NCBI RefSeq assembly: GCF_026965535.1
Contig: NZ_CP114039.1
Span: 1,984,001-2,048,000 of the forward strand
Direction of reading: 5' to 3'
Length of the DNA stretch: 64,000 bases
Source of the DNA: Corallococcus sp. NCRR
GTDB taxonomy: Bacteria; Myxococcota; Myxococcia; Myxococcales; Myxococcaceae
Shown here piece after piece: positions 1-64,000 of this stretch; position 1 is the first letter of the stretch; every line of letters begins with the position of its first letter. Both the position numbers and the translations under genes were made by a program. Under the pieces are notes generated by a model. It had not been told where the DNA came from and ran no database searches. It saw only the letters and a list, made by a program, of their open reading frames with translations.

Positions 1-419
1 TGGGCAAGCAGTTCCAGGCGCAGTACCCCGGCATCGAGGTCGTGGGCTGGGACTCGCCCATGGTGAACCTGGACGCGGGCGACGCGCAGAACGACCCCAT
101 CGTCGCGCGCATCCGGGAGAAGGACCCGCACCTGCTCTTCGTCGCGCTGGGCAGCCCCAAGCAGGAGGTGTGGATTTCCCAGGTGGCCCAGAAGCTGGGG
201 CCCACGGTGGCCATCGGCATTGGCGCGGGGTTCGACTTCATCGCCGGCACCGCCAAGCGCGCCCCGGAGTGGATCGCCAGGGCCGGCTTCGAGTGGCTCT
301 ACCGCCTCACCCACGAGCCCAAGCGCCTGTGGCGCCGGTACATCCTCAATGACTCCCAGTTCGGGATCATCCTGCTGCGCGAGCTGTGGAAGCGCACCCG
401 GGGCTCACAGGAAGGCTGA
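1..419 (+). CDS. WecG/TagA/CpsF-family glycosyltransferase, C-terminal part
   Basis: The reading frame is open from the first bases of the window and stops at 417-419, so the N-terminal part is outside. About 139 residues remain of a family usually near 240. The motif GSPKQEVW, then IGIGAGFDFIAGT and the tail RAPEWIARAGFEWLYRL..EPKRLWRRY, are the classic C-terminal signature of WecG/TagA/CpsF transferases. These add N-acetylmannosaminuronic acid or related sugars to lipid-linked precursors at the inner membrane. Family assignment is firm; the acceptor and the polysaccharide are unknown because the neighbouring cluster lies upstream of the window. Confidence 0.9.
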   Translation, partial: GKQFQAQYPGIEVVGWDSPMVNLDAGDAQNDPIVARIREKDPHLLFVALGSPKQEVWISQVAQKLGPTVAIGIGAGFDFIAGTAKRAPEWIARAGFEWLYRLTHEPKRLWRRYILNDSQFGIILLRELWKRTRGSQEG

Positions 420-519
420 GTCCCGGCGGACTCGCAGGACTGGCCGTATGTCCTTGATTTCTCAGGCTGTGGGCCCTTTCCCCTCCCTGGACAGTTACAG
501 CCAAACTTGAGTATTCTAG

Positions 520-540
520 CCCCGCACGCCTTTCGCGGGG
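520..540. terminator. Hairpin between glycosyltransferase and next gene
   Basis: CCCCGC (520-525) and GCGGGG (535-540) form a perfect 6-bp stem with a 9-nt loop, 100 bp after the glycosyltransferase stop. No T-tract follows, so it is only a possible terminator. Confidence 0.35.
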
Positions 541-608
541 TGCACGGGCCACGATGCCTGAGCCTCGCGTCCGGGTGTGCCCACCCGTAGGCCCCTGGAC
601 GTTCCCCC

Positions 609-3458
609 ATGTCATCCGCCGTATCCCGTACGCCGCCCCGTTGGGCGGCGCGACTCGTCATGTTCGCGGTGCTGGTGCTGTCGGCCTTCAGCCCGCCGGC
701 CGCCGCCGCCACCAACACGGAGGCCACGCAGAAGGCCATCCAGTTCCTGAGCGCGGACGTGGCCAACTGGACCACGTCGCAGAACTGCATCGCGTGCCAC
801 CGCCAGGGCGCGGCGGTGTTCGGCCTGTCGAGCGCCAAGGCCAATGGCTACAACATGGCGCAGGCCACCTCCAACGGCCTCACCATCCAGGGGAACCTGG
901 ACCTGCTGGGCGCGCGCATCAAGGCGGACCAGAGGCCCGCGGGCAACTGGCTGCACGAGGGCACGCTGTACCCCAATGAGAAGACGAGCTGGGCGTCGTT
1001 CGGCCTGGCGGGCTTCGACCAGTACGTGTCCACGCAGTACAGCAGCGCGCTGGTGATGGCGGCCAACTGGGCCGTGAGCGTGCAGCAGGCCAGCGGCCGG
1101 TGGCCGGAGGACCACATCAACTTCCCGGTGGACCACGGCAGCGTGCCGCTGACGGCGCGCTTCCTGGTGACGCTGTCGCAGGCGAAGCAGCGCGTGGACC
1201 CCGCGAAGGCGGCGCAGTACCAGGCGGCCATCGACAAGGCGGCCGCGTACCTGCGCGCGAACCTCAACAACAACGACACGTCCGGCACCGGTGACGGCAT
1301 GCCGTACACGTTCCAGAAGTCGTGGGCCATCGTGGGCCTGAAGGCCGCGGGCGCGGGCCAGAACGACGTGAACGCCAACGCCATCCAGACGCTGGCCAAC
1401 CAGCTCATCGCGATGCCGGCGGTGAGCGGCAAGGGCTGGGGCAACCTGCCCTCGGACGCGTCCAACGACTTCGCCACGGGCATTGGCGTGTACGCGCTGT
1501 GCCTTGCGGGCAAGGAGCCGGCGAGCAACGCGCGCCTGTTCAACGCCATCGAGTGGCTGAAGACGCGGCAGGCGGCGGACGGCAGCTGGGGTTCGGGCAC
1601 GGCGTCGCCGGACATCCCGACGACGTTCGCGTCGCTGGGCCTGGCGTGCTTCGGCGACTTCAGCGTGGAGGTGTCCGTGGTGGGCGAGGACACGAAGATG
1701 TTCCCCATCTACGACCCGGCCGCGCAGGAGACGACCTACACGTTCAAGGTGAAGAACCACGGCTACCAGGCGGACACGTACACGATGAGCGCCGCGGGCG
1801 GCCTGCCGGGCTGGACGGCCACGCTGAGCCGGCCCACGGTGTTCCTGGCCTCCGGCGCGGAGTCCACCGTGAAGCTGACGGTGCGCGCTCCGGCGAACCT
1901 GCTGCCGTCGCTCCTGTCGGAGGTCACGGTGACGGCGGCCTCCGGTGGCGCGCCGGGCGTGTCCGCCTCGGCTCGCGCGAAGACCTATACGCCGCCGCCG
2001 CCGCCCGTGACGGGCCTGGCGACGACGACGGCCATCGTCACTCCGGCGGCGAACGCGAGCGTGACCATTGGCCAGGCGACGCTGCTGTCCGCGCGGGTGC
2101 GCAACGCATCCAACAACGCGGTGGTGACGGGGCCGCTGAAGGGCGTGGTGACCTTCTTCGTGGCGGGCGTGGCGATTGGCGCGGATGACGACGCGGACGG
2201 CGACGGCGTGTTCTCCCTGCCGTGGAGCATCGCGACGGACACGTGGTCCGCCACGGGCGCGCAGGACTACCGCGCGGTGTACTCCGGCGTGACGCTGCAG
2301 CCGAACAGCCAGAACCTGCTGGGCAGCACGGCGGCGCAGACGCTGAACATCAACGCCTATCCGTACACGCCGCCGGAGGTCATCATGGGCAACCAGCCCG
2401 CGTTCCTCCGCGAGACGACGCTGAACGCGTGGGGCTTCGTGAAGCCGGCCACCAACGGCGCGGTCATCACCTACGCGGCCTTCATCGTGAACGGCGGCGC
2501 GCCGGTGGTGGTGAACCCCGAGCTGAGCGGCGGTCTGGTCTACGTGCCGGTGGAGCTGGTGGAGGGGCCGAACATCATCCAGCTCACGGGCCGCGACAAC
2601 CTGGGCGGCATCACGACGAAGCAGATCAACCTGACGGTGGACCGCGTGCCGCCGGTCATCACCATCCAGTCGCCGGTGCAGGGCCAGGTGGTGGGGAGCC
2701 TGGTGGACGTCATCAGCCAGATTGACGAGCAGACGCCGACGCGCGTGGAGACGCAGTGGGTGAACACCACGCTGCTGGAGTTCGGCACCGGTTCGGTGAC
2801 GCACCCGGTGAGCCTGCCGAACTTCGGCGAGCAGGGCATCCTGGTGCGTGCCACGGACTCGGCGAACAACGTGACGGAGGCCGTGGTGCACGTGTTCGTG
2901 GACCCGGGCACGCCCACGGTGACGACGGACCCGGCGGACGGGGCCACGTTCGGGCCTCGCGCGAACCACACGCTGCCGTATGTGATTCGCGTGTCGTCCG
3001 TGTCCGCGACGACGGTGAAGCTGGGCGCGCAGCAGTTCCAGTTGCCGCGCGGCGGCGGTGAAATCCAGACGTCGGTGACGCTGGCGTCGGGGGTGAACAC
3101 GCTGACCATCGACGCGACGAACGAGGCGGGCCGCACGACGCGCGTGACGCGCACGGTGCGCTACGACACGCAGGCGCCCACGGCGACGCTGCTGACGCCG
3201 GCGCCGGGCAGCACGGTGGGCGGCGTGGTGACGCTGACGGCGCGGGTGACGGATGCGCTGAGCAGCATCAAGAACGTGGCGTTCACGCGGGACGGGTCGG
3301 GCATCCGCGCCGGAACGCTCCAGTCGAACGGCAACTGGACCGCGGCGCTGGACACGCGCGAGCTGCTGGATGGCACGCACACGGTGGACGTGTGGATGAC
3401 GGACGCGGTGGACAACTTCGTCATCCAGAGCTTCAGCTTCACCGTGAAGAACAACTAG
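609..3458 (+). CDS. Exported terpene-cyclase-fold protein with CxxCH motif and Ig-like domains
   Basis: 949 residues. A signal peptide (hydrophobic stretch at about residues 14-34, ending AAAA) precedes a CIACH motif at residues 60-64, a possible c-type haem site. Residues of about 100-350 look like alpha/alpha-barrel prenyltransferase or squalene-cyclase repeats, with QASGRWPEDH near 160 and QAADGSWGSG near 320. Next comes a NEW3/CARDB-like beta domain and several bacterial Ig-like modules (VDRVPPVITIQSP, YDTQAPTATLLTPAPGS). It is probably exported to the periplasm or cell surface. No enzymatic function is proposed: the repeats give a fold, not a reaction. The gene stands alone and is followed by a terminator-like hairpin. 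Confidence 0.75.
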   Translation: MSSAVSRTPPRWAARLVMFAVLVLSAFSPPAAAATNTEATQKAIQFLSADVANWTTSQNCIACHRQGAAVFGLSSAKANGYNMAQATSNGLTIQGNLDLLGARIKADQRPAGNWLHEGTLYPNEKTSWASFGLAGFDQYVSTQYSSALVMAANWAVSVQQASGRWPEDHINFPVDHGSVPLTARFLVTLSQAKQRVDPAKAAQYQAAIDKAAAYLRANLNNNDTSGTGDGMPYTFQKSWAIVGLKAAGAGQNDVNANAIQTLANQLIAMPAVSGKGWGNLPSDASNDFATGIGVYALCLAGKEPASNARLFNAIEWLKTRQAADGSWGSGTASPDIPTTFASLGLACFGDFSVEVSVVGEDTKMFPIYDPAAQETTYTFKVKNHGYQADTYTMSAAGGLPGWTATLSRPTVFLASGAESTVKLTVRAPANLLPSLLSEVTVTAASGGAPGVSASARAKTYTPPPPPVTGLATTTAIVTPAANASVTIGQATLLSARVRNASNNAVVTGPLKGVVTFFVAGVAIGADDDADGDGVFSLPWSIATDTWSATGAQDYRAVYSGVTLQPNSQNLLGSTAAQTLNINAYPYTPPEVIMGNQPAFLRETTLNAWGFVKPATNGAVITYAAFIVNGGAPVVVNPELSGGLVYVPVELVEGPNIIQLTGRDNLGGITTKQINLTVDRVPPVITIQSPVQGQVVGSLVDVISQIDEQTPTRVETQWVNTTLLEFGTGSVTHPVSLPNFGEQGILVRATDSANNVTEAVVHVFVDPGTPTVTTDPADGATFGPRANHTLPYVIRVSSVSATTVKLGAQQFQLPRGGGEIQTSVTLASGVNTLTIDATNEAGRTTRVTRTVRYDTQAPTATLLTPAPGSTVGGVVTLTARVTDALSSIKNVAFTRDGSGIRAGTLQSNGNWTAALDTRELLDGTHTVDVWMTDAVDNFVIQSFSFTVKNN

Positions 3459-3488
3459 CCCCGTCTGTCATTGACGGTGGTGCCCCTT

Positions 3489-3530
3489 CGGGGCGGGAGG
3501 TCCGCACGGGCCTTCCGCCCCGTTGTCTTT
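3489..3530 (+). terminator. Putative intrinsic terminator
   Basis: CGGGGCGG (3489-3496) pairs with CCGCCCCG (3515-3522), extended by AGG/CCT inside the loop, and is followed by TTGTCTTT. It sits 30 bp after the large exported protein and just before the toxin lipoprotein gene. Confidence 0.5.
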
Positions 3531-3537
3531 GGGGCGC

Positions 3538-4893
3538 ATGATGCACGGCATGCGTGCGCACAAGGCCGGCGTGTGGATGGTGTTGTTCGTACTGCTCACG
3601 GGCTGCGCCAGCGGCCCCACGGTGCGGCTGCGCACGGAGCGGGGGACCCGGACGTTTGCGCCGGTGACGCGGGACCGGCGCGTGCCGGTCAGTGCTCGGG
3701 AGTTCGAGGAGGCGCTGGCGCGACTGGTGCTGGAGGTGCCGCTGACGGTGCGGGCCCCGAAGGTGGTGCGCGCGGTCGCGAAGAAGGGGGCGCAGCTGGA
3801 CCTGGGGCTCGGGTTCATGCTGCGGGACGGGTACGGGCGGTGGTGCCGGGCGCATGAGGCTTCTGGGGACTGTCTGTCGTTGCTGGAGGATGGTGCGGGC
3901 TTCGGTGAGCTGGACCGGCTCACGCTCGCGGTGGGCATGTCGTTGGACCCGTTGCGCGCGAGCATCGGTGCGGCGCTTCAGGACACGCTGAATCCGGAGT
4001 TCTTTGTCTCCGTGGTCTCGGGAGCGATTGCGTCCTGGGTGGTGCTGGCGGCGGCACCGGAGCCTGTGTTCACCAAGGCCGCGGCGGTGATTGCCGCCGT
4101 GTTCCTGGCGTACGTGGGCGTGCAGTCGTTCCTCGCGGTGGTGAGGGCGTGCGGCGCGCTGAAGGATGCGACGGACAGGGCGAAGACGTTCCAGGAGTTG
4201 GAGGAGGCAGCGGAGGTCTTCGCGCAGGCGCTGGGGCCGGAGGTGGCGCGCGTCTTCGTGCTCGCGGTGACGGTGCTGGTGAGTCACGGCGTGACGATGG
4301 GGTTGTCGTCATCGCTCGCGTTGATGCCGCGCTTTCCGGACGCGGTGAGGGCGGGCGCGGCGAATGTGGGCTTCAACCCGGCGCGCGTGCTGGATGTGAG
4401 CGCGGTGGCGGTGGTGGACGGCGTGGTGGAGGTGACACTCGCGTCCACGGCGGTGGCCATGGCCGTGAAGGGCCCACCTCCTCCGAGCAACAGCACGGGA
4501 GGCCCGGGCAAGTGGGTGCAGGTGAATGAGTCGATGTCCGACCGCGCCCGCGACTATCAGGCCCAGGTGACCGGAGCGCCGAAGGGCTCCGCGTACCGGC
4601 TCAAGGTCGGAGACGAAGAGGTCGACTTCGACGGCTACGACCTGGCCGACGACTTGCTGCTGGAGGCCAAGGGCCCGGGCTACGCGAAGTTCATCAAGGA
4701 CGACATGTCGTTAGAGGAGTTCTACCGAGGTTTTGTCAAAGTGCTTGACCAAGCAAGGCGTCAATCCAGGCTGGCACAGGGAAAGCGCATCCGATGGATT
4801 GTCGCCGAGGAGCGATTCGCCACCTTCCTACGTAATGCATTCGAGTTGAACGGCATCCGGATTGACGTGGTGACCATCTCACCGATTCGATGA
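3538..4893 (+). CDS. SitA-like lipoprotein toxin with C-terminal Tox-REase-5 nuclease domain
   Basis: 451 residues from the ATG at 3538; ATGs at 3541 and 3550 also keep the signal. The lipobox LLTGC puts the lipidated cysteine at residue 23. The middle (about 165-300) holds hydrophobic, membrane-active-looking segments (SWVVLAAAPEPVFTKAAAVIAAVFLAYVGV). The last 130 residues match restriction-endonuclease-fold toxin 5, with the acidic/lysine core VDFDGYDLADDLLLEAKGPGY near residue 375. The next gene overlaps by 4 bp and is an Imm52-type protein, the usual partner. Lipoprotein toxins of the Sit type are exchanged between myxobacterial outer membranes. The architecture resembles the SitA5 family, but that subfamily call is from memory and unverified. 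Confidence 0.8.
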   Translation: MMHGMRAHKAGVWMVLFVLLTGCASGPTVRLRTERGTRTFAPVTRDRRVPVSAREFEEALARLVLEVPLTVRAPKVVRAVAKKGAQLDLGLGFMLRDGYGRWCRAHEASGDCLSLLEDGAGFGELDRLTLAVGMSLDPLRASIGAALQDTLNPEFFVSVVSGAIASWVVLAAAPEPVFTKAAAVIAAVFLAYVGVQSFLAVVRACGALKDATDRAKTFQELEEAAEVFAQALGPEVARVFVLAVTVLVSHGVTMGLSSSLALMPRFPDAVRAGAANVGFNPARVLDVSAVAVVDGVVEVTLASTAVAMAVKGPPPPSNSTGGPGKWVQVNESMSDRARDYQAQVTGAPKGSAYRLKVGDEEVDFDGYDLADDLLLEAKGPGYAKFIKDDMSLEEFYRGFVKVLDQARRQSRLAQGKRIRWIVAEERFATFLRNAFELNGIRIDVVTISPIR

Positions 4894-5630
4894 GGCATGC
4901 TGTAGCCATGCTTGAGACACACTACGCGGGTTGCTACTGGCTGACTCGTCTGGAGCCAGTGGATGCCTGCGCCCGACGCCTGGAGTCCTTCCTCGGAATG
5001 ATGGCTCCGCTCGAGCCCACCTGGAGCCGCTGGTATCAGTCCGCGGCAACCTTTGAAAAGGCACGCAAGCGACAAGTCCAACCAGATGCCATGACGCTCG
5101 CGAAGCTCCTGGGGAAAAAGAGCAACCGGATTGGTGATGGTTCCAGGTTCTGGCTCTGGGCCGGGGAGTCGCCGGATGAAACCTCGGGGGTCAATGGCTG
5201 CTGCGGCGGCTCGTCGCCATACTTGACCTCTACCTGCATCCTCAACCCACTGGGCACGAGTGAGGTCGCGAAGCGCGTCGTGACCGCGCCCGTCATGACC
5301 GGCGTGGTGCGCGCCATGGCGCTCGCGTGGGAGCCCGAGGTCGCCCTCGCTACGTCCAATGAGCACCGGCAGCTCATCACGGCCGGCCGGTTTCCCGAAC
5401 CCGGCACCTTCGTCGGTTGGGTCACCTACCTCGCCGACTTCCGCGGGCCCGTGCCCCCGCTGCCCTCCTCCGTCCAGGTGGAGCACCTCCCGGACCGGGG
5501 CACGCTCATCACCCTCACGCAGGAGAAGTTCAGCGCCTCCAACCCCGCCCACGTCGCCCTTGCCGCGGACGTCCAGGCGCGCCTCCAGGCGGCGGGGCTG
5601 CTCACCCCGCTGCGCCCCTGGGGCACCTGA
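4890..5630 (+). CDS. Imm52-family immunity protein
   Basis: 246 residues from an ATG overlapping the toxin stop (ATGA, translational coupling); an alternative ATG at 4908 gives MLETHYAGCYWLTRLEP, closer to the family N-terminus. No Shine-Dalgarno is visible for either. The start YYAGxYW-like motif, the ECARR-like segment DACARRLESFL and the VQPDAMTLAKLLGKKSNR block fit the Imm52 family that accompanies Tox-REase-5 toxins. The expected role is to bind and neutralise the cognate nuclease in the cytoplasm. The gene converges with the cupin gene, 5 bp away. Confidence 0.8.
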   Translation: MRHAVAMLETHYAGCYWLTRLEPVDACARRLESFLGMMAPLEPTWSRWYQSAATFEKARKRQVQPDAMTLAKLLGKKSNRIGDGSRFWLWAGESPDETSGVNGCCGGSSPYLTSTCILNPLGTSEVAKRVVTAPVMTGVVRAMALAWEPEVALATSNEHRQLITAGRFPEPGTFVGWVTYLADFRGPVPPLPSSVQVEHLPDRGTLITLTQEKFSASNPAHVALAADVQARLQAAGLLTPLRPWGT

Positions 5631-5635
5631 GCCCT

Positions 5636-6121
5636 TCAGCGCCTTCCGGCCTTCGCGAACCTCCGCAGCAGCGCCTCGTGCGCCGGGTGGCGGGCCACCA
5701 GCGCCTCCGCCTCCGGCAATTCGAAGTCCGCGAACTCGAAGCCCGGCGACACCGTGCAGCCCACCAGCGTGTACGCGCCCAGCGGCTCCGCCGCCTGCAG
5801 CACTCCCGCCGGCACCAGCACCTGCGGCTGCTGGCCCTGCGTCACGTCCCGCCCCAGCACCGGGGACTCCACCCGGCCGTCCTCGTGCACCAGGTGCAAC
5901 GCCAGCGGCTCCCCGTCGTGGAACAGCCACAGCTCGTCCGCGCCCACCACCCGGTGCCACGCGGAGAACTCCCCCCGCTGCAGCAGGTAGTAGATGGCCG
6001 TCCCCGCGGACCTGCGCCCTCGCAGCGTCTGCACCTGGAACGCCGCCCGGTACGTCTCCCGGTAGTAGCCGCCCTCCGGATGGGGCTTGAGGTCCAGCCT
6101 CCGCACCAGCTCTTCAACCAT
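5636..6121 (-). CDS. Cupin-superfamily (DUF985) protein
   Basis: 161 residues, full length for the DUF985/cupin_5 family. Recognisable blocks are LKPHPEGGYYRETYR at the N-terminus, then TAIYYLLQRGEFSAWHRVVGADELW with the cupin histidine, and the closing VGCTVSPGFEFADFEL. The fold is a single beta-barrel that binds a small ligand or metal; the reaction is unknown for the family. It has no obvious strong ribosome site. The downstream XRE gene is on the same strand 28 bp upstream, so the two may share a transcript. Confidence 0.85.
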   Translation of the reverse strand: MVEELVRRLDLKPHPEGGYYRETYRAAFQVQTLRGRRSAGTAIYYLLQRGEFSAWHRVVGADELWLFHDGEPLALHLVHEDGRVESPVLGRDVTQGQQPQVLVPAGVLQAAEPLGAYTLVGCTVSPGFEFADFELPEAEALVARHPAHEALLRRFAKAGRR

Positions 6122-6149
6122 GGTGGACCCAGTCTAACGCCACGCCCCC

Positions 6150-6530
6150 TCAGGGCTTCTTCTTCTGCTGCTGCATCGCGGACGCCACCAGGTTCATCAG
6201 CTTCAGCTGCACCGGCGTCAGCCGCCGCAGGTTGCGCATCAGCCGCCGCATCTCCGGCACGTCCTCCTCCGTCCGCGCCCGGGGCTTCTCCTTCGGCGCG
6301 GGCGCCGCGAACTCCTCGCCCAGGCCCAGCAGGTCGTGCGGCGGGATGTTCAGGACGACGCACAGACGGCGCAGGTTCTGCACGCTCGGCAGCATGTGGC
6401 CGCGCTCCAGCCGGCCATACACCTCCGACGCCATGCCGATGCGGTCCGCCACGTCCGCCTGCGTCAGACCCAGCTTCACCCGAACGTTCCGTGCCGCCGC
6501 GCCGAGGATTCCCGCCAGTTCCGTGTCCAT
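6150..6530 (-). CDS. XRE-family helix-turn-helix regulator
   Basis: 126 residues from the ATG at 6530 (MDTELAG); an upstream extension to 6569 is proline-rich and unlikely. The HTH spans about residues 8-62, with NVRVKLGLTQADVADRIGMASEVYGRLERG and PSVQNLRRLCVVLNIPPHDLLG, a standard Cro/CI-type DNA-binding domain. The C-terminal 60 residues are charged (ending QQQKKKP) and carry no ligand-binding domain that I recognise. It could act on itself and on the adjacent cupin gene; no operator was identified. Confidence 0.85.
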   Translation of the reverse strand: MDTELAGILGAAARNVRVKLGLTQADVADRIGMASEVYGRLERGHMLPSVQNLRRLCVVLNIPPHDLLGLGEEFAAPAPKEKPRARTEEDVPEMRRLMRNLRRLTPVQLKLMNLVASAMQQQKKKP

Positions 6531-6660
6531 GCCCTTCTCAGTCCCGGGTGCGTGGGGCCTCCATGGCACCGGGCGCTGGGCTTAACCCTGAAGGTCGGGT
6601 CATGTCACCTTACCTCTGGCGTTTTTTCCGACCCCCTACGCCCTCCCTGGACCGCCCCTC

Positions 6661-7170
6661 TCAGGGGGTGGGCTCGGGCACGGGCGCGCGCCGGCGCTCG
6701 GCCGCGGTGAAGAGCAGGGCCATGGGCAGCCCCAGGAACACCGCGTGCCACACAATCTGGAGGAACTGCGGGACGCTCAGGAACCAGGGGAAGTAGCCGC
6801 GCGCCAGCAGCTGGAAGTCCACCAGCCACACGAAGATGCCGAAGAGCATCCCCACCGCGGCCTGGAACTCCCAGCGCCCCCGTCCGTCCACCGGCAGCAT
6901 CGCGTCCAGCAGCGCGTACACCACGCCCCAGCCCGCCGCGATGACCAGGTGCACCCCCAGCCCCACCGCCACCGCCACCGCCGTGGACACCTGCGGCGTG
7001 AAGGCCGGCGGCCCCAGCAACACCGCCGCGCTCATCCGCACCGGCACCAGCGGCCCCTCTCCCGCCGCCACCGCCAACGCCGTCTGCGCCAGCGCCAGCA
7101 ACACGCCCGCGGCCAGGCCGAACAACAGCCCGTTCGTCAGGGACCAGGGAGTGGGAGTCCTCCGTGCCAT
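6661..7170 (-). CDS. Small integral membrane protein, function unknown
   Basis: 169 residues with four likely transmembrane helices (about 13-35, 62-86, 98-118 and 135-156 by hydrophobicity). Motifs include AAGWGVVYALLDAMLP and FGIFVWLVDFQLLARGYFPWF. The start ATG follows GAGGAGACACACC, a good ribosome site. I do not recognise a characterised family; transporters and enzymes can be excluded only in the sense that no catalytic motif is visible. It ends in a short charged cytoplasmic tail. Confidence 0.7.
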   Translation of the reverse strand: MARRTPTPWSLTNGLLFGLAAGVLLALAQTALAVAAGEGPLVPVRMSAAVLLGPPAFTPQVSTAVAVAVGLGVHLVIAAGWGVVYALLDAMLPVDGRGRWEFQAAVGMLFGIFVWLVDFQLLARGYFPWFLSVPQFLQIVWHAVFLGLPMALLFTAAERRRAPVPEPTP

Positions 7171-7484
7171 GGTGTGTCTCCTCGGGGGTGCGCGGGCGCC
7201 GGGAACGGCCCCGTCCCCTCAAGGCTGCGCACCCCACGCGGAAGGGGGCAGCCACCTCGCCCCCCGGGCCCGCCCCAGCCCCACCCGGACGGACGGCCAG
7301 GGGCCCCTTCACCCCCCTGCCGGGCCTGCCATACGGCCAGTCATTTCTTCCCCTACGATTTCTGGCCAGTCCGTAAGTTCTTCAGACGTCACGGCCGCCC
7401 CATCGCGAAAGTGCCTGGAATTCCCGGCATCCGCAGGCGGGCACGCGGTTCGCATGAGCGAAGGAGCGTCGAGGAACCCACCCC
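7171..7484. other. 314-bp intergenic region between divergent genes
   Basis: The region carries promoters for the membrane protein (leftward) and the small toxin-like gene (rightward). A less GC-rich stretch at 7340-7390 contains two direct GGCCAGTC copies (7335-7342 and 7364-7371), 29 bp apart, which could be a regulator site. Nothing else was seen. Confidence 0.4.
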
Positions 7485-7754
7485 GTGTCCCAGTCTTCCG
7501 CAAGAAACCGCCTGGTCCTGCCGTACCGCGTCCACTACGCGCCGCCCGCGTGGCGGGAAGTGGGTCGGATGTCGTCCGAGGCCTTCGAGGCCCTGCAACA
7601 GACCCTGGCGCGGCTGGCGGAGCGGTCGAAGTCACACGACTCGGTGGCGGGACCCGCGCGGCACCGCGTGGAGGGGCACGACCTGGAGCTCGTCTACGAG
7701 AAGGACCCGCGCGCCAGCACGCTCACGCTGCTCGCGGTGACGCGGCTGGGCTGA
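7485..7754 (+). CDS. Small protein with RelE/ParE-like features
   Basis: 89 residues from a GTG preceded by GAGGAACCCACCCC. The pattern YRVHYAPPAWREVGRM, then a helical stretch FEALQQTLARLAER, and the closing beta strands HDLELVYEKDPRASTLTLLAVTRLG recall the RelE/ParE superfamily fold. No antitoxin gene is adjacent: the upstream region is empty and the downstream gene is a response regulator on the other strand. It could therefore be an orphan or a non-toxic homologue. The fold suggestion is weak. Confidence 0.55.
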   Translation: MSQSSARNRLVLPYRVHYAPPAWREVGRMSSEAFEALQQTLARLAERSKSHDSVAGPARHRVEGHDLELVYEKDPRASTLTLLAVTRLG

Positions 7755-7782
7755 CACACCCGGGGCCGCTCGGGCCCTGGCT

Positions 7783-8172
7783 TCACGCGCTCCGGCCGGA
7801 CAGCCGGCCCACGGTGGCCAGCAGCTCGTCCGGGACGATGGGCTTCTTCAGGAGGCCGCCTGTGTCCGGCAGCGCCTCCGTCCCCACGCCTGACAACAGC
7901 AGCACCGGCACGGCCTTCAGCCGGGGCCAGTCCGCGCGCAGGTGGCGCAGGAACTCCGGGCCGTCCATCACCGGCATCCTCAGGTCCAGCAGGATGAGGC
8001 TCGGCGGGGGCAGGTGCTGGAGCTCGTCCAGGGCCTCGCGGCCATTGGCGGCGACGGCCACCTCGTAGCCGTCGGCTTCCAGGATTTCGGCGATGGCGGC
8101 GCGAGCATCCTCGTCGTCCTCCACCACCAGCACGGGCTTGTGCGGCACGGGCTGAACCATGTCCCGCAGCAT
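7783..8172 (-). CDS. Single-domain response regulator
   Basis: 129 residues made of one receiver domain. PVLVVEDDEDAR gives the acidic pocket near residue 20, LLDLRMPVMDG places the phospho-acceptor aspartate at residue 63, LLLSG is the switch Ser/Thr region near residue 93, and KK at 109-110 supplies the conserved lysine. The ATG at 8172 follows GGGAGGGGG, an excellent ribosome site. With no output domain, it probably acts in a phosphorelay or through protein contacts, like the CheY-type regulators abundant in myxobacteria. No histidine kinase gene is nearby. Confidence 0.9.
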   Translation of the reverse strand: MLRDMVQPVPHKPVLVVEDDEDARAAIAEILEADGYEVAVAANGREALDELQHLPPPSLILLDLRMPVMDGPEFLRHLRADWPRLKAVPVLLLSGVGTEALPDTGGLLKKPIVPDELLATVGRLSGRSA

Positions 8173-8295
8173 AGAGACCCCCTCCCCCACGCGGGCACGC
8201 CTTCCCGGAATACCCCGACAACTGGTGGACAGATGACCGCCTTGGAGGATGACCCCCTTGGGGCCGGGCCGGCCACTCTGGGAGGTTCGGGAGTC

Positions 8296-8958
8296 ATGCT
8301 GATGCTGCCCGTCTACCTGGAGCTGGGCGCGGTGGGGCTGGGGGCCCTGTCGGGGGCGCTGCACGCGCTGCGGCGGGAGCTGGACGCCATGGCGGTGCTG
8401 GCCCTGTCCATCTGCACCAGCGTGGGGGGCGGGATGCTGCGCGACGTGCTGCTCGGGGAGACGCCCGCGGCGCTGCGCTCGTCGCGCTACCTGCTGGCGG
8501 TGGGTGCGTGCGCGGTGCTGGCCGTCCTCTTCGGGCCGTGGCTGTCCCGGCTGCACCGGGCGCTGGACGTGGTGGACGCGCTGCTGTTGGGCATGTGGGT
8601 GGTGCTGGGGCTGGAGAAGGCGCTCGCGTTCCAGTTGCCCCTGCCGTCCGCGGTGTTCCTGGGGCTCGTCACCTCCGTGGGCGGCGGCGTCATCCGGGAC
8701 GTGCTCCTGGGCGAGCGCACCGCGCTGGTCGCCCCCGGCGAGCTGTTCGCCTCCGTCGCGCTGCTGTGCGGCCTGCTCTACGTCGCGCTCGCGGTGGGCC
8801 TGGAGGTGCCCGCGCCCCTGGCCGAGGCCGCCGCCATCGCCGGGGCCAGCCTGCTGCGCCTCACCGCCATGTGGCGCCGGTGGCGGCTGCCGCCCCGGTT
8901 CGACCTGCTCCAACTGCTGGACCGGCTCCAGGCGCGCCGCCAGCGGCGCCCGCCCTGA
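8296..8958 (+). CDS. TRIC/UPF0126 family membrane protein
   Basis: 220 residues, seven likely transmembrane helices. Two internally repeated UPF0126 modules are visible, each with the signature SVGGGMLRDVLLGE (near residue 44) and SVGGGVIRDVLLGE (near 130). This YicG/YadS family forms trimeric channels related to TRIC; bacterial members have been linked to glycine or cation transport. The ATG at 8296 has GGAGG and GGGAG just upstream; an upstream ATG at 8233 would add a 21-residue non-hydrophobic tail. The substrate is unknown here. Confidence 0.88.
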   Translation: MLMLPVYLELGAVGLGALSGALHALRRELDAMAVLALSICTSVGGGMLRDVLLGETPAALRSSRYLLAVGACAVLAVLFGPWLSRLHRALDVVDALLLGMWVVLGLEKALAFQLPLPSAVFLGLVTSVGGGVIRDVLLGERTALVAPGELFASVALLCGLLYVALAVGLEVPAPLAEAAAIAGASLLRLTAMWRRWRLPPRFDLLQLLDRLQARRQRRPP

Positions 8959-9168
8959 GCCAGGAACCACCTTCGGGGAGTATCTTTTGGACAGAAACGA
9001 ACTCTCCGGTCCAGAATTCTCCGACAGGGTCCCCCTCCTTGGTTAGGACTCCGCGTCACCGCGGAGGGGAAGCGGGCTCGCAAACGTGTGCTCCCTCACG
9101 GGTCTGTCCCACCAGGGGGGCCCGGGGGGTTAGCGGGGCCTGGAGCCCCTTCCTACCTTGGGCCGACC

Positions 9169-10506
9169 ATGTCGCTGAGGAGCCAGGAACAGGGGAGCGC
9201 TCGAGTCCCCCAGCAGGCCGTGCCGTGGAAGGCCCGGGCCTGGCGGGAGCTGGAGGCGGGGCGGGAGCGCATCCAGTCGATGCTCGCGCCGCTGCCAGAG
9301 GCGGAGTTGATGCGGCAGCACTCGCCGCTCATGTCCCCGCTCGTCTGGGACGTGGCCCACATGGCGAATTACGAGGAGCAGTGGCTCCTTCGCGCGCTGG
9401 GGGCTCCGGCCTTCACCGACCCCGCGTTCGACGCCATCTACGACGCCTTCCGCCACCCGCGGAACACGCGCTCCACGCTGCCGCTCCTGGAGCCGGAGGC
9501 CGCCTGGGCCTACGCCACCCGCGTGCGCGCGGCGGTGGCCGCGCACCTGGAGACGCTGCCCGAGGACAGCGCGGATCCGCTGCTCCACGGCGGCTTCGTC
9601 TTCGGAATGGTCGCGCAGCACGCGCAGCAGCACGCGGAGACGCTGGCGGCCACGCTGCAGCTGATGACGCACGTGGAGTACCACCCGCTGGAATCGCACC
9701 GGCCCCGGCCCGGCGCGGTGCCGCAGCACGAGGTCTTCATCCCCGGCGGCCCGGTGCGCCTGGGCACGGACGACCCGTGGGCCTACGACAACGAGCGCCC
9801 CCGGCACGTCGTGGAATTGGCGCCCTTCCTCCTGGACGCGCACCCGGTCACCACGGGGGACTTCCTCGTGTTCGTGGAGTCTGGCGGCTACGAGGATCCG
9901 CGCTGGTGGGACCCCAAGGGCTTCGCGTGGATCCAGGCGGAGAACATCCGCCACCCGCTCTTCTGGAGCCCGCAGGGCCACCACGTCTGGCTGCGCCGCC
10001 GCTTCGGCACGGTGGAGCCGCTGCCCAGGGACGAGCCCGTGCAGCACGTGTCCTGGTACGAGGCGGACGCGTACGCGCGCTGGGTCGGCAAGCGCCTGCC
10101 CACCGAGGCCGAGTGGGAGAAGGCCGCGCAGGGCAGTGACGGTGTCTCTCGCGCGCACCCCTGGGGGGACGCCGCGCCCACGGACGCGCACGCCAACCTG
10201 GGCGGGACGCGCTGGGGGCCGTCGCCCGTGGGCAGCCATCCGCTGAGCCGCAGCGCGGACGGTGTCTGGGGACTGCTCGGCGACGTCTGGGAATGGACCG
10301 CCAGCGACTTCCAACCGTACGCGGGCTTCCGGGCCTTTCCGTACCGCGAGTACTCGGAGGTCTTCTTCGGAGACACGTCCAAGGTGCTGCGCGGCGGTGC
10401 CTGGGCGAGCGCGCCGGTGGCGGTGCGCAACAGCTTCCGCAACTGGGACTTCCCCATCCGCCGGCAGATCTTCGCCGGCTTCCGCTGTGCACGCGACGTG
10501 AAGTGA
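9169..10506 (+). CDS. egtB: Hercynylcysteine sulfoxide synthase-type protein EgtB
   Basis: 445 residues. The N-terminal DinB-like domain (about 20-165) carries His64 in WDVAHMANYEEQW and the iron-binding H151-x3-H155-x-E157 motif (QHAQQHAE). The C-terminal sulfatase-modifying-factor/FGE domain (about 190-440) includes PVTTGDFLVFVESGGY, HVSWYEADAYARWVGKRLPTEAEWEKAA and VLRGGAW..RNSFRNW. EgtB is a non-haem iron enzyme that joins hercynine to a thiol with oxygen in ergothioneine synthesis. egtD follows after 7 bp, so the pair is an operon. egtA, egtC and egtE are not in the window. Confidence 0.93.
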   Translation: MSLRSQEQGSARVPQQAVPWKARAWRELEAGRERIQSMLAPLPEAELMRQHSPLMSPLVWDVAHMANYEEQWLLRALGAPAFTDPAFDAIYDAFRHPRNTRSTLPLLEPEAAWAYATRVRAAVAAHLETLPEDSADPLLHGGFVFGMVAQHAQQHAETLAATLQLMTHVEYHPLESHRPRPGAVPQHEVFIPGGPVRLGTDDPWAYDNERPRHVVELAPFLLDAHPVTTGDFLVFVESGGYEDPRWWDPKGFAWIQAENIRHPLFWSPQGHHVWLRRRFGTVEPLPRDEPVQHVSWYEADAYARWVGKRLPTEAEWEKAAQGSDGVSRAHPWGDAAPTDAHANLGGTRWGPSPVGSHPLSRSADGVWGLLGDVWEWTASDFQPYAGFRAFPYREYSEVFFGDTSKVLRGGAWASAPVAVRNSFRNWDFPIRRQIFAGFRCARDVK

Positions 10507-10513
10507 GGGTCAC

Positions 10514-11539
10514 ATGAGGATGAGGTCGGAGCAGGGTGAGTCACGCGTCGCGGAGGGCTACGCGTCGCCGGGCGTGAAGGTGGACGTGCACGTGCAACCC
10601 GGTGACGCTCGGCGCTCGCTGCGCTCGGAGGTGCTGGAGGGGCTCTGCCACGGGTCCCACAAGGAGCTGAGCCCCAAGTGGCTCTACGACGAGCGCGGCA
10701 GCCAGCTCTTCGACGACATCACCCGCCTGCCGGAGTACTACCCCACGCGCCGCGAGCGCGAGATCCTGCGCGCCCACGCGGACGACGTGGCCCGGCTGAG
10801 CGGCGCGGACACGCTGGTGGAGTTGGGCAGCGGCACCAGCGAGAAGACGCGCCTGCTGTTGGACGCCATGGACGCGGCCGGGCAGCTCAAGCGCTTCGTG
10901 CCCTTCGACGTGAGCGAGGCCTTCCTGCGCAAGGCCGCGGAGGGCCTGGCGCGCGAGTACCCGCGCATCGCCGTGCACGCGGTGGTGGGCGACTTCGAGC
11001 AGCACCTGGGCCGCATCCCGGGCGGCGGCCGGCGGCTGGTCGCCTTCCTGGGCGGCACCATCGGCAACCTGAAGCCCGCGCAGCGCGCGCTGTTCCTGCG
11101 CGAGCTGGCGGCGGGGCTGAAGCCCGGGGACGGGCTGCTGCTGGGCACGGACCTCATCAAGGACCGCGAGCGCCTCTTCGCCGCCTACAACGACAGCGCG
11201 GGCGTGACGGCGGACTTCAACCGCAACGTGCTGCGCGTGCTCAACCGCGAGCTGAACGCGGACTTCGACCCGGAGGCCTTCGAGCACCTGGCCCCGTTCG
11301 ATGAGACGAACAAGTGGATCGAGATGCGCCTCATCTCACGCAAGGCCCAGTCCGTGTGGCTGAAGGACCTGGAGCGGCGCGTGGAGTTCGCGCAAGGCGA
11401 ATGTCTGCGCACGGAGGTGAGCTGCAAGTTCTGTCGCGAGCAGGTGCAGGCGGAGCTGAGCGACGCGGGCCTCGACCTGGCCGCGTGGTGGACGGACGCG
11501 GACGGAGACTTCGCGCTGTCGCTGGCGATGAAGCGGTAG
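10514..11539 (+). CDS. egtD: L-histidine N-alpha-trimethyltransferase EgtD
   Basis: 341 residues; SAM-dependent methyltransferase of the DUF2260/EgtD family, which trimethylates histidine to hercynine. LSPKWLYDERGSQLFDDITRLPEYYPTRRE is the family N-terminal signature, VELGSGTSEKT (near 98) the SAM-binding loop, FLGGTIGNL the motif IV region, and YNDSAGVTADFNRNVLRVLNRELNADFD the histidine-pocket region. The ATG follows GTGAGGGTCAC. Its position directly behind egtB means the operon can make hercynine and attach sulfur. Confidence 0.95.
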   Translation: MRMRSEQGESRVAEGYASPGVKVDVHVQPGDARRSLRSEVLEGLCHGSHKELSPKWLYDERGSQLFDDITRLPEYYPTRREREILRAHADDVARLSGADTLVELGSGTSEKTRLLLDAMDAAGQLKRFVPFDVSEAFLRKAAEGLAREYPRIAVHAVVGDFEQHLGRIPGGGRRLVAFLGGTIGNLKPAQRALFLRELAAGLKPGDGLLLGTDLIKDRERLFAAYNDSAGVTADFNRNVLRVLNRELNADFDPEAFEHLAPFDETNKWIEMRLISRKAQSVWLKDLERRVEFAQGECLRTEVSCKFCREQVQAELSDAGLDLAAWWTDADGDFALSLAMKR

Positions 11540-11551
11540 GACTCAGGGCCG

Positions 11552-11580
11552 CCCGGCGCTGCGCTTTGAGCGGCGCCGGG
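11552..11580. terminator. GC-rich hairpin after egtD
   Basis: CCCGGCGC (11552-11559) pairs with GCGCCGGG (11573-11580) around a 13-nt loop, between the convergent egtD and small-membrane-protein genes. No T-run follows, so termination is only likely. Confidence 0.4.
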
Positions 11581-11619
11581 GCCTCGGCCCGAATCCAGGA
11601 GGCGGGTGCGACGGACGGC

Positions 11620-11811
11620 CTAGCGGCGGCGCGGCGGGTCCCGGCGCACGGGCACCGGCACCGGAGCCGGCTGCTGCTGCGGGCGGGTCCACGCGGCCCA
11701 GAGCGCGGCGGCCGCGGTGATGACGAGTCCCCCCGCCGCTGCTAGCTGCTCACCCAGGGGCCCGATCTCCACGGCGGCCAGGGGGAGGGGAAGCATCTCG
11801 GTGAGCGTCAT
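11620..11811 (-). CDS. Small single-pass membrane protein
   Basis: 63 residues (MTLTEMLPLPL...). A perfect AAGGAG lies 7 bp before the ATG at 11811, which argues for translation even though the protein is short. Residues of about 10-40 are hydrophobic (AAVEIGPLGEQLAAAGGLVITAAAALWAAW), giving one transmembrane helix, and the tail is proline- and arginine-rich (QQQPAPVPVPVRRDPPRRR). No family is recognised. Converges with egtD. Confidence 0.55.
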   Translation of the reverse strand: MTLTEMLPLPLAAVEIGPLGEQLAAAGGLVITAAAALWAAWTRPQQQPAPVPVPVRRDPPRRR

Positions 11812-12074
11812 GCGCGGACTCCTTACGAGGGGCACAGCGTGAAGACCCGGGACGGGCGGGCGCTCGACACAGGTCGGGAAGCTAAGGTTAGGAAGTCGGA
11901 AGGCTTTCGGGAAGTCCCGGGGACTCCGGCTGACAGCACGTGGACGGAATTGCACCCCGGGCCGGCCCCGAAGTCCATCCCCTGCCAGTCACAGCCACTC
12001 GAAACATCACGCTCTTCACGTAATGAGGACACCCGGGCCGCGCAGGACGTTCCCGGGCTCCCCTCGGCCGGCGC

Positions 12075-12524
12075 TTATCGCCCTTCCGGGTGGCGCTTCT
12101 TCCACTCCACCTTCATGCAGTGGTCCTGCACCACGCGGATGCCCGCGCGCGCCAGCCGCTCGGCCGCGGCGTCATTGCGGATGCCCAGCTGGAACCAGAC
12201 GGCATGCGGCTTCTTCGCCAGCATCGCGTCCACGTGCGCGTCGATGTCGTCCGGCTTGAGGAACACCTGCACCACGTCCACGTCCCCGGGCACGTCCTTC
12301 ACCGACGCGGAGATGGGCTCGCCCAGGATGCTCCCCTGCTCGCCGTGCGTGGGCACGGGCAGCGCGGTGAAGCCGTGGTCCTTGAGGAACTTCGGGATGG
12401 CGTGCGCGGGCTTGTCCGCCAGTGCTTCCGGGCGGATGCCCAGCACGGCGATGCGCTTCGTGCGCGTGAGCAGCTCGCCAATGCCTTCCGCGTCTTCGAT
12501 GAGGTTCTTGCGCCAGTCGTCCAT
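12075..12524 (-). CDS. CoA-binding (YccU-like) protein
   Basis: 149 residues from the ATG at 12524, which has GGAGG four bases upstream. The Rossmann-type CoA-binding domain is clear: RIAVLGIRPEALADKPAHAIPKFLKDHGFTALPVPT, then VDVVQVFLKPDDIDAHVDAMLAKKPHAVWFQLGIRNDAAAERLARAGIRVVQDHCMKVEW. This family resembles the N-terminal part of succinyl-CoA synthetase alpha chains and binds CoA or nucleotide; a specific reaction is not established. The gene sits downstream of the par operon on the same strand, 51 bp from the lipoprotein gene. Confidence 0.9.
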   Translation of the reverse strand: MDDWRKNLIEDAEGIGELLTRTKRIAVLGIRPEALADKPAHAIPKFLKDHGFTALPVPTHGEQGSILGEPISASVKDVPGDVDVVQVFLKPDDIDAHVDAMLAKKPHAVWFQLGIRNDAAAERLARAGIRVVQDHCMKVEWKKRHPEGR

Positions 12525-12575
12525 GAGGCCTCCGCGCTCCTTCATAAGGAGGCCGCGGCCCTCACGCAGGGACTG

Positions 12576-13136
12576 TCAGCGGGGCGCGGCCTGGACCTGG
12601 ATGGTACGGCAGGCCTCGGTGGCCAGGCGGACTTCCTCGGGGGTGGCGCCGGGGAGGCTGGCGCAGAGGAACAGGTCCTCTCCCACGCGCCGGGCGCCGA
12701 AGAACGCGGGCGCCTCCGGGCCCACGCCGCCGTCCGCCAGGGACGGGGCCATGGTCACGCGCAGGAGGGCGAAGGACGGGGTGTCCTCCTCCTGGTCCAG
12801 CGACAGCGTGAACTGCTTCATCTGCTGACGGACGGTGTCCGCCAGCGTCTCCGAGGAGGGCATCTGCTCGCCCTGCCCCGGCTTCAAATCCACGCGCAGC
12901 GCCGGGCGGCCGGGAGGGCCCGCCTGGAAGCTGCCGTCGGTGGCCACCTGCGCGGACCAGCCCGGCGGCAGCGGCACCTTCACGCCCGAGCGCAGCCCCG
13001 CGTCTTCCGACGTGAGGTCCTCGGCCGGCGTCTTCTTCTGGCAGCCCTCGCAGCCGCCGAACAGGACACCGAGCGAGACGAGCCCGAGGCCGATGAGCCC
13101 CGGGGTCTTCCGCGCGCTGGACGCGAACAGGCGCAC
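12576..13136 (-). CDS. Lipoprotein in the parAB-bactofilin operon
   Basis: 186 residues from a GTG, 2 bp after the bactofilin stop, so it is almost certainly co-transcribed with parA, parB and the bactofilin. The signal peptide ends in the lipobox LFGGC (cysteine 29). The mature part contains VPLPPGWSAQVATDGSFQAGPPGRPALRVDLKPGQ and a conserved-looking LFLCASLPGATPEEVRLATEACRTI. No known family is recognised. Position is the only hint: an envelope protein expressed with the segregation and bactofilin genes. Confidence 0.8.
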   Translation of the reverse strand: MRLFASSARKTPGLIGLGLVSLGVLFGGCEGCQKKTPAEDLTSEDAGLRSGVKVPLPPGWSAQVATDGSFQAGPPGRPALRVDLKPGQGEQMPSSETLADTVRQQMKQFTLSLDQEEDTPSFALLRVTMAPSLADGGVGPEAPAFFGARRVGEDLFLCASLPGATPEEVRLATEACRTIQVQAAPR

Positions 13137-13138
13137 CG

Positions 13139-13585
13139 TTACTTCTTCTCTCCGGGCGGGGGCGGGTTGCCGCCGCCCTTGCCGATGTTCTCCATCTTGA
13201 GGGAGCCCTCGAAGATGACGCCGCGGTCCATGGAGAGCGACGGCGTCTCCAGGTTGCCCTTCACGCGGCCCGGCTGCTTCAGCTCGATGAGCTGCGTGGC
13301 GCGCACGTTGCCTTCCACGGTGCCGTTGATGATGACGGTGCCGGCTTGAATCTCCGCCTGCACGCGGGCGCCGTCGCCAATGACGAGCACGTCCTTGGTG
13401 ACGATCTGCCCGTTGAACTTGCCGTCGATTCGAACCTGACCCTCGAAGGTGAGCTTCCCCTCGAACTCGCTTCCCTTGCCCAGAAGCGTGTGAACCTCAC
13501 CCGGACGCGTCGACACGAAATCCTCCTCCCGTTTGAACAGGGGCTTGCTGGGTGCTTCGTCTTTCTTCCCGCCAAGGAGCGCCAC
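13139..13585 (-). CDS. bacM: Bactofilin (BacM-like)
   Basis: 148 residues. The bactofilin beta-helix core (about 30-130) shows the repeated hydrophobic ladder: FEGKLTFEGQVRIDGKFNGQIVTKDVLVIGDGARVQAEIQAGTVIINGTVEGNVRATQLIELKQPGRVKGNLETPSLSMDRGVIFEG. The N-terminal tail is charged and the C-terminal tail is Gly/Pro-rich. Bactofilins polymerise without nucleotide. In Myxococcus xanthus the gene beside parB is bacM, needed for cell shape, so the symbol is given by synteny. It starts 3 bp downstream of the parB stop. Confidence 0.9.
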   Translation of the reverse strand: MALLGGKKDEAPSKPLFKREEDFVSTRPGEVHTLLGKGSEFEGKLTFEGQVRIDGKFNGQIVTKDVLVIGDGARVQAEIQAGTVIINGTVEGNVRATQLIELKQPGRVKGNLETPSLSMDRGVIFEGSLKMENIGKGGGNPPPPGEKK

Positions 13586-13588
13586 GCC

Positions 13589-14497
13589 CTACTCCTTCCT
13601 CAGAAGCTTCAACAGCCTGTCGAGGTCATCGTAGGAGAAGAAGTCGACTTCCAGGGTGCCTTTTCCCGGGCTTTTCTCCGACAGACGGACCTTTGTCCCC
13701 AACCGACGCTGCAGCTCCTCGGTGAGCGCCTTCACCTGCGGGCTCACCTTGGGCGCCGGCTTTCCTGAATCCTTGCCGCCCTTCGCGGACTTGCCCTGCT
13801 GGACCAGCCGCTCCGTGTCGCGCACGGACAGCTTCTTCTCCGTCACCTGCTTCGCCAGGTTCTGGAGCTCCGGCAGCCGGGGCACGCCGAGCAGCGCGCG
13901 GGCGTGGCCCATGGACAGCGACCCGTCCGCCACCATGGCCTTCACGTCCGGGGGCAGGGCCAGGAGGCGCAGCGCGTTCGCGACGGTGGAGCGCTCCTTG
14001 CCCACCTTCTGGGCCACCTGCTCCTGCGTGAGCTTGAACTCCTCCACCAGGCGCCGGTAGCCGTCCGCCTCTTCAATGGGGTTCAGGTCCGCGCGCTGGA
14101 GGTTCTCCACCAGGGCGAGCTCGAAGGACTCGGCCTCCGTGACCTCGCGCACGATGGCGGGGATCTCCTTCAGGCCCGCGGCCTGGGAGGCGCGCCAGCG
14201 GCGCTCGCCCGCGATGATGAGGTAGCCGTCGCCGCCCTTGTTCGGGTTCTTCCGGACGAGGATGGGCTGGAGCAGGCCCTGCGCCTTGATGGACTCGGTG
14301 AGTTCGTGGAGCTTCGTCTCGTCGAAGTGGCGGCGGGGCTGGAGCGGGTCGCGGTGGATGGACTCGATGGCCAGCTTGAGCACGCCGGGCTTCGGCGGCG
14401 GGGCGGCCGGCGCCGGAGCGGCGGGGGCGGCCTGGGGGATGAGGGCGGACAGGCCCCGGCCCAGGGCGCGCTTCTGGGTGTCTGCGTTCTTCTGCAC
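13589..14497 (-). CDS. parB: Chromosome partitioning protein ParB
   Basis: 302 residues. The N-terminal ALGRGLSALIP (11-21) is the ParA-stimulating peptide. The CTP-binding/ParB-Srx domain holds GERRWRAS (97-104) and ENLQRADLNPIEEA (131-144). The HTH that reads parS is at about 157-181 (TQEQVAQKVGKERSTVANALRLL), and the C-terminal 45 residues form the dimerisation domain. ParB loads on parS as a CTP-dependent sliding clamp. Its target is the array that begins 320 bp upstream of the parA start. The gene lies 117 bp after parA. Confidence 0.97.
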   Translation of the reverse strand: MQKNADTQKRALGRGLSALIPQAAPAAPAPAAPPPKPGVLKLAIESIHRDPLQPRRHFDETKLHELTESIKAQGLLQPILVRKNPNKGGDGYLIIAGERRWRASQAAGLKEIPAIVREVTEAESFELALVENLQRADLNPIEEADGYRRLVEEFKLTQEQVAQKVGKERSTVANALRLLALPPDVKAMVADGSLSMGHARALLGVPRLPELQNLAKQVTEKKLSVRDTERLVQQGKSAKGGKDSGKPAPKVSPQVKALTEELQRRLGTKVRLSEKSPGKGTLEVDFFSYDDLDRLLKLLRKE

Positions 14498-14614
14498 GGC
14501 GGTTGGGAACTCCCCGCGCCGGCCTGAGACCGGCGCGCATGGGCCTTGAGTGCTTCACGGCGAACCGGGCACCCGGTCCCACCATTCACATCTCTCTATT
14601 AAGGAGGCGACCGG

Positions 14615-15415
14615 TCAGGCGACCCGGCGCTTGGACGGCTTGGGGGAGTCCCGGCGCATCAGCTCGCGGCCCAGGGCCAGGTAGCTCTCGCAGCCCTTGG
14701 ACTTGATGTCGTACAGGATGATCGGCTTGCCGAAGGACGGGCACTCGGACAGGCGCACGTTGCGCGGCACGACGGCCTGGAAGACCTGGTCCTTGAAGTA
14801 GCCGCGCACCTCATCCACGACCTGGTGGGCGATGTTGGCGCGCGCGTCGAACATGGTCAGGAGGATGCCCTCCATCTTCAGCGAGGGGTTGAGCCCCTGC
14901 TTGACCAGGTCGATGGTGTGCGTGAGCTGCGACAGACCCTCGAGCGCGTAGTACTCGCACTGTAGCGGGATGAGGACGGAGTCCGCGGTCACCAGCGCGT
15001 TGAGCGTGAGCAGGCCGAGCGAGGGCGGACAGTCGATGATGATGTAGTCGTACTTGTCCTTGAGCGGCAGCAGGGCTTCGCGCAGGCGGAACTCGCGGCG
15101 CTCCTGGTTGACGAGTTCGACCTCCGCGCCGGTGAGGTCGGGCGTGGCGGGGATGACCTGGAGGAAGCGCAGCTCGGTGGGGTGGACCAGCTCCGAAGCG
15201 GGGCGGCCTCCGAGGAGTGCGTCGTAGACGGTGCCGGTGAGGTTCTCGCGCTTGAGGCCCAGGCCGCTGCCGGCGTTGCCCTGGGGGTCCATGTCCACCA
15301 GCAGGGTGCGGCGCTCCGCGGAGGCGAGGCTCGCGGCGAGGTTGATGGCGGTGGTGGTCTTACCCACGCCGCCCTTCTGGTTGGAGATGCAGATGATACG
15401 ACCCACGTGGCCCAT
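14615..15415 (-). CDS. parA: Chromosome partitioning ATPase ParA (Soj)
   Basis: 266 residues. Deviant Walker A KGGVGKT at residues 14-20 with the signature lysine, Walker A' LLVDMDPQGNAGSGLG near 40, and Walker B-like YDYIIIDCPPSLGLLTLNAL. The whole length is typical of chromosomal ParA/Soj. ATP-bound dimers bind the nucleoid non-specifically and are released by ParB, which moves parS regions apart. First gene of the operon parA-parB-bacM-lipoprotein; its promoter must lie between its start and the first parS-like site at 15735. Confidence 0.97.
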   Translation of the reverse strand: MGHVGRIICISNQKGGVGKTTTAINLAASLASAERRTLLVDMDPQGNAGSGLGLKRENLTGTVYDALLGGRPASELVHPTELRFLQVIPATPDLTGAEVELVNQERREFRLREALLPLKDKYDYIIIDCPPSLGLLTLNALVTADSVLIPLQCEYYALEGLSQLTHTIDLVKQGLNPSLKMEGILLTMFDARANIAHQVVDEVRGYFKDQVFQAVVPRNVRLSECPSFGKPIILYDIKSKGCESYLALGRELMRRDSPKPSKRRVA

Positions 15416-15734
15416 CCTCTCTCGCCCCGGCTGACGCCAGAGCCCCGCCCGCGGTTCGCGCGGACGTGCGCGCGAATCGGGGCCTGATCAGGCAGCTAGC
15501 ACGGGGTTCGAGGACGGATCAATTTCCCATCCAAGGTGGGACGCGAGCCCTGCCCGGCCCCTCGCTCGGGGGCCCGTGCGCGGTGGAAATTCACGCGGAT
15601 GAGGGTGGCTGCGAGTGCCTGCTCGGCTGCTTCCAGGGTGGTGATTCCGTGCGGGGCGGAAGGGTGTTGGGTTTTTCAGGGGGTCCCGCGCGGAGATTTC
15701 GTGACGGCGGCTTCGCGCGGTTCGCGGATCCGGC

Positions 15735-15748
15735 GTTTCACGTGGAAC
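15735..15748. repeat. parS: parS variant (one mismatch)
   Basis: GTTTCACGTGGAAC, outermost copy on the parA side, 320 bp from the parA start. Its left arm carries the T found in the Bacillus consensus. Confidence 0.75.
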
Positions 15749-15968
15749 GGGTTGGGCTTCGTGGGTTCGTGCGGCGGGTGGATTTCGCGCGAGCCGGTGC
15801 GGCGACTTCGGTCCGTGGGTTCCGGATTCGCGGCGGCGTGGACGCAGCTCAGGCGCGCCGTTGGACCCTGGTGGCCGTTCACGCGGTTCGCCGTGAGGCA
15901 CGGCGTCCATCATCGGTCCGGCAGGCGCGCGGACCGTGGATGCGGGGGCCCAGCCACGGCCGCCGACG

Positions 15969-15982
15969 GTTCCACGTGGAAC
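15969..15982. repeat. parS: parS site, perfect
   Basis: Perfect palindrome, 234 bp from its left neighbour. The inverted repeat GGTCCG-N9-CGGACC at 15915-15935 lies just upstream, as in the tandem units. Confidence 0.9.
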
Positions 15983-16478
15983 CCGCGCCATGCCGCTGCG
16001 AGCACGACGCCGTTCAACGCATGCGGCACCTTGAAGGTGAGCGAGTCCGCGCGGCCGACATCTCGCGATGCGAACACGGGTCTGGGACTTCGCCCACGGA
16101 CCCTCGCTCAACGCGGCGGCACATCGAACATGAGCCGGTTCACGCGACCGGCGTCCTGGTGCGAACGGCCGGGCCACCACTTTCCACGAACCGAGCTTGA
16201 GGCGCGGGGGCATCGATGGGTCGCGCACATGAGCGACCGCCCGCGGATGCGCACCGCGAGGTGAACGGACTGCCTGGCCACGCTTCGCACGAACCCACTC
16301 CACCGGACGGCGCTTCGAAGATGCGCCGGTCTCCGCCACTTCTCGCGCCTCCCCATCCAATGCGGGCGGGACATCGAAGGCGAGTCACGCGGCATGAACG
16401 GATGCGAGCACCGCCACGCAGCCGCACGGTCCGACCTTCCGGAACCGCGTCAGTTGAAGGTCGCCCATCCAGCCAGCC

Positions 16479-16492
16479 GTTCCACGTGGAGC
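16479..16492. repeat. parS: parS variant (one mismatch)
   Basis: GTTCCACGTGGAGC; first site of the tandem-unit block, after a 510-bp interval without a good site. Confidence 0.75.
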
Positions 16493-16581
16493 ACGCATGA
16501 GGTCGAGCACCGCCATCCTGAGAACCGGTCCAACGCGCTTCGCGGACCACGCCCACTGAAGTCGCGCGCCAGCGCCAACAG

Positions 16582-16595
16582 GCTCCACGAGGAAC
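16582..16595. repeat. Degenerate parS (two mismatches)
   Basis: GCTCCACGAGGAAC, exactly 103 bp after the previous site. The central CACGTG is broken (CACGAG), so ParB binding is doubtful. Confidence 0.5.
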
Positions 16596-16684
16596 ACGCA
16601 TGAGCACGCGAACTTCGTCATGAGGAAGAGCGGTCCGTGCGTTTCGCGGACCGCGCCAACCCGAGCCTCGCGCTCTGCCCCTAG

Positions 16685-16698
16685 CTTCCACGCGGAAC
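16685..16698. repeat. Degenerate parS (two mismatches)
   Basis: CTTCCACGCGGAAC, 103 bp after the previous copy, with CACGCG in the centre. Position in the rhythm identifies it as a decayed parS. Confidence 0.5.
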
Positions 16699-16792
16699 AC
16701 GAGTGAGCACGCGAACCTCGCCATGCGGAAGGACGGTCCGGTGCGTTTCGCGGACCACCCCACAACCCAAGGCCACGCATCCGTACCTTCAG

Positions 16793-16806
16793 GTTCCACG
16801 TGGAAC
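16793..16806. repeat. parS: parS site, perfect
   Basis: Perfect copy, 108 bp after the preceding unit start; followed by ACGCATGAG, as in the first unit. Confidence 0.9.
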
Positions 16807-16889
16807 ACGCATGAGGTCGAGCGTCGCCATGCGGAAGAACGGTCCGGTGCGTTTTGCGGACCACGCCCACTGAAGTCGCGCGCCCGCCG

Positions 16890-16903
16890 GTTCCACGTGG
16901 AAC
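16890..16903. repeat. parS: parS site, perfect
   Basis: Perfect copy, 97 bp after its neighbour and 28 bp after the intact inverted repeat at 16841-16862. Confidence 0.9.
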
Positions 16904-16993
16904 ACGCGCGAGCGCCCGAACCCACGATGCCGAAGGACACTCCGGTGCGTTTCGCGGACCAGCCCAACCCAAGGCCGCACATCCGTGCCGCGC

Positions 16994-17007
16994 GTTCCAC
17001 GTGGAAC
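16994..17007. repeat. parS: parS site, perfect
   Basis: Perfect copy, 104 bp after its neighbour. Last good site before a 416-bp interval that holds only decayed remnants. Confidence 0.9.
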
Positions 17008-17409
17008 ACGCACGGACTCACGATGCGCGACAACGGCCCAGCGCGCTTCGCGGACCACGCCGACCCAAGGCCGCACATCCCGCGCTGCACACGCGTGAGT
17101 TCGCGAACCTCGCCGTGTGGAGAACCAGTCCAACGCGCTTCGCGGGCCGTGCCGACCAACGACCTCGCTTCCGAGCCACGCGTTCCACGCGCACGCCAGG
17201 GCGAGCACACGATTCGATGCGCGGCGTCCCGCACAGATCTCATCAACCAGGTTCCCAGCTCAGCACCGCTTCAAGTGCACCCCGTCACACCGCTTCGAAC
17301 AGACGGCGCGAAGAACTACGGCGGCTGCGGTCGCGAGCACATGCGCGAAGAAAGTCGCCGCATCCATCGTGGCCAAGGGCGCATCTCAGCGCGCCGGGCT
17401 CACGCGGTC

Positions 17410-17423
17410 GTTCCACGTGGAAC
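17410..17423. repeat. parS: parS site, perfect
   Basis: Perfect copy opening a run of five perfect sites. Confidence 0.9.
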
Positions 17424-17539
17424 ACGAGCACGCCATCTCACGCGCTTGCAGTGAGCACCGGCACATCAACCACAGGCCGGTGAAGCACGGGACAGAAGCC
17501 GCGATGACCTGCCTGTTCAGCCAGTGGATCCACCAGCAC

Positions 17540-17553
17540 GTTCCACGTGGAAC
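17540..17553. repeat. parS: parS site, perfect
   Basis: Perfect copy in the context GTGGATCCACCAGCAC-parS, which recurs at 17749. Confidence 0.9.
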
Positions 17554-17643
17554 ACGCTCAAGCCGTCCCAACCACCGCGCATCGAAGAGCCTTCAGCGCT
17601 TCATACGAACCGGAGTGGCTGAAGACACGGTCCCCACCATGAG

Positions 17644-17657
17644 GTTCCACGTGGAAC
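17644..17657. repeat. parS: parS site, perfect
   Basis: Perfect copy, 104 bp after its neighbour. Confidence 0.9.
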
Positions 17658-17748
17658 ACGCGTCCGCGCCCGCGACCACGCGCAACGGGAACACCGGTCC
17701 CGCACCGTTCATGAACACAGCGCCACGAAGCGGTGGATCCACCAGCAC

Positions 17749-17762
17749 GTTCCACGTGGAAC
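17749..17762. repeat. parS: parS site, perfect
   Basis: Perfect copy, 105 bp after its neighbour. Shares its left flank with the 17540 site, 209 bp away. Confidence 0.9.
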
Positions 17763-17847
17763 ACGGCTTCACTTTCTTCGAGCACCGAATCCATCGGTGC
17801 TCGTTGAGCGCTGATGCCCGCTTCAGCCGCCGCTTCCATACCGGGAC

Positions 17848-17861
17848 GTTCCACGTGGAAC
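17848..17861. repeat. parS: parS site, perfect
   Basis: Perfect copy, 99 bp after its neighbour; end of the five-site run. The next site is 325 bp away. Confidence 0.9.
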
Positions 17862-18172
17862 ACGTCATGGGGACCATGAAGTGGAAGTGCCTGAACCACT
17901 TCCGGCACGCGTGCTTCGAACCAAGGTTGGAGAAGGAGCAACCGGGCTGGGGCTCCCTTCCATCCACTTCGCTTCGCATCCGCCACCCATGAATCACGGC
18001 ATACCGTCCTGACCGGATCCGATGGCCAACGGCCCACGAACCGCTGTGATGCGGGCCTGCTGAAGAGCCGTTCATCGGTGCCTTCTTCAGCGCCCAACAG
18101 CACATCCAACACGCTGCCCTTCACGCTGACGGCCGCAGTCCAAGCAACCAGCGGAGCCCCTTCTTGAAGCGT

Positions 18173-18186
18173 GTTCCACGTGGAAC
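18173..18186. repeat. parS: parS site, perfect 16-mer
   Basis: The palindrome extends to 16 bp (TGTTCCACGTGGAACA, 18172-18187). Confidence 0.9.
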
Positions 18187-18334
18187 AAGCGAAGGCGCAT
18201 GGGCGACAGCTCCCCTCCCCTTCGCCCCATCAAGCGCTCCAGGTCAGGCCCCGTTCAACACCACGGCGAACAACCGTGCGCCACTTCAACGCTTGTTCGA
18301 CAGCGCCTCCACTCGCGAACCAGTGGCCAGCCGT

Positions 18335-18348
18335 GTTCCACGTGGAAC
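18335..18348. repeat. parS: parS site, perfect 16-mer
   Basis: Extended 16-bp palindrome at 18334-18349, 162 bp after its neighbour. Confidence 0.9.
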
Positions 18349-18614
18349 ACCGGCCGGGCACTCGGACCGTGCTTCCATCGCTTCGTCCCTTTTCAGCGAT
18401 GTCCATCCCACGGCGGATCCGGTGGACGACCGCGCATGCGGATGCCTGAGTTCGAAGCCACGGCGCGATGCGGACCAACTCGCGTGCTCATGCGCGGACA
18501 ACGGCGCGGGTCCCGTGCTTCGTGGACGGCTTTCACGCAGCACCTCATGGTGCTCAGCCAGGACCCAACGGCATCCAGCTTCAGGTCCTTCCGCCAGCTC
18601 ATCAGGCAGCGCGT

Positions 18615-18628
18615 GTTCCACGTGGAAC
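18615..18628. repeat. parS: parS site, perfect 16-mer
   Basis: Extended 16-bp palindrome at 18614-18629; the next site is only 67 bp away. Confidence 0.9.
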
Positions 18629-18680
18629 ATGGGCATCCCGTGCCGTGCCTCCGCGTTTCACATGAGGCTCCCGCTGCGGA

Positions 18681-18755
18681 CGTTCCACGTGGAACAGGAA
18701 GCCACTCACCGCGGGCGCGGCGCATCCGGTCCACATGCGCTTTCGCGCGAGACCC
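18681..18755. repeat. Direct repeat, copy 1 of a parS-containing segment
   Basis: The segment from CGTTCCACGTGGAACAGGAAGCC through GCGGCG.ATCCGGTCC.CATGCGCTTTC recurs at 18868-18942 with only a few substitutions. This points to local duplication as the way the array grew on its right side. Confidence 0.75.
18682..18695. repeat. parS: parS site, perfect
   Basis: Perfect copy at the start of a ~75-bp segment that is duplicated at 18868. Confidence 0.9.
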
Positions 18756-18807
18756 CAGCCGCCCCGTTTCCGAACCCGCTTCGTCACGCGGCTGAACTCA
18801 CGGACGC

Positions 18808-18821
18808 GTTCCACGTGGAAC
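18808..18821. repeat. parS: parS site, perfect
   Basis: Perfect copy; followed by C rather than the usual A. Confidence 0.9.
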
Positions 18822-18867
18822 GCAGAGCATCGGGCTCACGAACGCATCCGGGCGACTTCGCCTTGGA

Positions 18868-18942
18868 CGTTCCACGTGGAACAGGAAGCCGCTGACCGTG
18901 GGCGCGGCGAATCCGGTCCGCATGCGCTTTCACGTGAGGCCT
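18868..18942. repeat. Direct repeat, copy 2 of a parS-containing segment
   Basis: Second copy of the 18681-18755 segment, 187 bp downstream; its distal end holds a degenerate parS-like CTTTCACGTGAGGC (18927-18940). Confidence 0.75.
18869..18882. repeat. parS: parS site, perfect
   Basis: Perfect copy, 61 bp after its neighbour, the closest pair in the array; in the second copy of the ~75-bp duplication. Confidence 0.9.
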
Positions 18943-19048
18943 CGGGCATGCGCGTTGTTCGCATGGAGGTTCGGGGCTCGGGTCACTGCCGTACTTCACG
19001 GCGACGGTCCCGGACTCCGCTCCATCACGCGGCTGGACCCACGGGCGT

Positions 19049-19062
19049 GTTCCACGTGGAAC
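19049..19062. repeat. parS: parS site, perfect 16-mer
   Basis: Extended 16-bp palindrome (19048-19063). Last site of the array, 22 bp from the stop codon of the VOC gene. Confidence 0.9.
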
Positions 19063-19084
19063 ACGCGCCACCGCGCTTCACCGG

Positions 19085-19477
19085 TCAGCGCGACCAGGCG
19101 GCGCGTTGAAGCACGACGCGGTAGCCGTCCGGATCCTCGAAGGTCTTCCCGTTCGCGTCCCAGTACGGATTGCGTGACCGCACCGGCGCGAAGCCCGCGC
19201 GCTCCATGCGGTGGACCCGCTCCGCCCACGCTTCTGGGTTCGGCACGTAGAACACCAGGAGGTGGTCCTCGGATGGAGCTCGCGGCGCTTCGTGTCCGTG
19301 CTCCACCGTGAACTCCAGGTGGTACGGCGCACCCGCGTACCCGAGCATCACGCCGTCGAACCCCGCGTGGTCCTCGAACCCTCCGAGCACCTCGAAGCCC
19401 AACCCGTCCCGGTAGAAGCGCACCACCGCGTCCAGGTCCCGTGTCGGCCTCGCGACCCGCATCTTCACCGTGTCCAT
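19085..19477 (-). CDS. VOC (glyoxalase/bleomycin-resistance) family protein
   Basis: 130 residues from the ATG at 19477. A single VOC module: RVARPTRDLDAVVRFYRDGLGFEVLGGFEDHAGFDGVMLGY, YHLEFTVEHGHE with candidate metal ligands, and the closing NPYWDANGKTFEDPDGYRVVLQ. Proteins of this type bind a metal and act as glyoxalases, dioxygenases or drug-binding resistance proteins; the substrate cannot be told from sequence. It is the first gene beyond the centromere and is divergent from the SDR gene. Confidence 0.9.
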   Translation of the reverse strand: MDTVKMRVARPTRDLDAVVRFYRDGLGFEVLGGFEDHAGFDGVMLGYAGAPYHLEFTVEHGHEAPRAPSEDHLLVFYVPNPEAWAERVHRMERAGFAPVRSRNPYWDANGKTFEDPDGYRVVLQRAAWSR

Positions 19478-19576
19478 GCGCTGCCCTCCCCTTCCCGGAT
19501 CCGCATCCGGGTGGTGCCAGACATAGGATGAATTGACGCTCTTTTCGCGCGGACCTCGGGCCTGCACCTTGTGCCC

Positions 19577-20530
19577 ATGACCACGAAACAGCAGCCCCTG
19601 AACTCCGGCTTCGGCGCCACCACCACCGCACGCGAGGCGCTCGGCAACACCCGGCTGGATGGCACCGTCGCTATCGTGACCGGCGGCTACGCGGGCATCG
19701 GACTGGAGACCACCCGCACGCTCCACGCCGCGGGTGCCACCGTCATCGTCCCCGCGCGGACTCCCGACAAGGCGCGCGCCGCGCTCGCGGGGTTGGAGCG
19801 CGTGGAGCTGGAGCCCATGGACCTCTTCGACCCGGCGTCCATCGATGCGTTCGCTTCGCGCTTCATCGCGTCCGGCCGGCCCCTGCACCTGCTCATCAAC
19901 AACGCGGGCATCATGGCCGCCCCGCTCACCCGCGACGCGCGGGGGTTCGAGTCCCAATTCGCCACCAACCACCTGGGCCACTTCCAGCTCACCGCGCGGC
20001 TGTGGCCCGCGCTGAAGCAGGCGAACGGCGCGCGCGTGGTGTGCCTGTCATCGCGCGGCCACTTCTTCTCCGGCGTCGACTTCGAGGACCCCTTCTTCCA
20101 GCAGCGCCCCTACGACAAGTGGGTCGCCTACGGGCAGTCGAAGACCGCGAACATCCTCTTCGCCGTCGGACTGGATGCGCGCGGTGAAGCCCACGGCGTG
20201 CGCGCGTTCGCCGTCCACCCCGGCGGCATCCTCACGGACCTGGCCCGGCACATGTCCGAGGAGGAGATCCGCGCCTCCATCGCGAACTCCGACAAGATTG
20301 AACCGCTGAAGACCGTGGAACAGGGCGCCGCGACCACGGTCTGGTGCGCGACCAGCCCCCAGCTCGCGGGCAGGGGCGGCGTCTACTGCGAGAACGCCGA
20401 CATCGCCGTGATGGCGCCCGCCGACGCCACCGTCCGGCGCGGCGTGAAGGACTTCGCCGTGGATCCGAAAAAGGCCGACCGGTTGTGGTCCGCGAGCGAG
20501 GCGTGGACCGGCGTCCGCTTCAATCCGTGA
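19577..20530 (+). CDS. Short-chain dehydrogenase/reductase
   Basis: 317 residues from the ATG at 19577 (a GTG two codons earlier is also possible). Classical SDR motifs: TGGYAGIG at about 35-42 for NAD(P) binding, NNAGIM near 112, and the catalytic YxxxK as YGQSK near 183. FATNHLGHFQLTARLWPALK is the family middle region. Sequence style is that of the WW-domain-oxidoreductase/retinol-dehydrogenase-like branch. Substrate unknown. It converges with the XRE regulator gene, whose stop is 22 bp away. Confidence 0.9.
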   Translation: MTTKQQPLNSGFGATTTAREALGNTRLDGTVAIVTGGYAGIGLETTRTLHAAGATVIVPARTPDKARAALAGLERVELEPMDLFDPASIDAFASRFIASGRPLHLLINNAGIMAAPLTRDARGFESQFATNHLGHFQLTARLWPALKQANGARVVCLSSRGHFFSGVDFEDPFFQQRPYDKWVAYGQSKTANILFAVGLDARGEAHGVRAFAVHPGGILTDLARHMSEEEIRASIANSDKIEPLKTVEQGAATTVWCATSPQLAGRGGVYCENADIAVMAPADATVRRGVKDFAVDPKKADRLWSASEAWTGVRFNP

Positions 20531-20551
20531 CGCGCGGTCCGCGGATCCGCG

Positions 20552-21400
20552 CTACGCCCGCGAGAACAGCGCGCGCGTGCGCTCCAGGTTGGGACCGGGA
20601 CGCGGCGAATAGAAGGACACGCGCAGCTCCCGCCCGTCGGGTTCGGAGTACGTGAGCGTGACGTTCTCGAACGCGATGGGCCCCCACTTCGGAAGGAGGA
20701 ACACCTTCACCATGGAGGCGGTCTCCACCACGTCGTGCTCGCTCCAGAGTCGCGCGAACTCCGGGCTCGCGGCCTGGAGCTTCTCCACCAGCGCGTCGAA
20801 CTCCGACCGGTCCGCGGCCCTCGCGGCGTCCATCCGGAACCCCGCCACCGCGCGGCGCACCGCCTCATCCCACGTGGGCATGCGCGCGCGCCGCTCGGGA
20901 TTCATGAACAGCGCCCACAACCCATTGCGCGCCTCCGGGGAGGAGGCCGGAAGCTCCAGGTCCGCGTAGAGGACGGTCGCCGGCGCGTTCCACGCGACGA
21001 TGTCCCACCGCCGCGTGGAGACGAGCGCCGGAAAGGGATGCGCATCGAGCAGCCGTTGAAGCACGTCACTCACCGACTCCGGTGAGCGCACGGGCATGGA
21101 CGCGGGCCGGCCGTGCGCGAGCGCGAAGAGGTGCAGGCGCTCCGTCGGCGTGAGACGGAGCGCGACCACCAGGCGCTCCAGCAGCGGTTCGGAGACGTGG
21201 ATGTCCCTCCCCTGCTCCAGCCACGTGTACCAACTGACGCCCACGTCCGCGAGCCGCGCCAGTTCCTCGCGGCGAAGGCCCGGCGTGCGCCGCCGCGAAC
21301 CGGAAGGAAGTCCCACGTCCTCCGGCCGCAAACGCTCACGGCGGCTGCGAAGAAACTGCGCGAGTTCGACGCGCCCGGAGTTGCGGGAGGTGTCCGTCAC
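20552..21400 (-). CDS. XRE-family regulator with MmyB-like ligand-binding domain
   Basis: 282 residues from a GTG. The N-terminal HTH is LAQFLRSRRERLRPEDVGLP..RRTPGLRREELARLADVGVSWYTWLEQGRDIHVSEPLLERL, the exact signature of this class. The rest (about 105-280) is an MmyB-like PAS-fold domain with WDIVAWNAPATVLYADL and the closing FENVTLTYSEPDGRELRVSFYSP. Such proteins commonly regulate a neighbouring oxidoreductase. Candidates here are the convergent SDR gene and the FAD monooxygenase gene that starts 144 bp away in the opposite direction. No strong ribosome site is visible. Confidence 0.9.
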   Translation of the reverse strand: MTDTSRNSGRVELAQFLRSRRERLRPEDVGLPSGSRRRTPGLRREELARLADVGVSWYTWLEQGRDIHVSEPLLERLVVALRLTPTERLHLFALAHGRPASMPVRSPESVSDVLQRLLDAHPFPALVSTRRWDIVAWNAPATVLYADLELPASSPEARNGLWALFMNPERRARMPTWDEAVRRAVAGFRMDAARAADRSEFDALVEKLQAASPEFARLWSEHDVVETASMVKVFLLPKWGPIAFENVTLTYSEPDGRELRVSFYSPRPGPNLERTRALFSRA

Positions 21401-21533
21401 GCGGCGGAACGTTAGGCGAACCCTCCGCGCGCGGCATCGGAACCGGCGTGCTCCTCGCGTGAACGCTCGGAAGGTGCCCTCCCCTTCCGGCGGGCGGGCC
21501 TCTTCGGGTTGCACGGAGCCCCATCCCCATTTA

Positions 21534-21547
21534 CATAGCACACTATG
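21534..21547. promoter_or_regulatory. Palindrome overlapping the FAD-monooxygenase start
   Basis: CATAG-CACA-CTATG (21534-21547) is a perfect 5-bp inverted repeat in an unusually AT-rich stretch of an otherwise GC-rich intergenic region. It covers the first codon at 21545, so a bound repressor would block the start site. The adjacent divergent XRE regulator is the obvious candidate binder. Confidence 0.5.
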
Positions 21548-22699
21548 CACATCATGAAGACAGTAGGCATCATCGGGGGTGGTCCGGGCGGGCTGACGTT
21601 GGCGCGCATCCTGGAGACACGGGGCATCGCGGCCACGGTGTTCGAGCTGGATGAGCACCCGCTCGCGCGTCCGCAGGGAGGTTCGCTGGACCTGCACGGC
21701 GACTCGGGACTGCGCGCGCTTCGCGAGGCCGGACTGGAGGCCGGGTTCAAGGCCGTCGCCCGGTACGACGACCAGGGCGACGCCATCTATGACGCCCAGG
21801 GGACGCTGCACCTCCAGCACAACGAGGCGAGCGACGGCGACCGGCCAGAGATTGACCGTACACAGTTGCGCTCGCTCCTGCTGGACAGCCTCCCCGCGGA
21901 ACGGATCCGCTGGGGGAGCAAGGTGTCCTCAGTGGATCCGCTCCCCGATGGGCGTTACCGCGTCGTGGGCCCCTCGGGCTCGCTGGGAGAATTCGACCTG
22001 GTGGTGGGCGCGGATGGCGCGTGGTCCAAGGTCCGTCCGCTCGTGTCCCCGGCGACGCCGGCCTTCACGGGCGTGCTCTTCATCGAGCTGCAAATCGACA
22101 ACGTGGACACGCGGCATCCGGCGGTCGCGAAGCTGCTCCCGCGAGGGAAGATCTCCGTGGTCGGGGGCAACCAGGGGCTCATCGCCCAGCGCAGCAGCCA
22201 CGGACAGGTGCGCGCGTACTTCATGTTCCGGGTGTCCGAGGCGCAGCTCCAAGAAGGGCTCGTGGACACGTCCTCCCCTGCCCGCGCCCGTGAACAACTC
22301 AAGGCGCTGCTTCCCGGGTGGGCGCCATCCCTGCTTGCGTTCATCGACGCGTGCAATGACACCCTCACTGAGCGCCCCATCGTCGCGCTGCCCGTGGGAC
22401 ACCGGTGGACGCACCGGCCGGGTGTGACGCTGCTCGGGGACGCGGCCCACGTGATGCCGCCCTTCGCTGGCGAGGGCGTGAACATGGCGATGCTCGACGG
22501 ACTGGAGCTGGGGCTCGCGCTCGCGGCGGACTCCGACTGGAGCCGGGCCGTGAAGGGCTACGAGGCGGCCATGTTCGAGAGGGCCGCCATCGCGGCCGAG
22601 GGCTCCATGCGGGGCCTGGACTTCCTCTCCGAGCACGCGCTGGAGCACGTGCTGGAGCACTTCCGGGAGATCCAACAGGAGCTGGCGGGCGCGCACTGA
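21545..22699 (+). CDS. FAD-dependent monooxygenase (TetX/PHBH-like)
   Basis: 384 residues; an alternative ATG at 21554 removes three residues. VGIIGGGPGGLTLARILETRGIAATVFE (5-32) is the ADP-binding GxGxxG fingerprint, DLVVGADGAWSKVRP carries the DG motif, and GVTLLGDAAHVMPPFAGEGVNMAMLDGLEL the GD motif. These three together define class A flavoprotein hydroxylases such as TetX and p-hydroxybenzoate hydroxylase. It would use NAD(P)H and oxygen to hydroxylate an aromatic or antibiotic substrate. Divergent from the XRE regulator gene. Confidence 0.9.
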   Translation: MHIMKTVGIIGGGPGGLTLARILETRGIAATVFELDEHPLARPQGGSLDLHGDSGLRALREAGLEAGFKAVARYDDQGDAIYDAQGTLHLQHNEASDGDRPEIDRTQLRSLLLDSLPAERIRWGSKVSSVDPLPDGRYRVVGPSGSLGEFDLVVGADGAWSKVRPLVSPATPAFTGVLFIELQIDNVDTRHPAVAKLLPRGKISVVGGNQGLIAQRSSHGQVRAYFMFRVSEAQLQEGLVDTSSPARAREQLKALLPGWAPSLLAFIDACNDTLTERPIVALPVGHRWTHRPGVTLLGDAAHVMPPFAGEGVNMAMLDGLELGLALAADSDWSRAVKGYEAAMFERAAIAAEGSMRGLDFLSEHALEHVLEHFREIQQELAGAH

Positions 22700-22727
22700 A
22701 GCCGGAGCCCGGGCGCCCTCCCCTCCC

Positions 22728-23381
22728 CTACTGCTTCGCGAACACCGCGACCTGGCGCTCGGCGCCGGAGAACGGGAGCCGGTACGACCGGGCGGACACC
22801 ACGCGCAGGTTGCGCTCGGCCGCGCGCGACTGGAGCTCCGCGTCCGTCTGCTGTTTGCCCAGCATCGCCACCACGCGTCCGCCCTCCTCCACATACGCGG
22901 GCGCCAGGTTCAGCCAGTCCGGCAGGTCCATGAACGCGCGCGCGATGAGCACCTGCGCGCGCGGAATCCCTTCCGTCTCCGGCTTGCCTTCCGCCCGGGC
23001 GTGCAGTCCGCGCACGCCGACGAGGCCCAGGCTGGCGGCGGCGGCCTTGATGAACGCGATCTTCTTGCCGACCGTGTCCACCAGCGTCACGCCCATCTCC
23101 GGCAGCTCCAGCTTGAGCGGCAGTCCGGGGAAGCCCGCGCCCGCGCCCAGGTCCAGCAGCGACGTCGCGCCCCTCACCTCCGGCAGCACCGCGAGCGAGT
23201 CCAGGAAGTGCTTCTCCAGCACCTCCTCCGGCGCGGTGATGGCCGTGAGGTTCACCTTCGCGTTCCACTTCAGGAGCTCCGCCATCAGCCGCTGGAGCCT
23301 GGGGCCCACGTCCGGTCCCACGGTGATGCCCAACGCACTGCATCCGGATGCCAGCTGATCTGCGAACCGCGCGTTATCCAC
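22728..23381 (-). CDS. rsmG: 16S rRNA (guanine-527-N7)-methyltransferase RsmG (GidB)
   Basis: 217 residues from a GTG that follows GGAGGTGTT. LLKWNAKVNLTAITAPEEVLEKHFLDSLAVLP is the family N-terminal signature, LLDLGAGAGFPGLPLKLELPEMGVTLVDTVGKKIAF the SAM-binding region, and VRGLHARAE..PRAQVLIARAFMDLPDWL the later motif. The enzyme methylates G527 of 16S rRNA; its loss gives low-level streptomycin resistance in other bacteria. The gene lies downstream of mnmG on the same strand, separated by 76 bp that hold DnaA-box sequences. Confidence 0.96.
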   Translation of the reverse strand: MDNARFADQLASGCSALGITVGPDVGPRLQRLMAELLKWNAKVNLTAITAPEEVLEKHFLDSLAVLPEVRGATSLLDLGAGAGFPGLPLKLELPEMGVTLVDTVGKKIAFIKAAAASLGLVGVRGLHARAEGKPETEGIPRAQVLIARAFMDLPDWLNLAPAYVEEGGRVVAMLGKQQTDAELQSRAAERNLRVVSARSYRLPFSGAERQVAVFAKQ

Positions 23382-23382
23382 A
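23374..23382. promoter_or_regulatory. DnaA box (TTATCCACA)
   Basis: Perfect 9-mer overlapping the rsmG GTG start codon. With its twin at 23458 it brackets the rsmG-mnmG gap. Confidence 0.6.
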
Positions 23383-23446
23383 ACACCTCCACCCCGAAGG
23401 GCCCTTCAAGTCCTTGGAATCACTCAGGAGAAATTCATCCCCAGAA

Positions 23447-23466
23447 ATGTCCACACGTTATCCACA
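23447..23466. promoter_or_regulatory. DnaA box pair at the mnmG stop
   Basis: TTATCCACA (23458-23466) includes the mnmG stop codon in complement. A weaker ATGTCCACA (23447-23455) sits just before it in the same orientation, two bases away. Confidence 0.55.
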
Positions 23467-25299
23467 GCCCTGTTCCTGATCACTTGACGGCCCCTGGCCC
23501 CGCTTGAGCGCGACCAGGAGCAGGGACACCGCGGCGGGCGTCAGGCCCGGAATCCGCCTCGCCTGCCCCACCGTCCCGGGCCGGTGCGCGGACAACTTCT
23601 CCACCGCCTCCGTACCCAGACCGCGCACGTCCGAGAAGCGGAACGTGTCCGGGATGCGCCAGCGGTCGGACGCCTCCGCCTCGCGCGCCGCGGCCCGGGC
23701 GGCCTGGGCGATGTAGCCCTCATACTTCACCTCCACCTCTACCTCCTCCGTGACGTCGGGGGTGAGGTCCGGGAAGTCCGCGCGCTCTTGCGCCAGCTGC
23801 GCGTACGTCACCTCCGGGCGCTTGAGCCGCGGGGTCAGGCCGGTGCGCTTGAGCCGCGCGACCTCCGCCGTCACCGCGTGGGCCCGAGCCTCGGCGCGCT
23901 CCAGCGCCTCTTTCGGAAGCAGCCCCACGCGATGCCCGTGACGCGCGAGCCGCAGGTCCGCGTTGCCTTCGCGCAAGCGGAGCCGGTGTTCGGAGCGGCT
24001 GGTGAACATGCGGAATGGTTCATCCACGCCCTTCGTCACCAGGTCATCCACGAGCACCGCGCCGTGCGCCTCGTCACGGCCCACGACGAGCGCCGGTTCG
24101 CCCTTCACCTGGAGCGCCGCCTGGATGCCGGCCCACAGGCCCTGGAAGGCGGCCTCCTCGTAGCCGGAGGTGCCGTTGAGCTGGCCCGCGAAGAACAGGC
24201 CCGCGACGGCCTTCGTCTCCAGCGTGGGGTGCAGCTGCGTGGGCGGCGCGAAGTCGTACTCCACGGCGTAGCCGTAGCGGATCACCTCCACGCGGGACAG
24301 GCCGGGGATGGTGCGCAGGAACTCCAACTGCACGTCCGCGGGCATGCTGGTGGACAGGCCCGCCGGGTACACGAGCGGCGACGTGGGCCCTTCCGGTTCC
24401 AGGAACACCTGGTGCCGTTCGCGAGCGGCGAAGCGCACCACCTTGTCCTCCAGCGACGGACAGTACCGGGGCCCTCGCCCCACGATGTCCCCCTGGAACA
24501 GCGGCGAGCGGTGCAGGTTGTCGCGCAAGAGCCGGTGCGTCGCCTCCGTGGTCGCGGTGAGGCCGCACGTCACGGAAGGCAGACGCGGAAACGGCAGGCC
24601 CTGCTCCACCTGCGTGCGCCAGGAGAGCGGCCGCACGCCTACGTCCCCCTGCTGCGGAGTGACGGCGTCCCAGTCGATGCTGTCGCGGGACAGGCGCGCG
24701 GGCGTGCCCGTCTTGAAGCGGCCCAGCGTGAAGCCCAGCGCGTGCAGTGACTCCGACAGGCCGCGCGCGGCTTCGTCCCCCAGCCGGCCGCCGACCTCCT
24801 TCTGCTCGCCCACGTGCATGAGCGCGCGCAGGAAGGTGCCGGTGGTGAGGAGCACCGCGCGCGCCACCACCTGGGTGCCGTCTCCCAGCACCACGCCCTT
24901 CACCCTCCCCTCCTCCGCGACGACGGCGGCCACTTCGCCCTCGAGCACGGTGAGGTTTGGCTGGGTGAAGAGCACGGCCTGCATGCCGGCGGCATAGGCA
25001 TCGCGGTCGCAGAGGACGCGGGTGGCCTGCACGGCGGGGCCCTTCGAGGGATTGAGGACCTTCACGTGCGTGCCCGCGAGGTCCGCCGCGCGGCCCATCT
25101 GTCCGCCCAGCGCATCCAATTCACGCACCAGGTGGCCCTTGGCGGTGCCACCCACGGCGGGGTTGCAGCTCATCACGGCGGCGCGCTCGCGCTTGAGCGT
25201 CACGCCCAGGGTGGACAGGCCCATGCGAGCACACGCGAGCGCCGCCTCGCAGCCCGCGTGGCCCAGCCCCACCACGACGATGTCGTATCGGAGTTCCAT
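23458..25299 (-). CDS. mnmG: tRNA uridine-5-carboxymethylaminomethyl modification enzyme MnmG (GidA)
   Basis: 613 residues from the ATG at 25299. YDIVVVGLGHAGCEAALACARMG is the FAD-binding start, MSCNPAVGGTAKGHLVRELDALGG the GidA signature 1, GPRYCPSLEDKVVRFAARERHQVFLEPEG signature 2, and AGLFFAGQLNGTSGYEEAAFQG a further conserved block. It works with MnmE to make cmnm5U at tRNA wobble position 34. mnmE is also in the window, about 11 kb away. The final residues form the terminal MnmE-interaction region ending at the DnaA box. Confidence 0.97.
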   Translation of the reverse strand: MELRYDIVVVGLGHAGCEAALACARMGLSTLGVTLKRERAAVMSCNPAVGGTAKGHLVRELDALGGQMGRAADLAGTHVKVLNPSKGPAVQATRVLCDRDAYAAGMQAVLFTQPNLTVLEGEVAAVVAEEGRVKGVVLGDGTQVVARAVLLTTGTFLRALMHVGEQKEVGGRLGDEAARGLSESLHALGFTLGRFKTGTPARLSRDSIDWDAVTPQQGDVGVRPLSWRTQVEQGLPFPRLPSVTCGLTATTEATHRLLRDNLHRSPLFQGDIVGRGPRYCPSLEDKVVRFAARERHQVFLEPEGPTSPLVYPAGLSTSMPADVQLEFLRTIPGLSRVEVIRYGYAVEYDFAPPTQLHPTLETKAVAGLFFAGQLNGTSGYEEAAFQGLWAGIQAALQVKGEPALVVGRDEAHGAVLVDDLVTKGVDEPFRMFTSRSEHRLRLREGNADLRLARHGHRVGLLPKEALERAEARAHAVTAEVARLKRTGLTPRLKRPEVTYAQLAQERADFPDLTPDVTEEVEVEVKYEGYIAQAARAAAREAEASDRWRIPDTFRFSDVRGLGTEAVEKLSAHRPGTVGQARRIPGLTPAAVSLLLVALKRGQGPSSDQEQGCG

Positions 25300-25789
25300 C
25301 GCGTCCCGGGGGGTATCACGCCCCGGCGCGTCCGTGGCAAGCCGGGCATCATGGGCATGCGGACACCGTCCACCCGGCTGGCTCCTCCCCGACCTGGGCC
25401 GTTTCCCAAACACAGACATGGCCCGAAGTTCGGGAGCACGCGAGGCGGGCAGTGGGAGGGGTAACAACGCCGCCCGCCTCGCGCGCACCAGTCATCGTGG
25501 ATCCGTCCAAGGGCGCGCCTGACACACCGGTGGCGTCTCTGGCCCTTCAACGGCGATGGCATCCATGGGACCTGCCCACACGAGTCCCCCGGCCCTCGTG
25601 TCTTCACATGGCGTCGCACACACGGGGGCCGGAAAGCGGCCCATGCGGTGAGGGCGCATGGGGGCTCTCGGACTCGAACCAGCGAGGCCGGCGGACCCTC
25701 CGTGTGCGCGACGGGGAAGGGTATAGCGGGGGGGTCTGACATTCCGGGTTCCAGGCCCCGCTCCAGAGGGGGCCCGGAACCGCGCGGAG
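25300..25789. other. 490-bp gene-free region upstream of mnmG
   Basis: Holds the mnmG promoter region, a 12-bp inverted repeat (25439-25483) and a short T-arm-like sequence at about 25664-25685. No convincing gene was found on either strand; frames crossing it lack ribosome sites. Confidence 0.5.
25439..25483. repeat. 12-bp inverted repeat
   Basis: CGCGAGGCGGGC (25439-25450) and GCCCGCCTCGCG (25472-25483) match perfectly, with a 21-nt spacer containing GGGAGGGGTAACAAC. There is no T-tract, so it is not a standard terminator. Confidence 0.6.
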
Positions 25790-26344
25790 TCAGCGGGTGG
25801 CCGGGGGATTCGACCGGCTGGGGCAGTGCACGTTCTCCGGGCAGCGCCCGTCCGACTTGGGGATGCACGCGCCGCAGCACTCCATCTCGTCCGGGCGGCA
25901 CGCCGGCACGCAGGCGCCACACTGCACCACGCCGCCGCAGCCGTCGTCCGCGGTGCCGCACTTCAACCCCAGCGTGGCGCACGTCGCGCGCTGACAGACG
26001 CAGCGGTCATCCACGCAGGACTCGTTGGGTTTGCACCCGGGCGTGCAGGTGCTGACGGGGCCCGAGGGTTCCTTCTTCGGCTCGGCGGGCACGGACGGGG
26101 CCACGCAGCGGCCGTCGGTGCAGGTGCCGGCCTGACAGTCGCCGCAGTCGATGAAGCCGCCGCACCCGTCTGGCGTCCGGCCACAGGCCACCATCGCCTG
26201 CGAGCACGTGGCCGGCGCGCAGCCATCCGGCGCCACGTTGTCCCGCGACGCGCGCACGGTGCCGCCGCTCGGCGTGCACGCGCCCCACAGTCCCAATGCC
26301 AGACACAGTCCGGCCCACCGGCCCAGGCTCCGCACCGCTTCCAT
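25790..26344 (-). CDS. Cysteine-rich lipoprotein
   Basis: 184 residues from the ATG at 26344, preceded by GGAGTGGATGAC. The signal peptide ends in LWGAC. The mature chain contains repeated cysteine modules of the form CxxxxxxCGRTPDGCGGFIDCGDC and CATLGLKCGTADDGCGGVVQCGAC, about 55 residues apart, plus CTPGCKPNESCVDDRCVC. More than 20 cysteines suggest a disulfide-knotted extracytoplasmic protein, as in many myxobacterial surface lipoproteins with EGF-like or TIL-like repeats. Function unknown. Confidence 0.8.
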   Translation of the reverse strand: MEAVRSLGRWAGLCLALGLWGACTPSGGTVRASRDNVAPDGCAPATCSQAMVACGRTPDGCGGFIDCGDCQAGTCTDGRCVAPSVPAEPKKEPSGPVSTCTPGCKPNESCVDDRCVCQRATCATLGLKCGTADDGCGGVVQCGACVPACRPDEMECCGACIPKSDGRCPENVHCPSRSNPPATR

Positions 26345-26459
26345 GTCATCCACTCCCTGGGCTCCCATGCCGGGAGCCTTGAACGGCCCCATCATGCGCA
26401 CGCCCGGGACAGATGTCCGGGGCCATGCGACGGGGCAGGGGAGGGGAGGGGAGGGCGCT

Positions 26460-27134
26460 TCAGCGCTGGAGGAAAGTGCGCACGTGCTGGATGGCCTCTT
26501 CCTCGCTCTTGGGTTTCTCCTCGCGAGGCGCGGGCACCTTCAGGCCGCGCTGCGCCGCGGGACGCTGCTCGATGGCGGCCAACCACCGCTGCACGCCCGG
26601 CAGCCCGTCCACGGACACACCGGCCCAGTCGTGGATGCGCACCCACGCCCAGTTCGCGATGTCCGCGATGCTGTAGTCGCCGGCCAGGTACTCGTGGTCC
26701 TTCAGCCGGCTCTCCAGCACCGTGTACAGGCGGCGCGTCTCGTTCTGGTACCGGTCGATGGCGGGCTGAAGCTTCTCCGGGAAGTAGCGGAAGAAGACGT
26801 TGGCCTGCCCCTGCATGGGGCCCACGCCCGCCATCTGGAACATCAGCCACTGGATGACCTGCGAGCGGCCCTTCGCGTCCGTGGGCATCAGCTTGCCCGT
26901 CTTCTCCGCCAGGTAGAGGAGGATGGCGCCGGACTCGAAGACGGCGAAGTCCCCCGCCGCGCGGTCCACGATGGCGGGGATGCGGCCATTGGGGTTGATG
27001 GCCAGGAACGCGGGCTGCTTCTGCACGCCCGTGGAGATGTCCAGCGCGTGCACGGTGTACGGCAGCGCCAGTTCCTCCAGCGCCACGGAGACCTTGTGTC
27101 CGTTCGGCGTGCCCCACGTGTACAGGTCGATCAT
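26460..27134 (-). CDS. Glutathione S-transferase family protein
   Basis: 224 residues from the ATG at 27134. The N-terminal thioredoxin-fold domain has [34 protein letters not shown], the cis-proline [11 protein letters not shown], and [14 protein letters not shown] for glutathione gamma-Glu recognition. The C-terminal helical domain shows [20 protein letters not shown]. It resembles the bacterial Ure2p/YghU-like branch (TPNGxKV). Substrate unknown. It is 37 bp downstream of the macro-domain gene, in the same direction. Confidence 0.92.
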
Positions 27135-27171
27135 GTCACCCTCGCTTCGCGTGTGAAGAGGTGCGCTCCCT

Positions 27172-27633
27172 CTAACGGCGGAAGCGCACCACGCGCACGT
27201 CGAAAGCGGGGGCATCCCCCAGGGCCTCGCGCATCAGCTCCAGCGCGCGGTCCTCGTCGAAGCTGCCGGAGCCCGCGCCGATGATGGGGAACGCCACGGA
27301 GCGGAAGCCGTGCTCCTGCGCCCGAGCCAGCGCGTTTCGCACCGAGTCCTGGATGGACCGCGCGGACGCGCGCCAGAGCATGTTGATGCCCGCGACGTGG
27401 ATGATGCCCTTGAAGGGCAGGGTGCCCGGCCCGGTCACCACCGCCGAGCCCAACGGCATGGGCCCCGCGCGCGCGACCTCGCGGAACGGCGCCGTGCCGC
27501 CGCGGCGCTTGATGGCCCCGGACACCCCCTGCGGCAACAGCAGCCACCAGGGGATGACGTTCCGGTTCCACGCGTTGACGATGGCGTCCACCGGCTGCTC
27601 CAGCAGGTCGCCTTCCACCAGTTGCACGGGCAT
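27172..27633 (-). CDS. Macro-domain protein
   Basis: 153 residues, one macro domain. [26 protein letters not shown] is the first beta strand and ADP-ribose contact loop; [20 protein letters not shown] and [24 protein letters not shown] are the remaining signatures. Macro domains bind ADP-ribose and often remove it from proteins, nucleic acids or O-acetyl-ADP-ribose. Here NAWN replaces the commoner NAAN/NAAN-like motif, so hydrolase activity is uncertain. First gene of a probable pair with the GST. Confidence 0.9.
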
Positions 27634-27675
27634 GAGCGCGGACTCTAGCGCCCATGCCCAATGACAGACACGGCT

Positions 27676-30510
27676 TTACGGCGACGCGTTCGCCTTGGCC
27701 GGAGCCGGCGCCTGCGGGGCCTGGGCCTTGGAGGCGTTCGCGAAGTCACCCGCGCGCACGAGGGTGGCCTTGCTGAAGTCCAGGTGGTTGGCCAGGGCCT
27801 TGCGCACGTCCTGGGCGGTCAGCTTCTGGAGCTTCGCCTCGATGTCCGCGTCGAACTTCAGCGTGCGCCCCAGGTACAGGCCGTCCGCCAGCTGCTGCGC
27901 CAGGTTCCCATCCTGCGCCCGGGCGGACTGGCGGTACTCCAGGAGGCCCGCGCGCGCCTTGTCCAGCTCCTCCTGCGAGAAGCCCTTCTGCACGGCGCGG
28001 GTGACCTCCTCGCGCATGGCGGCCTCCAGCTTCTGCGCGTTCTGCGGCGCGTAGATGGCGTAGGTGAGGAACCAGCCCACGGTGTCCAGCTCCTGGGCGG
28101 ACAGGCTGCTGCCCACGCCATAGGACAGGCCGTCCTGCTGACGCACGCGCGTGGCCAGCCGCGAGTTGAGGAAGCCACCGCCCAGCATGAAGTTGCCCAT
28201 CATCATCCCGGGCCAGTCCGCGTGGTCGTCGCGAATCTGGAGCAGCTGTCCGGCGAGGAAGTACGCGTTGGCCTTGTCCGGCGTCTCCAGCACCACGGAC
28301 TTCGGGGCCACGTCCTGGTACGTCCGGGCCACGCGCGCGTAGGGCGCCGGGCTCTTCCAGCCGTCGAGCAGGGGGCCCACGAGCGAGGTGAGCTCCTTCG
28401 CGTCGAAGTCACCCACCACCGCGAGCTCCCCGCGCGAGGCGCCGAAGAACTGGCGGTAGAAGTCACGCGCCTGCTCCAGCGTGACGGCCTTCGCGTCGGC
28501 CAGGCGCTCATCCAGGGTGGGCACGTAGAACGGGTGGCCCTTGGGGTACTGGGTGCTGAGCAGGCGCCAGAACGCGATGGTGGCCTGGGGCTGCGGCTCG
28601 CTGCGCTGCGACTCCAGCGAGGCCAGCCGCTCCTGCTTGAGGAGCGCGAACTCCTTCGCGTCGAACGCGGGCTCGCGCAGCACCTCCGCCATCAGCTTGA
28701 GGACCTCCGGGAGGCTCGCGCGAGGGCACTCGATGGAGACGCTGACGCCCATCGCGCCGCCGTCCACGCCCACGCGGGCCTTGAGCTTGTCGAGCGCGTC
28801 GTAGAGCTGCTGACGGGTGTGCTTCTTCGTGCCGCGCATGAGCATGCCGCCGGCGTAGGAGGCGGCGGGCAGCTTGCCGTTCACGGTCTCCGCGGTGCCC
28901 CAGCGCAGGTCCAGCGCCAGGTTGACCATCTCCCCGCGCGTCTTCTTGGGCAGCAGCGCGTACTTCACGCCGTTGGCCAGTTCGCCGCGCTGCACGCGCG
29001 ATTCGATGTTGGCGGGGGAGGGGTCGAAGGCCTCGCCCTGGGCGACCGCGGCCTTGCCCTGGTAGCCGTCCACCATCTTCGCCACGTCCACCGGGGGCGG
29101 CAGCTCCGAGCGGTCCGGCTTCGGCGTGGGCACGAAGGTGCCCATCGTGCGGTTGGAGCTCTTGAGGTACGCGGCGGCCACGCGGGTGACGTCCGCGGGC
29201 GTGACGGCCTCGATGCGGTCGCGGTGCAGGAAGAGCAGGCGCCAGTCGCCCACGGCGGCCCACTCGGACAGGAGGATGGCGGCGCGCTCGGAGTTGTTGA
29301 GCAAGAGCTCCGTCTGCTTCGCGAGGGCCGTCTTCGCGCGGTTCACCTCCTCGTCGGTGAAGGGCGTGCGGGAGGCCTCCTCCACGGTCTTGATCAGCGC
29401 TTCACGCACGGGGGGCAGGGGCTGATCCTGCCGGGCCTCGGCGCTGAAGCCGATGACGCCCGGGTCGCGCAGCTGGAAGTTGAACGCGCCCGCGCGCGAG
29501 GCCTTCTTCGTCTCCACGAGCGCCTTGTAGAGGCGGCCGGACGGCACGTCGCCCAGCACCTGGGTGAGCACGTCGATGGCGGCGAAGTCGGGGTGGGCGC
29601 CCTCGGGCACGTGGTAGACGCTGGAGATGAGCTGATTGTCGCCCACGCGGCGCAGCGTCACTTCGCGCTCACCGTCCTGGATGGGCTCCTCGGTGTACGT
29701 GACGGGCACCGGATCCGCGGGCTTCTGGAGCTTGCCGAAGGTGGACTGCACGAGCGACAGGGCCTTCTCCGGCTGGAAGCGTCCGGCGATGACGAGCGTC
29801 GCGTTGTCGGGGCGGTAGTAGCGCCGGTAGAAGGCCTGGAGCCGGTCGATGGGCACGTGCTCCAGGTCCGCCTTCGCGCCGATGGTGGCCTTGCCGTAGT
29901 TGTGCCAGAGGTACGCGGCGCTCATGGTGCGCTTGAAGAGGATGCCGCGCGGGTTGTTCTCGCCGGACTCGAACTCGTTGCGGACCACGGTCATCTCGCT
30001 GTCCAGGTCCTTGCGAGCGATGTGGCTGTTGACCATGCGGTCCGCCTCGAAGGACAGCGCCCAGGACAGGTTGTCGTCCGACGCGGGCAGGGTCTCGTAG
30101 TAGTTGGTGCGGTCCAGCCAGGTGGTCCCGTTGGGACGCGCGCCGCGCTCGGTGAGGGCCTGGGGCACGTTGGGGGTGGTGGGCGTGCCCTTGAACATCA
30201 GGTGCTCGAGCAGGTGCGCCATGCCCGTCTCGCCGTAGCCTTCGTGCTTGCTGCCCACCAGGTAGGTGACGTTGACGGTGACGGTGGCCTTGGTGGGGTC
30301 CGGGAAGAGCAGGACGCGCAGGCCATTGGGCAGGCGGTATTCGGTGATGCCCTCCACGCTCGCGACGGGGGCCAGGGCCGCCTGCTTCGTCTGCGCGCGC
30401 GCGGCCTGGGAGGCGGCGGGTTTCGGGAGGGGAGCCGGGGCCCGGGCCCACACGGGAGGGGCCGCCACGAGCAGGACAGCCAGCAGGGCGAGCGGGGTAC
30501 GACGCGTCAT
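27676..30510 (-). CDS. Two-domain M16 zinc metalloprotease (pitrilysin family), exported
   Basis: 944 residues from the ATG at 30510, with a signal peptide ending VWA-RA near residue 23. The N-terminal half is catalytic: inverted zinc motif HLLEH (H99, E102, H103) in GMAHLLEHLMFKGTP, plus NEFESGENN further on. The second half (about 500-944) is the inactive M16 partner domain fused in one chain, as in pitrilysin. Likely a periplasmic peptide-degrading protease. A second M16 system with separate subunits lies at 50.1-53.1 kb. Confidence 0.93.
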   Translation of the reverse strand: MTRRTPLALLAVLLVAAPPVWARAPAPLPKPAASQAARAQTKQAALAPVASVEGITEYRLPNGLRVLLFPDPTKATVTVNVTYLVGSKHEGYGETGMAHLLEHLMFKGTPTTPNVPQALTERGARPNGTTWLDRTNYYETLPASDDNLSWALSFEADRMVNSHIARKDLDSEMTVVRNEFESGENNPRGILFKRTMSAAYLWHNYGKATIGAKADLEHVPIDRLQAFYRRYYRPDNATLVIAGRFQPEKALSLVQSTFGKLQKPADPVPVTYTEEPIQDGEREVTLRRVGDNQLISSVYHVPEGAHPDFAAIDVLTQVLGDVPSGRLYKALVETKKASRAGAFNFQLRDPGVIGFSAEARQDQPLPPVREALIKTVEEASRTPFTDEEVNRAKTALAKQTELLLNNSERAAILLSEWAAVGDWRLLFLHRDRIEAVTPADVTRVAAAYLKSSNRTMGTFVPTPKPDRSELPPPVDVAKMVDGYQGKAAVAQGEAFDPSPANIESRVQRGELANGVKYALLPKKTRGEMVNLALDLRWGTAETVNGKLPAASYAGGMLMRGTKKHTRQQLYDALDKLKARVGVDGGAMGVSVSIECPRASLPEVLKLMAEVLREPAFDAKEFALLKQERLASLESQRSEPQPQATIAFWRLLSTQYPKGHPFYVPTLDERLADAKAVTLEQARDFYRQFFGASRGELAVVGDFDAKELTSLVGPLLDGWKSPAPYARVARTYQDVAPKSVVLETPDKANAYFLAGQLLQIRDDHADWPGMMMGNFMLGGGFLNSRLATRVRQQDGLSYGVGSSLSAQELDTVGWFLTYAIYAPQNAQKLEAAMREEVTRAVQKGFSQEELDKARAGLLEYRQSARAQDGNLAQQLADGLYLGRTLKFDADIEAKLQKLTAQDVRKALANHLDFSKATLVRAGDFANASKAQAPQAPAPAKANASP

Positions 30511-30672
30511 GCGGTCCTCGGGGTGCGAAGGAGAAGGCACGGGACTTCTAACCGCTCCACCGGGTCCTCCCATCCCGAGAAACCCGGGCCCACCGGGCAG
30601 GCGTCCACCCAGGGACATCCATGGACCGTCCCAGGTCCTGTCCCGCGCTTCCTACTTCACAGGTCGTCATGT

Positions 30673-30699
30673 ATCCTGACGCGGATCCGATGTCAGGAT
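30673..30699. promoter_or_regulatory. Inverted repeat upstream of the coiled-coil gene
   Basis: ATCCTGAC (30673-30680) and GTCAGGAT (30692-30699), perfect 8-bp arms with an 11-bp spacer, centred 55 bp before the start at 30741. The arm spacing suits a dimeric regulator. Confidence 0.5.
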
Positions 30700-30740
30700 G
30701 GGTTGGTAGGAAACTCGCGCGTCACCAGGGAGGGAACGGA

Positions 30741-31130
30741 ATGGCGAAGGCGATGGGCGGGGACCTGATGCTGCAGATGCTGCACGAGTTCCGCGAGATG
30801 CAGGAGGAGGCGAAGGAGCAGTACGCGCGGACCCAGAAGGAGCTCCGGGTGCTCCGCATGAAGTGCCGGGTCGTCTACAGGCGAACTCAAGTCTTCGCGG
30901 ATCAGGTCCGTGCCTTCTCCAGGGAAGTGGATGGGTTCCGCGACAATATGCATGAGTTCGTCACGCACCTCTCGACGCTCGCGAAAGAGGTGGATGGCAT
31001 CAAACTCCACCAGACGAAGATGTTCGGTCAGGCGGGCCGCATGCTGAACCACCTCGCGGATGCCCAGTCCACCGACCGCAAGCGCATCGACGTCCTGGAA
31101 GAACGCATGGACGGCCCAGAGGAAAACTGA
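30741..31130 (+). CDS. Coiled-coil protein, function unknown
   Basis: 129 residues from an ATG with GGAGGGAACGGA just upstream. Nearly the whole chain is helical and heptad-like: LHEFREMQEEAKEQYARTQKELRVLRMKCRVVYRRTQVFADQVRAFSREVDGFRDNMHEFVTHLSTLAKEVDGI..LNHLADAQSTDRKRIDVLEERM. No signal peptide, no enzymatic motif and no family recognised. It converges with the aldo/keto reductase gene 21 bp away. Confidence 0.75.
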   Translation: MAKAMGGDLMLQMLHEFREMQEEAKEQYARTQKELRVLRMKCRVVYRRTQVFADQVRAFSREVDGFRDNMHEFVTHLSTLAKEVDGIKLHQTKMFGQAGRMLNHLADAQSTDRKRIDVLEERMDGPEEN

Positions 31131-31151
31131 GCCCTCCATGCGCCCCGTCAC

Positions 31152-32138
31152 TCAGGCGTAGATGCCCCCGGGCGCCATCGCGGAGCCGGAGCCCAGGACC
31201 TCCTCCACCTCGCGGACCTCCTCGGACGTCAGCCGGAAGTCCCCCGCGTGGATGAACCCATCCACCTGCTTCGCGCTGCGCGCCCCCACGATGGCGGCGG
31301 TGACGGCTGGCCCCCGCAGCGTCCAGGCAAGGGCCACCTCCGCCGGGGAACGGCCATGCCGCGCGCCCACCTCGCGCATGCGCTCCACCAGCGACAGGTG
31401 ATGCGACAACTTCGGTTCCTGGAAGTCCGCGCTGCCACGGCGCCAGTCGTCGTCCGGCATCGCCAGGATGCGCTCGCGTGTCATTGCCCCGGTCAGCAGG
31501 CCGGACGCCATGGGTGAATACACAATCACGCCAATGCCCTGCGCCTGGCAGTAGGGCAGCAGGTCGTCCTCGATGTCCCGGTGGATGAGCGAGTACTGCG
31601 GCTGCAACGACGTCACCGGGGCAATGCGCCGCACCTGCTCCAACTGCGAGACATTGAAGTTGGACACACCCAACCAGCGCACCTTGCCCTGCCGTTGCAG
31701 CTCCGCCAGCGCCGTCCACCCCTCCTCGAGCTCCGCCCCGTCCTCCACCGGCCAGTGCACCTGATACAAATCAATGGCATCCACCTTCAGCCGGCGCAGG
31801 GACGCCTCACACTCCTCGCGCACCGAGTCCGCTTTCAACCGGCGGCTGACCTTGCCCTGTTCATCCCAGACCATCCCGCACTTGGTGAAGACATACGGAC
31901 GTTTATCCCGGCCCTTCAGCGCGCGGGCCACCACGTCCTCGGAGTGCCCCAGCCCATACACCGCCGCCGTGTCGATCCAGTTGATGCCCGAATCCAACGC
32001 ACGCTGGATGGCTTCAATGGACTGCGCGTCGTCCTGAGCGCCCCAGGCGAACGCCCAGCCGCCCCCTCCAATCGCCCACGCGCCAAATCCCAGCGCCGTG
32101 AGCTCCATGTCGGAATTGCCCAACCGTCGCTTCCGCAT
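31152..32138 (-). CDS. Aldo/keto reductase
   Basis: 328 residues from the ATG at 32138. The (beta/alpha)8 AKR scaffold is clear: LGFGAWAIGGG, the catalytic tyrosine-containing NWIDTAAVYGLGHSEDVVARAL, DAIDLYQVHWPVED, VRWLGVSNFNVSQLEQVRR, and the NADPH-binding tail AAIVGARSAKQV. It belongs to the AKR11/13-like bacterial group that reduces aldehydes or opens sugar derivatives. Substrate unknown; no linked pathway genes. Confidence 0.93.
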   Translation of the reverse strand: MRKRRLGNSDMELTALGFGAWAIGGGGWAFAWGAQDDAQSIEAIQRALDSGINWIDTAAVYGLGHSEDVVARALKGRDKRPYVFTKCGMVWDEQGKVSRRLKADSVREECEASLRRLKVDAIDLYQVHWPVEDGAELEEGWTALAELQRQGKVRWLGVSNFNVSQLEQVRRIAPVTSLQPQYSLIHRDIEDDLLPYCQAQGIGVIVYSPMASGLLTGAMTRERILAMPDDDWRRGSADFQEPKLSHHLSLVERMREVGARHGRSPAEVALAWTLRGPAVTAAIVGARSAKQVDGFIHAGDFRLTSEEVREVEEVLGSGSAMAPGGIYA

Positions 32139-32388
32139 TCCGTGCCTCCCGGGCCTGAAGGCCCCTGGTCCCTGGAGGGACGGTGTGCACCGTGCACCGC
32201 GGCGGCCCTCGCGCACGGGCCCGGGTGCCGGCCCGCCCCCCGGCCACCAGGACGGACGGGCCCTGGCTCCCCGTCCGCCGCCCATCAATGCGCCGCACGC
32301 AAGCGTCGTCGGAAGCGTGCGTTGATGGTAGGCCGCCTGAAGATGGGGGAATGCCCCTCGGGTACTCGGGCACCAGGAGTCCTTCCGG

Positions 32389-34185
32389 ATGAAACGCTTC
32401 TTCATTGGCGCGCTGGCCTTCATTGGGGCGCTGTCCATCCTCTTCGTGGTGGGTGTGGTGGGGCTGTTGATGCTCGCGGCGTCCAGCAAGCCGGGTGTGC
32501 CGTCCAACCTGGTGCTGGAGCTGGACCTGCAGCAGCCGCTGCCGGAGTACACGCTGGACACGTCCCTGGCGGGCGCCTTCGGCGAGGAGCCCACTTCCCT
32601 GAGGGACGTGGTGGAGGGCCTGGAGAAGGCCGCCACGGACCCCCGGGTGAAGTCGCTGGTGGTGCGCATCGGGCAGCCGGGCAGCTCGGCGCAGGTGCAG
32701 GAGCTGCGGGACGCGGTGAAGGCCTTCCGCGCGTCGGGCAAGCGGGCGGTGGCCTACGCGGACGGCTTCGGTGAGGCGGGCAACGGCACCGGCGCCTACT
32801 ACCTCGCGAGCGCCTTCGACTCCGTCTACATCCAGCCCTCCGGCGACGTGGGGCTCACCGGCCTGGTGATGGAGACGCCCTTCGCGCGCGACGCCTTCGC
32901 GAAGTTCGGCGTGAAGCCGGAGTTCGGCAAGCGGGCCGAGTTCAAGAACGCCGTCAACACCTTCACCGACGAGTCCTACGGCCCCCACCAGCGCGAGGCC
33001 ACGGAGGCCTTCGGCAACAGCCTCTTCCAGCAGGTGGTGAAGGGCGTGGCGGAGGGCCGCAAGCTGTCCGAGGACGAGGTGCGTGCCCTCATCGACCGCG
33101 CGCCCTTCATGGGCCAGGCGGCCGTGGACGCGAAGCTGGTGGACGGGCTGCGCTACCGCGACGAAATCCACGACGAGCTCAAGCAGCAGGCCGGAGAGGG
33201 CGCGGAGTTCCTCTACGTGGAGAAGTACCTGGAGCGCGCGGGCCGGCCGCACCAGACGGGCACCACCATCGCGCTCATCTACGGCGTGGGCGAGGTGCTG
33301 CGCGGCAAGAGCCAGTCCAACCCGCTCTCTGGCGGCCAGGTGATGGGCGGCGACACGGTGGCGGCGGCCTTCCGCAAGGCGGTGGAGGACCCGTCCGTGA
33401 AGGCCATCGTCTTCCGCGTGGACAGCCCGGGCGGCAGCTACTCCGCCAGCGACACCATCCGCCGGGAGGTGCAGCGCGCGCGCGAGGCGGGCAAGCCCGT
33501 CATCGTCACCATGGGCTCCTACGCCGCCAGCGGCGGCTACTTCGTGGCCATGGCCGGGGACAAAATCGTCGCCCAGCCGGGCACGCTGACGGGGAGCATC
33601 GGCGTGTACAACGGCAAGTTCGTCACGTCCGAGCTCTGGGCGAAGCTGGGCGTGAACTTCGACACCATCGCCTTCGGCAAGAACGCCACCTTCTCCAGCT
33701 CCGACCACGAGTTCACCCCCGAGCAGCGCGCGCAGTTGGAGTCCGAGCTGGACACCATCTACCTGGACTTCACCAGCCGCGCGGCCCAGGCGCGCAACAT
33801 GCCGCTGGAGAAGCTCCAGGCGGTCGCGAAGGGGCGCGTGTGGACGGGCGAGGACGCGCTGGAGCGCGGGTTGGTGGACGCGCTCGGCGGCTACCCCAAG
33901 GCGCTGGAGCTGGCCCGGGAGGCCGCGAAGCTGCAGAAGGACGCCCCGGTCCGCATCGTCGTCTTCCCGCGCCCCCGGCCCACGGGCCAGGTGCTGTCGG
34001 AGCTCCTGGGCAACCACGAAGCGGACAACAGCGACGACGAGGCCACCGGCAGCCACGCCGCCGTGTCGTCCCAGGTGCTGGAGCAGGTGCGGGCCGTGTA
34101 CCGCGTGGGCGCGAAGCTGGGCCTCACCGGGCAGGGCGCGGAGGGGCGCATGCTGTACGCGCCGCTTCCGGAGGTGCGCTGGTAG
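32389..34185 (+). CDS. sppA: Signal peptide peptidase SppA (67-kDa type)
   Basis: 598 residues. One N-terminal transmembrane anchor (4-30). Like the E. coli 67-kDa enzyme it has two tandem S49 halves: the first supplies the general-base lysine (K186, in RAEFKNAV), the second the nucleophile serine (S381, in GSYAASGGYF). FRVDSPGGSYSASDTIRREVQRAREAGKPVIV and GTLTGSIGVYNGKF are the standard flanks. It cleaves leftover signal peptides in the inner membrane. AGGAG precedes the ATG. Confidence 0.95.
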   Translation: MKRFFIGALAFIGALSILFVVGVVGLLMLAASSKPGVPSNLVLELDLQQPLPEYTLDTSLAGAFGEEPTSLRDVVEGLEKAATDPRVKSLVVRIGQPGSSAQVQELRDAVKAFRASGKRAVAYADGFGEAGNGTGAYYLASAFDSVYIQPSGDVGLTGLVMETPFARDAFAKFGVKPEFGKRAEFKNAVNTFTDESYGPHQREATEAFGNSLFQQVVKGVAEGRKLSEDEVRALIDRAPFMGQAAVDAKLVDGLRYRDEIHDELKQQAGEGAEFLYVEKYLERAGRPHQTGTTIALIYGVGEVLRGKSQSNPLSGGQVMGGDTVAAAFRKAVEDPSVKAIVFRVDSPGGSYSASDTIRREVQRAREAGKPVIVTMGSYAASGGYFVAMAGDKIVAQPGTLTGSIGVYNGKFVTSELWAKLGVNFDTIAFGKNATFSSSDHEFTPEQRAQLESELDTIYLDFTSRAAQARNMPLEKLQAVAKGRVWTGEDALERGLVDALGGYPKALELAREAAKLQKDAPVRIVVFPRPRPTGQVLSELLGNHEADNSDDEATGSHAAVSSQVLEQVRAVYRVGAKLGLTGQGAEGRMLYAPLPEVRW

Positions 34186-34191
34186 CGCTCG

Positions 34192-34788
34192 CTAGACGTG
34201 AAGGGGGACGGGGACGCGGCCCTCGGAGGGCCGCACCGGCCGCCCGAAGATGCTGTGGTAGCGCAGCGTGTGCGACGCGCAGCGGTGGCGGCGCGGGTCG
34301 AACACGAGGCAGCTGGCCACCGGGCCGGCGTAGACGTGCAGCGTGATGCCCGGGGCGTTGCCGGCGACGCTCACGCGGTGGATGGCGGCGCCCGGGTCGC
34401 GGAAGTCCACGTGCCCGGCGCCCACCGGCCCCACGCGCACCGGCGCCCCCAGCCTCGCCAGGCCGGGCTGCGTTCCGCCCTCCAGCAGCGGGTAGTTCTC
34501 CAGGAGGAACTCGCCGCGCTGGATGCTGAACCAGCACTCCTGACCGTCATGGTCGTGGATGGGCGAGGCCACGCCCGCGGACCAGCAGTTGATGACGACT
34601 TCCATTCCCTCGTCGCGGTGGACGAGGTTGCGCGTGTAACGGCCCGGCAGGAAGTGCAGGTAGGGCTTGAGGCTGGAGGGCTCCAGCCGCAGCCCCGCCA
34701 TCCGCGCGTCCACCCCCGTGAGTCCCCCGGGAGCGGCGCGGCGCGCGCGGAGCATTCCCACGAACTCTCTCAGACACGCGTCAGCCAT
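34192..34788 (-). CDS. Cysteine dioxygenase (type I)
   Basis: 198 residues. The cupin metal site is visible as SPIHDHDGQECWF, giving two histidines of the 3-His site, with the third in the later segment DPGAAIHRVSVAG. LVHRDEGMEVVINCWSAG includes the cysteine that forms the Cys-Tyr cross-link in related enzymes. The enzyme oxidises cysteine to cysteine sulfinate with iron and oxygen. It converges with sppA, 6 bp from its stop. Confidence 0.88.
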   Translation of the reverse strand: MADACLREFVGMLRARRAAPGGLTGVDARMAGLRLEPSSLKPYLHFLPGRYTRNLVHRDEGMEVVINCWSAGVASPIHDHDGQECWFSIQRGEFLLENYPLLEGGTQPGLARLGAPVRVGPVGAGHVDFRDPGAAIHRVSVAGNAPGITLHVYAGPVASCLVFDPRRHRCASHTLRYHSIFGRPVRPSEGRVPVPLHV

Positions 34789-35079
34789 GCGTACAGGCTA
34801 GGGATGTCTGCGACATCCGGCCACCCTCGGGTCTGCCAATGAACGTCCGCTTTGTCGTCCCCCCCTCAAGGATCGAGGCGGGGTTCGTTGAAGGACGGTG
34901 AACCGGCGGGAAGAAGTGGCCGTACGGCGCCTTCTGGGTCCGAGCAGGCAAGCCGCACCCGGCTCGACTCACTCCTTCCGTTTTGAATGTAACTTTACAC
35001 CCTCCTGACGTAGAGGGGAGGGCATGTTGGGCAGGTCGTCCCGGCCGAAGCACCGAGGGGGGCCGGAGGAGAACGAGTG

Positions 35080-36078
35080 ATGAAGAAGCGCCTGGGGGAC
35101 ATCCTGCTCGCGCGGGGTGTGGTGGATGCATTGCAGTTGCAGTCGGCGCTGGCGTACCAGCGCAAGTGGGGCGTGGCGCTGGGGCAGGTGGTGGTGGACC
35201 AGCGCTTCTGCACGGCGGAGGCGGTGCTGTCCGCGCTGGCGACCCAGTCCGGCGTGGAGGCGGTGGACCTGGACGCCCAGCCCCTGGACGCGTCGCTCGC
35301 GAGGCTGATTCCCTGCAAGGTGGCGGAGGCCCACCGCGTGGTGCCGCTGCGGCTGGAAGGGCAGGGGGCGCGGGAGGTGCTGGTGGTGGCCCTGGCCGCG
35401 CCGGCGAGCCTGGCCACCCTGGACGTGGTGAAGAGCGTGTCCGGCAAGGCGCGGGTGGTGCCCCGGCTGGCCACGGACGCGGCCCTGGGGCGGGCCATCG
35501 GGCGGCTGTACCGGGGTGAGCCGGCGACGCCGCGGCGCCGTCCCGGGATGGAGAGCTTCTCCCTGCCGGAGTGGGACGAGTCGATGCCCCTGGTGGTGGG
35601 CTCGTCCCTGGCGGAGCTGACGGACATGCCGGCCCCGGAGCCCGTGCGGCGGGCGGACAGCCCGGAGCTGCCCATGCTGGCGCCGCTGGAGCCCGCCTGG
35701 GTGCCGACGCCGAAGCCGCGCGTGACGGTGCGCGAGCAGGTGCTCGTGTATGGCTGGGGCGCGGACGCGGCGGCGGGCCTGGTGCGGGTGCTGAGCGGAG
35801 CGGGCTTCACGGTGAAGGTGGCGAGCACGGGGGACGTGTGCGCCGCGACGGAGGCGCAGGTGGTGGTGGCGCCGCTGCCCGCGATGGAGGTGCTGGCGCA
35901 GCGGCTGCGCGCGCAGGTGCTGGTGGCGGGCAAGGCGCCGGAGCGGGACCTGCCCCGCGCGCAGGCCGTGCATGCGCGGGGCTTCGTGGCGGCGCCGGTG
36001 GATCCGGACCTGCTGCTGCGCTCGGTGCGGCGGCTGTCGCGCGCCTCCGAGGAAGCGCGCCTCAAGCACGCGAGCTGA
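35080..36078 (+). CDS. MshEN/GspE-N-domain protein with receiver-like C-terminus
   Basis: 332 residues from the ATG at 35080 after GGAGGAGAACGA. The N-terminal 150 residues match the GspE/PilB N-terminal domain: RLGDILLARGVVDALQLQSALAYQRKWGVALGQVVVDQRFCTAEAVLSALATQSGVEAVDLDAQPLDASLARLIPCKVAEAHRVVPLRL. MshEN domains can bind c-di-GMP. The last 110 residues (QVLVYGWGADAAAGLVRVLSGAGFTVKVAST...) look like a receiver-type fold without the phospho-acceptor aspartate. No ATPase domain follows, so this is a stand-alone sensor or adaptor, perhaps in pilus or motility regulation. Confidence 0.82.
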   Translation: MKKRLGDILLARGVVDALQLQSALAYQRKWGVALGQVVVDQRFCTAEAVLSALATQSGVEAVDLDAQPLDASLARLIPCKVAEAHRVVPLRLEGQGAREVLVVALAAPASLATLDVVKSVSGKARVVPRLATDAALGRAIGRLYRGEPATPRRRPGMESFSLPEWDESMPLVVGSSLAELTDMPAPEPVRRADSPELPMLAPLEPAWVPTPKPRVTVREQVLVYGWGADAAAGLVRVLSGAGFTVKVASTGDVCAATEAQVVVAPLPAMEVLAQRLRAQVLVAGKAPERDLPRAQAVHARGFVAAPVDPDLLLRSVRRLSRASEEARLKHAS

Positions 36079-36687
36079 TCAGGGCAGCGCGACGAGCCGG
36101 GGCATCTCCTCCGGCGCGTCGGGGAGCCACAGCGAGCCCAGCTCCAGGGAGACGGAAGGGAAGGGGTCGGCGCGCACCAGGGCGTCGTCCTCGTGGCTCG
36201 CGGTGAGGAGCCAGCCGCGCTTGAGGCGCTGGTACACCTCCAGCGTGCGCGCGACGGGGTCCACCAGCCAGACGTAGGACACGCCGGCCCGCGCATACAG
36301 GGGCAGCTTGCGGGCCCGGTCCAGCGCGGTGGTGGCGGGGGTCAGCACTTCGCAGACCCAATCCGGCACCAGGGTGAAGAAGGCGGCGCCGGGCTCCGGC
36401 GGGGCGGCCACGCGCTCACGGCGCCAGGCGGCCAGGTCCGGCACGAGGATGTCCTCGCCCAGGTGCAGCTCCGGCGCGCGCAGGAAGCACCAGCGGCCGT
36501 TGCCGCCACGGCGCGGATCCAACCGCTCCCCCAGCTCCACTCCCATCATGAAGGCCGCGCGAGCGGGCGCCACGGAGAGGCGCGGCGAGGCCACCAGCTC
36601 GCCATCGAGGATTTCCCCCACCCAGCCCGACGGCAGCGCCGAGAGCAGGGAGTGAGAGGTGGGTTGAAGGTGCTGAAGTGCCGTCAT
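36079..36687 (-). CDS. Uma2-family (DUF820) PD-(D/E)xK nuclease-fold protein
   Basis: 202 residues from the ATG at 36687 after CGAGGATTC; an ATG at 36741 is less well placed. The DUF820 core is WVGEILDGELVASPRLSVAPARA, DILVPDLAAWRRE, then PDWVCEVLTPATTALDRARKLPLYARAGVSYVWLVDPVARTLEVY with the acidic and lysine positions of a PD-(D/E)xK site. The family is widespread, often multi-copy, with no settled function. Its stop abuts the convergent MshEN gene. Confidence 0.9.
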   Translation of the reverse strand: MTALQHLQPTSHSLLSALPSGWVGEILDGELVASPRLSVAPARAAFMMGVELGERLDPRRGGNGRWCFLRAPELHLGEDILVPDLAAWRRERVAAPPEPGAAFFTLVPDWVCEVLTPATTALDRARKLPLYARAGVSYVWLVDPVARTLEVYQRLKRGWLLTASHEDDALVRADPFPSVSLELGSLWLPDAPEEMPRLVALP

Positions 36688-36764
36688 GAATCCTCGGGGA
36701 GCGCCGGTGAACGCGAGGCATTCTAGGGAGGGGTCTGACATGCGGACCGCCACCCGCGGAGGCA

Positions 36765-38207
36765 CTACTTCCCGATGCAGAAGCGCTGGAAGAGGGTGTC
36801 CAGGAGTGCATCGGAAACGCTGGTTCCGGACACCTCGCCCAGGGCCTCCAGCGCGAGCCCCACCTCGCCGGAGAGGACCTCCAGGGTGGACACGCGTGAG
36901 GCCTCTTCCGCGCGGCCCAGCGCCTCGGCGGTGCGACGCAGGGCGTCCGCGTGACGCTCGGAGACCAGCGCCACCGCGGAGGGCGTGCCACCGCCCCACA
37001 GCCGCGTGAGTACGGAGGTCCGCAGCGCCTCCACCCCTTCGCCCGTGAGGCCGCTGACGCGCGGCGGGGCAGGGGAGGGGAGGGCCGCGGACGCCGCGTC
37101 GCGGATGGGCGATGCCCCCGCATCGTCAGACGGAGAAAGCGCGAAACGGTCCGCTCCCGCGCCGGCACGGGGCGAGTCCTGTTCCCGCCGCGCCCCCGGC
37201 AGGACATCGCACTTGCCGGTGACGACCAGCACGGGCGTGGCGCCGGCCTCGCGCGTCCACGACGCGGCCTCTTCGCGCGACGTCTCCGGAGGCAGCACCA
37301 GCACGGCCAGGTCCACGGCCGCGAGCAGCTCCCGCGTGCGCGCGATGCCCAAGGCCTCCACGCGTCCGGGCGCCTCGCGCAGGCCGGCGGTGTCGTAGAG
37401 GGTGACGCCCAGGCCGTCCCACTCGACGCGGGCCTCCAGCGCGTCGCGGGTGGTGCCGGGCTCGTCGTCCACCAGCGCGCGGGCCTCGCCCACCAGCCGG
37501 TTGAACAGCGTGGACTTGCCCGCGTTCACCGGGCCGTACAGCGCCACGCGCGCGCCCTGGCGCACCAGCCGTCCACAGCCCACCTCCGCGCGCAGCGCTT
37601 CAGCGACAGAGCGCAGCGCGGTGACGCGAGGCCCGGCTTCCGCGTCCGCGCCCTCCGCCTCGTCGGGGAAGTCGAGGACGCCTTCCAGGTCCGCGTGCAG
37701 CTCGCGCAGCGGCGTCTCCAGCGCGTGGATCCGCTCGGCCAACGCACCGGACAGACCGGCCGCTGCGGCGCGCACGGCCGCCTCCGAATCCGCGGCCACC
37801 AGGTCCGCGACCGCCTCCGCGCGGGTCAGGTCGATGCGGCCATTGAGGAACGCGCGCCGGGTGAACTCCCCGGGCAGCGCCGGACGCACGCGCTCGTCCT
37901 CCAGCGCCCGCTCGAGCAGCAGCCGCAACAGGCGCGGGCTGCCATGCGCCTGGAGCTCCACCACGTCCTCGCCGGTGAAGGACCGGGGCGTTTGGAAGTA
38001 GAGGAACAGGCCCTCATCCAGCACCGCGCCCGCCGCGTCCACGAATGACGCCAGGTACGCATGGCGCGGCGTGGGAGCCACCGGAACGCCGGGCGCGAGC
38101 CTCCGCCCCACCTCCAGCGCAGCCGGTCCGGACACGCGCAGGATGCCCACGGCCCCCGAGGCGGGTGCGGTGGCGAGCGCGACGATGGTGGCGGAGTCAG
38201 ACGTCAT
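36765..38207 (-). CDS. mnmE: tRNA modification GTPase MnmE (TrmE)
   Basis: 480 residues from the ATG at 38207 (another at 38213). N-terminal formyl-THF-binding domain with ATIVALATAPASGAVGILRVSG; central helical domain; inserted G domain with G1 GPVNAGKS (225-232), G2 TTRD (252-255), G3 DTAG (272-275); the last residues FCIGK carry the essential cysteine. The G4 position reads TGKCD instead of NKxD and is followed by an extra ~45-residue Ala/Ser/Pro stretch before SGLTGEG. Partner of MnmG. It starts 12 bp after the collagen-like gene on the same strand. Confidence 0.96.
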   Translation of the reverse strand: MTSDSATIVALATAPASGAVGILRVSGPAALEVGRRLAPGVPVAPTPRHAYLASFVDAAGAVLDEGLFLYFQTPRSFTGEDVVELQAHGSPRLLRLLLERALEDERVRPALPGEFTRRAFLNGRIDLTRAEAVADLVAADSEAAVRAAAAGLSGALAERIHALETPLRELHADLEGVLDFPDEAEGADAEAGPRVTALRSVAEALRAEVGCGRLVRQGARVALYGPVNAGKSTLFNRLVGEARALVDDEPGTTRDALEARVEWDGLGVTLYDTAGLREAPGRVEALGIARTRELLAAVDLAVLVLPPETSREEAASWTREAGATPVLVVTGKCDVLPGARREQDSPRAGAGADRFALSPSDDAGASPIRDAASAALPSPAPPRVSGLTGEGVEALRTSVLTRLWGGGTPSAVALVSERHADALRRTAEALGRAEEASRVSTLEVLSGEVGLALEALGEVSGTSVSDALLDTLFQRFCIGK

Positions 38208-38219
38208 GACCATTCCGAT

Positions 38220-39623
38220 TCACTGGCACGAAGCGCCGAGCGGCGTCAGGTCCTCCAGGTTGGTGAAGGCACAGCCCAGGGTCGCACTGTCTTCCGCCAC
38301 CGGCCGGGCCGAGAGCGTCGAATGCGCCACGCGCACCTGGGCCCCGGCCTTCGCGTAGCCCGCGACGCCGAAATTTTCGATGGTGGAATGATCGATCCGA
38401 AGAGTCACTCCGTTCCAGGGCTCGGAGTTCACGTAGAAGCCGTGGCCGGAAAGGCCCGACGTCCCGAACAGCTTGCTGGAGCGCACGACCATCCCCCCGC
38501 TCGATGCTTCGGTTGGGAATTCGCCGACGGATACGGCCGCGGACAGGGCGCCGTATCCCACGGTGACTTCGGAATCCACGAGGGACACGTTCGTGCCGTT
38601 GTCGGCCTGCACGCCGATGTTGCGCGGACCGCCCTGGGCAGCCGCGGAGATGAGCAGCCGCCGCAGGTGGACGATGTACCCGTAGGCGCGCACGCCAGTG
38701 ACCGCCGTGGTGGGGATCTCGCCCAGCGCCTCCACCCGCGAATCCTCCACGGTCACGTAGCTGTAATCGAAGGCGCATCCCAGCACCTCGCCGGTGGAGG
38801 ACTCCGCGCGGATGTCGGCGTGGGAGATCACGTTCATCCACATGGTGGCCACCATCGAGTAGTACACGCCGGCCGTGAACTTCTTGCCGTGAAGCGCTTC
38901 GAGCCGGACGTCCCGCACCGTGAAGTAGGGGGTGCCGCTGTAGAGCGCCACCGACCGGTCTCCACCACCCGTGTTGCCGATGTAGAGGTCACGTACCCCG
39001 GCCTCCTGGAATCCCTCCACCGTGCCCAGGCCGGACGTGGAGGACACGATGCGGGAGACCTGGGCACCCCTGCCCCGCAGGTACACGCCCTTCTTCAACT
39101 CAAGCCCCGTGTTCCCCAGGTCGTAGGTCCCGGCCCCCAACTCCAGCACCCAGACCTCCGAACCATCCGAGGGCACGGCGTCGACAGCGGCCCGCAGCGC
39201 GGCACCGGACTCCAGCGCGGTGGCGGCCAGAGGAATCAGCCGGATCCGCGCGGTCGCGAGTACGTCCGCGGCGGAGGGGCCCATGTCACCCTTCGGGCCC
39301 ATGGCACCGGCCGCCCCCGCGGGCCCCGGAATCCCTTGAGGCCCCGTCGCACCGTCGGCACCCCGAGGTCCCATCGCACCGTCGGCACCCCGAGGTCCCG
39401 TCGCACCGTCGGCACCCTGGGGACCGGTCGCGCCCGCCGGCCCCTGCGGACCTTGAGGCCCCATCTCACCTACGGGCCCCGGAATCCCCGGCGGCCCCTG
39501 CGTCCCCGAGGGGCCCGCCTCTCCCGACTTGCAGCCGGACACGACCAACAACAACGCCACCACTGCACGGCGAACAAGCGAAGCACCCACGGGAGCAGCC
39601 CCCTCGGAACGGAAGGCGCGCAT
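38220..39623 (-). CDS. Collagen-like lipoprotein with parallel beta-helix domain
   Basis: 467 residues from the ATG at 39623. The lipobox VVSGC is followed at once by about 80 residues of uninterrupted Gly-X-Y repeats ([20 protein letters not shown] and on through GPKGDMGPS), including the sub-repeat [10 protein letters not shown]. The remaining 350 residues resemble a right-handed beta-helix of the pectate-lyase type ([57 protein letters not shown]). Predicted to be a surface-anchored stalk-and-head protein. It directly precedes mnmE on the same strand with a 12-bp gap, so it may share its transcript. Confidence 0.85.
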
Positions 39624-39697
39624 TCTCACCTGGGATGCTTTCGCACCGGAAGAAGGCCTGCCCGCGCCCGGAATGGGGGCGCGGAGGCCTCTTCCTC

Positions 39698-39925
39698 CTA
39701 CCGGACGCCCTGCGGCGGAGTGGAGCCGCGAGCAGCGCGCTCCACGTCTTCGCGGTGTGCCTCGATGTACTTCTCCACCTCGGCGTCGTCGACCTCCAGG
39801 TCGCGCAGCACGCCCGGGTAGACGAAGCGGAACGCCGGGGACTCCTCGTCCCCCCGCAGGCGGAAGCTCATCTTCAGCACCGCCGCGCCATACAGCTTGT
39901 CCTTCAAACCCTTCGCCTTACCCAT
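39698..39925 (-). CDS. Small conserved-type protein between jag and the collagen-like gene
   Basis: 75 residues from the ATG at 39925, preceded by GAGAGGAACGA. The sequence [67 protein letters not shown] has the balanced composition of a folded cytoplasmic protein. I do not recognise a family. It follows jag by 46 bp on the same strand and is likely part of the rpmH-jag transcript. Confidence 0.65.
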
Positions 39926-39971
39926 TCGTTCCTCTCGTGCCCGCCGGCGGTCCCTGGCGGGCACAGCCCGC

Positions 39972-40760
39972 TCAGGCGTCGACGTCGTCTTCGTCGTCGT
40001 CCGGCAGCAGGCTCCGCTTGGGCATCGGGGCGGGCTTCGCCGGGGTGAACACCACGCGTCGGTTGCGGCCTTCGCCTTCCGCCGCCACCTTCACTCCGTC
40101 CACTCCTTCTACTGCCTTCAGGACGCGCGCGCGGTCCTCAGTCTTCATCGCGGCGAACGCATAGAAGCGCCCCAGGCTGGCGGACTTCTCCGCGAGCTTG
40201 CGGACGGCCGCCCGGAACACCGGATCCTCTTCGACCTGCAGCGCGCGCTCGTCCGTCTCCGCGGCCTTCGCGGGAGCCTGCTGTGCAGCCGACTTTCCGG
40301 CCTGCTGCGCCGGCTGCCCACCGCGAGCGTTGCGCTGCTGCGGCTGCGCGGCCGGAGCGGGCGCCGCGGCCCGGGCCGGCTGCTGCGCGGGCGTGGAGGC
40401 CACCTGCGCCACGGACGCGGCCGGAGCGGCGGCCTGCTGCTGCGCCGCCGCGTCACGGCGCGGCCGGGGCTCCGGGTGCGCGCCCGCGCCCAGCATCACC
40501 CAGCGGCGCTCCACGCCAGGGCGGTGGAGCATCTTGTTGAGCAGGAACTGGAGCGAATCCAGCACCTGGCTGCGCTTGCCCGGCTCCACGCCCGGAGGCG
40601 CGCCGGACTCGAAGTGGAGCGCCACGGACAGGCTGCCGTCGGCCGCGTCCTGCAGGTCCAGCCGCGCCGGGAACCCCATCAGCCCGAGGATGTCCGTGAG
40701 CAGCTTCTCCACCCGGGGTCGGAAGTCCCCGCCGCCCGCCACCACCTGTGCCCCGCTCAC
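39972..40760 (-). CDS. jag: Jag/KhpB-like RNA-binding protein (KH-R3H)
   Basis: 262 residues from a GTG that overlaps the yidC stop (GTGA). A type II KH-like region (RVEKLLTDILGLMGFPARLDLQD...SLQFLLNKMLHRPG) is followed by an Ala/Gln/Pro-rich linker of about 90 residues and an R3H-like region (DPVFRAAVRKLAEKSASLGRFYAFAAMKTEDRARVLKAVEG). The R3H histidine is not obvious and the Jag_N domain of Firmicute proteins is absent. Synteny behind yidC supports the name. KhpB/Jag proteins bind RNA and affect division and envelope genes. Confidence 0.85.
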   Translation of the reverse strand: MSGAQVVAGGGDFRPRVEKLLTDILGLMGFPARLDLQDAADGSLSVALHFESGAPPGVEPGKRSQVLDSLQFLLNKMLHRPGVERRWVMLGAGAHPEPRPRRDAAAQQQAAAPAASVAQVASTPAQQPARAAAPAPAAQPQQRNARGGQPAQQAGKSAAQQAPAKAAETDERALQVEEDPVFRAAVRKLAEKSASLGRFYAFAAMKTEDRARVLKAVEGVDGVKVAAEGEGRNRRVVFTPAKPAPMPKRSLLPDDDEDDVDA

Positions 40761-42580
40761 TTGCGTTTGCCTCCCCCGGCGGTGACCACCGCCGGCGTCC
40801 CGCCACCCGTCTGGTTCTTCTTGCGGTCCAGCCACTTGCGCAGGCCCCACTGCTGGCCAATGGAGAGCACGTTGTTCGTGAAGATGTAGAGCGACAGGCC
40901 CGCCGGGTACTGCAGCAGCGTGAAGGTGAAGATGATGGGCATCACCCAGGTCATCATCCGCGCCTGCGCCGCGTCCATCATCTGCGGCTGCATCTTCTGC
41001 GTGATGATCATCGACACGCCCAGCGCCAGCGGCAGGATGTACGTGGGGTCCTTGTAGGTGAGGTCGCGCCAGACGGGGCCGAAGAAGGGCTCGCCGTAGA
41101 TTTCGAAGCTGTTGCGCAGCGACGTGAACAGGGCAATCCACACCGGCATCTGGATGAGCAGCGGCAGACAGCCGCCCAGGGGGTTCACCTTCGCCTCCTG
41201 GTACAGCTTCATGATCTCCAGGTTCTGGCGCTCCTTGTCGTCCGCGAACTTCTTGCGGATCTCATCCATCTTCGGCTGCAGCACCTTCACCGCCTCCATG
41301 CTGACCATGGAGCGGTAGGTGAGCGGCAGCAGCGCCAGCTTCACCACCACGGTGAGCAGGATGATGGCGACGCCCCAGTTCCCCACGATGCCGTGGAAGA
41401 ACTTCATGACGGCGAGCAGCAGCTTGCAGACCACCGCCCAGATGCCGAAGTCGACCGTGTCCTCCAGCATGGGGTGGAAGGCCGTGGTGGACAGGCCGGC
41501 CACGCCGCGCAGCTCCGTGCCGGGCACGATGCGCAGGAGGTCCGGGTCCTTGGGGCCCGCGTAGCCGCCGAAGCGGAAGGTGGCCACCTGGCCGGGGGCC
41601 ACGTTGAGCGGGAAGCCCGCGGACACCTCGCGCGCGGTGGGCGTGGCGGTCAGCGTGCAGTGCCCCTGCAGCGCGCCGTCCAGCGGGTAGAGCGCGGACA
41701 GGAAGTACTGCTGGTTGATGCCGAAGAAGGAGATGGGGCCCTTCGTCTCCTCGGGCGGCTTGTCGCCCGGGGACAGGTTGTGGAGCTTGTCCTCCACCCA
41801 GCACGCGGAGCGGCTCAGGTTGCCCACGCCGCCGAAGAAGGACGGTGCGTGCTCGAACTCCGGGTCGATGGCGCGGCCGTAGTGAACCTTGAGCTCACCC
41901 GACTGCGCCTGGGCGGAGGTGTTGCGCACCTGGAGGGTGTAGGTGAACTCGAAGCCCTCGCGAGGCCACAGCACCGTCTTCGTCACCTCCCACGGACCCT
42001 GGCGGCCGGTGAACACCACGCTGCCGCCGTTGTCGGTGGGGGCCTCCTGCACGGCGTAGCGGGTGTTCGCCGCCAGCGGGGAAGCGCCTTCGATGGTCAC
42101 CGCGAGCGGCAGCGGCTGGCCGGGCACCGGGTGCGCCACGTTCATCTGCGGCGGCGGGGGGATGTCCTTGCCGAAGAGCTTCTCGAAGCCCTCCTTGACG
42201 GTGAGCGACTGCTGCTCGCGCATCTTCGTGCCCTGGAGCACGGCGGAGGTGAGGCCGGCGCCCTCCGAGGAGAAGGTGTACTTCACCTCCGGGCGGGCGA
42301 ACTCCACGGTGCGCGCGGGGGGCGCCGGGACCTCCGCGTGGGTGCCCGCGTCCTCTCCACCCGTGACGCCCGGCGGCGGCACGGCGGCCATGCCCGGGGT
42401 GCCGGCGTCGGTCGTCGCGGCGATTTCCACGCCCGCGTCCGCCCCTTCCGCGCCCGGGGGCGGCCCCTTGGGGGCGAAGAAGAAGGTGTAGGCGGCGGTG
42501 GCCGCGAAGGAGAGGGCGAGCGCCAGGAGCAGCCGCTTCTGAGAATCGTTGGACTGGGGCGACAGCGGGTCGTTCGTCAT
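40757..42580 (-). CDS. yidC: Membrane protein insertase YidC
   Basis: 607 residues from the ATG at 42580. N-terminal transmembrane helix (LLLALALSFAATAAYTFFFAP), a large periplasmic beta-sandwich of the Gram-negative type (about 60-360), then the Oxa1 core with NWGVAIILLTVVVKLALLPLTYRSMVSMEAVKVLQPKMDEIRKKFADDKERQNLEIMKLYQEAKVNPLGGCLPLLIQMPVWIALF. It inserts membrane proteins alone or with SecYEG. Cotranscribed with yidD upstream and jag downstream. Confidence 0.97.
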   Translation of the reverse strand: MTNDPLSPQSNDSQKRLLLALALSFAATAAYTFFFAPKGPPPGAEGADAGVEIAATTDAGTPGMAAVPPPGVTGGEDAGTHAEVPAPPARTVEFARPEVKYTFSSEGAGLTSAVLQGTKMREQQSLTVKEGFEKLFGKDIPPPPQMNVAHPVPGQPLPLAVTIEGASPLAANTRYAVQEAPTDNGGSVVFTGRQGPWEVTKTVLWPREGFEFTYTLQVRNTSAQAQSGELKVHYGRAIDPEFEHAPSFFGGVGNLSRSACWVEDKLHNLSPGDKPPEETKGPISFFGINQQYFLSALYPLDGALQGHCTLTATPTAREVSAGFPLNVAPGQVATFRFGGYAGPKDPDLLRIVPGTELRGVAGLSTTAFHPMLEDTVDFGIWAVVCKLLLAVMKFFHGIVGNWGVAIILLTVVVKLALLPLTYRSMVSMEAVKVLQPKMDEIRKKFADDKERQNLEIMKLYQEAKVNPLGGCLPLLIQMPVWIALFTSLRNSFEIYGEPFFGPVWRDLTYKDPTYILPLALGVSMIITQKMQPQMMDAAQARMMTWVMPIIFTFTLLQYPAGLSLYIFTNNVLSIGQQWGLRKWLDRKKNQTGGGTPAVVTAGGGKRK

Positions 42581-42632
42581 GGAGTTCCCTGTGCCGGCGG
42601 CACGGCGCCGGAGGGCGGGCGGAAGCAAACCG

Positions 42633-42851
42633 TCAGGGGACGGGATCGAATCCACCGGGGTGGAATGGCTGGCAGCGCAGCAGGCGCCAGACGGTGAGGG
42701 CGCTGCCCTTCAAACCGCCGTGCTTCTCCAGCGCCTGCATGGCGTAGGTGGAGCACGAGGGATGGAACCGGCACGCCTTCGGCAGCAGCGGCCCCAGGAA
42801 CCGCCGGTAGAAGCGGATGGGCAGGGCGATGACGAAGGCGAGTGGACTCAT
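42633..42851 (-). CDS. yidD: Membrane protein insertion efficiency factor YidD
   Basis: 72 residues, full length. [62 protein letters not shown] contains the family cysteines and the RCxPxHPGGxDPV ending. It assists YidC-dependent insertion at the inner membrane. Its ATG overlaps the rnpA stop by 4 bp, giving translational coupling. Confidence 0.96.
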
Positions 42852-43267
42852 GGGGCGGGCTCTTTAGGAGGCACGCGCGGTGCCGGAAAGAGCCGTTGCA
42901 GCTTACGGGTGACGCCGTCGAACGCACGGGAAACTTGCGCGAAGGAGGCTTCCTTCGCCGAGGAGCGGACGACCAGGACTACGTCGAGACCGGGGGGCCA
43001 TTGCCCGCGGTGCTTGCGGAACAGCTCGCGGAGCACTCTGCGCAGGCGTGCGCGCACCACCGCGTTGCCCACCTTGCTGGAGACGGTGAGCCCTACGCGG
43101 GAGTGCGCCCGGTTGTTGCGTTGAACGAGGGCCAGGAGGCAGTCGGACGGAAGCTTCTGACCGCCCTCCTGGACTTCGAGGAACTCACGGCGCTGGAGCA
43201 GGCGAAGGGCCTTGGGGAAGCGCTCGTCGGTTGCCTGAGGCACCCGCGGCGCCGCTCCCTCGGCCAT
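42848..43267 (-). CDS. rnpA: Ribonuclease P protein component
   Basis: 139 residues. The RNR motif region reads [28 protein letters not shown], preceded by [31 protein letters not shown] and followed by [22 protein letters not shown]. It binds RNase P RNA to mature tRNA 5' ends. Starts 15 bp after the rpmH stop in the usual rpmH-rnpA order. Confidence 0.96.
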
Positions 43268-43282
43268 CGTCCGTGCGTCCAG

Positions 43283-43435
43283 TTACTTCTTGAACGACGA
43301 CACCACCAGGCGCTTACGGCCCTTGGCCCGGCGGCGCTTGAGGACATCCCGGCCGCCCTTGGTGGCATTCCGCTTACGGAACCCGTGGGCGCGGTTGCGC
43401 CGGATCTTCGACGGCTGGTACGTGCGCTTGGACAC
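43283..43435 (-). CDS. rpmH: 50S ribosomal protein L34
   Basis: 50 residues from a GTG with AGGAG five bases upstream. The protein, [20 protein letters not shown] followed by [20 protein letters not shown] and [10 protein letters not shown], is a textbook L34, basic throughout, with the TYQPSK and RRxRxHGFRxR motifs. It heads the rpmH-rnpA-yidD-yidC-jag run. Promoters should lie in 43436-43634. Confidence 0.97.
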
Positions 43436-43634
43436 AACGACTCCTGAGAGCTGAAGGTCGCACCTGAATCAACGGCGCGACCCGTACATTGGAAAGGGGG
43501 CGTCCGTAACCCTATTTCCTGGACAAGTCAATCAAGGATCACCAGCGCCGACCAAGCAGGCCCGGTCCCAAGGGGTCCCGGGCCCCCCGTGTAGGGGTGA
43601 AGCATACTCCGATCACCCCCCGGGTGCCGTCAGG

Positions 43635-45317
43635 TCACGGGGTGGTCGCGCAGAATGGATCCACCGGGGCGGACCACAGCGAGTATCCCGGGGCCCCCGG
43701 GAAGCCGGCGAAGAAGACGCGGTCCCCCACCCGCTGGAAGCCCACGGCCCGCGCGGGCTTCCCTGGCGAGCCGCTGGGCACCGCCCGGGTCCCTTCGAGC
43801 GTGCCGTCCGTCACCCACGGGCCGTAGCCCACATCCTGCGTCCAGTTCGTGAAGAACACGGTGCCCGTCCCGGTCGCGTAGAGCGGCGAGCCGTACTCAT
43901 CTTGCGTGCTCAGCTTCGCGGAGAGCTTCCGGGTGCCGTCCGTGGTGCCGTCCGTCACCCACAGGCTGACCTCCACGGGCGCGGGACCCCAGGCGTAGAT
44001 GGCCTGCTTGAGGAGGATCCTTCCTCCGGCCCGTACGACCTCCTCGTCCAGGACGGCCGTCTCCAGGTGCGCGTAGGGGTTGTCCAGGGTGGCCACGAAC
44101 GTCTTGCCGCCGGACAGCGCCAGCCCGCGCAGCACCAGGTGCTTCGCGTCCTCGGTGTGGGACAGCATGACGGCGGACGTGCCCGCGATGCCCAGGAGCT
44201 TGCCCCCCTTGGCGAAGGCTCCCAGCTTCGCCGTGCCGTCCTGCGTACCGTCCGTCCTCCAGACCTCCGTCGCGCCAGGGCCGTCGTTCACGAGCGCGAA
44301 CACCGCCGTGGCGTCCACGACGTGGGCCTCGCTCAGCGCCACCGTCGCGGACACGTCCAGTTGCTTCAGCCGGCGCGTCCCGGCGGCCGTCCCGTCCGTC
44401 CGCCACAGCCGCGTCCCGGTCTCGGGGTCCTGGACGACGAAGACCACCGCGTCCCCCACCTTGAACAGGCGCGCGAGGCGGGCCTGGGCGCCGAAGGCGT
44501 GGGCCCGAGCCGTGCCGTCCACCGTCCCGTCCGTGCGCCACAGCTGGAGGCCCGCTCCGTCCTGGAGGAAGAACACGCGGCCGGTGGCCGTGAGCTCATC
44601 GCCTACGAGCGCCGCGGCGGATCCGAAGTCCTTCAGCCGCACCGTCCCCGCGCTCGTCCCGTCCGTGCGCCACAGCTCCACGCCCCCCGTCGCGCAGGGG
44701 GCGTTGAAGAAGGACACGCCCGCGCCGAGTTCCCGGAAGCCGGAGACCGCGAGGTGGTCTGCGCACGCGGGCAACTCGCTGGCCCGCTGCGTCCCTTCCA
44801 CGGTGCCGTCGCTGCGCCACACCTCGGAGTCGCTGGAGGAACTGGCGACCTCGAAGTACAGCCGGGTGCCGGCCGCCATCAGGTTGCGGATCGTCCCCAC
44901 GGCGTTGGCGGGCACCAGTTCCACGGTCCCCGCGCCCGTCCCGTCGCTCCGCCAGAGCGCGTCACCCGAGCCATCCCACAGCGTGAAGTAGAGCGTCCCC
45001 GCCACGTCGGTCAGGTTCAGGGGAATCGGCTCGCTGGAGAGCGGCGTCCCGGGCACCCGGTTGGAGGGGAACAGCGGCTTCACCTCCCGCGCCACACCGG
45101 GAGCACATGCGACCGCGGGCGCGGGGGCCGCATCCCCACCGGCCTCACCTGGCTCAGCTGCCTCACTTGACGGCTCCGCCGCCACCGTCTCCGAAACGGG
45201 CGCCACCTGCGCCGCTCCGGCCTCCACCGGGCTCTCCGGTGCATCCCCTTCCTGCGCGCCGCCACAGCCCATGAGACAACCCACCACTGCTACGCTCCAC
45301 CATGCATTCATCCGCAT
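43635..45317 (-). CDS. Lipoprotein with ELWRTDGTxxGT repeats
   Basis: 560 residues from the ATG at 45317. Lipobox LMGCG, then a Glu/Ala/Pro-rich spacer (about 25-70), then at least nine copies of a ~45-50-residue unit ending LWRTDGTxxGTxxL (for example ALWRSDGTGAGTVEL, ELWRTDGTSAGTVRL, QLWRTDGTVDGTARA, EVWRTDGTQDGTAKL). Each unit looks like one blade of a beta-propeller. Typical of myxobacterial surface lipoproteins of unknown function. It lies between rpmH and dnaA, where many bacteria have only the origin. Confidence 0.85.
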   Translation of the reverse strand: MRMNAWWSVAVVGCLMGCGGAQEGDAPESPVEAGAAQVAPVSETVAAEPSSEAAEPGEAGGDAAPAPAVACAPGVAREVKPLFPSNRVPGTPLSSEPIPLNLTDVAGTLYFTLWDGSGDALWRSDGTGAGTVELVPANAVGTIRNLMAAGTRLYFEVASSSSDSEVWRSDGTVEGTQRASELPACADHLAVSGFRELGAGVSFFNAPCATGGVELWRTDGTSAGTVRLKDFGSAAALVGDELTATGRVFFLQDGAGLQLWRTDGTVDGTARAHAFGAQARLARLFKVGDAVVFVVQDPETGTRLWRTDGTAAGTRRLKQLDVSATVALSEAHVVDATAVFALVNDGPGATEVWRTDGTQDGTAKLGAFAKGGKLLGIAGTSAVMLSHTEDAKHLVLRGLALSGGKTFVATLDNPYAHLETAVLDEEVVRAGGRILLKQAIYAWGPAPVEVSLWVTDGTTDGTRKLSAKLSTQDEYGSPLYATGTGTVFFTNWTQDVGYGPWVTDGTLEGTRAVPSGSPGKPARAVGFQRVGDRVFFAGFPGAPGYSLWSAPVDPFCATTP

Positions 45318-45515
45318 TGCCGCTCCGTTATCCCCTCGTACTGGCAGCAAGGTTGAATTCACTGGACGGATGACAACCCCCTCCCCGCAGGGCATGTCGT
45401 ACATCCATCCGGAAATCGACAGCGGGCGCGGGCGCTCGCGGAAGGTGGGGTGGGCGTGACGAACGGATCCACCGGGAGTGATCATCCCCACCCGCCAGGG
45501 CGCCTCCGCTGATCC

Positions 45516-46970
45516 GTGCTACAGGCCGGTTCCTTGATCAGCCGGAGAGCGGGTGTTAGCACCGCCGAACGCCCGCGGGTTCCCTCCTTCCGCTGCGTTT
45601 CCGAGCCTCCACGTGAACGCCCTCGCCAAGCCCCTTCGCCTTCGCTTCCCAGTGCCGGCGTCATCTGGACCCGCACGCTGGAAGCCATCCGTCAGGAGGG
45701 GCTGCACTACGCCCTCACCTGGCTGGAGCGGATGCGCCCCATGGAGGTGCGCGAGAACGCCCTGGTCCTGGGCGTGCCGGACCGCTTCTTCCGTGACTGG
45801 GTGGATGACCACTACCGCTCCATGCTGGAGACGCACATCGCCCGGCTGGAGCCGTCCCTGGGCCGCGTCGCCTATGAAGTCGTCGTCGGTCCGCCGCCGT
45901 CGTCCGCGGACCTGCCGCCCACGCCCACCGTCAAGGTGAACTCGATGCGGCCCGCGCGGCTCAACCCGCGCTTCACCTTCGACACCTACGTCGTCGCGGA
46001 CAGCAACCAGCTCCCCGCCGCCGCCGCGCAGGCCGTGGCCCACCGGCCGGGCCACAACTACAACCCGCTCTACATCTACGGCGGCACCGGCCTGGGCAAG
46101 ACGCACCTGCTCCAGGCCGTGGGCAATCACATCTGGGAGAAGGACCCCACCCAGCGCATCGTCTACCTCTCCAGCGAGCAGTTCACGAACGAGTACGTGG
46201 AGAGCGTGCGCGAGCACCGCATGACGGACTTCCGCCGGAAGTTCCGCGAGGAGTGCGACGTGCTCCTCATCGACGACATCCAGTTCCTGGGCAAGCGCGA
46301 GGAGACGCAGAAGGAGTTCTTCTACACCTTCGAGACGCTCTTCGGCCTCAACAAGGCCATCGTGCTCACCAGCGACATGGTGCCCGCGGAGGTGCCCGGC
46401 ATGGAGGACCGCCTGCGCAGCCGCTTCGCCATGGGCCTGATGGCGGACATCCGCGAGCCCACCTACGAAACGCGCGTCGCCATCCTCCAGAAGAAGGCGG
46501 AGCAGGAGGGCCTCAACCTGCCCGACCCCGTGGCGCACTTCATCGCGAAGCACGTGCAGAAGAACGTGCGCGAGCTGGAAGGCGCGCTCGTGAAGCTGTC
46601 CGCGATGCACAGCCTCACCAAACAGCCGGTGACGGAGGAGTTCGCGTCCCAGGTGCTGCGCGACATCCTCCCCGCTCAGCGCACCGTGGACGTGGAGGCC
46701 ATCCAGCGCGAGGTCGCCCGCTTCTACAAGGTGACGGTCGATGCGCTGAAGGAGGACCGGCGCCACAAGGCGCTCGCGCACGCGCGCCAGGTGGCCATGT
46801 ACCTGAGCCGCAAGCTGACCAAGAGCTCCTTCCCGGAGATCGCCTCGCGCTTCAACAAGGACCACTCCACCGTCATCTCCGCCGTGCGCAAGGTCGAAGG
46901 CCTGCGGGAGACGGACGCGGCCGTGCACCGCGACCTGTCGGAGCTGGAGACGAAGCTCGGCGGCATGTAG
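45516..46970 (+). CDS. dnaA: Chromosomal replication initiator protein DnaA
   Basis: 484 residues from a GTG at 45516, the longest in-frame option (TTG at 45534 is the only other one before the domain). Domain I starts at [27 protein letters not shown]; domain III has [27 protein letters not shown], Walker [10 protein letters not shown], Walker [14 protein letters not shown] and the arginine-finger region [14 protein letters not shown]; domain IV ends [44 protein letters not shown]. The first 50 residues are Arg/Pro-rich and unlike domain I, so the true start is uncertain. Starts replication at oriC. Confidence 0.95.
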
Positions 46971-46976
46971 TCCGCG

Positions 46977-47417
46977 TCAGGGCTGTGCCGGTTGTGACGG
47001 GGCGGACACCTCCTCCAGCGTCCTGCCGCTCTCCTGGTCGCTGAGCTCCGCCGAGACGTCCCCCAGCGAGAGGATGCCCACCAGCCGCTTCGCCCGGTTC
47101 AACACCAGGATGCGGCGGATCTGCGAGGCCCTCATCTTCTGGGCCGCCTGGGTCAGGTCATCATCGTCGTAGACGAACTCCACGCCCCGGGTCATCGCCT
47201 GGGCCACCTGGGTGCGCTCGGCGTCCAGCCCCTGCGCCACCGCGCGGATGACGATGTCCCGGTCCGTGACGATGCCTACCAGTTCGTCGCCGTCACACAC
47301 GGGGATGGGGCCCACGTTCAGCAGGCGCATCTTCTCCGCGGCCATCCTCAGGGAGTCAGACGGGCGGACGACCTCCACGTCGGATGTCATTACGTCGCTC
47401 ACTCGTTGCGTTGCCAT
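46977..47417 (-). CDS. Two-CBS-domain protein
   Basis: 146 residues from the ATG at 47417 after AGGAGAGACGCC. Tandem CBS motifs: [56 protein letters not shown] and [58 protein letters not shown] pairs bind adenine nucleotides and regulate partner proteins; stand-alone pairs of this type are common. It converges with dnaA, 6 bp from its stop. Confidence 0.94.
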
Positions 47418-47600
47418 GGCGTCTCTCCTGTGGGGTTCCTCCTCACGCTGAGCACCGGCCTGTCCGCTGGCATGAGCCGCCATCACGCGCGTCTGTCCAT
47501 TTCCCCGGGCCTCGGGCATGCTGGGGCTTCGCGGGCCTCGTGGGGCTCGCGCATCGGGACGCCCGGCCGGAGGCGCTCCCCCTCGCGTAGTGCTTCCGAC

Positions 47601-48413
47601 ATGCCCTCCATCCCCTGGTTGCGTGCTTCCGGCCTTGCTGTCGCCGCGCTGTGTCTGTCTGCCTGTGACAGCGGCTCGGACACCACCGAGCTGCGCTTCG
47701 GCATCCACCCGACGACCTACATGCGGCCGCTGACGGCGGAGGCTTCCTCCCGGCGGACGGCAATGGAGTCTCCGCCGCCGCCGCCCACCTTCCGCTCGGA
47801 TGACGGCCTCGTGTTCACGGTGGAGTCCGCCAACGCCACGCTGTTCGACGTGCGTCTGTATCTACCGCCCGGGCGCGAGTGCTCGGACTACGAGGGCCAG
47901 CTGGATCCATTGGTGACGTGCACCGACGCGGCGGACGGCGAGTACGGGATGCTGAGCGTGCGGGAGCCCCTGGAGGTGGATTGGATGAACGCCACCCTCC
48001 TTCCGGACTGGCCGCTCCGCATCCCCCAGGGATTCTATGGCTCCGTCGAGGCCCGCCTGGGCCAGAACACGCCCGCGCTGCCCAGCTTCAGCCTGGAGGC
48101 GAGCTTCACCTGGAAGGACCAGCGCCATGTCCTGAAGGTGGCCTTCCCCTCCACCGCGGCCCTGCGCTTCGAGGCACGAGATCCCCTGGACATCCTCAGC
48201 GGGGGCGAGAACTCGCTCGTGGTGGGCAGCCTGGATTTGACCACGTGGCTCGACTTCATCCCCGTGGAGGCCTGTCTGGCGTCAGGGGACCTGACCCTGG
48301 ACGGCACCACGCTGCGCCTGGAGACGGGGAAGGGTGAGTGCGCGAACGCCGCCGTGCTCATGCGAAACAACATCGAAACCAGCGCCAAGGTGTTCCGCGC
48401 CACCCACCGGTGA
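47601..48413 (+). CDS. Lipoprotein, paralogue of the next gene
   Basis: 270 residues from the ATG at 47601. Lipobox LSACD. The mature protein contains DDGLVFTVESANATLFDVRLYLPPGRECSDY..., an EVDWMNATLLPDWPLRIPQGFYGSVEARLG segment and a cysteine-bearing VEACLASGDLTLDG...KGECANA. The order of these blocks matches the downstream lipoprotein, so the two are tandem paralogues. They recall DUF4382-like carbohydrate-binding beta proteins but the match is weak. Function unknown. Confidence 0.75.
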   Translation: MPSIPWLRASGLAVAALCLSACDSGSDTTELRFGIHPTTYMRPLTAEASSRRTAMESPPPPPTFRSDDGLVFTVESANATLFDVRLYLPPGRECSDYEGQLDPLVTCTDAADGEYGMLSVREPLEVDWMNATLLPDWPLRIPQGFYGSVEARLGQNTPALPSFSLEASFTWKDQRHVLKVAFPSTAALRFEARDPLDILSGGENSLVVGSLDLTTWLDFIPVEACLASGDLTLDGTTLRLETGKGECANAAVLMRNNIETSAKVFRATHR

Positions 48414-48417
48414 GCCC

Positions 48418-49182
48418 ATGCCCATGCCTTCCCGTTGGCTGTGTCTGTCTTTGATGTCCCTGGGGTTGTCTGGCTGTAACACCGGGACCCATACGCGGCT
48501 CATCTTCACGCTGGACCCGAACCTGCCAGGCGCGTCTTCCCTGGCGGTCCCGGCCTCCGGCGTCCAAGCCATGACGTCTCCGCCCACGGCTCCCGACATC
48601 ACGTCCGGCGACGGCATGCGCTTCCAACTGCAGGACGCCAGCGTCCGGGTGACGGACATCCGTCTGGCATTGGCCGGGGGGCTCGGCTGCGACGACGTGC
48701 GCGAGCAGCTCCCGGAGAACACCGGGTGCGTGCAGTCGGGAGACTCGGCCACGGTGACGCTCGCGGGCCCGTTCGCCATCAACCTGCCGTCAGGGGAGCC
48801 CTACGAGGCCGTGATAGAGCTGCCTCCCGGCACCTACCGGCGGATCGACTTCGTGCTGGGGAAGAATGGCTTCACCGCCCAGACCCTCCACGCCGGAGAT
48901 GCCTTCTGGGGCATGGACCTGGAACTGCCGGAAGGCACGGCCATGGCCTCCGAGGCCGCATCGGACCTCACGCTGACGGAGGGCGGCTCCCTGCGCGTGA
49001 TGTTCAACCAGGATGCCTGGCTGAAGGAGCTGCCGCTGTCCGCGTGCTACCAGAACGGGGACTGGCCCCAGCCGGGCCCCAAGCGGAGCCTGGACGAGGT
49101 GGGCGGCAGGTGCCAGGGCGCCGGGGACCGGGCGCGCGACGCCATCCGCACCCAGCTCAAGCTGGAGACCCGCTCCTTCTGA
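48418..49182 (+). CDS. Lipoprotein, paralogue of the previous gene
   Basis: 254 residues from the ATG at 48418 (ATG at 48424 also possible), 4 bp after the previous stop, so they form an operon. Lipobox LSGCN. RFQLQDASVRVTDIRLALAGGLGCDDVREQLPENTGC, then LPSGEPYEAVIELPPGTYRRIDFVLG and LPLSACYQNGD...GGRCQGA parallel the preceding lipoprotein block by block. Predicted secreted beta-rich protein; no known family with confidence. Converges with the zinc-finger membrane gene. Confidence 0.75.
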   Translation: MPMPSRWLCLSLMSLGLSGCNTGTHTRLIFTLDPNLPGASSLAVPASGVQAMTSPPTAPDITSGDGMRFQLQDASVRVTDIRLALAGGLGCDDVREQLPENTGCVQSGDSATVTLAGPFAINLPSGEPYEAVIELPPGTYRRIDFVLGKNGFTAQTLHAGDAFWGMDLELPEGTAMASEAASDLTLTEGGSLRVMFNQDAWLKELPLSACYQNGDWPQPGPKRSLDEVGGRCQGAGDRARDAIRTQLKLETRSF

Positions 49183-49191
49183 TCCCTGCGG

Positions 49192-50013
49192 TCAGGAGTG
49201 GATCAGGCCGGACAGCCACGGCCCCAGGACGAGCCACCACAGCAGCGGACTGAGCAGCCCCAGGACCAGCCCCGCGAGGGCCTGGCCCCGGCGGCCGATG
49301 GGCGGCGTGGCCTGCGGGTCCACGCGCTGGAGCGCCACCGCGCCGCAAATCACCGCGAAGGGCGCGAGCAGGGGCATCAGCACCGAGCCAAAGCCATACC
49401 GCACGGCCTGAGCTGCCATGGGATTGTTGTAGCGCTGGTCCCACAGCGCCTTCAGCGCCCCGGGCGACACCGGCAGCCGGAAGAAGAGCTGGTTGCGCAC
49501 ATCGCGGTGGATGCGCATCCCGGTGAGCAGCCCGGGGATGGCGCACACGAAGTAGAGGAAGCGCCCGTCCCGGTTCATGGCATCCGCCACCCCGGCCATC
49601 ACCAGCGGCGTCACCAGCAGGGCGTGCCGCGCCCAGCGCTGGCCCAGGAAGAAGGCCACGCCCACCGGCACGGGCAACAGCAAGAGGAGCGTGAACAGCG
49701 ACTCCCGCTTCGCGCGCAGCCCCCACTGCGTCAGCGCGGCGGCGGTGGCCACGCAGAGCAGCAGCGTCACGCCTCCCACCACCCACGCCCATTCATCCCG
49801 CTTGCCCCAATAGCGCTGGCGCAGGGTCTCCAGGTAGTTCACCTCCGGGCGCGCCGCGCAGGCCCGGCAGTACAGGCGAGCGTGCAGTCCCGCCACGGAC
49901 GTGGCGCAGTCCGCGCAGAAGAAGCTCCCGCAGCGGGAACACGTGCCGCCCGCGGGCAGGTCCGGGTGGACCGCGCAGCGGCCCTGCGGGGACAAGGGCG
50001 CCTCCAGGCTCAT
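49192..50013 (-). CDS. Membrane protein with N-terminal B-box-type zinc finger
   Basis: 273 residues. The first 55 residues are a zinc-binding module: CAVHPDLPAGGTCSRCGSFFCADCATSV..LYCRACAAR, cysteines and histidine spaced as in B-box or RING-like fingers. Five to six transmembrane helices follow (about 75-95, 102-122, 127-145, 150-165, 208-230, 245-268). The last part, PPIGRRGQALAGLVLGLLSPLLWWLVL, resembles DUF4190-like tails. Function unknown; the combination is common in myxobacteria. Confidence 0.8.
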   Translation of the reverse strand: MSLEAPLSPQGRCAVHPDLPAGGTCSRCGSFFCADCATSVAGLHARLYCRACAARPEVNYLETLRQRYWGKRDEWAWVVGGVTLLLCVATAAALTQWGLRAKRESLFTLLLLLPVPVGVAFFLGQRWARHALLVTPLVMAGVADAMNRDGRFLYFVCAIPGLLTGMRIHRDVRNQLFFRLPVSPGALKALWDQRYNNPMAAQAVRYGFGSVLMPLLAPFAVICGAVALQRVDPQATPPIGRRGQALAGLVLGLLSPLLWWLVLGPWLSGLIHS

Positions 50014-50136
50014 GGCCGCAGTGTCGCACGGCGAGCAACACCCGGCACCCCCAGGCCCACCCCGTCTCCTTCCGGCTTACAGGCCCCGGGGCGCGTGCTA
50101 AGCGCGCGACAGACCGTCCTGAACCGTGGAGGAACC

Positions 50137-51552
50137 TTGTCCCGATTGAAGGCCCTCGCCGCAGCGGCCCTGTTCGTGGGGCTTCCGGCGCTCGCTCAGA
50201 CCCCCGAGGCGAAGCCGCTGGAGCCCGGCCGCGAAAACCTGGCCATCCCGTATGAGAAGTACACGCTGCCCAACGGCATGGAGGTCATCCTCTCCGTGGA
50301 CCGCAAGCTGCCCGTGGTGGCCGTCAACGTCTGGTACCACGTGGGCGCCTACGACGAGACGCCGGGCCGCACCGGGTTCGCGCACCTCTTCGAGCACATG
50401 ATGTTCCAGGGCTCCAAGCACGTGCCGGATGACGTGCACATCGGCCTCTTGGAGCAGGCGGGCGCCACGGACCTGAACGGCACCACCAGCTTCGACCGCA
50501 CCAACTACTACGAGACCGTGCCCAGCAACCTGCTGGAGACGGCGCTGTGGTTGGAGAGCGACCGCATGGGCTTCCTGCTGGACTCGCTCACGCAGAAGAA
50601 GCTCGATACGCAGAAGGAGGTCGTGAAGAACGAGCGCCGCCAGAGCGTGGAGACGGCCCCCTACGGCGAGGCGCAGGAGAAGGCGTGGCAGACGCTGTTC
50701 CCCGCGCCGCACCCGTACTCCGGCAACGTGATTGGCTCCATGAAGGACCTGGACGCGGCCACCGTGGACGACGTGAAGGGGTTCTTCCGCAAGTGGTACG
50801 CGCCCTCCAACGCGACGCTCGCCATCGTGGGCGACTTCGACCCCGCGAAGGCCAAGGCGCTGGTGGAGAAGTACTTCGCCACGCTGCCCTCCGGGCCCAA
50901 GCCCCAGCGTCCGGACGTGAAGCCGGTGAAGGTCACGCGCGAGACGGTCATCCGCCACGACGAGAAGGTGGCCACGCTGCCCCTGCTCACCATGTCCTGG
51001 CTCACCGCCCCGTACCTGAAGCCCGGGGACGCGACGGCGGACGTGCTCGCCACCGCGCTGGGCACGGGCCGCGCGAGCCGCCTGTACCGTCGGCTGGTGC
51101 TGGACAAGCAGTTGGCCCAGAGCGTGGACGCCGTGCAGCAGAGCCAGGGCGCGCAGTCCGTCTTCTCCATCGAGGCGGTGGCCCGGCCCGGCGTCACCAC
51201 GGACACGCTGAAGAAGGAGATCGACGCGGTGCTGGACGAGGTCCGCAAGGACGGCGTCACGCAGGAGGAGATCGTCCGCGCGCGCACCCGCTATGACACG
51301 CGCCAGCTGGCGGGTCTGCAGGCGGTGGGCGGCTCCGGCAGCAAGTCCGACACGCTCCAGAGCTACAACCAGTTCGTGGGCGAGCCCAGCTACGTCGCGC
51401 AGGACCTGGCGCGCTACCAGGACGTGACCCCCGACGCGGTGAAGCAGTTCGCCAACGACGTGCTGCGCCTGGACGCGCGCGTCGTGCTCCACGCGGTGCC
51501 GTCCGCCGGCAAGGCCGCGCCGTCTTCCGCCCCGGGCAAGGAGGCCCGCTAG
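50137..51552 (+). CDS. M16 metalloprotease, catalytic subunit, exported
   Basis: 471 residues from a TTG at 50137; GGAGGAACC directly before it decides this start. Signal peptide about 1-20 (LKALAAAALFVGLPALA). Zinc motif HLFEH (H83, E86, H87) in GRTGFAHLFEHMMFQGSKH and the downstream acidic ligand region NERRQSVETAPYGEAQE. The next gene, 2 bp away, is the inactive partner, so the two form a heterodimeric peptidase like mitochondrial processing peptidase. Likely periplasmic. Confidence 0.93.
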   Translation: MSRLKALAAAALFVGLPALAQTPEAKPLEPGRENLAIPYEKYTLPNGMEVILSVDRKLPVVAVNVWYHVGAYDETPGRTGFAHLFEHMMFQGSKHVPDDVHIGLLEQAGATDLNGTTSFDRTNYYETVPSNLLETALWLESDRMGFLLDSLTQKKLDTQKEVVKNERRQSVETAPYGEAQEKAWQTLFPAPHPYSGNVIGSMKDLDAATVDDVKGFFRKWYAPSNATLAIVGDFDPAKAKALVEKYFATLPSGPKPQRPDVKPVKVTRETVIRHDEKVATLPLLTMSWLTAPYLKPGDATADVLATALGTGRASRLYRRLVLDKQLAQSVDAVQQSQGAQSVFSIEAVARPGVTTDTLKKEIDAVLDEVRKDGVTQEEIVRARTRYDTRQLAGLQAVGGSGSKSDTLQSYNQFVGEPSYVAQDLARYQDVTPDAVKQFANDVLRLDARVVLHAVPSAGKAAPSSAPGKEAR

Positions 51553-51554
51553 TC

Positions 51555-53069
51555 ATGCACCGCCGAATCCTCACTGCCCTCCTCACGCTGTCCGTCGCCG
51601 GCTGCGCCACCACGAAGCCCGCGGAGACGCCGGCTGAAACGGCGCCGGCCGCGCAACCTCAAACCCAGACACCGGCTCCGGACGCGGAGGCGTTCCGCGA
51701 ACAGCAGCCCAAGCCCGGCAAGCCGCCGGACATCGTGCTGCCCACGTTCGAGCAGGCGAAGCTGGACAACGGCCTCACCGTCATCGTCAGCACGCGCAAG
51801 GAATTGCCGCTGGTGTTCGTGGGCATCGCCTTCGCCGCGGGCGTGGCGCAGGAGCCCGCCGCGAAGCTGGGCATCGCGGACCTGTCCTACCGCATGCTGT
51901 TGGAGGGCGCGGGCAAGCGCGACACGGTGGCGCTGGACAACGCGTTCGCGGACCTGGGCGTGTCGCCCGCGCTGTCGGTGGACCCGGACGGCGCCTTCGT
52001 GGGCGCGCGCGTGCTCACGACCAACGTGGACGCGGCGATGAGCCTGCTGTCGGACGTCGTCCTGCGGCCCACCTTCGACGCCAAGGCCTTCGAGCGGCGC
52101 AAGAAGCAGCACCTGGGTGAGCTGGTGCGCCGCATGGGCGACCCGAACTTCCTGGCGCAGGAGGCCTACTACGAGGCCGTGTTCGGCGCGGACCACCCCT
52201 ACGGCCACACGTCCGGCGGCACGCCGAGGACGGTGGAGTCGCTCACGCTGGCGGACGCGAAGAACTTCTACACGAAGAACACGGGGCCTCGCGCCGCCGC
52301 GCTCATCATGACGGGCGACGTGACGCTCCAGCAGGCGGTGGAGTGGGGGAAGAAGTACTTCGGCGGGTGGAAGGGCGGGGCCGTGGCGCCCAAGCCGCCG
52401 CCCGCGCCGCCCGCGCCTCCGCGTCAGCAGGTGCGCGTGGTGGCCAAGCCGGGCCTGGAGCAGACGGTGGTGCTGGTGGGCCGTCCCGGCCTCGCCGCGG
52501 GCCACCCGGACGAATACCCGCTGGAGCTGGCGACCACGGTGTTCGGCGGCTTCTTCGGCAGCCGGCTCAACATGAACATCCGCGAGGACAAGGGCTACAG
52601 CTACGGCGCCAACGCGCACCTGGGCACGCGCCTGGGCGTGGGGCCGCTCACCGCGTACGCGGCCGTGCGGCAGGACGTCACGGGCCCGGCGCTCAACGAG
52701 TTCATCAAGGAGCTGGCCGGCATCAAGTCCAACCCCATCACGGAGAAGGAGCTGGCCGCCGCGCGCGAAGGCCTCATCCGCGCGTTCCCCGGCGCCTTCG
52801 AGACGGTGGAGGGCCTGGGCGGCAGCGCCGCGCAGCTCTACTTCCACCGCCGGCCCATGGATGAGTTCAAGCGCACCGTGGAGGGCCTGGAGAACGCCAG
52901 CGCCGCGGAGGTGCAGCGCGTGGCCGAGTCCTACCTGGACCCGGCCAACATGCAGGTGGTGCTCGTGGGCGACCCGCTGGTCATCCAGGAGCAGGTGACG
53001 CCGCTCAACCTGGGCAAGCTCACGCTGGTGGAGACGGCGTCGTCGGACAAGGCGCCTGCGTCCAAGTAG
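51555..53069 (+). CDS. M16-family non-catalytic partner, lipoprotein
   Basis: 504 residues. Lipobox VAGCA and a Pro/Ala/Thr spacer, then an M16 fold in which the HxxEH site is replaced by ADLSYRMLLEGAG, so no zinc is bound. The glycine-rich loop and C-terminal features are kept (FGGFFGSRLNMNIREDKGYSYGANAHLG). It would complete the substrate chamber for the preceding catalytic subunit and, as a lipoprotein, tether the complex to a membrane. Confidence 0.92.
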   Translation: MHRRILTALLTLSVAGCATTKPAETPAETAPAAQPQTQTPAPDAEAFREQQPKPGKPPDIVLPTFEQAKLDNGLTVIVSTRKELPLVFVGIAFAAGVAQEPAAKLGIADLSYRMLLEGAGKRDTVALDNAFADLGVSPALSVDPDGAFVGARVLTTNVDAAMSLLSDVVLRPTFDAKAFERRKKQHLGELVRRMGDPNFLAQEAYYEAVFGADHPYGHTSGGTPRTVESLTLADAKNFYTKNTGPRAAALIMTGDVTLQQAVEWGKKYFGGWKGGAVAPKPPPAPPAPPRQQVRVVAKPGLEQTVVLVGRPGLAAGHPDEYPLELATTVFGGFFGSRLNMNIREDKGYSYGANAHLGTRLGVGPLTAYAAVRQDVTGPALNEFIKELAGIKSNPITEKELAAAREGLIRAFPGAFETVEGLGGSAAQLYFHRRPMDEFKRTVEGLENASAAEVQRVAESYLDPANMQVVLVGDPLVIQEQVTPLNLGKLTLVETASSDKAPASK

Positions 53070-53097
53070 CGAAGCGCTCCACTTCGAGGTGTGGAAG

Positions 53098-53136
53098 CCG
53101 GGGTCCCGACGTGGGTGTCGGGGCCCCGGTTTTTTT
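53098..53136. terminator. Strong intrinsic terminator
   Basis: CCGGGGTCCCGAC (53098-53110) and GTCGGGGCCCCGG (53117-53129) form a near-perfect 13-bp stem with a 6-nt loop, then seven T's. It ends the M16 operon and faces the end of the convergent acidic-protein gene. Confidence 0.93.
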
Positions 53137-53417
53137 CATTCCCGGGTGGGCTCGTTCTCTTCCTGGCGGGCCTCGGCCTTGAGGCGGCCGCGCTCCTCGC
53201 GCTCCTCGTCGTCGATGTCGTCCATGACGCTCTGGGGGTTGTTGCGGGGTCCGCCAACGGGGCCGTCGCTGTCGAGGGCGAACTTCTGCTCCTCGGTGGA
53301 GTGCTTGGCGTCGTCCGCGTACAGGGGCTTGGTGTCGTCCGCCTCCAACCCCCGCTCCACGCGGTCCTTGGCGAAGCCAGGCTTGTGGGCGGTGTCGCTC
53401 TTCTTGCGGGTGGCCAT
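53136..53417 (-). CDS. Small acidic, hydrophilic protein
   Basis: 93 residues from the ATG at 53417 after CCGGAGCAACCC. Composition is strongly charged and disorder-like: MATRKKSDTAHKPGFAKDRV then ERGLEADDTKPLYADDAKHS and a tail rich in D/E/R. No hydrophobic core, signal or known domain. Possibly a stress or nucleic-acid-associated protein, but that is a guess from composition only. Confidence 0.65.
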   Translation of the reverse strand: MATRKKSDTAHKPGFAKDRVERGLEADDTKPLYADDAKHSTEEQKFALDSDGPVGGPRNNPQSVMDDIDDEEREERGRLKAEARQEENEPTRE

Positions 53418-53564
53418 GGGTTGCTCCGGAAGGTGGTGGGACAGCTCACACACGCTCAATGTCGGCAGCCCAGGCCGCGAGCACCACGATGGGGACCGTG
53501 GAGCGGGGGATTGGTTGCCTGCCCCCTGACCCTGGCGCGCGGAAGCGGCTAGGATGGGGACTCC

Positions 53565-53696
53565 ATGGTCGGACGCAGCGGGAACAGCCAGCGGCACGAG
53601 GGGACGACGTCCTCCGTGGGCGCGCGCGTGCGGACCGTGATGACCGAGACTTGCACTCGCACCGGCCTGACTCCTCGCGGAGCGCGGACCGCCTGA
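53565..53696 (+). CDS. Threonine-rich leader peptide of the thr attenuator
   Basis: 43 codons from the ATG at 53565 (GGGGA upstream), or 18 from the in-frame ATG at 53640. The last part reads MTETCTRTGLTPRGARTA: six threonines in 18 codons, nine in the longer form. It stops 44 bp before a perfect intrinsic terminator that precedes the aspartokinase-homoserine dehydrogenase gene. This is the arrangement of thrL: ribosome stalling at Thr codons when charged tRNA-Thr is scarce would prevent the terminator from forming. No Ile codons are present. Confidence 0.8.
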   Translation: MVGRSGNSQRHEGTTSSVGARVRTVMTETCTRTGLTPRGARTA

Positions 53697-53706
53697 CTTC
53701 CGAAGT

Positions 53707-53723
53707 GGACCTCCAGAAGGTCC
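53707..53723 (+). promoter_or_regulatory. Candidate pause/antiterminator hairpin
   Basis: GGACCT (53707-53712) pairs with AGGTCC (53718-53723) across a 5-nt loop, between the leader stop codon and the terminator. An alternative pairing GAAGG/CCTTC (53716-53730) competes with it, as attenuators need. Confidence 0.5.
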
Positions 53724-53739
53724 CTCCTTCCGAACCCGG

Positions 53740-53770
53740 CCCCGCGCTCCTCCCGAGCGCGGGGCTTTTT
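53740..53770 (+). terminator. Attenuator terminator upstream of thrA
   Basis: CCCCGCGCTC (53740-53749), loop CTCCC, GAGCGCGGGG (53755-53764), then CTTTTT. A perfect 10-bp GC-rich stem with a T-run, yet 105 bp before a start codon rather than after a gene, which marks it as regulatory. Confidence 0.9.
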
Positions 53771-53874
53771 CGTTGCCCCACCTGCCAGTCGCCAACCCCG
53801 AGGACCCGCATGACGCCGCTTCCGATGTGCCTCCCCAGCCACCGAGTCCCGCCGCTCCGGAAGGAGGCCGTGTC

Positions 53875-56334
53875 ATGCGCGTGATGAAATTCGGTGGCAC
53901 CAGTGTCGGAGATGCGGAACGGATGCGTGGCGTGGTGGCGCGGGTGGAGGAGGCGCGCAAGGCCGAGCGGGTGATGGTGGTGGCGTCCGCGGTGTCGGGC
54001 ATCACGAACCTGTTGGTGGAGGCGGCGAGGGTGGCGGAGGAGGGCGAGTCCGTGCAGGAGGCCTGCGCCCGGTTCGACGACACGCACTCCGCCATCGCGA
54101 AGGCGCTGAGCGTGGAGGACCTGAAGCCCGCGCAGACCCGGCCGCTGGCGGAGGGCCTGGTGGCGCTGGGCGTCGAGCTGCGAGGGCTGTTGCAGGGCGT
54201 GGGGTTGCTGCGGGAGTGCTCGCCGTCCGTGCTGGCGCACCTGTCGGGGCTGGGGGAGCGGGCGTCGTGCCTGCTGCTCGCGGCGCTGATGGAGGCGCGG
54301 GGATTGGCGCCCGTGAGCGTGGACCCGAGGCAGGTGCTGCTGTGCTCGGGAGACCCGCTCCAGGCGACGCCGAAGGCGGAGGAGATCCGCGCGCGGTTCG
54401 CGCCGCTGCGTGAGGCCGGACCGGGGCTGATGTTGATGCCGGGCTTCTTCGGTGGGGATGCGCGCGGCAAGACGATGTCGCTGGGGCGGGGAGGGTCGGA
54501 CTACTCGGCGGCGCTGGCGGCGGCGGCGCTGGATGCGCGGCTGTTGGAGATCTGGACGGACGTGGACGGCATCTTCAGCGCGGACCCGAGGCTGGTGCCG
54601 GAGGCGTTCGCGCTGGAGGAGGTGAGCTTCGAGGAGGCGATGGAGCTGGCCTACTTCGGCGCGAAGGTGCTGCATCCGAAGACGATCGCCCCCGCGAGGG
54701 AGCGGGGCATCCCCGTGCGGGTGTGCAACAGCTTCCGTCCGGAGCACCCGGGCACGCGGGTGACGGCCACGGCGCCGGCCTCACGGCACCCGGTGCGCGG
54801 GTTGTCATTCCTGCCGGACATCGCGCTCATCAACATCGCGGGCGCGGGGTTGAAGGGCGTGCCGGGCACGGCCGCGCGCGTCTTCGAGGCGATGGCGATG
54901 GCGTCCATCTCCGTGGTGTTGATCACGCAGGGCTCGAGCGAGTCCTCCATCAGCTTCTGCGTGGGGGAGGCGGAGGCCCGGCGGGCGGTGCTGGAGCTGG
55001 AGGACGCGTTCGAGGTGGAGCGCGAGGCGGGGAAGGTGGACCCCATCGAGCACCAGCCGGGGCTCGCGGTGTTGAGCATCGTGGGAGACGGGATGCGGCA
55101 CCGGGTGGGCGTGGCGGGGACGTTCTTCAGCGCGCTGGCGGACGTGGATTGCAGCATCGCGGCCATCGCGCAGGGGTCGAGTGAGCGCAGCATCTCCGCG
55201 GTGATTTCTCGCGAGGACGGCCCGCGAGCGATGGCGCATGTGCACCGCAAGGCCTTTGGCACCACGGAGGTGGTGGAGCTGCTGGTGGCGGGCGTGGGCA
55301 CGGTGGGCGGGGAGTTGCTGCGGCAGATTCATCAGCAGGCGCCGAAGCTGCGGGCGCATGGATTGGATTTGCGGGTGTGTGCCATTGCCAATAGCAGACA
55401 CAGCCTGGTGGCGCCGGAGGGCGTGGCGCTGGAGGGGTGGAAGGCGCGGCTGGATGCGAGTGAGTCTGGGTTCACGCTGGACACGTTCCGGGCGTGGGCG
55501 AAGGCGAGGCGGCCGGGCCGGCCCATCTTCGTGGACTGCACGAGCAGCGAGGACGTGGCGCTGGGGTATCCCGCGTTGATGTCCTCCGGGCTGCACGTGG
55601 TGACGGCGAACAAGAAGGCCAATGCGGGACGGCAGGAGCACTGGAAGGCGCTGCGGGAGACAGCGGCGCGGCACCAGCGGAGGTTCCTCTACGAGACGAA
55701 CGTGGGGGCAGGGCTGCCGGTCATCGACACGTTGAAGAACATGCTGCGCACGGGCGACACGGTGCACCGGGTGGAGGGCATCCTGTCGGGTTCGCTGTCT
55801 TTCATCCTGGGACTGACGGAGGCCGGGGTGCCGCTGTCGAAGGCGGTGGGCACGGCGATGGAGAAGGGCTTCACGGAGCCGGATCCGCGAGACGACCTGG
55901 AGGGCACGGACGTGGCGCGCAAGGTGCTCATCCTCGCGCGAGAGCTGGGGCGGTCGCTGGAGTTGGAGGAGGTGGCGCTGGCGTCGCTGTTGCCGGAGGA
56001 GTTCGACGCGAAGGGACCGCTGCCGGAGTTCCTGGCGCGGCTGCCGCAGGCGGATGAGATCTTCCAGAGGCGGGTGGACGCTCACCGGAAGGAAGGCAAG
56101 GTGCTGCGCTACGTGGGCAGCGTGGGGCCGGAGGGCGTGCGCGTGGGCCTGGTGCCGGTGCCGCTGGAGCATCCGCTGGCGGCGGTGAAGGGCGGAGAGA
56201 ACGCGCTGAGCTTCCTGTCCGAGCGCTACAGCCCCACGCCGCTGGTGATTCGAGGGTACGGCGCGGGCGCGGCGGTGACGGCGGCGGGAGTGCTCGCGGA
56301 TGTATTGCGATTGGTGGAGGGGCCGTTGCCCTGA
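53875..56334 (+). CDS. thrA: Bifunctional aspartokinase/homoserine dehydrogenase
   Basis: 819 residues, the length of E. coli ThrA, from an ATG with AAGGAGG 7 bp upstream. Aspartokinase domain 1-290 with KFGGTSVGDAERM (5-17), LGRGGSDYSAALAAAAL and WTDVDGIFSADPRLV; ACT domains about 315-460 (SVVLITQGSSESSISFCV, SIAAIAQGSSERSISAVI); homoserine dehydrogenase 465-815 with GVGTVGGELL, VVTANKKANA, YETNVGAGLPVIDTLKNML and GTDVARKVLILARELG. It catalyses steps 1 and 3 from aspartate to threonine/methionine. An attenuator precedes it. No thrB or thrC follows; a toxin gene starts 24 bp later. Confidence 0.96.
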   Translation: MRVMKFGGTSVGDAERMRGVVARVEEARKAERVMVVASAVSGITNLLVEAARVAEEGESVQEACARFDDTHSAIAKALSVEDLKPAQTRPLAEGLVALGVELRGLLQGVGLLRECSPSVLAHLSGLGERASCLLLAALMEARGLAPVSVDPRQVLLCSGDPLQATPKAEEIRARFAPLREAGPGLMLMPGFFGGDARGKTMSLGRGGSDYSAALAAAALDARLLEIWTDVDGIFSADPRLVPEAFALEEVSFEEAMELAYFGAKVLHPKTIAPARERGIPVRVCNSFRPEHPGTRVTATAPASRHPVRGLSFLPDIALINIAGAGLKGVPGTAARVFEAMAMASISVVLITQGSSESSISFCVGEAEARRAVLELEDAFEVEREAGKVDPIEHQPGLAVLSIVGDGMRHRVGVAGTFFSALADVDCSIAAIAQGSSERSISAVISREDGPRAMAHVHRKAFGTTEVVELLVAGVGTVGGELLRQIHQQAPKLRAHGLDLRVCAIANSRHSLVAPEGVALEGWKARLDASESGFTLDTFRAWAKARRPGRPIFVDCTSSEDVALGYPALMSSGLHVVTANKKANAGRQEHWKALRETAARHQRRFLYETNVGAGLPVIDTLKNMLRTGDTVHRVEGILSGSLSFILGLTEAGVPLSKAVGTAMEKGFTEPDPRDDLEGTDVARKVLILARELGRSLELEEVALASLLPEEFDAKGPLPEFLARLPQADEIFQRRVDAHRKEGKVLRYVGSVGPEGVRVGLVPVPLEHPLAAVKGGENALSFLSERYSPTPLVIRGYGAGAAVTAAGVLADVLRLVEGPLP

Positions 56335-56345
56335 GCGTGGGTGTT

Positions 56346-56372
56346 AGGCTTTTCCGCCATGAGGAAAAGCCT
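56346..56372 (+). promoter_or_regulatory. Perfect hairpin enclosing the start codon, copy 1
   Basis: AGGCTTTTCC (56346-56355), loop GCCATGA with the ATG, GGAAAAGCCT (56363-56372). In the mRNA the start codon would sit in the loop of a 10-bp stem, and no Shine-Dalgarno is visible. The same structure occurs in the second copy. Confidence 0.75.
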
Positions 56373-57009
56373 GACGTTCCTGGCCCTGACGCTATGGATG
56401 GCGGCGTGCGCGTCCAGCACGCCGCTCCAGCAGAGATGGGACGAAGCCGAAGCGGAGTGCGGTGACGCAAGCAGCGACGTCTGTGTGACCCTGGTCTGCG
56501 GGGACACGGCCTGCGGCTTCTTCCGGTGCGAGGACGTGCCCGGAGAGGTAGTGTTGGCGCGGGGTCTGCCGCCCCGGCCGCCACCTGTGGCTCCCGCGCC
56601 GGGGAGCGGCCCCCGGCGCAACTGGGGCGGCAGCATGGGCCTGCCGGGTGATGCCGAACCGGTGATGGTGTTCCCCTGGCACGGGACCCCCAGGCCCGCG
56701 CCTCCTCAGCGGCAGTTACCGGCGGGCAAGTTCGAGAAGCACCACATCTTCCCTCAGTCCCCAGACCTTGCCGCGTGGTTCAAAATCAAGGGCATCGACA
56801 TCCACCAGTACACCATCCCCATCCCCATCCCCGTGCACGTCCATCGGCGCATCCACAGCGATGGTCCCAGCGGAGGCTTGTGGAACAAGGCCTGGCGTGA
56901 GTTCAGGGATACGAACGGAGGCGCTCCTCCAGTGGAAATCTTCAAGCACGCCGGTGAGCTGATCTATCGCTTCCAACTCTTGGGTGGTCCCATCCAGCGG
57001 TACAACTGA
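56359..57009 (+). CDS. SitA6-type polymorphic toxin lipoprotein, copy 1
   Basis: 216 residues. Lipobox MAACA (cysteine 17), then a cysteine-bearing conserved part (ECGDASSDVCVTLVCGDTACGFFRCEDVPGEVVLARG), a proline-rich linker (about 69-120) and a C-terminal HNH-like/nuclease-type region GKFEKHHIFPQSPDLAAWFKIKGIDIHQYTIPIPIPVHVHRRIHSDGPSGGLWNKAWREF. This is the architecture of the myxobacterial TIGR02269/SitA6 lipoproteins, exchanged by outer-membrane fusion and lethal to non-kin. It starts only 24 bp after thrA and is followed by its immunity gene 29 bp later. Confidence 0.85.
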   Translation: MRKSLTFLALTLWMAACASSTPLQQRWDEAEAECGDASSDVCVTLVCGDTACGFFRCEDVPGEVVLARGLPPRPPPVAPAPGSGPRRNWGGSMGLPGDAEPVMVFPWHGTPRPAPPQRQLPAGKFEKHHIFPQSPDLAAWFKIKGIDIHQYTIPIPIPVHVHRRIHSDGPSGGLWNKAWREFRDTNGGAPPVEIFKHAGELIYRFQLLGGPIQRYN

Positions 57010-57038
57010 GCCCTCACTCATCTGAGGCCTGACGGTTC

Positions 57039-57767
57039 ATGCCCTCCTTCTTCTGGCTCCGCGACGATGAAGCAGCCACATCCCGTTACAGCGGGGACTT
57101 CGATGCCGCGCACAAATGGATCCTGCCCGGCATCAAGGATTGCCCTGGATGCGGCGTAACTTCGGCTGGATGGGGACGTCAGTACCCCGCCGTGGACCTT
57201 TCACTCATCCCCGAGCATCGGGAATTCGAGGAGCCCCGAGCCGAGCCGTTTCATGAGTTCGTCCGCCTCAGGGACCTGGTGCGCCCGCTGGTGCCACCGG
57301 ATGCATCGCTTCCTCCCGGAACAAGCTTCGGTCCGCTCACGGGCACCGCGTCCGGTCAGTTTGGACCGTTCACCTGGCAGGGGACCTCGCTGATGCTCAT
57401 CCGCCGCGATGCGCTCGACGGTCTCCAGGCCGCGGGCATCCGCGGGCTGCTGGGCTGCAAGACGGAGCTGCGGTTCCGGCAGAAGACGCCACCGGACATC
57501 CTCGAACTCCAAATCGAACCGCGCGGCCTGCTGCACCGGGACTGCCTTCCTCCCGACCTGGAACCGCCCTGTCCCACGTGCGGACGACAAGGATTCCGCC
57601 GTCCGGACGACCCCATCCTCGACGGTGCTTCGCTGCCCACGGACAGGGACCTGTTCCGCTTGGACAACTTCAGCACCATGATCATCGGCACGGACCGCTT
57701 CAAGGACGCGGTGGAGCAGGGCGGTTGGACTGGCATCTCCTTCCGTGAGCTCCCCGTGCGTTCTTGA
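57039..57767 (+). CDS. SitI6-type double-CXXCG immunity protein, copy 1
   Basis: 242 residues. Two zinc-ribbon-like motifs, CPGCG (about 33-37) and CPTCG (about 185-189), define the double-CXXCG family found next to SitA6 toxins in Myxococcus. Shared blocks with copy 2 include YPAVDLS, EFEEPR.EP.HE, LPPGTSFGPL, LQAAGIRGLLGCKTELRFRQKTPP and the ending TDRFKDAVEQGGWTGISFRELPVR. Predicted to neutralise the preceding toxin in the cytoplasm. No signal peptide. Confidence 0.85.
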   Translation: MPSFFWLRDDEAATSRYSGDFDAAHKWILPGIKDCPGCGVTSAGWGRQYPAVDLSLIPEHREFEEPRAEPFHEFVRLRDLVRPLVPPDASLPPGTSFGPLTGTASGQFGPFTWQGTSLMLIRRDALDGLQAAGIRGLLGCKTELRFRQKTPPDILELQIEPRGLLHRDCLPPDLEPPCPTCGRQGFRRPDDPILDGASLPTDRDLFRLDNFSTMIIGTDRFKDAVEQGGWTGISFRELPVRS

Positions 57768-57775
57768 AGTCCCTG

Positions 57776-58372
57776 TCACTTGATGGCGCGGACCGCCTTG
57801 TCCGTGGCCTTCAGGTCGAACGCTTCCGGGTCGAAGGAACCGCCGACCCACTCCAGTCGTTCTTCGTGATCTTCGTGATTCGGATCTCGAAGTGCCTCGA
57901 GCAAGTCTTCGTAGCCAGGAACACCGCCGCAGTCGTCGGGCGGAGCAGCACGTGCTCCCGCGGTACAGATGGGGTAGCGCTTGCCAACCTCAGGTGGCTG
58001 CACCTTCTTGACGCGGATGCGGTGCACCCAGTCGTCACCGAAGTCGTAGATGTAGCCAAAGACACTGCGAGCCCGCGGGCCGAGGTCCGCGACGGTGTAC
58101 TCGCGTTCATCCAATAGCGGTGGACCGCCCAAGCTGAAGTCATCCGCATCTCCCTTGGCCCGATGCCCGTACTTTTGCCGTGAGCTGTCCTCGAACATGT
58201 GCATGTGGCTGTTGGTCCAGCCGAAGGCTGCTTGCAGGATGCCGTGCAACTTCGAGAGCGGCGTGTCACTTCGAACATGAAGCTCTCGCCAGATGGCGGG
58301 GGCGATCTCCATCAACTCGACGTGCAGCACGTGAATCGATGGCTCGGAGGTCGTCTTCTTTCGGGTGGCCAT
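57776..58372 (-). CDS. Plasmid pRiA4b ORF-3 family protein
   Basis: 198 residues from the ATG at 58372. Family hallmarks: IHVLHVELMEIAPAIWRELHVRSDTPLSKLHGILQAAFGWTNSHMHMFEDSSRQKYG, SVFGYIYDFGDDWVHRIRVKK and the C-terminal PICTAGARAAPPDDCGGVPGYEDLLEALRDPNHEDHEERLEWVG. The family (PF07929) is often linked with transposons, plasmids and mobile islands; its function is unsettled. It lies antisense between the two toxin/immunity pairs, which fits a mobile or recombination-derived cassette. Confidence 0.9.
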   Translation of the reverse strand: MATRKKTTSEPSIHVLHVELMEIAPAIWRELHVRSDTPLSKLHGILQAAFGWTNSHMHMFEDSSRQKYGHRAKGDADDFSLGGPPLLDEREYTVADLGPRARSVFGYIYDFGDDWVHRIRVKKVQPPEVGKRYPICTAGARAAPPDDCGGVPGYEDLLEALRDPNHEDHEERLEWVGGSFDPEAFDLKATDKAVRAIK

Positions 58373-58462
58373 GAATGGAAACCTCGTATTTGCCCCCGCC
58401 ATGAAGAGAAATCGTCCCAACGATGGATGGAATGGATCGCGTTGATAATGACACGGTCGATT

Positions 58463-58489
58463 AGGCTTTTCCGCCATGAGGAAAAGCCT
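58463..58489 (+). promoter_or_regulatory. Perfect hairpin enclosing the start codon, copy 2
   Basis: AGGCTTTTCC (58463-58472), loop GCCATGA, GGAAAAGCCT (58480-58489); identical to copy 1. The identity with copy 1 begins at TTAGGC, only two bases upstream of the left arm. Confidence 0.75.
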
Positions 58490-59126
58490 GACGTTCCTGG
58501 CCCTGACGCTATGGATGGCGGCGTGCGCGTCCAGCACGCCGCTCCAGCAGCGTTGGGACGAAGCCGAAGCAGAGTGCGGTGACGCAAGCAGCGACGTCTG
58601 TGTGACCCTGGTCTGCGGGGACACGGCCTGCGGCTTCTTCCGGTGCGAGGACGTGCCCGGAGAAGTGGTGCTGGCCCGGGGTCTGCCGCCCCGGCCGCCA
58701 CCCGTGGCCGTGGCCCCTGCGCCAGGAAGCGGGCCCCGGCGCAATTGGGGCGCAGATATGGGCCTGCCGGGTGATGCGGAACCCGTCATGGTGTTCCCGT
58801 GGTACGGGAACCCCAAGCCCGTGCCTCCTCAGCGGCAGTTGCCAGCGGGCAAGTTCGAGAAGCACCACATCTTCCCTCAAGCACGGGACCTTGCCGCGTG
58901 GTTCAAGCTCAAGGGCATTGACATCCACCAGTACACGATCCCCATCCCCGTGCACGTCCACCGGCGCATTCACAGCAATGGGCCCAGCGGAGGCATGTGG
59001 AATGAAGCCTGGCGCGAGTTCCGGAGGGCGAATGAAAACGTCAAGCCTCCTGAGATCTTCAAGCATGCGGGAGAACTCATCTACCGCTTCCAACTTATGG
59101 GCGGGCCCATCGAGAAGTACAACTGA
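58476..59126 (+). CDS. SitA6-type polymorphic toxin lipoprotein, copy 2
   Basis: 216 residues. The first 76 residues equal those of copy 1 exactly; differences then appear (a 2-residue insertion in the Pro-rich linker, IPIPVH in place of IPIPIPVH, WNEAWREFRRANENVKPPE near the end). The HNH-like HHIFPQ...HQYTIPIP..VHRRIH core is kept. Such a pattern (conserved export part, diverging nuclease part) suits a polymorphic toxin that needs a distinct immunity partner. Immunity gene follows after 27 bp. Confidence 0.85.
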   Translation: MRKSLTFLALTLWMAACASSTPLQQRWDEAEAECGDASSDVCVTLVCGDTACGFFRCEDVPGEVVLARGLPPRPPPVAVAPAPGSGPRRNWGADMGLPGDAEPVMVFPWYGNPKPVPPQRQLPAGKFEKHHIFPQARDLAAWFKLKGIDIHQYTIPIPVHVHRRIHSNGPSGGMWNEAWREFRRANENVKPPEIFKHAGELIYRFQLMGGPIEKYN

Positions 59127-59153
59127 CCCGATCTCGTGCGAGGACCGAACTCC

Positions 59154-59879
59154 ATGACCCGTTACTTCGCTCTACGCCGCGACAAGGCGGTCTACCCGCT
59201 CTACAACGGTAGTACCGATTGCGCTCATAGGTGGGGGCTGCCCGGCCTCAAGGACTGTCCAGGCTGCGGCGCCACATGGTCGAGTTGGGGACACCAATAC
59301 CCTGCTGTGGATCTGTCGGATCTTCCAGAGCAGGGAGAGTTCGAAGAACCCCGGCCCGAACCCCTCCACGAGCTCGCCCGCCTTCGCGAACTGGTACGCC
59401 CCCTGGCCCCTCCAGGTGCACCACTGCCACCCGGCACGTCCTTCGGTCCATTGGTGGGTACCGCGACGGGTAGGTTCGCGTCCTTCTCAGGGCTCGAAAG
59501 CTGTTGGATCCTCCTGCGCCGTGACGCCTTCGACAGTCTCCAGGCCGCGGGCATCCGAGGCCTTCTCGGCTGCAAGACGGAACTGCGGTTCCGTCAGAAG
59601 ACACCTCCAGAGGTCCTTGAGCTCCAGCTCGAACTGCGCGGCCGGATGCACCGCGACTGCCTTCCTCCCGACCTGGAACCGCCCTGTCCCACCTGTGGTC
59701 GCGTAGGCCTTCGCCTCCCGGAGGACCTCATCCTCGACGCTGCCTCCCTGCCCACGGACATCGACCTCTTCCGCCTGGGCGACTACGGCACCGTCCTCAT
59801 CGGCACGGACCGCTTCAAGGACGCGGTGGAGCAGGGCGGTTGGACCGGTATCTCCTTCCGGGAGCTCCCAGTCCGCTGA
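59154..59879 (+). CDS. SitI6-type double-CXXCG immunity protein, copy 2
   Basis: 241 residues from the ATG at 59154, chosen because MTRYFALRRDK aligns with the start of copy 1. CPGCG and CPTCG motifs are present. Identity with copy 1 is high in the core (LLGCKTELRFRQKTPP.VLELQ, HRDCLPPDLEPPCPTCGR) and lower in the first 60 residues and around residues 100-120, candidate specificity regions. Converges with the PhoD-like gene 5 bp away. Confidence 0.85.
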   Translation: MTRYFALRRDKAVYPLYNGSTDCAHRWGLPGLKDCPGCGATWSSWGHQYPAVDLSDLPEQGEFEEPRPEPLHELARLRELVRPLAPPGAPLPPGTSFGPLVGTATGRFASFSGLESCWILLRRDAFDSLQAAGIRGLLGCKTELRFRQKTPPEVLELQLELRGRMHRDCLPPDLEPPCPTCGRVGLRLPEDLILDAASLPTDIDLFRLGDYGTVLIGTDRFKDAVEQGGWTGISFRELPVR

Positions 59880-59884
59880 CACGC

Positions 59885-61666
59885 TCAGAAGGGCGGTGGC
59901 TCCACCACCACCTCCATGGGCAGGTTCTCCTTCTCCGCGATCCACTTCACCCACAGCTTCGGTCGCGCCGTCGTGTCCCGGTGCTTGGGCCGCTCCAGCC
60001 GGATGGACAGCCAGTTGCGGTCCCGCAGGTACAGCTCCTTGCCCACCGGCAACAGCTCCGTCTGCAGGAACCCCGGCAGGTCCTCCCTTGAATCCTCCGA
60101 CAACGCCAGCATCCCCTTGAACGCGAGCCACCCCGGCGGCGGATGCACGATGGGCGAGGACGTCGCCTGTTCGATGAACACCTCCCCCACCGTCCCCAAC
60201 GCGGGCACCAGGTGGTCCGGGTTGCGTGAACGCACGCGCGCCCTCGCTCCCACGTGCACGTCCCCGGACAACACCGTCACCGCGCAGTAGGACTTCTTCG
60301 CCAGCGAGAACAGGTTCATCAACAACCGCGTGCGCTCACCCCGGTGCACCGCGGACTCCCACTGGTCCAACAGGTCGTCGCGCAGCCCGACGCCCCCTCC
60401 GGTCATCCGCTCCATCGCTGGACCGAAGCGCAGGTGCACCAGCGGCACCGACGACACCACCAGCACATGCCGCGCCTTCTTGCCGTTCTCCGGCCGCTGG
60501 CGGTGCTCCTCGCGCCACGCGTCGAAGGCGTCCCACTGGGACCGGCTCATCACCGTGAACTCGGTCTGTGGATGCGCGTCCCCGGTGTCCAGCACCCGGC
60601 TGGTCCGGCCGCTCCTCAAGTCCAGCAACACCACGTCCAGGTCGCAGTCCGCCGTGGAGAAACAGAACGTCTGGAAATAGTGCCGCGCGGGCTTCACCAC
60701 GCCCCGGTCATCCGGCTCGCGTTCCACCGCTGGCTGCTCCAGGAAGCCCCGCTGGAAGGCTTCGAACGCCCTCGCCGCCGCGCTGTAGAGCGCCCGGTAC
60801 CAGGGCGCCTGCTGGAGGTCCTCGTGCGAACCCCACCCGTCGAAGATGTCGTGGTCGTCCCACATGAACAGGCCCGGCACCCGCCGCAGCAACGGCGCGA
60901 TGCCCTGGTTCCCACCCCACCGCTCCCGGTAGAGCCAGACGTACTCCGCGAACAGCTTCTCCGAAAGCCCGTCCGGCACCGGCAACGTCAACCGCTGCGA
61001 CCGGGGCAGCTTCATGAACGCGTTCAACACATCCAGCGTGTTGTGCAGCGAGTCCGCGTAGAGCTGATCCCCACCCCCGAGCAACAGCTGGAAGCCCGGC
61101 GTCTTCGCCGGATCCACCGGGTCCCCCTCATGCTGTTGCAGCATCCGCTCCCAGAGCGCGAAGGGCTGCGCCAGGTCGCTCCAATCACTCGCACGGCTGG
61201 CGCCGTTGCAGGAGAAGAACGCGATGTTCGGCGACACGCCCTTCGCGGGCACAACGACGTCGGACACCACCAGTGGCTCCGGCGGAATCACCTTCGAGGA
61301 CCACGGCCGGTCGTCTCGCGGCGGCGGGCGCTCGAAGGTCACCGGCTCGCCGGGCGCGTCTGGTGATTCGAAGTGATAGGACAACCGCTGGGCCACGTCC
61401 GTGCGCGGCAGGATGACCTCCCAGCGCCACACCACGCCCCGGGTGTCCTTGGGCAGGGCGGTCAGGTCCGCGGCGGGCTTCACCTCGTCGAAGACGGCGA
61501 CCCGCTGGCCCTTCGCGTCCCGGAAACACAGCCTCAACGCCGGAGGCTTCTTCACCGACGTGCTGTCCAGGAACACGTTGACGAAGAAGCTCCACACGTC
61601 GTGGGACTTCGGGTCCGGCGTGGCCTGCGCCCGGGCGTACAGGATGGGTCCCAGCAAGAGCTTCAT
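59885..61666 (-). CDS. PhoD-like metallophosphatase
   Basis: 593 residues. Metallophosphoesterase motifs of the alkaline phosphatase D family: LLLGGGDQLYAD (about 195-206), GLFMWDDHDIFDGWGSHED (near 270) and VTVLSGDVHVGARA (near 480), with aspartates, histidines and asparagines as metal ligands. The N-terminal 150 residues (KLLLGPILYARAQATPDPKSHDVWSFFVNVFL) resemble the accessory domain of cytosolic PhoD-like proteins; there is no signal peptide or Tat motif, so it is probably cytoplasmic. Substrate unknown. Confidence 0.88.
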   Translation of the reverse strand: MKLLLGPILYARAQATPDPKSHDVWSFFVNVFLDSTSVKKPPALRLCFRDAKGQRVAVFDEVKPAADLTALPKDTRGVVWRWEVILPRTDVAQRLSYHFESPDAPGEPVTFERPPPRDDRPWSSKVIPPEPLVVSDVVVPAKGVSPNIAFFSCNGASRASDWSDLAQPFALWERMLQQHEGDPVDPAKTPGFQLLLGGGDQLYADSLHNTLDVLNAFMKLPRSQRLTLPVPDGLSEKLFAEYVWLYRERWGGNQGIAPLLRRVPGLFMWDDHDIFDGWGSHEDLQQAPWYRALYSAAARAFEAFQRGFLEQPAVEREPDDRGVVKPARHYFQTFCFSTADCDLDVVLLDLRSGRTSRVLDTGDAHPQTEFTVMSRSQWDAFDAWREEHRQRPENGKKARHVLVVSSVPLVHLRFGPAMERMTGGGVGLRDDLLDQWESAVHRGERTRLLMNLFSLAKKSYCAVTVLSGDVHVGARARVRSRNPDHLVPALGTVGEVFIEQATSSPIVHPPPGWLAFKGMLALSEDSREDLPGFLQTELLPVGKELYLRDRNWLSIRLERPKHRDTTARPKLWVKWIAEKENLPMEVVVEPPPF

Positions 61667-61711
61667 GGGGAAAGCCTTGCATGGACGCCCCGTCCCGTCG
61701 ACGAGGGCGCC

Positions 61712-62128
61712 TCACCCCTTCGGCGGAGGCACCGCGAGCGGCTGGTACGTGCCGAAGCTCCAGACGTTCCCCTCGGGGTCCAGCGCGCTGAAGTCCCGCG
61801 AGCCGTAGTCCGTGTCGTGCAGCTCCATCGCGATGGCCGCGCCCGCCGCCTTCGCTCGCGCGTACAGCGCATCCGGGTCCGTCACCACCACGTAGATGCC
61901 CTGGTTCTTCAAGGGCACGTCCTTCGACGCGGCCATCTTCAGCCGGCCGCCCTCCGCGCCGCCGAACATCACCAACCCATGGCCCAGCGTCAGCTCCACG
62001 TGGGCGATGGCGCCGTCAGGCTTGCGGTAGACGACCCGCTCCTCACAGCCGAAGGCCTGCTTCAGGAAGCGCAGGGCGGACTCAGGGTCGGCGTAGTGGA
62101 CGAAGGGATACAGGCTGGGCAGGGACAT
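61712..62128 (-). CDS. VOC-family protein (PhnB/EhpR-like)
   Basis: 138 residues from the ATG at 62128 preceded by AAGGAAGACACC. LYPFVHYADPESALRFLKQAFGCEERVVYRKPDGAIAHVELTLGHGLVMFGG and DPDALYARAKAAGAAIAMELHDTDYGSRDFSALDPEGNVWSFGTYQP are typical of the glyoxalase-like VOC subgroup with the YGSRDFSxxDPEGNxWSFGTY ending. The AraC regulator lies immediately upstream on the same strand and could control it. Ligand unknown. Confidence 0.9.
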   Translation of the reverse strand: MSLPSLYPFVHYADPESALRFLKQAFGCEERVVYRKPDGAIAHVELTLGHGLVMFGGAEGGRLKMAASKDVPLKNQGIYVVVTDPDALYARAKAAGAAIAMELHDTDYGSRDFSALDPEGNVWSFGTYQPLAVPPPKG

Positions 62129-62193
62129 GGTGTGTCTTCCTTTCACCGCGCATCCTGCCCATCCGCCCGCGAACCTTCTTGGACGGATTTTAC

Positions 62194-63051
62194 CTACGCG
62201 CTGGATTCGAACCCGCCCGCGTCCGGAAGCGCCCGGCGCAGCAGGGCGGACGGCGGCCCGCCGGTGAACTGGCGGAAGTCCCGGTTCAGGTGCGCCTGGT
62301 CGAAATAGCCCAGCTCCAACGCGAGCTCCGCCCAGCGCACCGGGCCTCCGGATTTGATCCGCTCCACCGCCCGGTCGAAGCGCATCAGGCGCGCGAGCCT
62401 GCGCGGAGGCAGCCCCACCTGCTCATGGAACTGGTGGATGAGGTGCTTGTGGCTGTGACCCAGCTCGCTCGCCAGCGTGGCGATGTCCACCTGGCCTCCC
62501 GTCCGCTGGATGCGCTCCACCGCCCACTGCACGCCCGCGTCCACCGCCGGCCCCCGCTCCGCGCGCTTCAAGAGGAACGCGTCCGCGAGGGCGAAGCGCG
62601 CCGCCCAGTCCCGCGCCTCCGCCAGGGACTCCACCAGCCGCCGCGCCTCGCCGCCCCACAGGTCCTCCAGGCCCGTCACCCGGTGGGCCAGCTCATGCAT
62701 GGGCAGGCCGAAGAGGCGCCGGGCCCCCAGCGGCGTCAAGTTCACCTGGAGCCCGTGGGACTCGCCGTTGTGCTCGGTGGTGCTCCAGCGCTCATCCAGG
62801 CCCGCGACGAAGCCGGAGCGGTGCCGCGTCACCCCGCCCGCGTCGTCCAGGTGCTTCAGCAGCGGACCGAACTCCAGGATGAGCACCACCTGCACCCCGG
62901 GCAGCTCCTGCCGGCGCATGGGCTGGGGCATGGCCTCGCGAAAGCCGCAGTAGTCCCGGATGAGCGGCGCCAACGCCGGGGGCGGCGTGGCCAGCGCCAT
63001 CTCCCAGCCGCCCCGCTCGGACGCGTGGCGCACCACGCGGATGCGATGCAT
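62194..63051 (-). CDS. AraC-family transcriptional regulator
   Basis: 285 residues. The C-terminal double HTH (about 180-275) reads GQVDIATLASELGHSHKHLIHQFHEQVGLPPRRLARLMRFDRAVERI and WAELALELGYFDQAHLNRDFRQFTGGPPSALLR. The N-terminal DUF6597-like sensor segment includes PLIRDYCGFREAMPQPMRRQELPGVQVVLILEFGP. Members of this group often sit beside VOC or stress genes. Likely regulates the VOC gene 65 bp downstream; no operator found. Confidence 0.93.
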   Translation of the reverse strand: MHRIRVVRHASERGGWEMALATPPPALAPLIRDYCGFREAMPQPMRRQELPGVQVVLILEFGPLLKHLDDAGGVTRHRSGFVAGLDERWSTTEHNGESHGLQVNLTPLGARRLFGLPMHELAHRVTGLEDLWGGEARRLVESLAEARDWAARFALADAFLLKRAERGPAVDAGVQWAVERIQRTGGQVDIATLASELGHSHKHLIHQFHEQVGLPPRRLARLMRFDRAVERIKSGGPVRWAELALELGYFDQAHLNRDFRQFTGGPPSALLRRALPDAGGFESSA

Positions 63052-63060
63052 GCCGCGAGG

Positions 63061-64000
63061 TTACTTCGAAACCTTGCGCAGGAAGTCCAGCAGGGCCGCG
63101 TGCCACTTCTCCGGCGACTCGAAGTGGGGGATGTGACCCACGTTGGGGATCTCCACCAGCGTGGCGCCCGGGATGGCGGCGGCGGTCTTCTTCCCCAGCG
63201 CCGGGTACTGCCCCAGCTTCGGCAGCAGCGCGGGCGGCACGCTGCCCTTGCCCACCACCGTGCGGTCCTCCTGGCCAATCACCACCAGCGTGGGGACCTT
63301 CACCAATGGGAACTCGTGCACCACCGGCTGCTCGTAGATCATCGTCTGCGTGGCGGCGGAGACCCAGGCCAGGCGCGGGTACTCACCGCTCAGCGTCTGG
63401 CGGTAGAGGACCTGGACGTATTCGTCGTACTCGGGCTTCCACTTCACGTAGTAGCCGCGCTGGTACTTGCGCAGCCCCTCCTCCGTGGCCTTGAGGTTCT
63501 CCTGGTAGAGGTCCTCGGTGGACTTCCAGGGGACGGACTCGCGGTAGTCCTCCAGGCCGATGGGGTTCTCCAGCACCAGCTGCGTCGTCACCTCCGGGTA
63601 CATCAGCGCGAAGCGCGTCGCGAGCATGCCGCCCATGCTGTGACCCACCACCGCGGCCTGCTTCACGCCCACCTCCTCCAGCACCTGCCGCGTCAGCGAC
63701 GCGAGCGTGTGGAAGCTGTACGCGATGGCCGGCTTGGACGACTTGCCGAAGCCGATCTGATCCGGCACCACCACGCGGTAGCCCGCGGCGGTGAGGGCGC
63801 GAATCGTGTCCTTCCAGTACGCGCCGAAGAAGTTCTTGCCGTGCAGCAGCACCACCGTGCGCCCGTTGGCGTTGCCCGTGGGCTTCACGTCCATGTACGC
63901 CATGCGCAGGTCCTGGCCCTCCAGCTTCACGGGCAGGAACTGCACGGGGGCGGGGTAGGGGTAGCCCTCCATGCCCAGGCCCAGCGCCTCCGGAGCGCGT
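63061..64000 (-). CDS. Alpha/beta hydrolase, N-terminus beyond the window
   Basis: The frame stays open to the window end; upstream of the ATG at 63972 it reads RAPEALGLG, consistent with a protein that continues (probably a signal peptide). GRTVVLLHGKNFFGAYW gives the oxyanion region, VVGHSMGGMLATRFALMYPEVTTQLVLENPIG the nucleophile elbow serine, and VGHIPHFESPEKWHAALLDFL the catalytic histidine. The EGYPYPAPVQFLPVKLEGQDLRMAYMDV segment is usual in exported hydrolases of this type. Substrate unknown. Confidence 0.92.
   Translation of the reverse strand, partial: RAPEALGLGMEGYPYPAPVQFLPVKLEGQDLRMAYMDVKPTGNANGRTVVLLHGKNFFGAYWKDTIRALTAAGYRVVVPDQIGFGKSSKPAIAYSFHTLASLTRQVLEEVGVKQAAVVGHSMGGMLATRFALMYPEVTTQLVLENPIGLEDYRESVPWKSTEDLYQENLKATEEGLRKYQRGYYVKWKPEYDEYVQVLYRQTLSGEYPRLAWVSAATQTMIYEQPVVHEFPLVKVPTLVVIGQEDRTVVGKGSVPPALLPKLGQYPALGKKTAAAIPGATLVEIPNVGHIPHFESPEKWHAALLDFLRKVSK

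Follow-up and report, generated by a model that had tools for sequence, protein, structure and literature searches.

Threonine attenuation is a textbook device of enterobacteria, in which the thrL leader has about 21 codons and encodes threonine and isoleucine. In the myxobacterium Corallococcus sp. NCRR, a short threonine-rich reading frame and a terminator precede an aspartokinase-homoserine dehydrogenase gene, raising the question of whether this gene is controlled by the same logic. We analysed a stretch of 64,000 nucleotides from this genome (contig NZ_CP114039.1, positions 1,984,001 to 2,048,000), hereafter the window, in which all coordinates are given. An earlier note, made from the letters of the window, had read the element as a threonine attenuator. 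The reading frame, its threonine codons, the terminator and the complementarity between two arms, B and C, are conserved in relatives and support that reading: the element is very probably a ribosome-mediated transcription attenuator setting thrA expression by threonine supply.

Layout of the locus and start of the leader

The features of the locus are the following.

53526-53531, forward strand: candidate -35-like element CTGACC, a consensus match from sequence reading and aligned position in relatives
53550-53555, forward strand: putative -10-like element TAGGAT, 18 nt past the -35-like element
53565-53696, forward strand: ORF1, the leader ORF, 43 codons, MVGRSGNSQRHEGTTSSVGARVRTVMTETCTRTGLTPRGARTA and a stop
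53634-53672, forward strand: threonine-sensing part of ORF1, from per-codon conservation
53634, 53643, 53649, 53655, 53661 and 53670, forward strand: Thr codons of the sensing part (Thr at 53634 kept in 9 of 14 leaders)
53679-53687, forward strand: arm B, GGAGCGCGG, within ORF1, predicted antiterminator 5' strand (folding, shuffle and alignment tests)
53698-53734, forward strand: spacer hairpin from the stop codon to arm C, including 53707-53730 (folding)
53738-53750, forward strand: arm C, terminator 5' strand, of which 53742-53750 is the predicted antiterminator 3' strand
53738-53770, forward strand: intrinsic terminator, stem and T-run (terminator scan; pairs kept in relatives)
53810-53884, forward strand: ORF2, 24 codons, MTPLPMCLPSHRVPPLRKEAVSCA and a stop, overlapping the thrA start codon
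53861-53867, forward strand: Shine-Dalgarno-like AAGGAGG of thrA, within ORF2 (sequence reading)
53875-56334, forward strand: thrA, bifunctional aspartokinase/homoserine dehydrogenase I (NF006959, E 1.2e-296; Pfam domains)

The NF006959 match bears out the earlier assignment of the downstream gene as thrA. The upstream region, taken before to be gene-free, holds a 94-codon minus-strand ORF at 53137-53418 for which Pfam and NCBIfam gave no match; the gap between it and ORF1 is 53419-53564. The N-terminal end of this ORF (MATRKK...) seemingly also lies beside the thrA leader of another locus, L142. Within the window no thrBC follows directly after thrA. Toxin-immunity genes come next: at 56341-59879 a SitA6-type toxin lipoprotein gene and a SitI6-type immunity gene form a tandem duplicate of two pairs.

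The short frame had first been described as carrying six threonines in its last 18 codons. These are present, from the ATG at 53640 to the TGA at 53694-53696 (MTETCTRTGLTPRGARTA), and the frame is open as described; the start that is kept in relatives is the ATG at 53565, which gives 43 codons.

The -35-like element begins 39 nt before this start codon, and transcription is predicted to start at about 53561-53565; by the stricter rule of the promoter scan there is no sigma-70 site in 53040-53900. Most Corallococcus have CTGACC, 18 nt, TAGGAT, 8-9 nt and ATG. Myxococcus and Pyxidicoccus have TTGACT, 18 nt, CAGCCT or a near form, about 7-8 nt and the start codon, with no purine-rich ribosome-binding stretch before the start. 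In all 41 leaders the distance from the first base of the -35-like element to the start codon is 37-40 nt, a figure that is not independent because start codons were chosen with a loose -35-like element required. Of the 15 Acidobacteriota leaders described below, 13 have TTGAC at 35-37 nt upstream of the start, starts with the element having been preferred; of the two others, L138 lacks it and the contig of L025 ends too early. The closeness of the -35-like element to the start of ORF1 suggests a leaderless mRNA.

Alternatively, ORF1 could be translated from a Shine-Dalgarno start within a longer 5' UTR, with the promoter farther upstream and the TTGAC match incidental. The AGGAT...GGGGA stretch before the ATG in Corallococcus and an AAAGG-like stretch about 7 nt before the start in Acidobacteriota would fit such an arrangement, as would the choice of start codons with a -35 match required or preferred. 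However, the Myxococcus start has no purine-rich stretch before it, and the TTGAC spacing recurs both in the 13 Acidobacteriota leaders and in 44 of 44 histidine leaders (TTGAC or TTGA at 35-38 nt, these starts being also element-required). We consider the longer 5' UTR unlikely and favor the leaderless message. A precedent exists in Sinorhizobium meliloti, in which the trpL attenuator RNA is reported to begin at the ATG of the leader ORF and thus to encode a leaderless leader peptide (PMC7298713). The two systems would share a leaderless leader-peptide attenuator, for the thr leader a prediction from promoter-like spacing; the S. meliloti system differs in sensing tryptophan, in its 14-aa peptide and in its phylum. 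For M. xanthus, a genome-wide map of start sites by Cappable-seq is reported (PMC8844925).

Threonine codons and competing helices

We read 42 leaders, 15 from Corallococcus and 27 from Myxococcus/Pyxidicoccus. ORF1 is intact in 41 of them, with a length of 41-48 codons, so that a short ORF rich in codons for the pathway product lies upstream of the biosynthetic gene in all but one. The exception, a Corallococcus leader (L087, genome G025), no longer has the frame or arm B and is short of two Thr codons. Within the last 22 codons, all 27 Myxococcus/Pyxidicoccus leaders have 8-13 threonines, arranged in runs, and the 14 intact Corallococcus leaders have 7-8, spaced and without a run. Counted from the stop, codons -8, -11, -13 and -15 are threonine in all 14 intact Corallococcus leaders and codon -17 in 13 of them, while the codons between them vary (Arg or Cys at -12; Cys, Arg or His at -14; Glu or Leu at -16). 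Over the whole ORF1 of Myxococcus/Pyxidicoccus, ACC, ACG and ACT are used 157, 147 and 42 times, a mixture indicating that the amino acid is kept rather than a DNA repeat. Loss of the Thr codons in relatives had been named in advance as an observation that would speak against an attenuator; in both groups threonine is retained as its neighbors drift. The position of the stop relative to arm B and the terminator, and the terminator itself, are likewise kept as the earlier note had anticipated, L087 excepted. Codons -1 to -5 of Corallococcus, mostly arm B, are nearly invariant at the level of bases.

The terminator with its T-run was found as described before. It reads CCCCGCGCTC-CTCCC-GAGCGCGGGG-CTTTTT, with a stem at 53738-53766 of 12 pairs when G-T is allowed, and places an intrinsic terminator between ORF1 and thrA. 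Terminator-like sites number three in 53040-53900 versus 0.6 expected from shuffles; two overlap at the leader terminator and one lies at 53117-53130. The leader from 53640 to 53773 folds better than its dinucleotide shuffles (z -2.76), 2 of 200 being as good.

Could the Corallococcus attenuator nevertheless be a decaying relic, its threonine run diluted, with no useful response to threonine and thrA transcribed by read-through? The sensing part of most Corallococcus leaders has five spaced Thr codons versus the runs in Myxococcus, one of the 15 leaders is broken, and another (L085, genome G022) has one mismatch in arm B. Against this, threonine is kept in the 14 intact leaders while the intervening codons change, and arms B, C and D are nearly invariant among intact leaders, which looks like selection and not decay. 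Known attenuators also work on few codons, trpL having two for tryptophan. We regard a relic as improbable and the threonine-responsive attenuator as the better account of the Corallococcus leaders.

Folding predicts a helix exclusive with the terminator, in which 53679-53687 pairs with 53742-53750; arm B consists of ORF1 codons -5 to -3 and is the reverse complement of 53742-53750. When the ribosome is placed in a stall on the Thr codons, the RNA from its edge to 53754 folds into this B:C helix around the spacer hairpin. For RNA extending to 53770, the minimum-energy fold is the terminator whatever ribosome position was tried. The antiterminator must therefore win by timing, with B:C formed before arm D, the partner of arm C in the terminator, is transcribed. 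Partial RNA without a ribosome also forms B:C, so that neither a protective hairpin nor default termination is predicted for an untranslated RNA.

The same behavior is predicted for the relatives, in a set of 40 leaders without L087 and L140. With the ribosome at codon -9 and arm C just made, each of the 40 joins its B region to its C region by 9-12 pairs; the footprint used trimmed three bases from the 5' end of B. A ribosome placed at the stop gives the terminator in all 40, B being hidden there by construction. The spacer holds at least four internal pairs in every one of the 40. By prediction, then, the exclusive antiterminator helix lies within reach of a terminating ribosome and out of reach of one stalled earlier.

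The earlier note had located the antiterminator choice in overlapping hairpins at 53707-53730. A hairpin is present there; it belongs to the spacer hairpin common to both predicted states, is clear of the terminator arms and folds alongside the terminator when the RNA is complete and alongside B:C when it is partial, and the spacer hairpin varies in sequence and length between species, all of which makes its role as the switch highly improbable. The predicted switch is the B:C helix. In the window this duplex is stronger than with shuffled B segments (z -3.6, 1 of 300). Among 37 leaders (L085 not included) the excess is strong in Corallococcus and some Myxococcus; for the M. xanthus group it is barely visible, with z of about -0.6 to -1.1, and in the broken L087 the duplex does no better than its shuffles. 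In an alignment of 36 sequences, antiterminator pairs are kept in 92.1% of cells, with one double-change cell and a covariation score reached by 494 of 500 shuffles, and terminator pairs in 97.6%, with no double changes; covariation is not demonstrable because arms B and C are nearly invariant.

We propose the following mechanism. A promoter just upstream would start the RNA at or a few bases from the ORF1 start, and ORF1 would be read as a leaderless message. When threonyl-tRNA is ample, the ribosome would reach the stop at 53694 and cover arm B; arm C would then pair with arm D, and RNA polymerase would halt near 53770. A shortage of threonyl-tRNA would stall the ribosome on the Thr codons and leave arm B outside the ribosomal footprint. 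Once arm C has emerged, and ahead of the synthesis of arm D, arm B would pair with it around the folded spacer hairpin, and this would pre-empt the terminator and let thrA be transcribed. Past the terminator, ORF2 would probably pass ribosomes to thrA by translational coupling.

The attenuator would work like thrL and lies outside the Rfam Thr_leader family. At the gathering threshold Rfam has no match in the window, and at E up to 10 the 11 sub-threshold matches in 53500-53900 do not include Thr_leader. With enterobacterial thrL it shares a leader peptide coding for threonine, an intrinsic terminator, predicted alternative pairing and a position before aspartokinase-homoserine dehydrogenase I. 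In contrast to thrL, the myxobacterial leader has 41-48 codons, no isoleucine in the last 22, a probably leaderless start and the additional ORF2, and its predicted antiterminator arm lies within the coding sequence and pairs directly with a terminator arm.

The second reading frame before thrA

In all 41 leaders that include the stretch between the terminator and thrA (15 from Corallococcus, among them the broken L087, and 26 from Myxococcus/Pyxidicoccus), an ATG opens a frame, ORF2, that closes at a stop overlapping the start of the thrA coding sequence, the frame having been selected beforehand. Conservation of MRVM at the start of ThrA in part dictates this overlapping stop. ORF2 starts at -59, -62, -65, -68, -71, -74 or -77, seven offsets in one frame; ATGs in other frames of this stretch occur once each in L086, L114 and L095-L101. 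A Shine-Dalgarno-like motif was recognized before ORF2 in 39 of the 41. The first 11 codons of ORF2 contain on average 3.0 threonines in Myxococcus/Pyxidicoccus and 1.5 in Corallococcus, the remainder almost none. The simple reading is that ORF2 would serve translational coupling to thrA; a second threonine sensor is possible. We also considered a hairpin that would hide the thrA Shine-Dalgarno and be opened by a ribosome stalled on ORF2, and rejected it: across 36 leaders the pairing partner varies by species and the change in accessibility is inconsistent.

Distribution of the leader and probable attenuators of other genes

ThrA of the window is 92-98% identical to that of the named Corallococcus loci. 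Across 96 family genomes, only Corallococcus (16 genomes including G000, the 9.79 Mb one-contig genome that holds the window; in G021 thrA was found only through the leader) and Myxococcus/Pyxidicoccus (27 genomes) have matches at about 78% identity or above. From 36 leaders we built a covariance model; run with stricter filters, it gave one strong match each in 42 of the 195 Myxococcota genomes searched, and these 42 belong without exception to the two thrA groups. Because 32 of the 36 model rows come from these same groups, the 42 matches are to some extent built in, and the telling result is that matches elsewhere are nearly absent. Of the 43 genomes only G024 gave no match, its thrA being truncated where the contig stops. 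L014 (BNCN01000014.1), titled Comamonas sp. KCTC 72670 and probably a mislabelled genome, also has thrA and leader of the Myxococcus type.

It is barely credible that we are dealing with the ordinary terminator of some small RNA or small-protein gene unrelated to thrA and placed before it by chance: termination would indeed let a free-standing leader RNA accumulate, and a trans-acting role is reported for rnTrpL of S. meliloti (PMC7298713), but the element precedes thrA wherever the contig permits a look, the other match in the 195 Myxococcota genomes is one weak second match in G023 (E 0.009), and the leader codons suit the gene they precede, as do those of thr leaders in a second phylum.

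Many other genomes carry a second form of aspartokinase-homoserine dehydrogenase (AK-HDH), about 35-45% identical. We examined upstream regions with a loose scan for Thr/Ile-rich ORFs. It flagged 9 of 9 gammaproteobacterial thrA upstreams, used as positive controls, and 4 of 24 upstreams in other phyla (L023, L043, L066 and L076), so that alone it proves little. The second Myxococcota form was rejected as an attenuated gene: 2 of 20 of its upstreams pass the loose scan and none has a threonine run.

Leaders on the same plan precede thrA at four loci, three from Holophagaceae and one from Acidobacteria (e.g. MRAAFIQSLPFVKNSFAARGVMAPQATTTTTITTIEARPV); three came from the loose scan, and L025, with 220 nt of upstream sequence, was read by eye. 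Run on the genomes of seven named loci, the covariance model found matches in these four and none in those of L020, L021 and L023; it also gave two additional matches, L138 and L139, described below. In 297 genomes of the phylum of one of the four loci it gave 12 matches in 11 genomes. Eight of the 12 precede AK-HDH genes, one being the L026 locus again; two precede ilvD, with leaders rich in Val, Leu and Ile; one, L150, precedes a DAHP synthase gene; and the match at L154 we took for chance. At a strict E cut, NCBIfam identified five of seven new AK-HDH fragments as AK-HDH I and both ilvD fragments as ilvD. L149 and L153 fall below this cut yet are placed in the AK-HDH tree.

In that tree of 44 proteins, thrA of the window groups with the Acidobacteriota genes and with gammaproteobacterial thrA (SH-aLRT 100), and the second Myxococcota form lies apart. 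A quick method and long branches limit finer claims. L020 and L021 fall inside the thrA group and have no leader by the loose scan within 500 nt. The shared plan and the shared group suggest that the attenuator tends to go with the gene lineage across phyla, the gammaproteobacterial genes of this clade also having leaders that the same scan flags. Threonine attenuation appears with its gene in Myxococcota and Acidobacteriota, seemingly leaderless and with a predicted antiterminator arm within the coding sequence.

The absence of Ile codons, remarked on earlier for the window, is general: 0 of 41 myxobacterial leaders have isoleucine in the last 22 codons, and 9 of 27 Myxococcus/Pyxidicoccus leaders have it nearer the N-terminus. 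ilvC is absent from 43 of 43 Corallococcus and Myxococcus/Pyxidicoccus genomes, in a search that was positive in 14 of 14 controls; M. xanthus is said to be a branched-chain auxotroph. Of 11 Acidobacteriota AK-HDH leaders, nine have isoleucine and nine have methionine in the last 22 codons, and ilvC is present in 10 of the 13 Acidobacteriota genomes searched. Leader codons may therefore follow the end products of the host pathway. This match is suggestive and not a rule because Acidobacteriota provide exceptions: the leaders of L145 (genome G485) and L148 (G254) have no isoleucine in the last 22 codons though ilvC is present, and L025 (G197) and L026 (G198) hold isoleucine though ilvC was not found in G197, G198 or G203, the completeness of which was not given.

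Our literature search found no paper on a myxobacterial thr attenuator, and attenuator surveys of proteobacteria may contain an earlier prediction; one such survey is reportedly that of Vitreschak et al., 2004. Classical attenuators beyond gammaproteobacteria, comparable to the present one, are reported as predictions for actinobacterial trp, ilv and cys leaders, and the same source reports no conserved RNA structure upstream of the threonine operons of Actinobacteria (PMC1262725).

Other amino-acid genes carry similar leaders. Upstream of hisG in G000, the same genome but outside the window (near C1:7557170, L172, reverse strand), a GTG...TAG ORF encodes MRSTSLHHHHAHHRPAHDGTVRRAHAWVTH, with TTGAC 36 nt before the start and a terminator before hisG. 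This upstream region has DNA matches in 70 of 96 family genomes, some covering part of the query. We read 44 of the 70 loci, comprising the 30 best and 14 others, 12 of these from further genera. A histidine-rich ORF of 27-31 codons is present in 44 of the 44 Myxococcaceae loci read, and the terminator pattern in 30 of the first 30, the set that was scored. That this leader recurs supports the view that leaderless attenuators are customary in these bacteria and not peculiar to thrA. By eye we recognized no Trp leader before the four trpE-like genes of G000, and leuA_bact has no match in that genome. The thrA and hisG leaders are ready, testable attenuators in M. xanthus.

In Acidobacteriota, the leaders before ilvD at L139 (Val/Ile), L147 and L151 have 41-45 codons, are rich in Val, Leu and Ile, and follow the same terminator plan. 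At L150 (G203:C58, reverse strand), a Tyr-Tyr...Phe leader, MRMMGSASATASYYDCFSPSIRGCGPPA, precedes a DAHP synthase gene, with TTGAC 35 nt before the start. A broader scheme can tentatively be drawn, though we would not expect it to hold in full: a leaderless 43-codon attenuator acting on transcription and a Thr-rich coupled ORF2 acting on thrA translation would give two-tier sensing, and amino-acid control by leaderless attenuators would be general in these phyla, covering thr and his as well as ilvD and DAHP synthase in Acidobacteriota. The same scaffold also occurs at L138 (G195:C170, reverse strand), where a Thr-rich leader precedes a LysR-type regulator gene.
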